The notes under the pieces: model-generated | What the model was told of the DNA's origin: nothing | Database searches by the model: none | The model's input: only the letters and a program-made list of their open reading frames with translations | From: Muribaculaceae bacterium | Lineage (GTDB): Bacteria; Bacteroidota; Bacteroidia; Bacteroidales; Muribaculaceae | Reading direction: 5' to 3' | Assembly (NCBI GenBank): GCA_017557625.1 | Contig: JAFYYG010000069.1 | Span: 1 to 38,561, forward strand | Length of the DNA stretch: 38,561 nucleotides | In this document: positions 1-38,561 of the stretch, piece by piece | How the letters are laid out: each line of letters starts with the position of its first letter | Numbering within the stretch: the stretch's first letter is position 1 | Translations under genes and position numbers: made by a program

Positions 1-70
1 GGCACGAAGTGACTGAGGGGTATGTAAATTGCAAAATTGTAATTTCTAGAGGCCATCATACTCCCCCTTA

Positions 71-91
71 CCCCCTCTATCTTAGAGGGGG
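71..91. repeat. Perfect GC-rich hairpin in the left intergenic edge
   Basis: Nine bases (71-79, CCCCCTCTA) pair perfectly with 83-91 across a three-base loop. No T-run follows, so a simple terminator is not indicated. It may be a small dispersed intergenic palindrome. Apart from the 18-mer and the second hairpin listed separately, bases 1-357 show no convincing coding sequence or RNA gene. Confidence 0.45.
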
Positions 92-123
92 AGCTACCAA
101 CACAATGATTATCAGGAAACAAA

Positions 124-141
124 TTCGTCGAACTCACGTTA
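124..141 (+). repeat. 18-bp motif, inverted copy near the right edge
   Basis: The sequence TTCGTCGAACTCACGTTA occurs here on the plus strand and, identical over 18 bases, on the minus strand at 38422-38439, just downstream of a probable transposase stop codon. It may be the end of an insertion sequence or a dispersed intergenic repeat. No transposase is visible beside this left copy. Confidence 0.6.
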
Positions 142-261
142 CTTAATAGTATTGTTTTGTTTTGAGACGTATGTCTTAAAGTCCCCATTCTTTTGCGACT
201 GATCCTACTCATGTTCTTATGTCTAAAAAAGTAAGGGGATTAATGCCTAGGCACAACAAAT

Positions 262-304
262 GCCGTCGTAATCTTGTGTGATTACAACGGCTGTGTCTTT
301 TTTT
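262..304 (+). terminator. Hairpin followed by a T-run, possible terminator
   Basis: Bases 262-273 (GCCGTCGTAATC) pair with 280-291 with one mismatch around a six-base loop, and seven T residues follow at 298-304 in the plus direction. The matching plus-strand gene would lie left of the window. It also sits downstream of rpmH on the minus strand and could stop that transcript too, although the T-run is poor in that direction. Confidence 0.45.
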
Positions 305-357
305 GTCGCGTGCTGCCTCTCGGCGGCACGGCTGTTTACTGCCCTCTCGGGTGCTTC

Positions 358-510
358 TTACTTGTAAACAGTGTCGCTAACGGTGAGGCTGTAGCGTCCC
401 TTTTGGCGGCGACGTGCGAGAACCTTGCGTCCATCGGCAGTGCGCATGCGGTGACGGAAGCCATGCTTGTTAGCTTTCTTGCGGTTTGATGGTTGGAATG
501 TACGTTTCAT
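358..510 (-). CDS. rpmH: Ribosomal protein L34
   Basis: The translation is a 50-residue, very basic protein beginning [18 protein letters not shown] and continuing with [19 protein letters not shown], which is the L34 signature over its whole length. L34 is a structural protein of the 50S ribosomal subunit that binds 23S rRNA. The reading frame extends 23 codons further upstream, but that extension has no family similarity, so the start at 510 is preferred; it gives the normal L34 length apart from a short C-terminal extension ([10 protein letters not shown]). The gene is divergent from efp, and a Bacteroidetes-type promoter lies about 40 bp upstream. Identification is secure. Confidence 0.97.
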
Positions 511-548
511 TTTATCTAAATTTTTATTTGTTTTCCGATTTCGGACTG

Positions 549-579
549 CAAAATTAGAGCATTTTTTGGAAATAACCAA
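549..579 (-). promoter_or_regulatory. Putative promoter of rpmH
   Basis: On the minus strand, TAATTTTG (549-556) matches the Bacteroidetes -7 box TAnnTTTG, and TTG (577-579) lies 20 bases upstream in the -33 position. The leader to the rpmH start would be about 35 bases. Confidence 0.6.
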
Positions 580-702
580 GAAAGTTGTGAAATTTAGACT
601 AAACTTTTTGCATTTTTTCTCAATTTACCATGATTTTGAGGTCTTTGACCTGTAAATAAGGCTGCGTTTCGGCAATAAAAATGAAAAAAATTCCTTTTTC
701 AT

Positions 703-733
703 TTTGTATTTCACACGGTTTGCACTAACTTTG
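703..733 (+). promoter_or_regulatory. Putative promoter of efp
   Basis: TTTG (703-706) and TAACTTTG (726-733) are separated by exactly 19 bases, a perfect match to the housekeeping Bacteroidetes promoter TTTG-N19-TAnnTTTG. Transcription would begin near 740, leaving a leader of about 50 bases before efp. Confidence 0.75.
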
Positions 734-792
734 CACCTCATAATGACTTAGAAATAGAAAAATTTACAAATTATATAACGAAAATTCAGATT

Positions 793-1356
793 ATGATTAA
801 CGCTCAAGACATCAAAAACGGAACCTGTATCCGTATGGACGGCAGACTTTATTTCTGCATTGAATTCCTTCATGTAAAACCTGGTAAGGGCAACACCTTC
901 ATGCGCACCAAGCTCAAAGACGTGGTTGATGGCCGCGTGCTGGAGCGCCGCTTCAATATCGGCGAGAAGCTCGAAGACGTGCGTGTGGAGCGCAGACCTT
1001 ATCAATACCTGTATATGGATGGTCAGGACGCTATCTTCATGAACCAGGAGACCTACGAGCAGATTCCTATCCTCAAGGAGGTAATCACCGGCGTTGACTT
1101 CATGAAAGAGGGCGACGTAGTGGAGGTTGTCACCGACGCTTCTACCGAGACAGTTCTCTATGCCGAGATGCCAGTTAAGACCGTGCTCGAGATTACTTAC
1201 ACTGAGCCAGGTCTCAAGGGCGACACCGCCACCAACACCCTCAAACCCGCCACTGTTGAAACTGGCGCTACCGTTAAGGTGCCTCTGTTCATCAACACCG
1301 GCGAGAAGATCGAGGTTGACACCCGCGACGGCTCTTACGTAGGCCGCGTGCGCTAA
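793..1356 (+). CDS. efp: Elongation factor P
   Basis: This 187-residue protein has the normal EF-P length and three-domain layout: a KOW-like N-terminal domain, a central OB domain and a C-terminal OB domain. The loop [10 protein letters not shown] places Lys32 at the tip that reaches the peptidyl-transferase centre, equivalent to the modified lysine of E. coli. The C-terminal signature is visible as [23 protein letters not shown] relieves ribosome stalling at consecutive prolines. No epmA/epmB-type modification genes are in the window, so the modification state of Lys32 cannot be judged. It has its own promoter and terminator, so it is probably monocistronic. Confidence 0.97.
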
Positions 1357-1374
1357 ACCGCAGTTTTCACCATA

Positions 1375-1407
1375 AAAACTCCCCAAGCATGCCTGGGGAG
1401 TTTTTTT
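1375..1407 (+). terminator. Rho-independent terminator of efp
   Basis: ACTCCCCA (1378-1385) pairs with TGGGGAGT (1394-1401) and runs into a seven-base T-tract at 1401-1407, immediately after the efp stop codon. Confidence 0.9.
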
Positions 1408-1409
1408 GT

Positions 1410-1492
1410 GGTGGAAGGTGGGAGGTGGAAGGTGGGAGGTTGAAGGTGGAACGGTGTGGTTTCGTTCTCCGTTCCTCGTTCTTCGTTCCCCG
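1410..1492. repeat. Intergenic purine-rich direct repeats
   Basis: Tandem, degenerate GGTGGAAGGTGGGAGG-type units are followed by CGTTCTCCGTTCCTCGTTC-type units. The same two words occur in the mreB-mreC spacer at about 21480-21560, so this is a recurring intergenic sequence and not a gene remnant. No reading frame of interest crosses it. Confidence 0.6.
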
Positions 1493-1494
1493 AG

Positions 1495-3153
1495 TTACCT
1501 GATTACCAGCTTTTGGGGCTTGCGGGCCGATGCTGAGCGCATGATGTAGATGCCTTGTGGCAGGTAGATGAAGTCGTCGTTGTTGACCACATCAAGGTGC
1601 TTGACATGCTGGCCGCTGGTGGTGAAGATGTCCACGCCGTAGTGCGGCTCGCTGCACTTGATGAGCACGCCGCCGTTGGTGGGTATGAATGCGATGGGAA
1701 TGTCGGCCTCCACACCGTTGATTGCCGAGTAGGCCACGGTAATCACATTGGATGGGGTAGAGGTGTAGCCCAGTCGGTAGCTCTGCACGGTGTAGGTGTG
1801 AGTCTGTCCCGGCATGAGGTCGTCAAACGGATAGCTGGTGTCGTCGGTTGAGAACTGGTCGCTCGAGACGATGTTGTTGTGGTCGTCATAGACGATGCGG
1901 TTTACGATGTAGTAATCTACCGTCTCGGGAGCTGCTTCCCAGTGCGCCACGTAGTTCTGACCTTCGATGTCGGTGGCGGGCAATGCGTTGAGAGTGCTGA
2001 GCGATGGCACGGGAACGCAGTGAGCCGAGATGTCGGCGCCGTAGCTGCCGGTGAGACCGCCGTCATAAATCAGCAGTCGGCACTTGTGCGATCCAATCGC
2101 CGTGGGAGTGTAGGTGACTTGCAGCGGGTATCCCTCCTCGCTGTTGGCCACGTTGCGCGGGATGCTATTCACGGGGATGCTGAACATCCTGAAATCGTCG
2201 CGGAACAGCAGCACCGATAAATTCTCTTTCAGGTATTTACCTTTCACATATATTGTCATGGTGAGTGACTTGCCAAGTGCCACCTCGCCCATCTCTATCA
2301 CGGTCTCCAGGTTGGGGGTGATGAGGATTGGGTCGCCCTGCGGCTCTTCGCCGCCTTCGCCCACGATAAACGCCTCGCCTTGACGGTCTCCCCAAATGTA
2401 CTCGGCAAGTAAGGGGTTGTCGATAAAGGGGTTGCGGTTGTTCTGAATCTTATATACGGCATCGTTGCGCGCTACCTCCTTGTCACTCACGGGGTCTTGC
2501 CGCGCCCACTTGAGCAGCAGGTTGATGGACCACTGGTTAAGAGTGAGCCACGAGGAGTTGGTGACCATATAGGTATATTTCCAGATGTAGTCTTGATAGC
2601 AGGTCGCCATATAAAAATAAGTGCGCGCGAAGTCACCCTTGTATTCGTCGTCGGGCTCAAACACTGTGGCGCAGCCGCCGCCTTGTCCCGCCACTGGCGT
2701 GCCCACCTTAGTGCAGCCGTTATTGAAACTTGCCGACGATACCTCACCCAGCGGGTAGTTGTTCTTCGCTAGGTTAGCGTCGCCGTCGCTCGGGTAGAGG
2801 TGGTTGAGGTCGGTGTAGGCATCAACCTGCGTTCCGCCCCACCAGCTCTTAGGAAAGGAGTGCTCACGGTTCATGCCGCTCACAGCACTCGAGCCGCGGA
2901 AGTAGCGCGTGATATTGCTGTACATATCCCACACTTGGTTGCGGTTGTCGAGGCGGCAGTCGGTGCTCTGAAAATGGTACCACAGGCTGCTGTAGGTCAT
3001 CACGGTGTGGTTCTTGATTAGCTGGTGCACAGCGTTTTTCAGGTCTTGACCCCGCTTGCCATCGATGCTGGAGTAATAGCCCACAGGCACAGAGGCTTTT
3101 GCCCCTAAAGCGACTGAAATTGCAATAAATAATATGATGTTTTTTAGTTTCAT
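1495..3153 (-). CDS. Secreted endonuclease I-family nuclease with Fn3-like and C-terminal sorting-like regions
   Basis: The 552-residue protein starts with a signal peptide (about 1-20). Residues about 25-265 carry the endonuclease I (EndA/NucM-type) fold. REHSFPKSWWGG holds His98, and DLNHLYPSDGDANLAKNNYP holds His118 plus the downstream Asn, the expected His-Me-finger and metal-binding residues. The family cuts DNA or RNA non-specifically outside the cell. A beta-sandwich region (about 280-380), an Fn3-like domain (about 385-475) and a terminal segment of about 70 residues ending in a beta-rich GIYIMRS...QKLVIR tail follow. That tail resembles type IX secretion C-terminal domains (inference). 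The gene is last in the cluster, 30 bp after an LRR protein gene. It may serve extracellular DNA degradation or nutrient use. Confidence 0.85.
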   Translation of the reverse strand: MKLKNIILFIAISVALGAKASVPVGYYSSIDGKRGQDLKNAVHQLIKNHTVMTYSSLWYHFQSTDCRLDNRNQVWDMYSNITRYFRGSSAVSGMNREHSFPKSWWGGTQVDAYTDLNHLYPSDGDANLAKNNYPLGEVSSASFNNGCTKVGTPVAGQGGGCATVFEPDDEYKGDFARTYFYMATCYQDYIWKYTYMVTNSSWLTLNQWSINLLLKWARQDPVSDKEVARNDAVYKIQNNRNPFIDNPLLAEYIWGDRQGEAFIVGEGGEEPQGDPILITPNLETVIEMGEVALGKSLTMTIYVKGKYLKENLSVLLFRDDFRMFSIPVNSIPRNVANSEEGYPLQVTYTPTAIGSHKCRLLIYDGGLTGSYGADISAHCVPVPSLSTLNALPATDIEGQNYVAHWEAAPETVDYYIVNRIVYDDHNNIVSSDQFSTDDTSYPFDDLMPGQTHTYTVQSYRLGYTSTPSNVITVAYSAINGVEADIPIAFIPTNGGVLIKCSEPHYGVDIFTTSGQHVKHLDVVNNDDFIYLPQGIYIMRSASARKPQKLVIR

Positions 3154-3183
3154 GTTCTTCGCTGATAAGGTGGTTTATAGGAG

Positions 3184-4551
3184 TTATCGTTCAATGATTT
3201 TTGTGAAGTCTTTCCATTGTGGAGCGGCCTTGTAGCTGTCGGCTGTGCCGCTGGGAACGTAGAGCGTGCAAGATTTCTTGTCGATTTCGTCAAACACGGC
3301 TTTGCCCATTTTCACGCTGCTCACATCCTCAATATTGCTGGTGAGAGATGTTATAGAATCAAGGCCCTTGAACGCCCATTCGCTAATGGTCGTCACTCCG
3401 CTTCCTATCGTCACGCTCTTAATGTGGTCGTCGTGCAGGAAAGCGCCGTAGCCAATGAACTTGACAGAGTTTGGAATTACAACTGTCTCAAGGCTGTCGC
3501 AGCCGCAGAATGAACGTTCTCCGATTCTTGTCACCGAGTTGGGCAGTTCTATGCTTCTAAGGTTAGTACAATAGAAAAATGCCTGGTCTTCAACTTCGGT
3601 CACCGATGAGGGGATATCAATGTTATAAATATTCTTGAGGCCATAAAATGCCTCGTCGCCAATCTTAGTCACCGAATTGGGGATGACGGTATTGTTGCAT
3701 CCTGCCACAAGCGTGTTGGTGGCAGTCTCGATGATGGCGTTGCAGTTGGTTCTTGAATCATAATTCTTGTTGCCGTTCTCCACCTGCAGAGTGGTGATAT
3801 TGTTGCAATATCTAAATGCTCCATCACCAATGCTTTTTGTGGCGGCTGGGATGGTTACCGATTCCATTCCACCCTCATAGAACGCTTGTGCTCCAATCTC
3901 CTGTAGCGATGCTGGCAGGTTAATGGACTTGAGGCTGGGGCAGATGCTGAACGCCGCATCGCCAATGGTTTTCACCGAATTGCCTAAAGTCGCCTTCTCC
4001 AGCCATCGGCATGCGCTGAATGCCGATTTTTCTATCGTGGTAACCGAGTTGGGGATTTCTATTGACTTGAGCGGACAATTGCTGAATGCCGAAGCGCCAA
4101 TGCGTTTCACCTTTTCAGGAATTTTGATTTCTCTTATGTTGCTCTCGGCAAACATATAGTCTCCAATCTCGGTCAAGTCGGGAGGAAGAACTACATTCTT
4201 CAGACTATAGCATTGTGCAAAAGCACCATTGCCTATGGTTTTTACCGATTTTGGGACTATCACGCTTTCAAGTTCTCGGTTTCCCATAAATGTCTCTCTG
4301 CCAATGGCGGTCACCTTGTAGGTCTTGCCATTATGTTTCACTTTTTCGGGGATAACGATATTGCCCTCATATCCTTTTTCGGATGGCGGTGGAGCGTCGA
4401 GGGCTTGAAGAATCAGGTTCTCGTAGGTGAGAGTCACTGTTTTCCTGTCTTCATTGATGTTGTAGCACAAACCACCCTCTTTGAAGTCGAAGGCGAGTGC
4501 GATTTGGGGCACTAAAGCCATGATTAGTAAAAAAAATAAGTATCGTTTCAT
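3184..4551 (-). CDS. Exported BspA-like leucine-rich repeat protein (LRR_5)
   Basis: This 455-residue protein has a signal peptide (about 1-20, ending ALA). It continues with the N-cap DFKEGGLCYNINEDRKTVTL and about 13 BspA/TpLRR-type repeats of the pattern IPNSVTxIGxxAFxxCxxLxS. Between repeats lies an island, YDSRTNCNAIIETATNTLVA. A C-cap (LYVPSGTADSYKAAPQWKDF) closes the protein. No transmembrane or lipoprotein anchor is seen. The family is known for surface or secreted proteins that bind host matrix or other bacteria; the partner of this one cannot be inferred. It lies between a related LRR gene (98 bp upstream) and the nuclease gene (30 bp downstream), probably one transcript. Confidence 0.9.
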   Translation of the reverse strand: MKRYLFFLLIMALVPQIALAFDFKEGGLCYNINEDRKTVTLTYENLILQALDAPPPSEKGYEGNIVIPEKVKHNGKTYKVTAIGRETFMGNRELESVIVPKSVKTIGNGAFAQCYSLKNVVLPPDLTEIGDYMFAESNIREIKIPEKVKRIGASAFSNCPLKSIEIPNSVTTIEKSAFSACRWLEKATLGNSVKTIGDAAFSICPSLKSINLPASLQEIGAQAFYEGGMESVTIPAATKSIGDGAFRYCNNITTLQVENGNKNYDSRTNCNAIIETATNTLVAGCNNTVIPNSVTKIGDEAFYGLKNIYNIDIPSSVTEVEDQAFFYCTNLRSIELPNSVTRIGERSFCGCDSLETVVIPNSVKFIGYGAFLHDDHIKSVTIGSGVTTISEWAFKGLDSITSLTSNIEDVSSVKMGKAVFDEIDKKSCTLYVPSGTADSYKAAPQWKDFTKIIER

Positions 4552-4649
4552 AGTTGTGAATTTTTTTAGTATTCAGTTTATTGAAAAGTGGTGATAAACA
4601 ATGCAGTTAATTCAAAGTTGTGCATTAGGCGCTGTGCATTGATTTAGAG

Positions 4650-5804
4650 TCATTTCCCTGATATCTTCTTGAATCCGCGCCATTGTTGCGAAACTTTATA
4701 CTGGTTGACAGCATTCTTGGGCACCTCAAGAGTGGCTTTTGATATGTCAACTCCTGAGAAGGCATCCTCATGAAGCGACATGCTGTCGGGAACGTTAACC
4801 ATACATTTTACAGTCTTCAGCCCCAAACAATTGAGGAAAGCGTTTTTCCCTATTGAGGTCACCGTGCTGGGTATGGTGACCTTTTTCAACTTCTGGTTCC
4901 AGCCGAAGGTGGCGTCTCCTATGGCGGTTAGCGTTGATGGTAGGGTCACCTCATTAAGGTCGCAATAGTAGAATGCGTTATCGCCTATTGTCCTTAATGT
5001 GTTGGGCAGGTTTACCGAGCGCAAATTGTTGCAACCCGCGAACGCGCTTTTTCCTATTCTTGCAAGAGCATCAGGAAGCTTCACCGATTTAATGTTATTG
5101 CATTCGATGAAAGCATAGTCGCCAATTTCGGTCACCGATGAAGGTATGTCGATTGACAACATCTCGTGAAAATTGGCGAAGGCAGCGTTGCCAATACTAG
5201 TTACTGAGTTGGGAATCTTTGATGCCATGCAGGCAGTGATAAGTGTGTTGGTCTTGGTCTCAATAATGGCGTTGCAGTTGTCGCGTGAGTCATAAACAGG
5301 GTTGCCGCGATCAACTGTTATCGATTTCATGTTTTTGCATGCGCCAAACAATTGTGTGCCCACTTCGGCCACCGAGCTTGGAATCACAATCTCTTCCATG
5401 TTGGAGCATGAATAAAAAGCCTCGCTATGTATCGAAGTGATGGAATTGGGCAAATCAATCTGTTTAAGGGCTGTTGACCTGAAGGCTGCCGTGCCAATGG
5501 TAGTCACTGTGTTGGGGATTGATATCGACCTCAATTCTACACATTTATCGAATGCCACATTTCCAATAGCAGTAACCATGTAGTTCTTTCCGTTGTGAGT
5601 GACACTGGCAGGAATCACCACATCGCCCTTATAGTCGGTGCTGTAGTTGCGAGGACCTGGGCTTGGCCCATGATTGAATGTGACCTCCACGCTTTTGCCG
5701 TCTTTGAGCTTGTTGTAGAAGATGTTGTCGTTCTCAAAGTCGTAGGCCCATGTCGCTTGAGGAAGCAGAGCTAGGAGAAACAGCAGTTTTAAGTATAGTT
5801 TCAT
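4650..5804 (-). CDS. Exported BspA-like leucine-rich repeat protein (LRR_5)
   Basis: The 384-residue product has a signal peptide (about 1-20, LPQATWA) and the N-cap DFENDNIFYNKLKDGKSVEV. About ten LRR_5 repeats (IGNVAF, IGTAAF, IGDYAF, IGKSAF and so on) follow, with the island YDSRDNCNAIIETKTNTLIT after the fourth. The C-cap is LEVPKNAVNQYKVSQQWRGF. It is paralogous to its two neighbours over its whole length, with fewer repeats than the 455-residue member, which fits gain and loss of repeats after tandem duplication. No anchor is seen, so it is predicted to be periplasmic or secreted. Binding partner unknown. Confidence 0.9.
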   Translation of the reverse strand: MKLYLKLLFLLALLPQATWAYDFENDNIFYNKLKDGKSVEVTFNHGPSPGPRNYSTDYKGDVVIPASVTHNGKNYMVTAIGNVAFDKCVELRSISIPNTVTTIGTAAFRSTALKQIDLPNSITSIHSEAFYSCSNMEEIVIPSSVAEVGTQLFGACKNMKSITVDRGNPVYDSRDNCNAIIETKTNTLITACMASKIPNSVTSIGNAAFANFHEMLSIDIPSSVTEIGDYAFIECNNIKSVKLPDALARIGKSAFAGCNNLRSVNLPNTLRTIGDNAFYYCDLNEVTLPSTLTAIGDATFGWNQKLKKVTIPSTVTSIGKNAFLNCLGLKTVKCMVNVPDSMSLHEDAFSGVDISKATLEVPKNAVNQYKVSQQWRGFKKISGK

Positions 5805-5865
5805 AGTTTTGAGTTGTCAGTTGTCAGTTTTGAGTTTTCAGTAAGTTTTTTGTGTGATAAAAAAC

Positions 5866-6879
5866 TCATTTCGCAACAATATTTTTGAAGTCTTTCCATT
5901 GGTCCGACGATTTATATTTTTCTACTGAATTAGCCGGAACTATTAATTTGCTGTTGGCTTTCACTTGCCATTGGAAAGCGTCTTTTGCAACTTCCATGCT
6001 GTCGGGGTCCTCTGCAAGACATTCTATATACTTCAATCCTGAGGGATAAAACGCCTGTTTCCCAATTGTAGTTACTGTGTTAGGGATTGTTACCGATTCT
6101 ATGTCATAGCAGTAACTAAAAGCCGCCGCTTTAATGGTCTTGAGTGTTGGAGGGAGAGATAACTTCTTAAGATTTATGCAATTACTGAATGCTCCTGCTC
6201 CGATAATAGTTGCCGAGTTTGACATATTCACGGTGCGCAAGTCTTCACAATAGGCGAAGGCGTTATCTCCAATCTCTGTCACCGAATTAGGTATGGTAAT
6301 GGAAGATAGCTTATGGCAATAACTAAATGCTGAGTTGCCAATGCGTGTTACTGTGTTTGGAATCTTGGTCTTGCTGCATCCGGCAATCAGTGTGTTTCTT
6401 GCGGTCTCAACGATGGCATTGCAATTATCGCGCGAGTCATAAACGGGATTGCCTTTCTCAATCTTGATTGAGGTGAGAGCCTCACACCAGGAAAATGCTG
6501 GTTCAATACTGGTAACAGAACTTGGAATGACAATCTTTTTCAACTTGTAACATTGATAGAATGCGTTACCTCCAATACTTGTCACAGTGGAGGGAATAGA
6601 AACCGATGTGATCAGGCATTTTTCAAATGCCCTATAGCCGATAGCCGTGACCTTGTAGGTCCTGCCTTCGTATGTCACAGTTGGCGGGATAACTACTTTG
6701 CCTGAGTATAGTTGCACTTCCTTGTAATCCCCCATGGTGTGCGACTCGGAGTAAAATGTCACTTCCACACTGTTTTCATCAATAAAGTTGTAGTAGATGT
6801 TATCAACTTCAAACTGGTGGGCCGTTGCCACTTGTGGAAGCAGTGCAATAATCAAAAGAAGCCTTAATATACGTATCAT
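5866..6879 (-). CDS. Exported BspA-like leucine-rich repeat protein (LRR_5)
   Basis: This 337-residue protein is the first gene of the LRR/nuclease cluster. It has a signal peptide (about 1-20), an N-cap (VDNIYYNFIDENSVEVTF), about eight LRR_5 repeats, the island YDSRDNCNAIVETARNTLIA and the C-cap LIVPANSVEKYKSSDQWKDF. It is the shortest of the three paralogues. The next gene begins 61 bp downstream. A putative promoter at 7057-7087 would give a long leader of about 170 bases. Identification as an LRR_5 protein is firm; its role as adhesin or binding protein is family-level inference. Confidence 0.9.
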   Translation of the reverse strand: MIRILRLLLIIALLPQVATAHQFEVDNIYYNFIDENSVEVTFYSESHTMGDYKEVQLYSGKVVIPPTVTYEGRTYKVTAIGYRAFEKCLITSVSIPSTVTSIGGNAFYQCYKLKKIVIPSSVTSIEPAFSWCEALTSIKIEKGNPVYDSRDNCNAIVETARNTLIAGCSKTKIPNTVTRIGNSAFSYCHKLSSITIPNSVTEIGDNAFAYCEDLRTVNMSNSATIIGAGAFSNCINLKKLSLPPTLKTIKAAAFSYCYDIESVTIPNTVTTIGKQAFYPSGLKYIECLAEDPDSMEVAKDAFQWQVKANSKLIVPANSVEKYKSSDQWKDFKNIVAK

Positions 6880-7056
6880 ATCAGTTATTAGTTTATTGTT
6901 GTTCGTTTATCGTTTGAATAAAATGCTCACGCTCGAAAGAACTTAAGCCGGGGCTTAGTTTTTTGCTCGCTTAATCGCATTTTTATCGAAGACAGAGGTG
7001 AGATTAAGGGGATTCTACATTCAGCATTCGTCACTTGTCTGCTAGTTTCTCGGTTA

Positions 7057-7087
7057 CAAAAGTATTAAAAAAATATATTATCAACAA
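7057..7087 (-). promoter_or_regulatory. Putative promoter of the LRR/nuclease cluster
   Basis: On the minus strand TACTTTTG (7057-7064) matches TAnnTTTG, with TTG (7085-7087) 20 bases upstream. The 316-bp gap between dnaB and the first LRR gene otherwise holds a leader with an imperfect inverted repeat near 6944-6957 and short direct and inverted repeats at about 7150-7192 (variants of GTGAACTATGAAC). Confidence 0.5.
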
Positions 7088-7195
7088 GAAAACTAAAGAA
7101 AAAACACTATTGAAGTGGTGAAAATCAATAGTGTTTAATAACTTGGAGCATAAAAACTGTGAACTATGAACAGTGAGCTATGAACTGTGAATTCT

Positions 7196-8797
7196 TTAGA
7201 ACGGTGCTGTCTCTTCGCTGCTGTCGCGCAGGAAATCGGGGTTGCCGGTGGGGATGTCGTCGATTGTAGGCGGTGGGGCGTCAACGGGTGCAGGTGCAGC
7301 AGAGTTCTCACGGTTCATCTTCGATTCATAGAGTCCTTGTTCAGGACCATTGGGGCTTTCGGTGAGGCTTTCGTCCCAGTTGTCGAAGCGTGCGTATCTT
7401 GCGATAAACCTCATCTTGATGGTTCCCACCGAGCCGCTGCGGTGCTTGGCGATGATAAACTCGGCAAGACCTCGAATGTCGTTACCCTCGCTGTCCTCGG
7501 TGGAGTGGGTGTAGTATTCCGGACGGTGGATGAAGCACACGATGTCGGCGTCCTGCTCAATGGCGCCACTCTCGCGCAGGTCGCTCAACTGCGGTCGCTT
7601 GCCCTTGCGGTCGTCGCCTCGCTGCTCTACGCTTCGGTTGAGCTGCGAGAGTGCTATGATGGGGATGTCGAGCTCCTTGGCAAGCTGCTTTAGCGAGCGG
7701 GAGATGGTGCTCACCTCCTGCTCACGGCTGCCGAAGCGCATACCTGTGGCGTTCATCAGTTGCAGGTAGTCGATGATTATCATTTTCACGCCATGCTCAC
7801 GAACCAGTCGGCGGGCCTTGGTTCTGAGTTCGAAGATCGACAGCGACGGCGTGTCGTCAACATAGATGGGGGCTGAGTAGAGCTGTTTAACTCGTGACAT
7901 GAGCACGTCCCACTCCTGCTCGGTGAGCTGTCCGCTCTTTATTTGCTCACCCTTGATTTCGCACACGTTGCTGATGAGGCGGTTCACAAGCTGTATGTTC
8001 GACATCTCGAGTGAGAACACTGCGATTGGGGTGTTGAAATCCACCGCCATGTTCTTTGCCATCGAGAGCACCAGGGCGGTCTTTCCCATCGCGGGGCGGG
8101 CGGCGATAATGATAAGATCACTGTTCTGCCACCCCGAGGTCACCTTGTCAAGGTCGTGGTAGCCGGTGGCGAGACCGCTCAATCCGCTCTTGCGGTTGCT
8201 GGCGTCCTGAATTTTCTTTATGGCGTCACTGATGATGGGGTCGATCTGGATGACATCGCGCTTGAGGGTGTTCTTCGACAGTTCGAAGAGCTTGCCCTCG
8301 GCCTCCTGCATCAGGTCATAGACATCGATGGAGTCGTCGAAAGCAAGGGTGGAGATGTTGGAGCTGAAGCTGATGAGCTCGCGGGCGAGGTATTTCTGCG
8401 CCACGATGCGAGCGTGATACTCGATGTTGGCGGCACTCGACACACGACCTGTAAGGTCCGAGATTCTTATCGCTCCTCCCGCCTCTTCGAGGTGGCCGTC
8501 GAGTCGCAGCTGTTCGGTCACCGTGAGCATGTCGATGGGGCGCTGCTTCACGCCCAGCGACACGATTGCCTCGAAAATCAGCTGGTTGGCATAGTCATAG
8601 AAACACTCGGGCTTGAGGATGTCGCTCACCACCGAGTAGGCGTCCTTCTCGAGCATCAGGGCTCCGAGCACAGCCTCCTCTATGGCTATGTCCTGTGGCT
8701 GTGTCTTTCCCAGCTCGCTCAGCACTTCGCTCTCGTGCTGAGGTTTCTTTCTATTGTAGTTGCGGTTCTTTGATGTTTTGCCGGTTTCAAATTCCAT
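7196..8797 (-). CDS. dnaB: Replicative DNA helicase
   Basis: The 533-residue product is a full-length DnaB, the hexameric replicative helicase that unwinds DNA at the fork and recruits primase. The N-terminal domain starts at about residue 35 (PQDIAIEEAVLGALM). The RecA-like motor follows, with Walker A ARPAMGKT (about 233-240) and Walker B IIIDYLQLM (about 340-348), then a conserved GSREQEVSTISRSLKQLAKE segment and an ALSQLNRSVE motif. The frame could start 12 codons earlier at 8833, but MEFETGK at 8797 is preferred because the -7 box at 8820-8827 would lie inside the longer version. The C-terminal 50 residues are proline- and acid-rich, as in relatives. Confidence 0.96.
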   Translation of the reverse strand: MEFETGKTSKNRNYNRKKPQHESEVLSELGKTQPQDIAIEEAVLGALMLEKDAYSVVSDILKPECFYDYANQLIFEAIVSLGVKQRPIDMLTVTEQLRLDGHLEEAGGAIRISDLTGRVSSAANIEYHARIVAQKYLARELISFSSNISTLAFDDSIDVYDLMQEAEGKLFELSKNTLKRDVIQIDPIISDAIKKIQDASNRKSGLSGLATGYHDLDKVTSGWQNSDLIIIAARPAMGKTALVLSMAKNMAVDFNTPIAVFSLEMSNIQLVNRLISNVCEIKGEQIKSGQLTEQEWDVLMSRVKQLYSAPIYVDDTPSLSIFELRTKARRLVREHGVKMIIIDYLQLMNATGMRFGSREQEVSTISRSLKQLAKELDIPIIALSQLNRSVEQRGDDRKGKRPQLSDLRESGAIEQDADIVCFIHRPEYYTHSTEDSEGNDIRGLAEFIIAKHRSGSVGTIKMRFIARYARFDNWDESLTESPNGPEQGLYESKMNRENSAAPAPVDAPPPTIDDIPTGNPDFLRDSSEETAPF

Positions 8798-8819
8798 GAT
8801 AGATGTGTTTTTGATTTTG

Positions 8820-8849
8820 CAAAGATAGAACACAATCTCTCATGAGCAA
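8820..8849 (-). promoter_or_regulatory. Putative promoter of dnaB
   Basis: Minus-strand TATCTTTG (8820-8827) with TTG (8847-8849) 19 bases upstream matches the Bacteroidetes promoter. It overlaps the longer alternative dnaB start and so supports the start at 8797. Confidence 0.65.
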
Positions 8850-9041
8850 TAATTTTTCTTGCCACTTTTATCAACAAGATGTTAACAAGCCCGATGTTTG
8901 CCTGCTTAGTAATTGTTTTTTTCTTGCAAAAAGTCTATCGTTAAACCTTTTATAATAATTGCAGTCATAAAAGTGTAAAATATTAACCTTTTTGCCACGT
9001 TATTATTATATAGGGAGAAATTCACTTATAAATATAAAATT

Positions 9042-12000
9042 ATGCACAGTTTTTTATCAAAATTCATTTTAATCCTCACCATTATGGGATTATTTTCATT
9101 TAACGCTCACGCTGTGGAAGAGCCCGACTTCGACTATCCACAGCAGGTGAGCAAGGATGCGCTCGCGCAACTGAAAAAGGCGCAGAAGAGCGGAGACGGC
9201 CAAATGATGGTCGATGCCCTCGTGAGGTTCTCGATTGCCAAAGGAAAAGTGACGCAGGAGTCGATGGACACCATCATCACGCAAATCGAGGACGTGAAGA
9301 AAAAGGAGAAACGCGCCGACTATAAGGCGATTCTCAACTATCTCGAGGCCTGTGTCTTCAAAGACTATGTGGAAGCCTATGGTGTGCGTGACCGCGAGAA
9401 TGCCGTTGATGAAGCACCATCGAGCGACTACACCGAGTGGGACAACGAGCAGTTCAGCAACAAAATCAAGGAGTTGATTCGTGCTGCGCTTGTCGATGAG
9501 CAGTACCTCAAGCAATGCCCTATAGACAACTACAGCCGCATCTTTATCGATGGCGACGAGATGGGCGCCGTGTATGTGCCCACGCTCTTCCAAGCACTGT
9601 GTGTGAACAGTTTAAAACTGTTTAAGTATCAAGATGACGCGTTCGAGGAAGAGCTGGAGCAGCGATGGCTGCACTCTTGTCAGGAGGGCACGCCCGAATG
9701 GATGTATGTGGCAACAAATACCAATGCCATAAATGACGACTTTGCCGAATACCAAAAGTACAAGGACAACGAGCACAGCGCCATGCTGCTGCTCAACTCT
9801 TATGTCTCGCAGCATTATAGTGACTTGAAGGAATACGTCAACCGTTTCCCCAACTCCTATTACACTCCAATCGTTCAAAACAAGATTTATGACATTGAGA
9901 GGCAGAGTGTGAGCATGAATTTTGGCAAGCATTTGTCCACAAGCGACCCTATCAAGATTGACTTATATTACAACAATGTGAACGATGTGGAGGTGCGCAT
10001 TTATCGCATCCCCGACAAGGTGTTCGACGAGTTGGAGAGGAGTTCAAATAAAAAAATCTCTCTTAACGACTTCGAGTTTGTGCGCTCTCACAAGTTGCAT
10101 AGTCCAGGCGTGGTTCCATTCAGTAAAGAAGTGAAAGAGGAACTGCCGCCGTTGTCGTTTGGCAGATATTTTATTGTAGCTGCGTTCACCAACCGCGAAG
10201 GCAAAGAAATTGTTGACGCCGACATTAGGAGTTACGATGTGGTTCTCGTTCACAACCTTACCATGTTCAGCGCCGGAGGCGAGGGCTTTGACGACAAGGT
10301 GTTTACAGTTGACACTCGTACGGGCAAGCCTCAGCAAGGCGTGAAACTTGACATTGTGAGTAAATACAATGATAAAAAGGACAAATCCTTGTTGACTACC
10401 GACAATGATGGTAGCGCTGTGTTGCCAAACGAAAAGAATTATTACAACCATAACGTTACTGCCACATTGGGTGATGACAAGTATAGTCCGTCAATCTCTG
10501 TCTCTCCGTATGACAAGGGATATGCCAATGTCCATGTTACGGCGCAAGTGTTCACCGACCTCGGCATCTATCGTCCAGGCGAGACGGTGAAATTTGCCGC
10601 GATTCTTCACCGTGTAACCAACGAGGATATGACACTGCTCGAGGGCAAGAATGTGAAAGTGATACTGAAAGACCCCAACTATAAGGCTGTTGACACCGTT
10701 GAGACCGTGAGTGACGCTTTCGGACGCATTCAGGGCGAGTTCAAGGTTCCCACCGATCGAATGAACGGACGTTACGACATTCAGCTCTACATCGGCGAGG
10801 GGAAAGAAGGAAGCTATGCCCATAAGTCTATCAACGTGAGCGAATACAAGGCTCCTACGTTCACCGTGTCATTCCCCGATGCAAGACAAGTGTTCACGCG
10901 CAACCAACCCGTGAAAATCACTGGCAAGGCCGAGACCTATAGCGGCGTGCCTGTACCAAACGCCGAGGTTAAGCTACGCCTCTATCGCAATGAGTGGAGT
11001 TGGTGGTGGCGATGGTCAACAACACGTGGCGAGAACGTGATCGACACCGTAATGACAACCAACGAGAAGGGCGAATTCACTCTAGAGCTCCCTGCGAAGG
11101 CTTTCAAGGAGAATCAGGCAAAATACTATCATTACAACTACGTTCTAGAAGCTCAATGCACCAACGGCGCCGGCGAGTCGCAAGAAGGAAGCCACTGTTT
11201 CATCATCGGCGACCGCCGAGGCATAGAACTTTCGGGCAACAAGGATTTCAACAATGTGGAACCCCTGAAACTGCCGCTCTCCTTCAACAGCACCGACGAG
11301 AATGAGAAGGGTGTGGAATGCTACTACAAGGTGGAAGATGAGAACGGCAATGTGGTGGCATCGGGCAACATCAACAGTGAGAATCCTGTGGTAGATCTCA
11401 CCAAGTTGCCTTCAGGCAAGTATAAAGTCACCGCCAATATGCTTGGCGACAGTGAGACCACATCTTGCAATCTCAATCTCTATCGCAAAGGCGAGAAGAC
11501 AAGCCCAGAAAAAGACTCCCCAATGTGGTTGCCAAGTGACGGACGCAGCGTAGATGACAAGAATGTGGCGCACATCACCATAGGCACAGCGACTCCTGAG
11601 GCTTATATCTACTACATCGCCTCTTCGGCCGAGAAAGTGGAGAAGCAAGGATGGATAACGATGAAGCAGGGTATCAACGACTTCGCCATAGCTCTACCCA
11701 ACACCCCTGGAGGATACCTCAACATTCAGTTATATAGTGTAGCAAACAATGAGGTCTATACCCAGCAGGTGCGCATGAATGGTAATGTCAAGGCTAAAGC
11801 TCTCAAAGTGAAAGTCAACTCTTTCCGCGACAAGCTGCTTTCGGGTGAGAACGAGAAATGGTCATTCACACTTGTCGATGAGAATGACAAGCCACAATCT
11901 GGCGCTATGGTGCTCGAGATGATGGACAAGGCCATCAACGACATCAGCGACAACACTTGGTCGTTCCGACCTACTGTCTATGGAAAGCGTGTGTTCTCCT

Positions 12001-14558
12001 TTGATGAGAATCGTCTCTTTGGAAGCGTTAGCAATAGACCGTCATGGAAACATGAGAGTCTTAGAACCAATAGTGCCTCAATTGCTGAGTTCAACACCTA
12101 TAATGAGAGTTTCTTTGAGAACTATGGATATCACTTGCTAGGTGCTGGTAGAGGGATGATGATGTATGATGCTGCACCAGCACGTCTGGCGAAGGCAAAT
12201 AGTCCGGTTGTTGAGATGGAGTATATGGCTGAAGATGATGGAGGCATAGCATCGGCCGAAGAAGCTGAAGAGGCAATTGCTGTCGACGAGGCAGCTCTTG
12301 AGAAGGTGCAGCTGCGTGAGAGCGATGTGAAAGTGGCTCTCTGGAAGCCCATGCTCGTGAGCGACGCCAACGGTAATGTGTCGCTGGAGTTTGAGGCGCC
12401 GAACTTCAACACCACCTGGATAATGCAGGCTGTCGCCTACAATAACAACATCAACACCGATAAGATTAGCAAGGAGGTTCTCACCAACAAGCCCGTGATG
12501 GTAAAGTCGAGTCTGCCACGTTTTCTGCGTCAGGGCGACAAGACACAGTTGGCGGCAAGTCTGCAGAACTCTACCGATAATGCCCTCGACTGTGATGCTA
12601 TCATAGAAATATTCAATCCACGCACCGATGAGGTGATAGTTCGCAAGAATTTTAACGAGAATATCGCTGCTAACGGCACTAACACTCTCAAGATTGATTG
12701 GGAGGTGCCCGACACCATTCCATTCGTTGGTTTCCGCGTTAAGGCTGCTACTGGCAACTTTGGCGACGGCGAGCAGGTGATGATTCCTGTGCTCCAAGCC
12801 ATCTCTCCGGTTATTGAGACAAAACCGTTCTATATCGATGCCGCAACTCCTTCGTTCACGACGCAGTTGCCTCAGTTTGCTAAGGATGCACGTGTAACAC
12901 TTGAGTATTGCGACAATCCAGTATGGTACTGCGTTCAGGCGCTGCCAACTATCTACAGTGATAACTACAAAGTGGCTACCACGCTTGCCCACAGCCTCTT
13001 CGCCGTGACGCTGGCTCAGGGTATCGCCAAGTCGCAGCCAAATATCAAGGAGGCTGTTGACTACTGGAAGGCCAACGAGCAAGACTCTACTCTCGTGTCG
13101 ATGCTCGCACGAAACAGCGACCTCAAGATAGGAACATTGCTCGCTTCGCCATGGATTAACGAAGCCGACCGTCAGACGCTGCGCATGTCGCGACTGAATG
13201 AGCTCTTTGACGAAGACCTCATGGCAGCCGAGCATAAGCGCATCGTTGAGGGCTTGCAACGCCTGCAGATGTCGGATGGCGGATTCACATGGTATTTGTA
13301 TCCCAATTGTGAGTCGTCGCTCTACACCACCGAGACAGTGCTTGAGCTAATCGGCGAACTCCGTCATCTGGGTTATCTCAAGGATGATGCCGACATCAAC
13401 GCAATGGTGAAGCGCGCGATTGTTTACTTCGACAAGGAATATCTGCGTGTTTACAAGGAACATCTCAAGTACAACAAGAACAATCACAGTGGATTCAGCG
13501 ATTATGTATATGTTCGTACTCTCTATCCCGAGATTCCTGTTACCGGCGAGAACGAGAAGATGCTCAAGAACTGTCTCAAGGCGATGACTAAGGACTGGAA
13601 GGGCACTTCGCTTGGCAACAAGGCGTTCTATGCTATAACCCTTAACCGCAACAACTACCAGAAGGTGGCTAAGGACATTGTTGAATCGATTCGTCAGTTC
13701 TCTCTCAACAAACCTGAGATGGGAATGTATTGGGACAACGTGCAGGCTGGATGGCGCTACCTCGACAAGGTGGCTGTGACATCTACCATCCTTCAGGCAC
13801 TCAATGAGGTTGACCCACGCACTGCCGAGATTGACCAGGTGCGTAAATGGATGCTGTTGATGAAGCAAACCAACGACTGGGGTTCAAGCAGCCTCGCCGC
13901 CGATGCCGTTTACAGCCTCCTCTCTACAGGCAGCAAGTGGCTAGAGCGCAACGACGCGCCAACAATCACCATCGATGGCAATCCTATCGTGTTTGACAAG
14001 GTTGACACCTATCTTGGCTACTGCCGCAAGCAGATTCCCGCCACTTCGCTGGCCACGCTCCACATCGAGCGCAACGGCTCAAGCCCCGCTTGGGGAGCCA
14101 TCTACAGCCAGTTCAAGGCCGAAATGAGCACTATTGAAGAGGTGAGTATCTACGACCTCTCGATTCACAAGGAGTTCTACGCCTACAACACCGACGGCAC
14201 TCTGCGACGTGTGGAGAACTTCAAGGTTGGTGACAAGATTCAGGTTCGCACAGTCATCAAGAATGCTAAGGACCTCGACTTTGTAACAGTGAAGGATGAG
14301 CGTGGCGCATGTTTCGAGCCGGTGGATAAGCTCTCGGGATATCGCTATGCCGACCGCAGTTATTACTACCTCGAAATCAAGGACAGCGAGACTAACATCT
14401 TCTTCTCAAACCTTGACAAGGGCACGCACGTGATAAGCTACGACGTCTATGTCACCGCACCGGGCAAGTACAACGTGGGCATCGCCACGGCACAATGCCA
14501 GTACGCACCACAAATCACCGCCCACAGCGCAGGTTCAGTAGCAACAGTGGAACCATGA
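9042..14558 (+). CDS. Alpha-2-macroglobulin family protein lacking the thioester motif
   Basis: This 1838-residue exported protein has a signal peptide (about 1-24, ending AHA; no lipobox). The first 290 residues are alpha-helical, with no motif recognised. Macroglobulin domains follow, including the hallmark YRPGETVKF (MG2-like), then an acidic linker (EEAEEAIAVDEAA) and the alpha-2-macroglobulin domain beginning VALWKPMLVSDANGNVSLEF. The helical thioester-type domain is recognisable (LQRLQMSDGGFTWY), but where CxEQ would be expected the chain reads CVQALPTIYSDNYKV (residues 1297-1310). C-terminal MG domain present. Bacterial relatives trap proteases in the periplasm or on the surface; this one would have to act without covalent capture. 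Divergent from dnaB; own terminator. Confidence 0.88.
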   Translation: MHSFLSKFILILTIMGLFSFNAHAVEEPDFDYPQQVSKDALAQLKKAQKSGDGQMMVDALVRFSIAKGKVTQESMDTIITQIEDVKKKEKRADYKAILNYLEACVFKDYVEAYGVRDRENAVDEAPSSDYTEWDNEQFSNKIKELIRAALVDEQYLKQCPIDNYSRIFIDGDEMGAVYVPTLFQALCVNSLKLFKYQDDAFEEELEQRWLHSCQEGTPEWMYVATNTNAINDDFAEYQKYKDNEHSAMLLLNSYVSQHYSDLKEYVNRFPNSYYTPIVQNKIYDIERQSVSMNFGKHLSTSDPIKIDLYYNNVNDVEVRIYRIPDKVFDELERSSNKKISLNDFEFVRSHKLHSPGVVPFSKEVKEELPPLSFGRYFIVAAFTNREGKEIVDADIRSYDVVLVHNLTMFSAGGEGFDDKVFTVDTRTGKPQQGVKLDIVSKYNDKKDKSLLTTDNDGSAVLPNEKNYYNHNVTATLGDDKYSPSISVSPYDKGYANVHVTAQVFTDLGIYRPGETVKFAAILHRVTNEDMTLLEGKNVKVILKDPNYKAVDTVETVSDAFGRIQGEFKVPTDRMNGRYDIQLYIGEGKEGSYAHKSINVSEYKAPTFTVSFPDARQVFTRNQPVKITGKAETYSGVPVPNAEVKLRLYRNEWSWWWRWSTTRGENVIDTVMTTNEKGEFTLELPAKAFKENQAKYYHYNYVLEAQCTNGAGESQEGSHCFIIGDRRGIELSGNKDFNNVEPLKLPLSFNSTDENEKGVECYYKVEDENGNVVASGNINSENPVVDLTKLPSGKYKVTANMLGDSETTSCNLNLYRKGEKTSPEKDSPMWLPSDGRSVDDKNVAHITIGTATPEAYIYYIASSAEKVEKQGWITMKQGINDFAIALPNTPGGYLNIQLYSVANNEVYTQQVRMNGNVKAKALKVKVNSFRDKLLSGENEKWSFTLVDENDKPQSGAMVLEMMDKAINDISDNTWSFRPTVYGKRVFSFDENRLFGSVSNRPSWKHESLRTNSASIAEFNTYNESFFENYGYHLLGAGRGMMMYDAAPARLAKANSPVVEMEYMAEDDGGIASAEEAEEAIAVDEAALEKVQLRESDVKVALWKPMLVSDANGNVSLEFEAPNFNTTWIMQAVAYNNNINTDKISKEVLTNKPVMVKSSLPRFLRQGDKTQLAASLQNSTDNALDCDAIIEIFNPRTDEVIVRKNFNENIAANGTNTLKIDWEVPDTIPFVGFRVKAATGNFGDGEQVMIPVLQAISPVIETKPFYIDAATPSFTTQLPQFAKDARVTLEYCDNPVWYCVQALPTIYSDNYKVATTLAHSLFAVTLAQGIAKSQPNIKEAVDYWKANEQDSTLVSMLARNSDLKIGTLLASPWINEADRQTLRMSRLNELFDEDLMAAEHKRIVEGLQRLQMSDGGFTWYLYPNCESSLYTTETVLELIGELRHLGYLKDDADINAMVKRAIVYFDKEYLRVYKEHLKYNKNNHSGFSDYVYVRTLYPEIPVTGENEKMLKNCLKAMTKDWKGTSLGNKAFYAITLNRNNYQKVAKDIVESIRQFSLNKPEMGMYWDNVQAGWRYLDKVAVTSTILQALNEVDPRTAEIDQVRKWMLLMKQTNDWGSSSLAADAVYSLLSTGSKWLERNDAPTITIDGNPIVFDKVDTYLGYCRKQIPATSLATLHIERNGSSPAWGAIYSQFKAEMSTIEEVSIYDLSIHKEFYAYNTDGTLRRVENFKVGDKIQVRTVIKNAKDLDFVTVKDERGACFEPVDKLSGYRYADRSYYYLEIKDSETNIFFSNLDKGTHVISYDVYVTAPGKYNVGIATAQCQYAPQITAHSAGSVATVEP

Positions 14559-14576
14559 TAACCCCTATAAAGCAAT

Positions 14577-14604
14577 AAAAAGGAGCGCAACCGCGCTCCT
14601 TTTT
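14577..14604. terminator. Strong bidirectional terminator
   Basis: A 12-bp perfect stem (14577-14588 with 14593-14604, core GGAGCGC/GCGCTCC) around an AACC loop has A-runs on the left and T-runs on the right. It can stop the macroglobulin transcript on the plus strand and the radC transcript on the minus strand. Confidence 0.9.
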
Positions 14605-14607
14605 TGC

Positions 14608-14710
14608 TTTAGGAGTAGCTAGGAGTAGCTAGGAATGACTAGTAATGACAATGAAGAACTCTTCCCTCTTCCCTCTTCCCTCTCCACTCTCCACTCTCCA
14701 CTCTTCCCTG
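14608..14710. repeat. Short direct repeats between the terminator and radC
   Basis: Two tandem AGGAGTAGCT units (about 14611-14630) are followed by pyrimidine-rich tandem units of the type CTTCCCT and CTCCACT (about 14660-14708). The sequence is low-complexity; no gene is seen. Confidence 0.5.
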
Positions 14711-15418
14711 TTATATCTTCCCCTCTACCTGGTAGCTGTAGTAATTGCCTCGGCACATTATGATGTGATCGTCGAGAGGGATGCCTACGGCATCGCAGGC
14801 GCGTTTCACACGCTGTGTGAGGCTATCGTCTTGGATGCTCGGGCGAGGGTTGTTGCTCGGGTGGTTGTGAGCGAGGATGATGCTGCTTGCGAGGTGGGTG
14901 ATGGCGTGTTTGAGGATTATCTTCTCGTCGCCCACGGTTGCTGCAGTGCCGCCGGTGCTCACCAGCTCTCGGCCCTTCACATGCTTGGCACGGTCAAGCA
15001 GAAGCACCCACATCTCCTCATGCTCCTTGTCGAGCATAAAGGTGCTCAGGTAGCGATATGCGGCGTTGGCATCGGTAATTTGGAAGTCGTCGTCAAACTC
15101 CTCGCCCTGAAACCGTCGGGCAATCTCTATGGCTGCAAGAATCTCCACCGCCTTCACTTCGCCCACGCCACGGTACATGTGAGCGAGGTCACTATATTTG
15201 TGTCGGGCTATTTTGTATATCTTGTTGTCGTGGTCGTTGAGGATGCGCTGACACAGCTCCACCACGCTCTCGCCTCGGCTGCCGCTGCCCAAAATGATGG
15301 CAAACAGCTCGGCGGGCGACAAGGTTGAGAAACCATACTTCATTGCCTTTTCACGCGGCCTGTCGTCAAGAGCCGTGTTCATCTTCAACGCCCGCGATTT
15401 TATCTCGTTTTGGTCCAT
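14711..15418 (-). CDS. radC: RadC/JAB-domain protein
   Basis: The 235-residue protein has the normal RadC layout. The N-terminal helix-hairpin-helix-like region spans about 20-105 (LSPAELFAIILGSG, GVGEVKAVEILAAIE). The C-terminal JAB/MPN metalloprotease-like domain carries the full zinc motif HNHPSNNPRPSIQD, with His184, His186, Ser194 and Asp197. Despite the old name, a DNA-repair role is not supported for the family, and its biochemical function is unsettled. A shorter start at the internal Met13 (MNTALDDRPREKA) is possible. It lies 75 bp downstream of a glycosyltransferase gene on the same strand, across a spacer with repeated TTCTAGA words. Confidence 0.94.
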   Translation of the reverse strand: MDQNEIKSRALKMNTALDDRPREKAMKYGFSTLSPAELFAIILGSGSRGESVVELCQRILNDHDNKIYKIARHKYSDLAHMYRGVGEVKAVEILAAIEIARRFQGEEFDDDFQITDANAAYRYLSTFMLDKEHEEMWVLLLDRAKHVKGRELVSTGGTAATVGDEKIILKHAITHLASSIILAHNHPSNNPRPSIQDDSLTQRVKRACDAVGIPLDDHIIMCRGNYYSYQVEGKI

Positions 15419-15424
15419 TGGTTT

Positions 15425-15472
15425 AAAATTCTATATGTTCTAGATGTTCTAGAAATTCTAGATTTTCTAGCA
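15425..15472. repeat. TTCTAGA-type tandem words upstream of radC
   Basis: Four spaced variants of TGTTCTAGA/ATTCTAGA lie in the short gap between the glycosyltransferase and radC. They can pair with each other as small palindromes. Function not apparent. Confidence 0.4.
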
Positions 15473-15493
15473 CTTAAAACTTAACTCTTAATT

Positions 15494-16492
15494 TCACTTT
15501 CCCTTGCGCATGGCAATCTCCTCGTTGATGTCGCGGCCGTGGCCGAGGAGTATTTTCCACACGAAGGCCTTGATGAACCCGATGCCGTAGGCTCCCAACT
15601 GCACAAAGCTCGTCACAACCGCAAGGCTGGCAATCTTGAGACTTTTGGTCTTTATCAGTGCGCTTACCCACAGCAGTATCACATAGAGCGCAAGTGGCAA
15701 TATCGCCCACCAGCGCCAGAAGATAGCGAGCAGGATAAGAGCAATGCAGCCTATCACGAACACCGCCGGCAGACAATGTACCAACTTCAGCGAGTCGGGA
15801 TATAGGAGCTTCAGTGTTATGCGCGACATGCCGAAGACATAGGTTTGGCGAGCGAATTTCTTTAAATCCACACGGCGCTTGTGATAGACGTATGCATCGC
15901 GGATGAGACGTGTAGAGAACCCCGCCTGACGGATGCGAGTGCTCATGTCAATGTCTTCACTGAACATCTCGCGGAAGCCACCCACCTTCTCCCACACCTT
16001 GCGTGAGTAGCCCATGTTGAACGAGCGTGGCACAAACTTCTCGAGTTGCACCTTGCCTCCGCGGATTCCTCCAGTGGTAAGGAACGAGGTCATAGAGAAG
16101 TTGATGGCCTTCTGCACATCGCTGAAGTCGTCGCTTGCCGCGTCGGGACCGCCAAAGCAGTCCACCGGCTCGCGCTCGAGTTCGGCTTTCAGGGTCTTGA
16201 AATAGTCTTTGGGGATGACACAGTCACTGTCGAAGAAGATGAAATACTCGCCGCTGGCACGTTCTATGCCATAGTTGCGGGCTATACTCCGACCCTCGTT
16301 GTCTTTGTAGTGGTAGTGCAGGTCAAGTCGGTCGTTATAGCGTGCAGCCACCTCGTCACAGCGCACCGTGGAGCCGTCCTCCACGAGATACACCTCGAAG
16401 TCCTTAAACGACTGCTCTGCCAGGCTCTGCAGCAAGTCCTCCACCTCCGCCGGGCGGTTATATATGGGAATTATTACCGAAAAATAGGGCAT
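15494..16492 (-). CDS. Membrane-associated family 2 glycosyltransferase
   Basis: The 332-residue protein opens with the GT-A start VIIPIYNRPAEVEDLLQSL. It carries the acidic nucleotide-sugar residues EDGS (Asp39) and the metal-binding DSD (88-90), then GGFREMFSEDIDMSTRIRQ, the usual acceptor/catalytic region. After about residue 230 there are three hydrophobic segments (near 238-260, 262-282 and 290-315), so the enzyme is held at the inner membrane. Such enzymes transfer a sugar from a nucleotide donor to a lipid or polysaccharide acceptor; donor and acceptor cannot be read from sequence. It has its own promoter and sits upstream of radC. Confidence 0.88.
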   Translation of the reverse strand: MPYFSVIIPIYNRPAEVEDLLQSLAEQSFKDFEVYLVEDGSTVRCDEVAARYNDRLDLHYHYKDNEGRSIARNYGIERASGEYFIFFDSDCVIPKDYFKTLKAELEREPVDCFGGPDAASDDFSDVQKAINFSMTSFLTTGGIRGGKVQLEKFVPRSFNMGYSRKVWEKVGGFREMFSEDIDMSTRIRQAGFSTRLIRDAYVYHKRRVDLKKFARQTYVFGMSRITLKLLYPDSLKLVHCLPAVFVIGCIALILLAIFWRWWAILPLALYVILLWVSALIKTKSLKIASLAVVTSFVQLGAYGIGFIKAFVWKILLGHGRDINEEIAMRKGK

Positions 16493-16516
16493 AGTGATTT
16501 GTTAATTATTTGTTTG

Positions 16517-16548
16517 CAAAGATAACAAATTTCCACTACACTGCCAAA
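16517..16548 (-). promoter_or_regulatory. Putative promoter of the glycosyltransferase gene
   Basis: Minus-strand TATCTTTG (16517-16524) is preceded by TTTG (16545-16548) at a spacing of 20 bases, matching the Bacteroidetes consensus. The leader would be about 20 bases. Confidence 0.65.
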
Positions 16549-16601
16549 AAACAATTCATTCCTAAGAAAATAAAAGGAACAATAATTGTGCATTGAGAAA
16601 G

Positions 16602-18080
16602 TTACCATGTGCCATATTCTGCTCTTGCGGCATCGATGCGCAGGAGGATGAAGAGCATGATGGTGAAGCTCCAGAGCGAGGAGCCACCGTAGCTGAAGAA
16701 GGGTAGGGGGATGCCGATGACCGGCACGAGTCCTATCACCATGCCTATGTTGATGGTTACGTGGAAGATTAGTATTGCCGCGACGCAGTAGGCATAGACT
16801 CGCCCGAAGGCAGTGTGCTGTCGCTCGGCGATAGCAATGACTCTCAGGATTAGGATTAGGAACAGCAGTAGCACAATAGAAGTGCCCATAAATCCCTCTT
16901 CCTCGCCTATAGTGCAGTATATGAAGTCGGTGTGTTGCTCGGGCACATAGTTGAGCTTGGTCTGCGTGCCTTGCAGAAATCCCTTGCCTGTGAGTCCACC
17001 CGAGCCAATGGCGATTTTTGACTGGTTGACGTTATATCCTTTGTCCTTCACGTCTTCCATCATGCCGAGTGCAATCTTGATGCGGTTCTGCTGGTGTGGT
17101 TGCAGCACATTGTTAAACACGGCATTTACCGAAAACATGAAAATTATAGATATTACGGCAAAGGCTATGGTTATCAATATTCGGTTAATGTTGCTTTCGC
17201 GAAACATGGCGATGAGCAGATACACTATCGACAGAGGAATTACGGTGAAGAAAAAAGCATATCCGTTGACGTTGACACCTAGTGCCGAGAGTCCCCAAAC
17301 CCCTAGTGTGCTTGCGATATATCCTATTGCCACGTTGCGGCCAGGTATCATGGCACGGCAGTATAGGAAAAGCATGAGCACTATTGAAATCATCACGCAG
17401 GTGAGGACGATGAAAGACCCCATTGGAATGCCCATAATCATCTGGTCGGCAAATTTCAGCATGACGACAAAGAATGATACAGCCGCAAGGATTGCATATA
17501 GTACAAAACCACTCATACCTTCACGGTAAAGCACAAATATCAGTGAGAGATATACCAGCGCTGAACCTGTTTCGCTCTCAAGGAGGATGCAAAAGACGGG
17601 GATGAGAATAATAGCCACTGGCACTATGTAGGTGCGCCAATGCCCTAATTTGAAACCGTAGGTGCTGAAAAGTTTTGCCAATGCCAATGCTGTCGTCGTC
17701 TTGGCAAACTCGGCAGGCTGCAGACTCACAGGACCAAACCTAAGCCAAGAGTGCGAGCCTTTGATGTTAGGTGCCAGGAATGCCGTGGCGATGAGGATGA
17801 CTATCATTATAATATATATAAGGTAGGCATATCCCTCATACATGCGCCGGTCAATGAGCAGCAACGAGAAACCAATGACAAACGAGAGTCCTATCCACAG
17901 GAACTGTTTGCCCGAATATGTGTTGAAGTCGAAGATGCTTGTCTGCGCCAGACTGTTGGTAGTGGCGGCATATATGCTTATTGCTCCGGCCACAACTAGA
18001 ACCAGATATAGCAGCACAGTGAACCAATCGACTGAGGCGAGAAGTTTGTTGCTCTCGTTATTATCCTTTGTAGAGTCCAT
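16602..18080 (-). CDS. rodA: Peptidoglycan glycosyltransferase RodA (SEDS family)
   Basis: The 492-residue polytopic membrane protein has about ten to twelve hydrophobic segments and SEDS-family sequences, such as GSHSWLRFGPVSLQPAEFAK, SQIAIGSGGLTGKGFLQGTQ-like and PLPFFSYGGSSLW. RodA polymerises lipid II into glycan strands and works with the transpeptidase PBP2 in the elongasome. Its start overlaps the PBP2 stop by 20 bp, so translation is probably coupled. It is longer than the about 370 residues of the E. coli protein, with extra sequence in the central loops, as is common in Bacteroidetes. It is the last gene of the mre operon. Confidence 0.95.
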   Translation of the reverse strand: MDSTKDNNESNKLLASVDWFTVLLYLVLVVAGAISIYAATTNSLAQTSIFDFNTYSGKQFLWIGLSFVIGFSLLLIDRRMYEGYAYLIYIIMIVILIATAFLAPNIKGSHSWLRFGPVSLQPAEFAKTTTALALAKLFSTYGFKLGHWRTYIVPVAIILIPVFCILLESETGSALVYLSLIFVLYREGMSGFVLYAILAAVSFFVVMLKFADQMIMGIPMGSFIVLTCVMISIVLMLFLYCRAMIPGRNVAIGYIASTLGVWGLSALGVNVNGYAFFFTVIPLSIVYLLIAMFRESNINRILITIAFAVISIIFMFSVNAVFNNVLQPHQQNRIKIALGMMEDVKDKGYNVNQSKIAIGSGGLTGKGFLQGTQTKLNYVPEQHTDFIYCTIGEEEGFMGTSIVLLLFLILILRVIAIAERQHTAFGRVYAYCVAAILIFHVTINIGMVIGLVPVIGIPLPFFSYGGSSLWSFTIMLFILLRIDAARAEYGTW

Positions 18081-20076
18081 GTCGTGATGTGCTGATAAAT
18101 CTAATTGGGTTTACTACTATGGCTTTCTCGCTCTCGGGATTATTGTCCAAAGGCTTGTTGTTGCGCTGTGGTGTGTTGCTGGCGGTGGTTGTTGGCTGCT
18201 GGGCTTGCGTAGCCTCGGAGGGTTTATTTTGCGTCTGCTCCATCCAGCTGTCTCCGCTCCACTTGTTGGCGCGCTCCTCAATCTCGTCGCTGTAGCCACG
18301 CAGGTATCGTTCCATGACCATTGCTCCGAGCGGCACAGCCACTTTGGCACCGAAACCGGCATTCTCGACATAGACGCAGATTGCAATCTTCGGGTCGTCT
18401 TTAGGTGCGAATCCCATAAACACCGAGTGGTCCTGACCATGTGGGTTCTGAACGGTACCTGTCTTTCCGCACACATCAAGTCCTGGCAGGTTGGCTCCGC
18501 GGCAGGTACCTCCAGTAACTGCCATCCTCATTCCTGTCACAATCTCGTTGTAGTATTCGGAGTTCACTTTAGTGTGATGCTGCACGGTGTATTGTTCGAG
18601 TATTCCCACGTCGCGTATGTTCTTGACCACGTGCGGTGTGATGAAGTAACCACGATTGGCAATTGTAGCGCCTAGATTTGCTATTTGCAGCGGTGTCAAC
18701 ATCACCTCTCCTTGCCCAATGGCAATTGATAGGATTGTGTTAGCTCCCCACTTTCCTTCCCCAATCATTTTGTTGTAGAACTGCGCATTAGGTATGAATC
18801 CTCGGCTTTCGCTGGGCAGGTCGATGTTGAGCTTATATCCAAATCCCATCGACACCATGTAGTCTTTCCACAAGGTGAATGAGTTTTCGAGACCTCCATA
18901 TTTCTTGTTGTTGAGCATATAGTAAAGTCCCCAGCAGAAATAGCCGTTGCACGATGTGGCGATGGCGGGGTGAAGGGCAATAGGCGAGCCGTGGCCGTGG
19001 CATCCTATCTTGAGACCCCGGTTTATATAGCCGTGGGAGCAAGGATAGGACGTGCTTGTGTTGACGATGCCCTCTTGCAGAAACATCAGTCCCTGCGACG
19101 GCTTGAAAGTGGAGCCAGGAGGATAGGCAGCCATGATAGAGCGGTCGAAGAGTGGTTTGTTTGGGTCGTTGACGAGGTCGGTGTAATTTTTTCCTCGGTC
19201 TTTGCCGACGAGCAAAGCTGGATCGTAGCATGGACTGGTAACAAGGGCTAGCACTTCACCAGTTTTTGGCTCAATTGCCACAATAGCGCCTTTTTTGCCT
19301 CGCATGATTTTTTCTCCAAACTGCTGCAAGTCCATATCGATGCTCAGCTGCAGGTCTTTTCCTGCAACAGGTGCCACATCGTCCTTTCCATCGTTGTAAC
19401 GTCCTTTGATGCGCCCTCGTGCGTCTCGAACCAGAATCTCTTTGCCTTTAGTGCCTCTCAAATATTTCTCATAACTTTTCTCCACACCCAAGTCACCGGT
19501 GTAGTCGCCAGGCAGGTAGTATTTGTCGCTGTCACGTGCTATGTCGTCGGCATTCACCTCACGTATGTCTCCTAAGATATTGGCCGCCGAAACATAGTTG
19601 TAGCGACGTATTACACGTTGTGCGATATCGAAGCCTGGGAAGCGGTAGAGAATCTCTTGAAGACGTCCGTAGGTTAGTGAGTCGAGGTTCTGTACCAGAG
19701 GTTGTGGCGTGACAGCGCTGTAGTTGCGGTTTTTCTTAGGGTCACTCATGTTCTTCCATAGCAGGTCGAAGTCTTCACGCTTGAGCTGCAGAATCTTGCA
19801 CATGGTGGTGGTGTCAAACTCTGTCACGTCCTTAGGCGTTAGCACTAGGTCGTAGGCTGGCTCGTTATAGACCACGAGGTTGCCGTTGCGGTCGTAGATT
19901 TGTCCTCGCGAAGGGTGTGTTATTTTCACTGAGCGAGCATTGCTCACAGCTATTTGACTATACTCGTTGCTTGTTACCTGTAGGTCATAGAGTTTCCACA
20001 GGTAAATAGCGATAATGGCGACAATAAAGCCGCCAATCACAAACTTGCGTTTCTCGAGATTATAGTCTTTTCTCAC
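18061..20076 (-). CDS. mrdA: Penicillin-binding protein 2, elongasome transpeptidase
   Basis: The 671-residue protein has an N-terminal membrane anchor (about 12-30), the class B PBP dimerisation region (THPSRGQIYDRNGNLVVYNE) and a complete transpeptidase domain. The active-site motifs are STFK (Ser322, Lys325), SCN (Ser375-Asn377) and KTG (538-540). It cross-links peptidoglycan during side-wall growth together with RodA. The last 60 residues are a Gln/Thr/Asn-rich periplasmic tail, probably disordered. Its start overlaps mreD by 17 bp and its end overlaps rodA by 20 bp, so the whole operon is tightly coupled. Confidence 0.95.
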   Translation of the reverse strand: MRKDYNLEKRKFVIGGFIVAIIAIYLWKLYDLQVTSNEYSQIAVSNARSVKITHPSRGQIYDRNGNLVVYNEPAYDLVLTPKDVTEFDTTTMCKILQLKREDFDLLWKNMSDPKKNRNYSAVTPQPLVQNLDSLTYGRLQEILYRFPGFDIAQRVIRRYNYVSAANILGDIREVNADDIARDSDKYYLPGDYTGDLGVEKSYEKYLRGTKGKEILVRDARGRIKGRYNDGKDDVAPVAGKDLQLSIDMDLQQFGEKIMRGKKGAIVAIEPKTGEVLALVTSPCYDPALLVGKDRGKNYTDLVNDPNKPLFDRSIMAAYPPGSTFKPSQGLMFLQEGIVNTSTSYPCSHGYINRGLKIGCHGHGSPIALHPAIATSCNGYFCWGLYYMLNNKKYGGLENSFTLWKDYMVSMGFGYKLNIDLPSESRGFIPNAQFYNKMIGEGKWGANTILSIAIGQGEVMLTPLQIANLGATIANRGYFITPHVVKNIRDVGILEQYTVQHHTKVNSEYYNEIVTGMRMAVTGGTCRGANLPGLDVCGKTGTVQNPHGQDHSVFMGFAPKDDPKIAICVYVENAGFGAKVAVPLGAMVMERYLRGYSDEIEERANKWSGDSWMEQTQNKPSEATQAQQPTTTASNTPQRNNKPLDNNPESEKAIVVNPIRFISTSRHGLYKG

Positions 20077-20581
20077 TGTCGGTACTCACTAAACTGTCGA
20101 TACCAAAAATTAATAAAATGGATAGAGCACTGCTTGCGACGATTCGTATCAAGGTAAGGGAGATGTTGTGCAAGCTGAAAGATTGTGCCATGAACAGCAC
20201 AGCGCAATATATGAATACAAGTGTTGACAAGTATTTCATGTAGTTTGCAATTCCCACAGTATCGACCGAAGGCACGGGGTCTCCCTCCTCATCCTCACGA
20301 ATAACGATGAATAGGTTGAACACTGGCCTTCGTGCCATAGCCATAACGGTGCATGCCAGCGAATTCATTCCTTGTGTGTTGTTGAACATGTCGATGAAAA
20401 GTCCAAACAGGAAAGCTATGGTGAGCGTCCAATTGATGGAGTAGTTGACGGGGAGCCGCAGAATGAGGTAGATGTAAATTATGGGCATCGCCACTCCAAA
20501 GAGCACAATCTTGCTGCACACCACCTGAGCCACAAGCAGAGCAATAAAGAGTATGAGGAAATTGAATAACGAGTTTTTCAT
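20060..20581 (-). CDS. mreD: Rod shape-determining protein MreD
   Basis: This 173-residue protein has about five hydrophobic segments (for example VAMPIIYIYLILRLPVNYSI and LTIAFLFGLFIDMFNN) and the MreD-type FGLFIDMFNNTQGMNSLACT segment. MreD is an inner-membrane part of the elongasome that connects MreC to the synthases. Sequence conservation in this family is low, so position between mreC (1-bp overlap) and the PBP2 gene (17-bp overlap) carries much of the assignment. Confidence 0.92.
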   Translation of the reverse strand: MKNSLFNFLILFIALLVAQVVCSKIVLFGVAMPIIYIYLILRLPVNYSINWTLTIAFLFGLFIDMFNNTQGMNSLACTVMAMARRPVFNLFIVIREDEEGDPVPSVDTVGIANYMKYLSTLVFIYCAVLFMAQSFSLHNISLTLIRIVASSALSILLIFGIDSLVSTDSEKRL

Positions 20582-21453
20582 TACTTCATTCCTCCTTCCT
20601 CTTTAAGCGTGGTAGCGTCACTGCTTTCGAGCTGCTTGAGCTCGTCCTTGCGGTTATTCTTGATAACGTGGACATTGCTCAGTTGGGTTATTTGGCACGA
20701 GAGTTTCACGATAAGTTTCAAGAAACTGTCGCTATTAGAGGTGGGCGATACGCTCTCAACAACTCCCACCATGAAACCTGGCGGGAAGCTCAGGGAACTG
20801 CTGCTTGTCACTACCGTGTCGCCCACATGATACTCACCCACCTTAGGGAGGTTCTCGAGAATGGCATGGTCGGTGCTCTTGCCGTCCCATACGAGTAGCC
20901 CAAAGTTGCCGTTGCCCTTTAGTCCGCAGGTGATTTTGGTGTCGGGGTGAAGCATAGACATTACGCGTGCTGAGTGTGTGTTGACGGCATCGACGATGCC
21001 TACCACTCCGTTCATGTCCATCACGCCCATGTATGGTTCAATGCCGTCGGCGCTGCCACGGTCGATGGTGATGTAGTTACTGGGATTAACTACGCTGTTG
21101 CTTATCACATGAGCTGATATAAAAGAATAATCACCTTCTCCGCACACAGTCTCACCAGGTTTGGCACCATATTTCAGCTCCAGTTCCACAATCTGCTTCT
21201 GCAGGGCCAAAATCTCCGCTTTCTGCTCTGCGTTGCGCATGTGCAGGTCCTCGTTTATTTCCTTAAGGTGGAAATAGTCGGATGCTCCATTCACGACCTT
21301 CGATATAGTTGCTACCGTGCCGTTTGCCGAGGTGAGATATACACTTTGCTGGAACGGGTTGGATCGGAACAGCAATACGAGGCTCACTATCACATAGAAA
21401 GCGAAGAAGAACCACGCACTGTTTTTTATTATGAAATTAATTAAGTTGTTCAT
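20581..21453 (-). CDS. mreC: Rod shape-determining protein MreC
   Basis: The 290-residue protein has an N-terminal membrane segment (about 10-28), a coiled coil (about 60-95, KEINEDLHMRNAEQKAEILA onwards) and a periplasmic beta domain with the MreC-type VVNPSNYITIDRGSADGIEP and MGVVGIVDAV-like strands. MreC organises PBP2 and RodA along MreB filaments. A C-terminal acidic and lysine-rich tail (about 270-290) is likely flexible. The stop codon overlaps the mreD start by one base. Between it and mreB lies a 136-bp repeat-rich spacer, unusual inside this otherwise compact operon. Confidence 0.94.
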   Translation of the reverse strand: MNNLINFIIKNSAWFFFAFYVIVSLVLLFRSNPFQQSVYLTSANGTVATISKVVNGASDYFHLKEINEDLHMRNAEQKAEILALQKQIVELELKYGAKPGETVCGEGDYSFISAHVISNSVVNPSNYITIDRGSADGIEPYMGVMDMNGVVGIVDAVNTHSARVMSMLHPDTKITCGLKGNGNFGLLVWDGKSTDHAILENLPKVGEYHVGDTVVTSSSSLSFPPGFMVGVVESVSPTSNSDSFLKLIVKLSCQITQLSNVHVIKNNRKDELKQLESSDATTLKEEGGMK

Positions 21454-21589
21454 CTGTAGGCCGGAAGTAAGAAATCGGTAGGTGGAAAGTAGTATGTGAA
21501 AGGTGAAAGGTGGAACGGGTTTCGTTCATCGTTGTTCGTTCCTCGTTCCACTTTCCACATTCCACTGCGCGAAGCGCTGTGCGCGCAAA
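21454..21589. repeat. Inverted-repeat spacer between mreB and mreC
   Basis: GTGGAAAGT (21482-21490) is inverted at 21550-21558, and GTGGAACG (21510-21517) is inverted at 21544-21551, so the spacer can fold into a long imperfect stem. The GGTGGAACGG and CGTTCCTCGTTC words also occur downstream of efp (about 1446-1492). Confidence 0.6.
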
Positions 21590-22609
21590 CTATCGTTTCA
21601 GGAACTTGAAACGCTTGATGTTCTTCAGCGCCACGCCAGTGCCTTTGGCCACTGCATGCAGTGGGTCGTCGGCGACATGGAACGGGATGCCGATCTTGTC
21701 GGTCAAGCGACGGTCGAGACCACGCAGGAGCGCGCCTCCACCGGCAAGGTAGATGCCGTTTTTCACGATGTCGCTATACAGTTCGGGAGGGGTCTGCTCG
21801 AGCGCGCTTAGCACGGCAGCTTCAATTTTTGAGATAGACTTCTCGATGCAGTTGCATATTTCCTGATATGAGACAGGCACCTCCATTGGGAGGGCAGTCA
21901 TCTGGTTAGGACCGTGCACGATATAGTCCTCGGGAGGATTATCGAGATCAGGAAGTGCTGAGCCCACGTGAATTTTGATAAGCTCTGCTGTGCGTTCACC
22001 CACCTTCACGTTGTGGGCGCGACGCATGTGCTCTCGTATGTCTTCGGTAAGGTCATCGCCGGCGATGCGTATGCTCTTGTTGCTCACAATGCCCCCTAGA
22101 GAGATAACAGCAATTTCGGTAGTGCCACCACCGATATCAACAATCATGTTGCCCTCAGGTGCCAGCACATCGATGCCTATACCGAGTGCGGCAGCCATAG
22201 GCTCATAAATCATATATACGTCACGACCTCCGGCATGCTCGCTGGAGTCGCGCACAGCACGAATCTCTACCTCGGTAGAACCAGAGGGAATGCAAACCAC
22301 CATGCGCAGGGCGGGAGAGAACCAGTGATTCTTCTGGCTCACTTTCTTGATCATACCCCTGATCATCAGCTCGGCGGCGTTGAAGTCGGCAATCACACCA
22401 TCGCGCAGGGGGCGCACGGTCTTGATGCCCTCATGCACCTTGCCGCGCATCTCGCGGGCTGTCTCGCCCACGGCCATCAGCTTCTGTGTCTTGGTGTCGA
22501 GAGCCACCACCGATGGCTCGTCAATCACTATCTTGTCGTTGTGAATGATAATTGTGTTGGCTGTTCCCAAGTCAACAGCGATTTCTTGAGTAAATGAGAA
22601 TAACCCCAT
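21590..22609 (-). CDS. mreB: Rod shape-determining actin MreB
   Basis: The 339-residue bacterial actin begins MGLFSFTQEIAVDLGTANT, with the phosphate 1 loop DLGTANT. Further on it has the phosphate 2 loop (IVDIGGGTTEIAVISLGGIV) and the adenosine motif (GIYLAGGGALLRGLDRRL). MreB filaments under the inner membrane guide the elongasome. Full length, no missing motif. First gene of the operon mreB-mreC-mreD-PBP2-rodA. A -7 box is present about 105 bases upstream. Confidence 0.97.
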   Translation of the reverse strand: MGLFSFTQEIAVDLGTANTIIIHNDKIVIDEPSVVALDTKTQKLMAVGETAREMRGKVHEGIKTVRPLRDGVIADFNAAELMIRGMIKKVSQKNHWFSPALRMVVCIPSGSTEVEIRAVRDSSEHAGGRDVYMIYEPMAAALGIGIDVLAPEGNMIVDIGGGTTEIAVISLGGIVSNKSIRIAGDDLTEDIREHMRRAHNVKVGERTAELIKIHVGSALPDLDNPPEDYIVHGPNQMTALPMEVPVSYQEICNCIEKSISKIEAAVLSALEQTPPELYSDIVKNGIYLAGGGALLRGLDRRLTDKIGIPFHVADDPLHAVAKGTGVALKNIKRFKFLKR

Positions 22610-22713
22610 GTCTTTATATCTTTATTTGTGGTGTGGTAGTCAAATAATTGTTTTTCAGTTAATTATTTGATTTTTGCACACCTTGTTAATATCAATACCT
22701 TGTTTTCAGAGTG

Positions 22714-22721
22714 CAAAATTA
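22714..22721 (-). promoter_or_regulatory. Putative -7 box of the mreB operon
   Basis: Minus-strand TAATTTTG matches TAnnTTTG, but no good TTTG lies 19-20 bases upstream. The 433-bp gap 22610-23042 holds this box and the mreB leader. It also has an 11-base T-run at 22771-22781 and an AT-rich region without a convincing reading frame or RNA gene. Confidence 0.4.
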
Positions 22722-23042
22722 GTCAAAATAAAGAAACTAGTAATACAAAAAGCAGATAAAAAAACAAGAATTTTTTTTTTTAACAACTTGGGGGTAGATT
22801 TGGTTACGATTCAGTCGTTGTAACAATCACTTGCGTCATCTGAATTTGGCTTTCTTGAATGACTGTTTTTTGCTTTGCGAAGCTGTGCTATGGCACAAAA
22901 CACCAACAACGACCAAATTTGCTAGCGGATGAGAACACTCGCACTGTGAAAATGCGGTACAGCTCAAGAACTTTTTTCTTAATCGCTTTTTTCTTTTCGG
23001 CTTTATGCTTGTCTTTTTTGTTTCTTTAACAAATAAATCAAA

Positions 23043-24470
23043 TTACAGCGTTCTGTCGATTTCGTCGAGTTTTCCGCTCCAGAGGTAGCGTTTTGTCTCG
23101 TGTGCTATCACTCCTGAGAGCAGTAGCAGTGCCGCAAGGTTGGGCAACGCCATGAGCGCATTCATGATATCGGCGATATTCCATACTACGCTTAGACTCA
23201 TGACGCATCCCATAAAGCACACAATGAGCCACAATATGCGATAGAGTTTGATTATCTTTTTGCCTCCCAGGTATTCCATGGCTCGCTCGCCGTAGTAGCT
23301 CCAGCCGAGTATGGTGGAGAAGGCGAAGGTGAGAATACCGAAGGTAAGGATGGGCGTGCCTACGTAGGGTATCATGCCGAAAGCTTTTTTTGTGAGCAGG
23401 CCTCCGTCGTGGAAGTCGATTTCGGGGTAGGCGAGTATGCTGGTGACTAGCACGAGCCCTGTGATGGCGCACACCACCACTGTGTCCCAGAAAGTGCCGG
23501 TGGAGCTCACTAATGCCTGGCGCACAGAGTTGCGGGTTCGTGCCGCCGCTGCCACGATAGGAGCCGAGCCAAGTCCCGACTCATTGCTGAAGAGCCCTCG
23601 TGCGATGCCATATCTTGCCCCCATCATTATTGCGGTTCCTGCGGCTCCTCCCACCGAGGCTTTCAGCGAGAATGCGTCGCGGCATATCCAGCGGATGGCA
23701 TCCCACAGATACTGGTGGTTGACGCTCAGAATGTAGAGGCATCCCATCACATATAGAATCGCCATGAACGGCACCAGTGCCGAGCATATCCTGCCAATGC
23801 TTTTCACTCCGCCTATTATCACCACTCCCACAAGTACCATTAGGCAGATGCCAACTAAGAAACTCAGGTAGAATTTAGGCTTAAAGCTGAGGCCAAGAGC
23901 ATTGTTGAGCCATGACGAGATGCTCTCCACGCCACTGTTGCCGTTAAACAACATGGCAAAATTCTCGCTGATGGCATTGGCCTGTACGCCGTTGCCGATG
24001 CCAAAGGCAGCGATGGCGGTAAAGATGCAGAAAAGAATAGCAAGCCATTTCATCTTCAGGCCACGTTCAAGGGCATACATTGGGCCTCCGAGCATGGTGC
24101 CGTCGCTGGTCTTGACGCGGTATTTCACAGCCAGTAGCCCCTCGCCATATTTTGTGGCGATGCCAAACACGCCTGTTAGCCAGCACCACAGCACAGCACC
24201 TGGTCCTCCAAGCGACACTGCGGTCGCCACGCCTATTATGTTGCCAGTGCCTATGGTCGCCGCCAGCGAAGTGGCGAGAGCAGAGAACTGGCTCACGTCG
24301 CCGGTGGAGTCCTTGTCTTTGGAGAATGAAAGCTTTATAGCTGTGAATATTTTGCGCTGCGGCACGCGCAGTCTGATGGTCAGGAAGATGTGTGTGCCAA
24401 GCAAAAGTATTATCATTGGCCACGACCAAATGTAGCTGCTTATAGTTTCGGTAAGTTGCTCAAGATTCAT
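23043..24470 (-). CDS. Alanine/glycine:cation symporter (AGCS family)
   Basis: The 475-residue protein has about eleven hydrophobic segments and strong AGCS features: ALATSLAATIGTGNIIGVAT near residue 65-85, GGPGAVLWCWLTGVFG, KYGEGLLAVKYR and GGPMYALERGL. The family imports alanine, glycine or related small amino acids with sodium (or protons) across the inner membrane; the exact substrate is not readable. The gene stands alone on the minus strand, with a near-perfect promoter that is back to back with that of the GH84 gene. The stop is followed by an AT-rich gap and no clear terminator. Confidence 0.93.
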   Translation of the reverse strand: MNLEQLTETISSYIWSWPMIILLLGTHIFLTIRLRVPQRKIFTAIKLSFSKDKDSTGDVSQFSALATSLAATIGTGNIIGVATAVSLGGPGAVLWCWLTGVFGIATKYGEGLLAVKYRVKTSDGTMLGGPMYALERGLKMKWLAILFCIFTAIAAFGIGNGVQANAISENFAMLFNGNSGVESISSWLNNALGLSFKPKFYLSFLVGICLMVLVGVVIIGGVKSIGRICSALVPFMAILYVMGCLYILSVNHQYLWDAIRWICRDAFSLKASVGGAAGTAIMMGARYGIARGLFSNESGLGSAPIVAAAARTRNSVRQALVSSTGTFWDTVVVCAITGLVLVTSILAYPEIDFHDGGLLTKKAFGMIPYVGTPILTFGILTFAFSTILGWSYYGERAMEYLGGKKIIKLYRILWLIVCFMGCVMSLSVVWNIADIMNALMALPNLAALLLLSGVIAHETKRYLWSGKLDEIDRTL

Positions 24471-24530
24471 GTTTTTGAGTTTTCAGTTATCTGTTTTGAG
24501 TTTTCGGTAATCAATTTAGCTCTTAAATTG

Positions 24531-24561
24531 CAAAATTACTTCTTTTGTGTGAAAAGACAAA
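24531..24561 (-). promoter_or_regulatory. Putative promoter of the AGCS symporter gene
   Basis: Minus-strand TTTG (24558-24561) and TAATTTTG (24531-24538) are exactly 19 bases apart, an exact consensus match. The -33 box is seven bases from the -33 box of the divergent GH84 promoter. Confidence 0.75.
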
Positions 24562-24568
24562 AAACTTT

Positions 24569-24599
24569 TTTGATTTTTGATGATTAATGGTTACATTTG
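24569..24599 (+). promoter_or_regulatory. Putative promoter of the GH84/M16 pair
   Basis: TTTG (24569-24572) and TACATTTG (24592-24599) are exactly 19 bases apart. Transcription would begin near 24606, leaving a leader of about 20 bases with AAGGGG (24614-24619) before the ATG at 24625. Confidence 0.75.
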
Positions 24600-24624
24600 C
24601 CGAAAAATTTTATAAGGGGTAGTA

Positions 24625-26559
24625 ATGTTAAGACAATTATTTATTATTATGTTTACTTTTTGTGCCTCAATGATTGGGGCAGGTAATCTGTATAACATCT
24701 ACCCAGTACCCCATGTTCAGGTGACGGCTCAAGACAGGGCCTCGTTCACCAATTCAGTTAATGTAGTCGCCGAGTCATCGATTGATGAGGTGACTGTAGC
24801 CAGAGCAAAGCAGGTGCTTGCCGACCATGGGCTGGAGGCGAAGGTCACTGGCAAGGCTGTGGCAGGTGCCAGCAACCTGCTCCTTGGAGTTAATGGCTCG
24901 AATGGCGTTGCCGACCAGCGCATTGCAGCAATGAATCTTGACCGCAGTGTCTTTGATTCAGAAAAATATGACCGCCACATCTTGTCAATGACCAGCGAAA
25001 TGGGCATCGCGCAGGTGGTGATCTTGGGCGAGAACACCGACGCGGTGTTCTGCGGCCTGGCATCATTAGAGCAGATGCTTGATAATGGCACAACCAATTT
25101 GTCGTGCGTGACTATCTATGACTACGCCGACATCAAGAACCGCGGCATCATCGAGGGCTACTATGGCGTGCCCTACAGTGCCGAGGTCACTAAAGACCTG
25201 TTTAGCTTTATGGCCCGCTACAAGATGAACACCTACATGTATGGCGCCAAGAGTGACCCCTACCATTCCCGCTACTGGGGCGATCCATATCCCACTACGA
25301 TAACCGAAGATGAGCGGCGCATCGGATATCTCACTCAAGACATGATGCGCGATATCAACGCGGTATCGCACGAGACTAAGGTGAACTTCATTTGGGCGAT
25401 TCATCCTGGCAATGCCTTCGCCAATGCCGAAGACCCTCAGGTTCTTGACAAGATTATGGCTAAGTTTGAGAGTATGCATCAGTTGGGAGTCAGGCAGTTT
25501 GGAGTCTTTGTCGATGATGTGGGTGTGCCAAGTGACCCTGCTGTTATGAAGCTTTGCGCCGACAATCTCTCGGAACTCCAGAACCGAATTGATGAACGTT
25601 GGAACAAAGCAGGCGCTGTGGCAACCGACACGGTTAAGTCACTGCACTATGTGCCGCAGCTATATGCTCACGGATGGGTGAGTGATGAACGCGCTCAGGA
25701 GTTTTATGAGTCACTCAGCACAACTCCTGAGAAGATAAATATCTATATCACGGGTCGCGACGTGTGGTCGGTGCCCAATAACGATGATTTGGCACGGGTG
25801 AGCAGCTGGCTAGGCCACGACTTGAGTTGGTGGTGGAACTATCCCTGCAACGACCAAGACCCTACCAAGCTCTTTATTATGGACACTTTCAGCAACTTTC
25901 GCGATGAGACCCACATCAATAATCTCTCACGCATCGAGAAACACCTATCGGGGCTCAACACCCTTATCATAAATCCTATGCAGCAAGGCGAACTCTCCAA
26001 GATTGCTTTATTCAGCGTTGCTGATTATTCTTGGAATAACGCAGCCTTCGACAATTATGACAGTTGGGAAGCTGCAATACCAGCTGTTGTGGGCAAAGAT
26101 TACGCCAAAGCATTTAAGAAACTGGCTCCATATCTGCGCTATTATGATGATGACGCTTTAGCATATAAGATTAACAATTATCAGGCATCGGTGAAACGCG
26201 GGTCACCAAACTCAAAAGCGCTTCTTAAAGAGTTGCACGAGGTGCACGATGCTTGTCAGGTTATCAAGTCGATGGCACATTCTGACTATGAGAGCGACTG
26301 CTTGTTCTACAACGATGTGCGCCCCTGGCTTCTCAAGCTTGAGGCGATGACCGTCCAGGCGATTGCCTATTTTGAAGACAACGGCGAGCTCATTATCGAT
26401 TTTAACAGCAATCCCGACTTCCAGTTTGAGACCCTTGGCGGCATGGGCGAGCACATATCGCTCAAGGTGCTAACAGCCGAGCCGTCAAATAACCGACTGA
26501 TGCCGTTGCTGAAGGAATGGCTACGAAATTCAAGCTCAATCAAGAAAGAAAATCAATAA
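24625..26559 (+). CDS. GH84 family beta-N-acetylglucosaminidase
   Basis: The 644-residue exported protein (signal peptide about 1-19) has an N-terminal beta/alpha domain (about 24-165). A GH84 barrel follows, starting RGIIEGYYGVPYS (173-185) and MNTYMYGAKSDPYH. The catalytic pair Asp297-Asp298 lies in FGVFVDDVGVP, as expected for this family's substrate-assisted mechanism using the N-acetyl group. WWWNYPCNDQD is the conserved region lining the active site. GH84 enzymes remove terminal beta-linked GlcNAc, including O-GlcNAc on proteins and mucin-type glycans. The C-terminal about 200 residues are helical. A nutrient-scavenging role on host glycans is inference. It is followed after 27 bp by an M16 peptidase gene. 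Confidence 0.93.
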   Translation: MLRQLFIIMFTFCASMIGAGNLYNIYPVPHVQVTAQDRASFTNSVNVVAESSIDEVTVARAKQVLADHGLEAKVTGKAVAGASNLLLGVNGSNGVADQRIAAMNLDRSVFDSEKYDRHILSMTSEMGIAQVVILGENTDAVFCGLASLEQMLDNGTTNLSCVTIYDYADIKNRGIIEGYYGVPYSAEVTKDLFSFMARYKMNTYMYGAKSDPYHSRYWGDPYPTTITEDERRIGYLTQDMMRDINAVSHETKVNFIWAIHPGNAFANAEDPQVLDKIMAKFESMHQLGVRQFGVFVDDVGVPSDPAVMKLCADNLSELQNRIDERWNKAGAVATDTVKSLHYVPQLYAHGWVSDERAQEFYESLSTTPEKINIYITGRDVWSVPNNDDLARVSSWLGHDLSWWWNYPCNDQDPTKLFIMDTFSNFRDETHINNLSRIEKHLSGLNTLIINPMQQGELSKIALFSVADYSWNNAAFDNYDSWEAAIPAVVGKDYAKAFKKLAPYLRYYDDDALAYKINNYQASVKRGSPNSKALLKELHEVHDACQVIKSMAHSDYESDCLFYNDVRPWLLKLEAMTVQAIAYFEDNGELIIDFNSNPDFQFETLGGMGEHISLKVLTAEPSNNRLMPLLKEWLRNSSSIKKENQ

Positions 26560-26586
26560 ACAATTTTAATACACAATTATTTTATT

Positions 26587-29496
26587 ATGAGGAAATTCAG
26601 ATTCTTATTCACACTGTTTGCAGTTACGGCGATGTACATCACAGCCAACGCTCAGCTGCCCAAGGCAATAACCTACGAGGGAGACCCCATGCACACGCAG
26701 TGCTACACGCTGCGCAACGGCATGAAGGTGTTCCTTAGTGTCAACAACGAGTCGCCGCGTATCGCAGCTCACATAGCCGTGCGCACAGGCTCACGCAACG
26801 ATCCCTCCGAGACTACTGGTTTGGCTCACTACTTAGAGCACCTTATGTTTAAGGGCACTAAGCAGTTCGGCACCAGTGACATTGAGAAAGAGACCCCTTA
26901 TCTTGATGAGATAGAGGCCCGCTATGAGCATTACCGCAAGGTAACCGACCCCGCTCTGCGCAAGCAGCTTTATCACGAGATTGACAGCGTGTCACAGATT
27001 GCCGCTCAGTACAACATCCCCAACGAGTATGATAAGCTGATGGCGGGAATCGGCGGCATAGGTACCAACGCCTACACCAGCACCGACGTGACCTGCTATA
27101 CCGAGGACATCCCTAGCAACGAGGTTGACCGCTGGGCCCGCATCCAGAGCGACCGCTTCCGCAATATGGTGATACGTGGTTTCCACACCGAACTTGAGGC
27201 CGTCTATGAAGAGAAGAACATGGGTATGGCCAAGGACATGTGGAAACTTGAGGAGGCACTCTATGCCAAGGCGTTCCCCGGCCACCCTTACGGCACGCAG
27301 ACCACCATCGGCACTCAGGAGCACCTGAAGAATCCGTCAATCACCAATATAAAGAATTACTACAAAAACTACTATTGCCCCAACAACATCGCTATTTGTA
27401 TGGCTGGCGAGATGGACCCTGACAAGGTGATTGCCACTCTCGACAAGTACTTTGGCGACTGGCAGCCCAATCCCAATCTATCAAGACCAGAGTTTGCGCC
27501 CTTAAAGCCTTTTACAGCGCCTGTTGATACCACGATTTTGGGCCAAGAGGCTGAGTTCGTGACTCTCGCCTGGAGATTTGACGGTGGCAGCTCATTGCAG
27601 TGCGACACACTCGAAGTAGTGTCACAGATGCTCAAGAACGGCACAGCAGGCCTTATGGACTTGAACCTTGACCAACCACAGAAAATCATGGAATCAAATG
27701 TCTTTGCCGATGCAATGACCGATTATTCGCTGCTTTGGGTGATGGGTTATCCCAACGATGATCAGACTCTTGAGGAAGTGCGCGACTTGCTGCTCGGCGA
27801 GATTGAGAAACTGCGCAAGGGCGACTTCGACGATGACCTGCTGACTAGCGTGGTGAACAACACCAAACTCATGTATCTGAGGGGACTGAACAACAACCGT
27901 GCCAGAGCTGGCTTCCTCGTCAATGCGTTTATCAACGGCAAACCCTGGGAGCAGGAAGTGGGTCAACTAGACCGCATGAGCCACATGACCAAGCAGCAGA
28001 TTGTGGATTTCGCCAACCGTTATCTGCTTAACAACTATGTGTGTGTTTACAAGCGCCAAGGCGTGGATAATTCGGTAAAGAAGATAGAGAAGCCCGCGAT
28101 TACCCCCATTCCCACCAACCGCGACAAGCAGAGCGATTTCGTCAAGAACCTTATGGCAGAGACAGTGGAGCCTATCCAGCCAAGATTTGTCGATTTCAAG
28201 ACCGATATGACTGTTTCGGAAACCAAGTCGAAGCTACCGTTGCTCTACAAGCAGAATACCGACGATGACCTGTTCACGCTGGTTTATAAATATGACTTTG
28301 GCAATACCGCCGACTTGCGTTATGATCTAGCGTTCGACTATCTCGATTATTTGGGCACTAAGACTCTCACCCCACAGCAGTTCAAGCAGCGCATGTATAA
28401 GCTCGCCTGCAACTTTAACGCTTCGGTAACCGATAACCACACTTTTGTCACCATCAGTGGCCTTAGTGAGAATATGCCTGAGGCGGTGGCACTGGTTGAG
28501 GACCTCTTCAAGAACGCTACAGTTGACACTGAGGCTTACAACCGCCTGGTTGACCAGATTCTGAAAGTTCGCGCCGATGCCAAGACTAACCAGGAGCAGT
28601 GTTTCGCAAGACTAATGGAATACGGGCAGTTTGGTCCCAACAACTCTTACACCAACATCCTCAGCGAGGATCAGCTGCGCAACACCAATCCAGCCGTGCT
28701 GCTGCAGCTGGTGAACGGCTTGAGCGATATGCAGCACACCGTAATGTATTTCGGCCCTATGAGCGAGAAAGATTTCTCGGCAAGTATCTCTAAGTTGCAC
28801 AAGACTCCAAAGAACCTCCTTGATGTGCCCTTCGGCATGGATTACATGGAGCAGCCTACTCCTGAGACCGAGATATTGCTCGCACCTTACGACGCCAAAA
28901 ACATCTACATGGTTCAATACAACAACAACGAGCGCGACTGGGAACCTTCGCACGCCGCTGTGATCAGTCTCTTCAACGAGTACTTCGGCACAGGCATGAA
29001 CGGCATCGTGTTCCAGGAACTGCGTGAAGCGCGTGGACTCGCTTACTCGGCGGCCGCTGTATATAACCAGCCGTCACGCATGGGCCACAAGGAAGATGCT
29101 TATACCTACATCGCAACACAGAACGACAAGATGATGGATTGCGTTGACGAGTTCAACAAACTCATCGACGACATACCTCAGAGTGATGCCGCTTTCAACC
29201 TCGCCAAGGAGTCGCTCATGAAGAAGCTCGCAAGCCGACGCACAACCCGCTACAGTGTCCTGGGCAGATACGTCGCCGCACAGGAGCTTGGCATAGACTA
29301 TGACATCTACTCCAAGGTTTATGAGGAACTGCCCGGGCTCTATCTTTTCGACATTGTTGACTTCGAGAAAGAGACAATGAAGGATAAGCCTTACCGCTAT
29401 CTCATCCTCGGTGACGAGAAAGAACTCGACATGGAGCGCCTTGAGAAGATAGCTCCAGTGCAACGCGTAACACTTGAGGAGATATTTGGATACTAA
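26587..29496 (+). CDS. Exported M16 family zinc peptidase
   Basis: The 969-residue protein has a signal peptide (about 1-22, ending ANA). Its first M16 domain carries the inverted zinc motif HYLEH (His81, Glu84, His85), and a downstream glutamate is supplied by AVYEEKN (Glu208/209). The second, inactive-type M16 half holds ELREARGLAYSAAAVY. The spacing between HxxEH and the distal Glu is longer than in E. coli pitrilysin because of an insertion (about 95-150). M16 enzymes degrade peptides held inside a clam-shell chamber. It probably shares the GH84 promoter, so the pair may process glycopeptides in the periplasm (inference). Confidence 0.93.
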   Translation: MRKFRFLFTLFAVTAMYITANAQLPKAITYEGDPMHTQCYTLRNGMKVFLSVNNESPRIAAHIAVRTGSRNDPSETTGLAHYLEHLMFKGTKQFGTSDIEKETPYLDEIEARYEHYRKVTDPALRKQLYHEIDSVSQIAAQYNIPNEYDKLMAGIGGIGTNAYTSTDVTCYTEDIPSNEVDRWARIQSDRFRNMVIRGFHTELEAVYEEKNMGMAKDMWKLEEALYAKAFPGHPYGTQTTIGTQEHLKNPSITNIKNYYKNYYCPNNIAICMAGEMDPDKVIATLDKYFGDWQPNPNLSRPEFAPLKPFTAPVDTTILGQEAEFVTLAWRFDGGSSLQCDTLEVVSQMLKNGTAGLMDLNLDQPQKIMESNVFADAMTDYSLLWVMGYPNDDQTLEEVRDLLLGEIEKLRKGDFDDDLLTSVVNNTKLMYLRGLNNNRARAGFLVNAFINGKPWEQEVGQLDRMSHMTKQQIVDFANRYLLNNYVCVYKRQGVDNSVKKIEKPAITPIPTNRDKQSDFVKNLMAETVEPIQPRFVDFKTDMTVSETKSKLPLLYKQNTDDDLFTLVYKYDFGNTADLRYDLAFDYLDYLGTKTLTPQQFKQRMYKLACNFNASVTDNHTFVTISGLSENMPEAVALVEDLFKNATVDTEAYNRLVDQILKVRADAKTNQEQCFARLMEYGQFGPNNSYTNILSEDQLRNTNPAVLLQLVNGLSDMQHTVMYFGPMSEKDFSASISKLHKTPKNLLDVPFGMDYMEQPTPETEILLAPYDAKNIYMVQYNNNERDWEPSHAAVISLFNEYFGTGMNGIVFQELREARGLAYSAAAVYNQPSRMGHKEDAYTYIATQNDKMMDCVDEFNKLIDDIPQSDAAFNLAKESLMKKLASRRTTRYSVLGRYVAAQELGIDYDIYSKVYEELPGLYLFDIVDFEKETMKDKPYRYLILGDEKELDMERLEKIAPVQRVTLEEIFGY

Positions 29497-29539
29497 TTTG
29501 TCCTGGCCTTCTGAGTGTGAGCATTTTTATACAAACATC

Positions 29540-29571
29540 AAGCTCTGAAGTGACAAAGCACTTCAGAGCTT
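29540..29571. terminator. Hairpin between convergent M16 and Sel1 genes
   Basis: A 13-bp perfect stem (29540-29552 with 29559-29571) around a six-base loop lies between the two convergent stop codons. The T-runs are weak on both sides, but position and stem strength favour a bidirectional terminator. Confidence 0.7.
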
Positions 29572-29578
29572 GAATATC

Positions 29579-30517
29579 TCATTTCTTTTCGTTGAGCTTT
29601 TTGAGATAAATGGCACTGTAGATGTCGCCTTTATCTGCGGCGATTTGAAGCAGCGATTTTGCTTTCTCGATATCTTTCTCCACTCCGTAGCCTTTCTCGT
29701 AGCAGATGGCAAGGTTGTAGAGGGCTTCGACATATTCTGTCTTGGTGGCCATTTCCAGCCATGGTATGGCGTTCTCATATTTCCCCTCGTTGAAGTAAAT
29801 GGCAGCGATGTTGTTCATGCCTCCTGGGTGTCCTTGCATAGCTGCTTTCTCAAACCAGTAGGCAGCTTTCTCTATGTCTTGTTCCACGCCTTCACCATCT
29901 TGATAAAGCAGTCCAAGCTCGTTCTGTGAGCGTGCGAAGCCTTGTTCGGCGGCTTTGACAAACCAGGGGAAGGCTTCCTCTGGCATTCCCTCGTTATAGT
30001 AATACACTCCCAACTCATGCTGTGCGAGGATGAGTCCAGTTTCGGCAGCGCGGGTGAGATAGTCGAGGGCTTTGTCCTCATCGACCTCTACACCAGTGCC
30101 CATAGCATAGCACAGGTACAGACCGCGCAATGCCACAGGGTCGTCCTGGTCGGCTGCTTTTTGGTACCAATATACCATCTTTTGCTCGTCAACATCCACG
30201 CCCTCGCCGTTAGCATAACACACCGCCAGGTCACATTGGGCTTGTGGATGTCCCTGCTTGGCGGCCTTGGTGAACCAATATACCGCCTGCTTGTCGTCTT
30301 TGTCCACGTCATATCCGTTGAGATAGCAGTTGCCTAGCTGGTACTGAGCCTCGGCATCGCCTTTTTTTGCTTGTTTGTAATATTTCTTTGCTTGGCCGGT
30401 CAGTTCAGAGCTAACAGTTGCCGACTTTGGGTGTGCGGTAGTAGCAGAATTGGCATCGACACAAGCGGTCAACGCAAATAATGCGAGCACTAATAATTTA
30501 GGACTTAAAAGTTTCAT
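29579..30517 (-). CDS. Sel1-repeat lipoprotein
   Basis: The 312-residue protein begins with a lipoprotein signal (MKLLSPKLLVLALFALTAC, Cys19 as the acyl site). About seven Sel1-like (SLR) repeats follow, of the form AxxxLGxCYxxGxGVxxDxxKAxxWFxKAAxQG, from about residue 40 to 305. Sel1 repeats are TPR-like helix pairs that usually carry protein-protein contacts. The partner is unknown. The gene lies just downstream of the metacaspase-like gene on the same strand but has its own upstream element (30549-30582), shared with the small lipoprotein gene on the far side of the CHAT operon. An envelope-attached scaffold is a reasonable inference. Confidence 0.88.
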   Translation of the reverse strand: MKLLSPKLLVLALFALTACVDANSATTAHPKSATVSSELTGQAKKYYKQAKKGDAEAQYQLGNCYLNGYDVDKDDKQAVYWFTKAAKQGHPQAQCDLAVCYANGEGVDVDEQKMVYWYQKAADQDDPVALRGLYLCYAMGTGVEVDEDKALDYLTRAAETGLILAQHELGVYYYNEGMPEEAFPWFVKAAEQGFARSQNELGLLYQDGEGVEQDIEKAAYWFEKAAMQGHPGGMNNIAAIYFNEGKYENAIPWLEMATKTEYVEALYNLAICYEKGYGVEKDIEKAKSLLQIAADKGDIYSAIYLKKLNEKK

Positions 30518-30548
30518 AAATCTAAAGTTTTATTTGGTTAATACTTTT

Positions 30549-30582
30549 TATTCTATATCAAACAAAAGTGCAAATGGTAATC
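30549..30582 (-). promoter_or_regulatory. Shared upstream element, copy 1 (Sel1 lipoprotein)
   Basis: Read on the minus strand this is GATTACCATTTG followed by a variable stretch and TTGATATAGAATA, ending 31 bases before the start codon. Aligned without gaps to 38270-38303 it is identical at 26 of 34 positions. It does not match the usual TAnnTTTG promoter, so an alternative sigma factor or an activator site is possible. Confidence 0.55.
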
Positions 30583-30631
30583 ATTTGTAGTTATGAGTTG
30601 TGTGTTGTGAGTTTGTCGTTCAAATTCACTA

Positions 30632-30665
30632 CAAAAACTGGGAGCGAAAGATTGACTTCCGCTCC
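30632..30665 (-). terminator. Terminator of the CHAT/metacaspase operon
   Basis: On the minus strand GGAGCGGAAG pairs with CTTTCGCTCC (one G-U pair) around TCAAT, followed by CCAGTTTTTG. It lies about 90 bases after the metacaspase-like stop codon. Confidence 0.75.
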
Positions 30666-30753
30666 TCTGAAAAAGCAATTATTATTGAACTATTATATTG
30701 TGACAGGCATCCAATGTTTCAAGACTGGTTTTCCACTTGCCTTTGAGCTGTCG

Positions 30754-31983
30754 CTAATGCATGAGGTCACTCTCATTGGTTTCTTTAACTGGCGTTTGAC
30801 AATCCCAAAGCGGCGGATTGTTCTCCTTGTGATTAATGACAGCATTTGTCAGTTTGTCAAAATCAATCTTCTCACCTTTCTTGAGATTCGCCAACTCTCG
30901 ACAAAGAGCAAAGGACAACGAGCCATACTCGCGGTCTTTCACACCTAATGCACCTGCTTCGTCTTTATATTCATAATTTACCTCAGTTGATTTGCAGGCA
31001 CTTAATGCATAAAAATGGGAGATGTATCTTGGTTTTTTTGCTTTGCTCTCATCATATTTTTTATATAATTTATCGAGTTCTTCGGATTGAAAATAATCTC
31101 CCGTGCGTATTTTTGTGTTCTTATGTTTTTCCCCATTTTTTTTATTATCACCAAGAGTTGCATTTTCACTATGGCAAGCGTCAAGAGTTACCAGCAAAAC
31201 ACCATTAGCTCCTATCTTGTTGGTTATAGCAATGATGTAATCATTGATTTCATCGTCTTTTAAATGATTCTGTGCCATATTATACTCTTTGGTAGGTTTT
31301 TTTAAAGCATCAAATGGGATAAAAGTTTCGGTCTTATTGTCTTTTTCATCACCTACTATATCTACTATTTGCTGTCCATGACCAGAGAAATGAACAATTA
31401 ATGTGTCGCCTGGATGACAACAGTCTTTAGCGGCAAGAGTGTTTAGGGCATTTATAATTCCGGCATGGGTGGCAGCTTCATCGGTGATAGTTACCACCTT
31501 GAAATCCAATGCTATCAAATGCTCTTGCAGCAAGGCGATATCATTAAGTGAGCTAAGATCGTCCCAGCCAGTATCTTTATTCCCACCTCTGTGTTTGGTG
31601 TAATTTCCCACACCTATGAGCAGTGCCTTGCGTTTAGAATTCTGGAAGTCTTTGCTGGTAAGGCTTGTCTGGCTCTCCACTTTAGTAATAACCAGTTCTT
31701 TATATTTTGTGGCTGCGGCTATAATGGCGTCATTTGAATCATTTTTAAGCACATTATCGTTATCAGTGACAACTGAATCCACCGAGCTATTCCCGAGGAT
31801 CGTCTGCTCTTGTGCTGATTGAGTTCCATGAGTGTCGCTTGAGTCAGTATTTCCTCCCTGATTATTGCACGACAAAGCCAGCATTGCAAAGCATAGCATC
31901 GCTGCGATGCCGCACAACATGTTTCGTTTTCTGCTCTCTGTTGCCAATTTGTTTGTTTGCTTATTTTTTTTTTTTGCTCTCAT
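30754..31983 (-). CDS. Lipoprotein with caspase-like (metacaspase-type, C14) peptidase domain
   Basis: The 409-residue protein starts with a basic n-region (MRAKKKNK...SRKR), a hydrophobic stretch and the lipobox LALSC (Cys39). A Ser/Thr/Asp-rich linker to about residue 115 follows, then a caspase-fold domain. It begins KRKALLIGVGNY and has HFSGHGQQ with His202 and LDACHSEN with Cys270. DIVGDEKDN and LKDDEINDYI are typical of metacaspase-type enzymes, which cut after Arg or Lys; that specificity is inferred here. It is encoded 36 bp after the CHAT protein gene. A 12-base A-run covers codons 3-7, a possible slippage site. An alternative start at Met22 would avoid the run but would lose the positive n-region. 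Confidence 0.87.
   Translation of the reverse strand: MRAKKKNKQTNKLATESRKRNMLCGIAAMLCFAMLALSCNNQGGNTDSSDTHGTQSAQEQTILGNSSVDSVVTDNDNVLKNDSNDAIIAAATKYKELVITKVESQTSLTSKDFQNSKRKALLIGVGNYTKHRGGNKDTGWDDLSSLNDIALLQEHLIALDFKVVTITDEAATHAGIINALNTLAAKDCCHPGDTLIVHFSGHGQQIVDIVGDEKDNKTETFIPFDALKKPTKEYNMAQNHLKDDEINDYIIAITNKIGANGVLLVTLDACHSENATLGDNKKNGEKHKNTKIRTGDYFQSEELDKLYKKYDESKAKKPRYISHFYALSACKSTEVNYEYKDEAGALGVKDREYGSLSFALCRELANLKKGEKIDFDKLTNAVINHKENNPPLWDCQTPVKETNESDLMH
31964..31975 (-). repeat. A12 homopolymer inside the metacaspase-like gene
   Basis: Twelve A residues on the coding strand span codons 3 to 7, just after the start codon. Runs of this length are known to be slippery for polymerases. A change of one base would shift the whole frame. 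Confidence 0.85.
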
Positions 31984-32019
31984 AATAATTATAGATTAAA
32001 ACATTGAATTATCTTTTAT

Positions 32020-35000
32020 TTATTCTTCTAGCGCATCAAGCAAGATGAAGGCCGCCCAGTGAGGCCCCTTATGCTCTTTGTCATCATATTCGTTGCCATA
32101 TATCCTCTTTACTTCTTTTTGCGCTTCGACAAAAGCTTTACGCATACTACAATTTCTCTTCCAGTTCATAAAGAACGTTCTCATAAATGTTTTTGTGGCT
32201 TCATTGTTAACAGTCCAAAGACTCATTATGATGCAATGCGCTCCCGCTTTTTTGAATCCGCGCTGCAGGCCGAAAACGCCATCGCTGCCTATCTCGCCCT
32301 GGCCCGTCTCACATGCGGCGAGAACTACCAGTTCCAAACCGCGCAAGTCCAGATCAGCCACCTCCATCGCTGTGAGTACTTCGTCATCAGCATCAGGAGG
32401 ATCTATAGTCTCGCCTCTACGAACGTGATTGCCCCCACTAAAGGCCAACCCGCAGCAGGTCATGGGATCAAATATTGTGTCATTCACTACACTTTGATGG
32501 TTATCAGGATATTTTGATAGTCTAAAGCTCGCTTTTTCCTTTTTTGCACTTTCGTTGTCCCAATAGAAACCATGAGTATGGAAAACTATTACTTTCTTCT
32601 CTTTTCCGCTAAGCAGCTTTACTGAAGTCTCGTTAGCCTTTTTGTCATTTCTTAAATCAACAGTGTATTCTCTTTTAAGCAATTCTTCTTCAATGTCCTT
32701 GACAAGAGCGACCCCTGCATTTTTCCAATCGTCGCCGAGCGCCATAGTGGCAATAGGCTCTGGAAGACGGGAGCCAATGCCGAGGTCATTATGCGCCACA
32801 TCTTCAGGTGATTTATTCTTCGTAGGCTTCTTGTCAATTGCTGGGGAGTTCTCTGCTTTTAGTTCTTCAACAATCGACTTGATCTCGCAATCATAATCCA
32901 TCCCGCCATATAATACAGCTTCGTTGCATTCAATTTCCTTGTGTTTTATTACCAACTCACGGGTAGATGACAGGCGGTAAATGCTAAAACAAGTGTCGCA
33001 CATCAGCACATCAGGATTCTCCCAGTGTGGCAGCGACTCAATTGCGATGGTGTGAAGCAAGCCGCTTGGAGAGAAGTAGATGGTATCGACTCCATTTAGT
33101 TCTTTTGCTAGTGGTTCCCAAATCAACTTGCTCAACGCATTGCTGGTATATGCATCTTTCATTGCAGCCTTTAAATCCTTCTCCTCACATAGAAATGTCA
33201 TTTTAGGCTCTCGATAATCGTCGTTATTACGAATTGTCAAAGCAATATAGACAGTGTCATTGGTGCCAAGTTTAGGGAAAGATAGGAACTCTATGGCGAT
33301 GCTTTTGTCTTTGTCACCAAGATTCTTTTTAACATCTGTCCATTCCGTTTTAAGGATTTGCAAATAGTCATCGTCATAGCGTTCCATTGCAAATTCAAAT
33401 AATTCTTGCTCCAATTCATCTGTATTTTTTTTATTAGTCGTTGTTAGCAGTTTATGGTACTTTGCTATTAGATTCGGATTCCCACTATCAAGGATTATTC
33501 TGCGCCACTCGTTTTCAGATGTAAGTAGCAATCCTTTTGCAAATAGCGCACATTTATTGTACATGTCTCCTCTTATATCGTTATAGTTAAGTCCCATTTC
33601 TTCTTTATGCTTATAAACCTCCCATGCAACTGCGGGGTAATGATATTGAAACAACTTTGACTGATTATACCAATAACCAGCACGATCTGTTTCGTTTCTG
33701 ATGTTATTGAAAACGCGAATGATTTCTTTTTGTTCTTTATCAAGTGTTTGTCTGAAAATGCCATAAAACGACTTTAAGTCATCATCAGATGGCTTGCAAA
33801 GGCTAATGATTTCACACAATATTTTGATTTTTTGATGATAATAACCTATCAATGGATTATTTTCATCTAAGAATTCTTTTCTACATATTGTCATAGCCTC
33901 TTGATAATAATACATTGCACTAACAGTGTCATGATTGGCATAATGACATTTGCCAATCATCCTTAATACATCAATTTTAGTTTTGTGAAAGTCATCATCG
34001 GCATCTTCTATTTTCTTAAAATATTTAATCGCTTCGTCATAGTTCTTTTTGTTATAATAGCAACATCCAAGACTGTATTGCAGCCTAAATGGGGATTCTC
34101 CGTTTATATCTTTATAAATTTTATCGGCTTCTTCAAGTTTTTCTATTGCCTTATCACACTGATGATTATTGTTGTGACAACCAGCAATAATTTCGAGTGC
34201 TTCAGCTATTTTACGACTTGCTGATTTTTCATCGGATTTTAACTTTTCATAATACAAACTATTATCCGACATATTTGCCAGTTCAAGGCGGATTTGTTCT
34301 TTCGAATCCTCTAATAATTTGATGAATTCTTCAAAATTGTTTATTGCGTCATCAAACTGTTGTTTGTTATAATACAAATCAGCAATTTTATAATACAAAT
34401 CAGCAATATCATCATTATTCTCTCCAGATTGTGCTCTTGTTATTCTTATGGCCTCGTCAAAAAAATTTTTTGCTTCAATATATTCCTCATTCTCAATAAA
34501 ATATTTGCCAATTTCCATCAAATATTGAGAAATATTGCAATAAAGATATAAATCTGTGTCTTTTGTGATTTTGTTGTTTTTACATAATTCTAAGACTTTT
34601 TTATAATGATACTTTGCTTTGTCATATTGCTTAATAGCATCATAACATTTGGCAACATAACGATGAAAATCGATTAAACTTTTATCGTCCCCTTGTGTGT
34701 TTTCTTTTATCTTTATTGCAGCTTCATAACAGAGAAGAGCTCTATAATAATCCTTATCTATAGCATAATAATACCAACCAAATCTAGTCATTAAATCATA
34801 ATTAGCAGGGTCTGCAAAGAATTCTGGGATTTGCATCATAAGATTTCTTATCTCTTTTCCTTTTGCCTCAATGACATTGTAAGGTAGGTTACTATAACGT
34901 AATTGTTCAAATTGATGCTTCAGAGAGTCAAGATTTTGAACAGGAGTTGTTTCATACATATCTCCATAGTCATATTCAATTATGTTAGTGAAGTCATACC

Positions 35001-37566
35001 AAGGACACGTGTCCTTATATAAATGACTGGTGTTAATTGGAACATAAATTTTGCAATTATCCTTATTCACGTTCTTAAATATAGAGATCTTATGATCCCT
35101 GCCAACATGTCCATTTTCATACCCAAATACATTTCCACCATATAAATAATTGACATTTTGGGGTTCTCTAATCATTGAATAAATAGACTCCAAACCAGAA
35201 CAACCCCAGAAAGCCGTTGCAATCTTTCGCACAGAGTTAGGTATGGTCACCTTAGTCAATCCGGTGCAACCCTCGAAGGCAGCATGGCCAATTGATGTCA
35301 CCGAGTTTGGTATGGTCAATTCACCCGTCAACCCTGTGCAACCCTCGAAGGCACTGTCGCCAATTTCTATCACCGAGTTTGGTATGGTCAATTCACCCGT
35401 CAATCCAGTGCAACCATTGAATGCATCATCGCCAATTACTATTACTGAGTTGGGTAAGGTTAGTTCTCCTGTGAACCCCGTGCAACCCTCGAAGGCACCG
35501 TTGCCAATTACTATCACCGAATCTGATATGGTCAATTCACCTGTCAACCCCGTGCAACCCTTGAAGGCACTGCTGCCTATTTCAATCACCGAGTTTGGTG
35601 TGGTCAGTTTTCCTGTCAATCCTGTGCAACCAGAGAATGCACTACTGCCAATCCTTGTCACCGAATTGGGAATAGTCAATTCTCCTGTCAACCTAGTGCA
35701 ACCCTCGAAGGCATTGTTGCCAATTTCTGTTACCGAGCTTGGAATGGTCAATTCTCCTGTCAATCCCGTGCACCCCTTGAAGGCATTGTCACCAATAGAT
35801 GTAACTAAATATGATTTGCTTTTATATTCAACTCTTTCAGGTATGACAAGTTCTCCATCTAAGTTGCTATAATTGTTTGTAGAATAATTTATTGTAGAAT
35901 CATTATCTGATTCCTCGAAAGTAACGACAACACTTTCCTCGTCATCGCAAATTTTGTAACAAATGCCATCGACCTTGAATGCACCTTCAACGATGTTAAG
36001 GATGAAATTCTCTTTCAAATTATCGCAACCAGTAAATGCATTTCTAAATAATGTGGTGTTTGGATTTTGGACGGTTACAGAAGTTAAGCCATTGCAACTA
36101 CAGAAAGTACCTTCTCCAATCCAAGTCACAGATCTTGATATTGTCACTGATGTCAAGCCAGAGCAACCAGAGAAAGCGTAACTGCCAATATCTGTCACAG
36201 AGTTGGGTATTATTAATTCACCTGTTAGGCCAGAACAACCATAGAAGGCGTGTGAGCCAATTGTTTTCACCGATTTAGGGATGTTTATCGAGGTTATGCC
36301 TGAGCATTTATGAAAGGCATAATCGCCAATCGATGACACAGAGTTGGGGATAGTCACCGAAGTCAACCCGGTGCAACCACTGAAGACTCCCTTGCCAATC
36401 GATGTCAACGATTTGAGGATGTTTATCGAGGTCAAACTACTGCAATCCTTGAAGGCCTCTTCGCCAATCTCTGTCACAGAGTTGGGTATGGTTAATTTGC
36501 CTTTTAAGCCAGAGCAGCCATAGAAGGCGGACGAGCCAATCCTTTTTACCGATTTAGGGATGATTATCGAGGTTAAGCTAGAACATTCATAGAAGGCAGA
36601 TTCGCCAATTTCTGTCAATGTGTTGGGTAGGTTTACCGAAGACAACCCTGTGCATCCATAGAATACCTGGTAGCCAATCGAGGTCACCGAGTTTGGTATG
36701 GTCAACTCACCTGTCAAGCCGCTGCAATTATAGAAGGCAGATTCGCCAATCGATGTCAATGATTTAGGGATGGTCACCGAGGCCAAGCCACTGCAAGATT
36801 CGAAGGCACCGTCATCAATCTCTGTCACAGAGTTGGGAATAGTCATAGAGGTCAATCCAATGCATCCATGGAAGGCGCCATGGCCAATAGTAGTCACCGA
36901 ATTGGGGATAATAGTATTATTGCACCCTGTGATTAGGGTATTAGATTCGGTCTCTATTATGGCATTACAATTGCTGCGAGAATCATATTTTGAGTTCCCA
37001 TTCTCAACAACAATTAAGGTTAGGCCATTACAACCCACGAAAGCACCGTGGCCAATCGATGTCACTGATTTGGGGATGACCACAGATGTTAAATTACTGC
37101 AATCACTGAATGCACCGTTGCCAATCGATGTAACGGAGTTGGGGATAGTCACCGAATTTAAATTTTTGCAAAGGTAGAATGCCCCTATTCCAATCGATGT
37201 CACTGATTTGCCGATGCTCACCGATGTCAAGCCACTGCAATCACAGAAGGCTCTTTCGTCAATCGATGTCACCGAGTTGCCGATGGTCATCGTGGTCAAG
37301 CCACTGCAAGAATAGAAGGCACTTTGGCCAATAGATGTCACCAAATATGATTTTCCATCATTTACAACATTCTCAGGAATAACAATATTTCCGCTTAGAT
37401 TACTATAATTCTTTGTGAAATGATCTTCCGAACTCTCGAAAGTTACAGTAACACTTTTTCCGTCTTCGTTGATGTCGTAACAAATGCCGTCAACCTTGAA
37501 GTCGTATGCAAAAACATTTACTGAGAATGCCAACAAAATAGCGAGTAAAGTTAATATCTTCTTCAT
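32020..37566 (-). CDS. Exported LRR-LRR-TPR-CHAT protease fusion protein
   Basis: The 1848-residue product starts MKKILTLLAILLAFSVNVFA, a signal peptide; an in-frame extension to 37695 has no export signal and is rejected. Module 1 (about 21-527) has the N-cap DFKVDGICYDINEDGKSVTV and about 17 LRR_5 repeats with the island YDSRSNCNAIIETESNTLIT. Module 2 (about 528-865) repeats the N-cap (FKVDGICYKI) and has about eight repeats plus the C-cap. TPR-type helix pairs follow (about 920-1225, for example YDKAKYHYKKVLEL and YDEAIKYFKKI). The CHAT domain (about 1410-1848) has HTHG with His1665 and AACETGQG with Cys1752, both catalytic residues of this caspase-related clan. First gene of an operon with a metacaspase-like lipoprotein. 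Substrate unknown. Confidence 0.9.
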   Translation of the reverse strand: MKKILTLLAILLAFSVNVFAYDFKVDGICYDINEDGKSVTVTFESSEDHFTKNYSNLSGNIVIPENVVNDGKSYLVTSIGQSAFYSCSGLTTMTIGNSVTSIDERAFCDCSGLTSVSIGKSVTSIGIGAFYLCKNLNSVTIPNSVTSIGNGAFSDCSNLTSVVIPKSVTSIGHGAFVGCNGLTLIVVENGNSKYDSRSNCNAIIETESNTLITGCNNTIIPNSVTTIGHGAFHGCIGLTSMTIPNSVTEIDDGAFESCSGLASVTIPKSLTSIGESAFYNCSGLTGELTIPNSVTSIGYQVFYGCTGLSSVNLPNTLTEIGESAFYECSSLTSIIIPKSVKRIGSSAFYGCSGLKGKLTIPNSVTEIGEEAFKDCSSLTSINILKSLTSIGKGVFSGCTGLTSVTIPNSVSSIGDYAFHKCSGITSINIPKSVKTIGSHAFYGCSGLTGELIIPNSVTDIGSYAFSGCSGLTSVTISRSVTWIGEGTFCSCNGLTSVTVQNPNTTLFRNAFTGCDNLKENFILNIVEGAFKVDGICYKICDDEESVVVTFEESDNDSTINYSTNNYSNLDGELVIPERVEYKSKSYLVTSIGDNAFKGCTGLTGELTIPSSVTEIGNNAFEGCTRLTGELTIPNSVTRIGSSAFSGCTGLTGKLTTPNSVIEIGSSAFKGCTGLTGELTISDSVIVIGNGAFEGCTGFTGELTLPNSVIVIGDDAFNGCTGLTGELTIPNSVIEIGDSAFEGCTGLTGELTIPNSVTSIGHAAFEGCTGLTKVTIPNSVRKIATAFWGCSGLESIYSMIREPQNVNYLYGGNVFGYENGHVGRDHKISIFKNVNKDNCKIYVPINTSHLYKDTCPWYDFTNIIEYDYGDMYETTPVQNLDSLKHQFEQLRYSNLPYNVIEAKGKEIRNLMMQIPEFFADPANYDLMTRFGWYYYAIDKDYYRALLCYEAAIKIKENTQGDDKSLIDFHRYVAKCYDAIKQYDKAKYHYKKVLELCKNNKITKDTDLYLYCNISQYLMEIGKYFIENEEYIEAKNFFDEAIRITRAQSGENNDDIADLYYKIADLYYNKQQFDDAINNFEEFIKLLEDSKEQIRLELANMSDNSLYYEKLKSDEKSASRKIAEALEIIAGCHNNNHQCDKAIEKLEEADKIYKDINGESPFRLQYSLGCCYYNKKNYDEAIKYFKKIEDADDDFHKTKIDVLRMIGKCHYANHDTVSAMYYYQEAMTICRKEFLDENNPLIGYYHQKIKILCEIISLCKPSDDDLKSFYGIFRQTLDKEQKEIIRVFNNIRNETDRAGYWYNQSKLFQYHYPAVAWEVYKHKEEMGLNYNDIRGDMYNKCALFAKGLLLTSENEWRRIILDSGNPNLIAKYHKLLTTTNKKNTDELEQELFEFAMERYDDDYLQILKTEWTDVKKNLGDKDKSIAIEFLSFPKLGTNDTVYIALTIRNNDDYREPKMTFLCEEKDLKAAMKDAYTSNALSKLIWEPLAKELNGVDTIYFSPSGLLHTIAIESLPHWENPDVLMCDTCFSIYRLSSTRELVIKHKEIECNEAVLYGGMDYDCEIKSIVEELKAENSPAIDKKPTKNKSPEDVAHNDLGIGSRLPEPIATMALGDDWKNAGVALVKDIEEELLKREYTVDLRNDKKANETSVKLLSGKEKKVIVFHTHGFYWDNESAKKEKASFRLSKYPDNHQSVVNDTIFDPMTCCGLAFSGGNHVRRGETIDPPDADDEVLTAMEVADLDLRGLELVVLAACETGQGEIGSDGVFGLQRGFKKAGAHCIIMSLWTVNNEATKTFMRTFFMNWKRNCSMRKAFVEAQKEVKRIYGNEYDDKEHKGPHWAAFILLDALEE
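35240..35810 (-). repeat. 69-bp tandem DNA repeats encoding LRR module 2
   Basis: Eight 69-base units (23 codons each) encode CTGLTGELTIPNSVxxIGxxAFEG-type repeats. Neighbouring units are nearly identical at the DNA level, much closer than the units of module 1, which suggests recent amplification or gene conversion. Confidence 0.85.
36060..37340 (-). repeat. Tandem LRR_5-encoding repeats of module 1
   Basis: About 17 degenerate 69- to 72-base units encode IPNSVTSIGxxAFxxCSGLTS-type repeats, interrupted once by the island at about 36900-37010. Units differ more from each other than in module 2. These are protein-coding repeats, not an array of spacers. Confidence 0.85.
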
Positions 37567-37615
37567 AATCATTTGTGTTAAATTATCTGCAGGTTCATGC
37601 TTTTCTATCAATCTG

Positions 37616-37623
37616 CAAATATA
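37616..37623 (-). promoter_or_regulatory. Putative -7 box of the CHAT/metacaspase operon
   Basis: Minus-strand TATATTTG matches TAnnTTTG about 50 bases before the preferred start at 37566. No good -33 box is seen at the usual distance, so the promoter may be weak or activator-dependent. If used, transcription would start downstream of 37616, which also rules out the longer reading frame to 37695. Confidence 0.5.
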
Positions 37624-37694
37624 GCAAAAATATTTCAATTGGTTATTATAAATAGTGGAGTTTAATGGGAAATTCCAAAAATTCCAAAATCCCA

Positions 37695-37727
37695 AAAGCC
37701 CGAGGGGTTATGATAGTCTCGGGCTTT
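37695..37727 (-). terminator. Terminator of the small lipoprotein gene
   Basis: AAAGCCCGAG (37695-37704) pairs perfectly with CTCGGGCTTT (37718-37727). In the minus direction it follows the stop codon at 37736 and runs into TTTTGGGATTTT. It separates the small lipoprotein gene from the CHAT operon. Confidence 0.8.
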
Positions 37728-37735
37728 AGTGGTTG

Positions 37736-38230
37736 TTATATAGAGTCGCAAGTTGCGATGGTTTGGGTGGCGTTGGGTGTGGTGTTGTCATCGGTTGTTG
37801 TCGCATCAAGCGTTGGGTCTGAATTTTCAGGAACAACTGGTCCTACTGTGTATGGAATAAGTGTTGGTGAGTTCAAGTCCTGAAATAATATATGTGAGTC
37901 TTCAATTATCTTCATCATCTCATTATGCCTCTTTATCATTTCTTCCTGTTCTTTCAGAAATTCCTGTGACTGTCCTATATTAATTTCAGGAGAAGTCACC
38001 TTTGGAATGGCGTGAATAGATGGAACTTGTGCACTACCTGTTGATCCGCTGGAATAATCATTGTTTGCTATACCTGCATTTTTTGGAGCCATGCTTGCGA
38101 TTTCAACCTCTCCAGTTGCGCCGGAGTCGTTGCAAGAAACCATATTAACTAAACCAATGATAAAAGCGAAAGGCACAGCCGCAAAAATTAGCGCTGCGAG
38201 TGTCTTAGTGAATTTTGTAGTTGTCTCCAT
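37736..38230 (-). CDS. Small putative lipoprotein of unknown function
   Basis: The 164-residue protein has one hydrophobic segment (about 10-32) ending MVSCNDSG. Cys33 is a plausible acylation site, although Met at -3 is a weak lipobox. The rest is low in complexity: a Gly/Ser/Ala-rich stretch, a short charged helix (about 90-112, QEFLKEQEEMIKRHNEMMKI) and a Thr/Asp/Pro/Asn-rich tail. No family is recognised. It lies upstream of the CHAT operon on the same strand but is separated from it by a terminator, and shares its upstream element with the Sel1 lipoprotein gene. If the cysteine is not acylated, it would be a single-pass membrane protein. A stalk, spacer or scaffold would fit, but this is speculation. 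Confidence 0.7.
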   Translation of the reverse strand: METTTKFTKTLAALIFAAVPFAFIIGLVNMVSCNDSGATGEVEIASMAPKNAGIANNDYSSGSTGSAQVPSIHAIPKVTSPEINIGQSQEFLKEQEEMIKRHNEMMKIIEDSHILFQDLNSPTLIPYTVGPVVPENSDPTLDATTTDDNTTPNATQTIATCDSI

Positions 38231-38269
38231 AATGCTAAGTTTATGAAATGTGAATAAATATAGTTGATC

Positions 38270-38303
38270 TATTCTATATCAACCGTAGTGACAAAAGGTA
38301 ATC
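38270..38303 (-). promoter_or_regulatory. Shared upstream element, copy 2 (small lipoprotein)
   Basis: Read on the minus strand this is GATTACCTTTTG, a variable stretch and TTGATATAGAATA, ending 39 bases before the start codon. It aligns without gaps to 30549-30582 (26 of 34 identical). Confidence 0.55.
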
Positions 38304-38315
38304 GGGAAAAAGTGA

Positions 38316-38354
38316 AAAATGAGACTCCGGACCATGTCCATGTCTCATTTTTTC
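38316..38354. terminator. Bidirectional terminator downstream of the transposase fragment
   Basis: AAAATGAGAC (38316-38325) pairs with GTCTCATTTT (38342-38351), with an inner GGAC/GTCC stem, and has A- and T-runs on both sides. On the minus strand it follows the transposase-like stop and precedes the small lipoprotein promoter. Confidence 0.8.
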
Positions 38355-38398
38355 ATTAGGAATTGTTGTAAGACTGATGCATTGTTGGTGTTGACCAA

Positions 38399-38439
38399 AA
38401 CTCACGATGCGTCAATTATGTTAACGTGAGTTCGACGAA
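38399..38439 (-). repeat. Inverted repeat and 18-bp motif next to the transposase fragment
   Basis: AACTCACG (38399-38406) is inverted as CGTGAGTT (38425-38432). The 18-mer matching 124-141 in the opposite orientation occupies 38422-38439, six bases after the transposase-like stop codon. This is where the terminal repeat of an insertion sequence would be expected. Confidence 0.55.
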
Positions 38440-38444
38440 AATAA

Positions 38445-38561
38445 TCAAAAGAGAGTGAGCTGGTTATCAAATTCCCGCTCTAACTGAAGCATCGGTTTCT
38501 TCGGGAAGAAGCAGTATGCAGCAAGTCCAGCCATGAGGTTGTTGACAAAATTGTGAAATGA
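38445..38561 (-). CDS. C-terminal fragment of a probable transposase (runs off the window)
   Basis: The frame is open from the right edge to TGA and gives 38 residues, including NNLMAGLAAYCFFPKKPMLQ and ending DNQLTLF. The AYCFFPKKP-type ending resembles C-termini I associate with Bacteroidetes insertion-sequence transposases, but the family cannot be named from so short a piece. The nearby inverted repeat with a second copy at the far left edge of the window supports a mobile-element origin. Catalytic residues lie outside the window. Confidence 0.5.
   Translation of the reverse strand, partial: SFHNFVNNLMAGLAAYCFFPKKPMLQLEREFDNQLTLF

Follow-up and report, generated by a model that had tools for sequence, protein, structure and literature searches.

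Proteases of the caspase clan have been connected with bacterial sigma factors in several ways. In Craspase, the type III-E CRISPR system, a CHAT protease acts on the inhibitor of an ECF-like sigma factor, according to the cited part of its description (PMC10028731). RseA and RsiW, transmembrane anti-sigma factors that are cut outside the cytoplasm, are named there as well (PMC10028731). SAVED-CHAT, from a type III-B system of Haliangium ochraceum (structure 8tl0), is presented in the sections referred to here as a CHAT protease starting a proteolytic cascade (PMC11229360), and in the corresponding sections on CalpL/CalpT/CalpS a protease cuts an anti-sigma factor and an ECF sigma factor is freed (PMC11417357). 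Operons of metacaspase and sigma-70 genes, in Myxococcus and others, were listed in 2012 (PMC3501461, section 13). EACC2-caspase-ECF-TPR clusters were described in 2021 (PMC8195603), and ECF54 has been reported with CHAT in its gene context and discussed as lacking an anti-sigma factor (PMC8999054), in both cases in the sections cited.

Genes for an ECF-type sigma factor, a one-transmembrane (TM) anti-sigma-like protein, a metacaspase-like protease and a TPR-CHAT protease, the two last predicted to be exported, cluster in many relatives of the Muribaculaceae bacterium considered here and on one of its own contigs, C57. A further pair of such protease genes, designated A and B, lies on another contig (Table 1).

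The protease pair and its copy in the same genome

The window, meaning the whole stretch of DNA analyzed, is contig C61 (38,561 nucleotides) of genome G000 (3.05 Mb, 88% complete), and it ends 995 bp upstream of gene A. The first-pass annotation had described adjacent genes for two different caspase-clan proteases with 36 bp between them, and the coordinates and Pfam agree with it; both genes are on the minus strand. The catalytic dyads lie where it had placed them, His1665/Cys1752 being invariant across 32 aligned TPR-CHAT proteins and His202/Cys270 in an alignment of 15 caspases chosen independently of any motif. Export signals had been claimed for both proteins, and both have N-termini predicted to be of the export type. 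Possible signal peptides on bacterial metacaspases had been remarked upon in 2012, in the part of that paper cited here (PMC3501461). Of the one −7 box and one terminator claimed to flank the pair, a box was recognized by eye, and a terminator-like hairpin lies after B; the hairpin is weak evidence, the scan giving 5 such sites against 6.4 in shuffled sequences. The box was assigned on what we take to be the Bacteroidota consensus.

Table 1. Features of the protease pair, in window coordinates
Feature	Position	Strand	Basis
Gene A, predicted exported LRR-TPR-CHAT protein, 1848 aa	32020..37566	(-)	ORF translation, Pfam
BspA-type leucine-rich repeats (PF13306) of A, ~residues 21-870, tandem units of 69-72 bp	34957..37506	(-)	Pfam
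TPR array of A, ~residues 902-1300	33667..34863	(-)	Pfam; AF2 model
CHAT protease domain (PF12770) of A, residues 1475-1842	32041..33144	(-)	Pfam; dyad alignment; PDB fold matches
His1665 codon of A	32572-32574	(-)	
Cys1752 codon of A	32311-32313	(-)	
−7 box TATATTTG of Bacteroidota type, preceding A	37616..37623	(-)	By eye
Gene B, predicted exported metacaspase-like protease, probable lipid anchor, 409 aa	30754..31983	(-)	ORF, Pfam, signal by eye
Spacer A-B, 36 bp, resembling the 35-bp spacer of the C57 copy	31984..32019	(-)	Alignment
Peptidase_C14 domain of B, residues 117-380	30844..31635	(-)	Pfam, AF2
His202 codon of B	31378-31380	(-)	
Cys270 codon of B	31174-31176	(-)	
Linker loop of B after catalytic Cys, residues 274-300	31084..31164	(-)	Alignment, AF2
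Pocket-type residues of B: D148, S200, D268	Within Peptidase_C14 domain		Alignment
Terminator-like hairpin and T tract after B	30641..30665	(-)	Hairpin scan

The mechanical open reading frame of gene A opens at a TTG 43 codons 5′ of the ATG at 37566, which is the likely start. The protein then begins with a predicted export-type signal, followed by leucine-rich repeats (LRR_5, 3.2e-198), TPRs and a CHAT domain that matches its family at 1.9e-34 (119.9 bits against a cut-off of 24); these were the only Pfam domains above cut-off, and no SAVED domain was among them. An AF2 model of residues 895-1848 (pLDDT 80.8) consists of helical repeats and then an alpha/beta region. In gene B the caspase domain alone exceeded its Pfam cut-off (PF00656, 1.5e-18, 67.8 bits against 21.4), and the fold and dyad are those of the metacaspase/Peptidase_C14 family. 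It fell below the cut-off for EACC1-associated caspases (NF047832, 34.2 bits against 140). For B, the AF2 model (mean pLDDT 78.7; linker residues 274-284 below 50) has GSU0716, plant metacaspase 9 and MALT1 as best matches, and a profile reached PDB metacaspases at 1e-20. The model of A has the Craspase TPR-CHAT chains as its top PDB fold matches. DdvA, a transmembrane anti-sigma factor of solved structure, was rejected as kin of TPR-CHAT: it stood at ranks 8 and 11 among the fold matches, with an rmsd of 29 and TM scores of 0.24-0.28, and a CHAT-only profile retrieved no PDB chain at 0.01 and did not reach DdvA even at 10. Gene B encodes a signal helix with an ALSC lipobox, seen by eye and presumably an imperfect version of the textbook motif; its product is probably a lipoprotein.

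Other genes of the window were recorded in passing. A 164-aa one-TM protein without a Pfam match is encoded upstream of A (37736-38230, minus strand); its TM segment resembles by eye that of a protein beside a CHAT gene in locus L036 (6001-6516), with no phmmer link. A Sel1-repeat lipoprotein gene lies downstream of B (29579-30517, minus strand), and Sel1-type genes occur within ~2 kb of CHAT genes in L029 and L036 as well. Three tandem BspA-type LRR genes occupy 3184-6879 (minus strand), where a 126-bp stretch (3658-3783) is 73% identical to the LRR coding region of A. Gene A has 117 match segments across its own genome, mostly to the LRR part.

Three B-like genes and four TPR-CHAT genes were found in this genome. 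Contig C57 carries a close-packed run of sigma, anti-sigma, caspase, TPR-CHAT, TPR-CHAT and caspase genes, then a BspA LRR gene. Window positions 30747-33335 are 77% identical in DNA to the end of this run over 2605 bp, spacer included, and B is 81% identical in protein to its C57 copy. Judged by these alignments, the window pair is a diverged duplicate of the end of the C57 run to which an LRR front was added. It looks conserved by selection, since dN/dS between B and the copy is ~0.28 (dN 0.116, dS 0.409). The window itself contains no sigma or anti-sigma gene, and the one anti-sigma homologue found in this genome is on C57. The −7 box of the C57 sigma gene is by eye an ordinary one and gives no sign of autoregulation. 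Just upstream of this gene are two small proteins with signal-like starts (L012, 4365-5063 and 5397-5984), the first belonging to a cluster present in 4 loci. The fourth TPR-CHAT gene (contig C22) has no caspase and stands beside a gene for a patatin-like lipoprotein; in L013 (2898-4383, minus strand) a patatin-like and a small lipoprotein lie directly downstream of a caspase-free TPR-CHAT gene, both observations being by eye.

Gene neighborhoods in relatives

Relatives of B were found in 12 of 61 genomes and relatives of the CHAT protein in 23 (E 1e-5). That homologues of the two genes might stay adjacent in relatives, as the first-pass annotation had proposed to examine, was borne out: 11 of 14 caspase matches outside the own genome had a CHAT gene within 10 kb, against an expectation of ~0.007 per 20 kb (68 match segments in ~189 Mb), and the other three were on contigs of 3.6, 4.0 and 5.2 kb. 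The pairing of caspase and CHAT genes is not due to chance, since it recurs in the own genome and in relatives. Sigma and anti-sigma genes were nearby in 10 of the 14.

A larger set was collected with the pattern [VI]HFSGHGQ, and the best 80 of 163 loci, all from Bacteroidota judging by titles, were surveyed; L048, L050 and L063 duplicate contigs already included elsewhere in the analysis, some loci share a genome, and many flanks end at contig ends. Within ~9 kb of the caspase, these best 80 of 163 loci had a CHAT gene in 58, a sigma gene in 55, an anti-sigma gene in 54, and sigma and anti-sigma together in 52. By gene set, the same best 80 of 163 comprised 40 loci with all four genes, 16 with caspase and CHAT and neither sigma nor anti-sigma in reach, 12 with caspase, sigma and anti-sigma and no CHAT, 3 with caspase and sigma, 2 with caspase, CHAT and anti-sigma, and 7 with caspase only. 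For sigma and anti-sigma, the loci counted were also those from which the HMMs had been made and refined by iteration (E 1e-3), and a few of the matches are weak (sigma in L091, 1e-4) or fragments (L126). The ECF models TIGR02937/TIGR02985 matched 3 of 3 sigma proteins tested; with TIGR02937 (cut-off 42.9), L114 scored above (54.8), the C57 copy just below (41.6) and L055 well below (22.3). Anti-sigma models gave below-cut-off matches in 2 of 3 proteins tested and none in L114, and the anti-sigma role is a predicted one, for which the location beside the sigma gene and the single TM segment also speak.

Two further kinds of locus were noticed. A family of ~232-aa proteins (L052 5862-6554 and similar), lipoprotein-like in L052, occurs in 10 loci, each time less than 500 bp from the module, and is possibly a fifth part of it. 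In other Bacteroidales families (L165, L167, L168, L170, L171, L173, L174 and L177) an anti-sigma homologue accompanies a CHAT gene with no caspase in reach, possibly a simpler form of the system.

A home-made hydrophobicity rule for export, crude in that it was also positive for 196 of 531 other ORFs of at least 300 aa, was positive for 89 of 93 caspases, 70 of 80 CHAT proteins and 0 of 61 sigma factors. No CRISPR array was found in 103 loci by a simple repeat scan; the repeat matches in L117 and L119 were spacer-less tandem repeats and were discarded as a CRISPR link. These results bear on the idea of an anti-phage or cell-death module like the CRISPR- or STAND-linked caspases. Caspase and CHAT proteins are common in defense, the distribution over genomes is patchy, and the PADLOC ‘caspase’ model matches B at 1.7e-11. 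Export-type signals, the lack of arrays in the scan and the plain domain content of A and B (LRR, TPR, CHAT and caspase) speak against it, and we consider it very improbable.

With the window's own LRR as probe, by which other LRR types would be missed, 4 of 84 CHAT proteins showed LRR fusion, all in three genomes belonging to the same genus as the window, and the LRR was discarded as a general sensor. The first-pass view that the pair acts outside the cytoplasm with the LRR as sensor fared unevenly: the export signals and the retained adjacency favor it, but LRR sensing is not general and the sigma/anti-sigma context had been missed. One could suppose that the window genes make up a self-contained surface or periplasmic system whose LRR binds host, diet or neighbor ligands, whose proteases process surface or incoming proteins, and whose sigma link is gone. 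The absence of a sigma gene from the window, the LRR fusion, the many BspA-type LRR matches in the genome and the loss of the exact Arg-Gly in B (see below) would agree with this, as would L033, which has a similar LRR-TPR-CHAT and caspase pair without sigma on a contig that stops 426 bp past the caspase. Yet the same genome retains close copies of the two genes in a run that includes sigma, and the sole anti-sigma homologue found in this 88% complete assembly belongs to that run; we regard such independence as quite unlikely.

Arg-Gly motifs in the caspase linker and the anti-sigma tail

The Cys motif was located in 96 of 98 caspases, and 92 of the 96 have an Arg-Gly 10-45 residues after the Cys. 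Among 78 distinct segments the pattern is R-G-[TVS]-x-[DE]-x-F, with T/V/S in 65, D/E in 50 and F in 70; in loops with more than one Arg-Gly, the pick was biased towards one with T/S/V/A/G, D/E and a hydrophobic residue in set positions, which affects these counts. The linker Arg-Gly is missing from four caspases, among them B and its C57 copy, which have R-TG and R-STG, B reading R293-T-G-D-Y-F at the place of the pattern. The residues D148, S200 and D268, which we take to be the pocket from their positions in known metacaspases, are present in at least 90% of the 15 caspases not selected by motif. D148 and D268 are invariant in 36 caspases chosen by [VI]HFSGHGQ, a choice that builds H202 and S200 into that alignment and from which the 15-sequence alignment is free. 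The acidic residues suggest a pocket suited to Arg. A single caspase, that of L041, lacks both the pocket acids and the loop Arg-Gly, as expected if the two serve one function.

Anti-sigma proteins (E <1e-15) numbered 64, of which 61 were unique and 53 non-redundant. They are highly diverged (mean column identity 21% in a 34-row alignment), with a basic-rich first part and, in 56 of 61, a single predicted TM segment followed by a tail; five were below threshold. The tails vary in size, the shortest having ~50 aa and others forming a larger domain that is TPR-like in part. An Arg-Gly within 60 aa after the TM segment is present in 40 of the 53, whereas 1000 rounds of shuffling 70-aa tails gave 9.8 of 53 on average and 19 at most. 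The Arg-Gly is retained in the ~50-aa tails of L053, L055, L067, L073, L078, L112 and L124. Of 20 homologues that have no caspase in reach, 4 carry it (Fisher 2.7e-5 vs. 40/53); 12 of the 20 lack a CHAT gene in reach as well, and 2 of those 12 carry it; over 70 aa of tail the figures are 5 of 20 and 3 of 12. These 20 controls were picked by hand after some tails had been viewed and include close relatives, so the Fisher values overstate independence. Weaker homologues outside the control set (L149-L154, L156 and L157) had no Arg-Gly in the tails displayed. Where a caspase but no CHAT gene is in reach, 10 of 11 anti-sigmas have the motif, and where both are, 30 of 42 do. By these counts the anti-sigma Arg-Gly appears to go with the presence of a caspase. 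At a comparable position R-S, R-D or R-G occurs in several homologues without a caspase, which weakens the motif as a caspase-only feature and is the reason why the Arg may predate the caspase link. The C57 anti-sigma has Arg-Ser, not Arg-Gly.

The anti-sigma motif shares with the caspase linker the R, the G and a D/E at +4 (26 of 40); the F is found in 7 of 40 only. In L055 the caspase has VVRGVEDIFEA and the anti-sigma QMRGGDEVFSP, and in L079 the two are VVRGVEDIF and HIRGVKEIF. Motifs of caspase and anti-sigma resembled each other more closely within a locus than in shuffled pairs (38 loci, p 0.0017), in a test that ignores descent, that carries the bias in picking caspase sites described above, and for which the sites in L037, L079 and L109 were set by hand as the last Arg-Gly. 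Because this likeness occurs together with conserved pocket acids, we infer that the caspase may cut both itself and the anti-sigma. The CHAT protein was dropped as a conserved caspase substrate, no common Arg-Gly position having been seen in 84 CHAT proteins.

It might be argued instead that the sigma factor controls the proteases and not the reverse, caspase and CHAT being envelope-stress effectors, for quality control or self-damage, beside their regulator. The module genes are clustered, in many cases tightly and in the same orientation, stress regulons often contain proteases, and the sigma-less window pair could be effector genes under another promoter. Such an arrangement leaves unexplained why the anti-sigma Arg-Gly tracks the caspase and resembles its linker, and why it is kept in tails of ~50 aa. 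We find it rather unlikely.

A proposed envelope cascade and its relation to known systems

We put at about an even chance the reading that duplication gave rise to the window pair as an LRR-bearing branch of a Bacteroidales envelope module in which the caspase frees a sigma factor by cutting the anti-sigma, with TPR-CHAT upstream. Since sigma and anti-sigma genes lie near the caspase and CHAT genes, they are the likely output and target. An extracytoplasmic ligand or condition would be sensed by the TPR-CHAT protein, here with its LRR, which would then dock to the caspase or cut it and so activate it. The caspase, whose pocket would suit a basic residue, would process itself at the linker Arg-Gly and cleave the anti-sigma outside the cytoplasm at the membrane-adjacent Arg-Gly, and further proteolysis at the membrane would release the sigma factor. 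The window pair would add an LRR-defined input to the system in trans, or would have acquired its own substrate; another substrate is conceivable because B, the C57 copy and the C57 anti-sigma are all without the exact Arg-Gly. The lipid anchor might also place the caspase at the outer membrane, apart from the anti-sigma.

More broadly, and tentatively, at somewhat short of an even chance, gut Bacteroidales may possess a CRISPR-free envelope cascade from TPR-CHAT to metacaspase to anti-sigma, with a caspase as ECF site-1 protease and LRR-fused duplicates that widen sensing. If so, caspase-type signaling outside the bacterial cytoplasm would serve as a switch from sensor to transcription, and the CHAT/caspase-to-sigma logic of CRISPR systems would exist without CRISPR too. 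Exported bacterial caspases, for which no assigned role was found in the literature examined, would gain a candidate role. The prediction can be tested at one residue, the Arg in the anti-sigma tail.

Craspase (Cas7-11/Csx29 TPR-CHAT, Csx30 and CASP-sigma, of CRISPR type III-E) is RNA-guided and cytoplasmic and is not known to include a separate caspase. It resembles the present system in that its TPR-CHAT protease, similar in fold to the model of A, acts on a sigma inhibitor, as far as the parts of its description cited above extend. It differs in that here there are export signals, a second protease, a TM anti-sigma and no CRISPR array by simple scan. The SAVED-CHAT system, reported by Steens in 2024, is said to have a PCaspase partner and adjacent sigma genes; SAVED-CHAT and PCaspase are cytoplasmic. 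Theirs is a SAVED domain sensing cyclic nucleotides and a CRISPR/CBASS link, whereas A has no SAVED domain above cut-off. Cleavage of an anti-sigma to free an ECF sigma is common to CalpL, which in the sections cited is a Lon-type, CRISPR-linked protease. The sigma-70 metacaspase operons, the EACC2 clusters and ECF54 likewise have caspase or CHAT genes beside sigma factors, but the cited parts of those papers describe no combination of a TM anti-sigma with caspase and CHAT proteins that are both exported. Compared with RseA/DegS and RsiW site-1 proteolysis, the proposed site-1 protease here is of the caspase type.

The first-pass annotation had known of no described system of this kind. The open-access literature searched indeed yielded no account of caspase and CHAT proteins that are both exported and accompanied by a transmembrane anti-sigma, but the action of a CHAT protease on the inhibitor of an ECF sigma factor (PMC10028731) and metacaspase operons with sigma-70 (PMC3501461) were already on record in the sections cited, and the earlier interpretation as a whole is partly supported. 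The logic that joins CHAT or caspase proteases to sigma factors is itself known; its exported, CRISPR-free pairing with a transmembrane anti-sigma, whose mechanism is a proposed one, appears from the gene content to be new.
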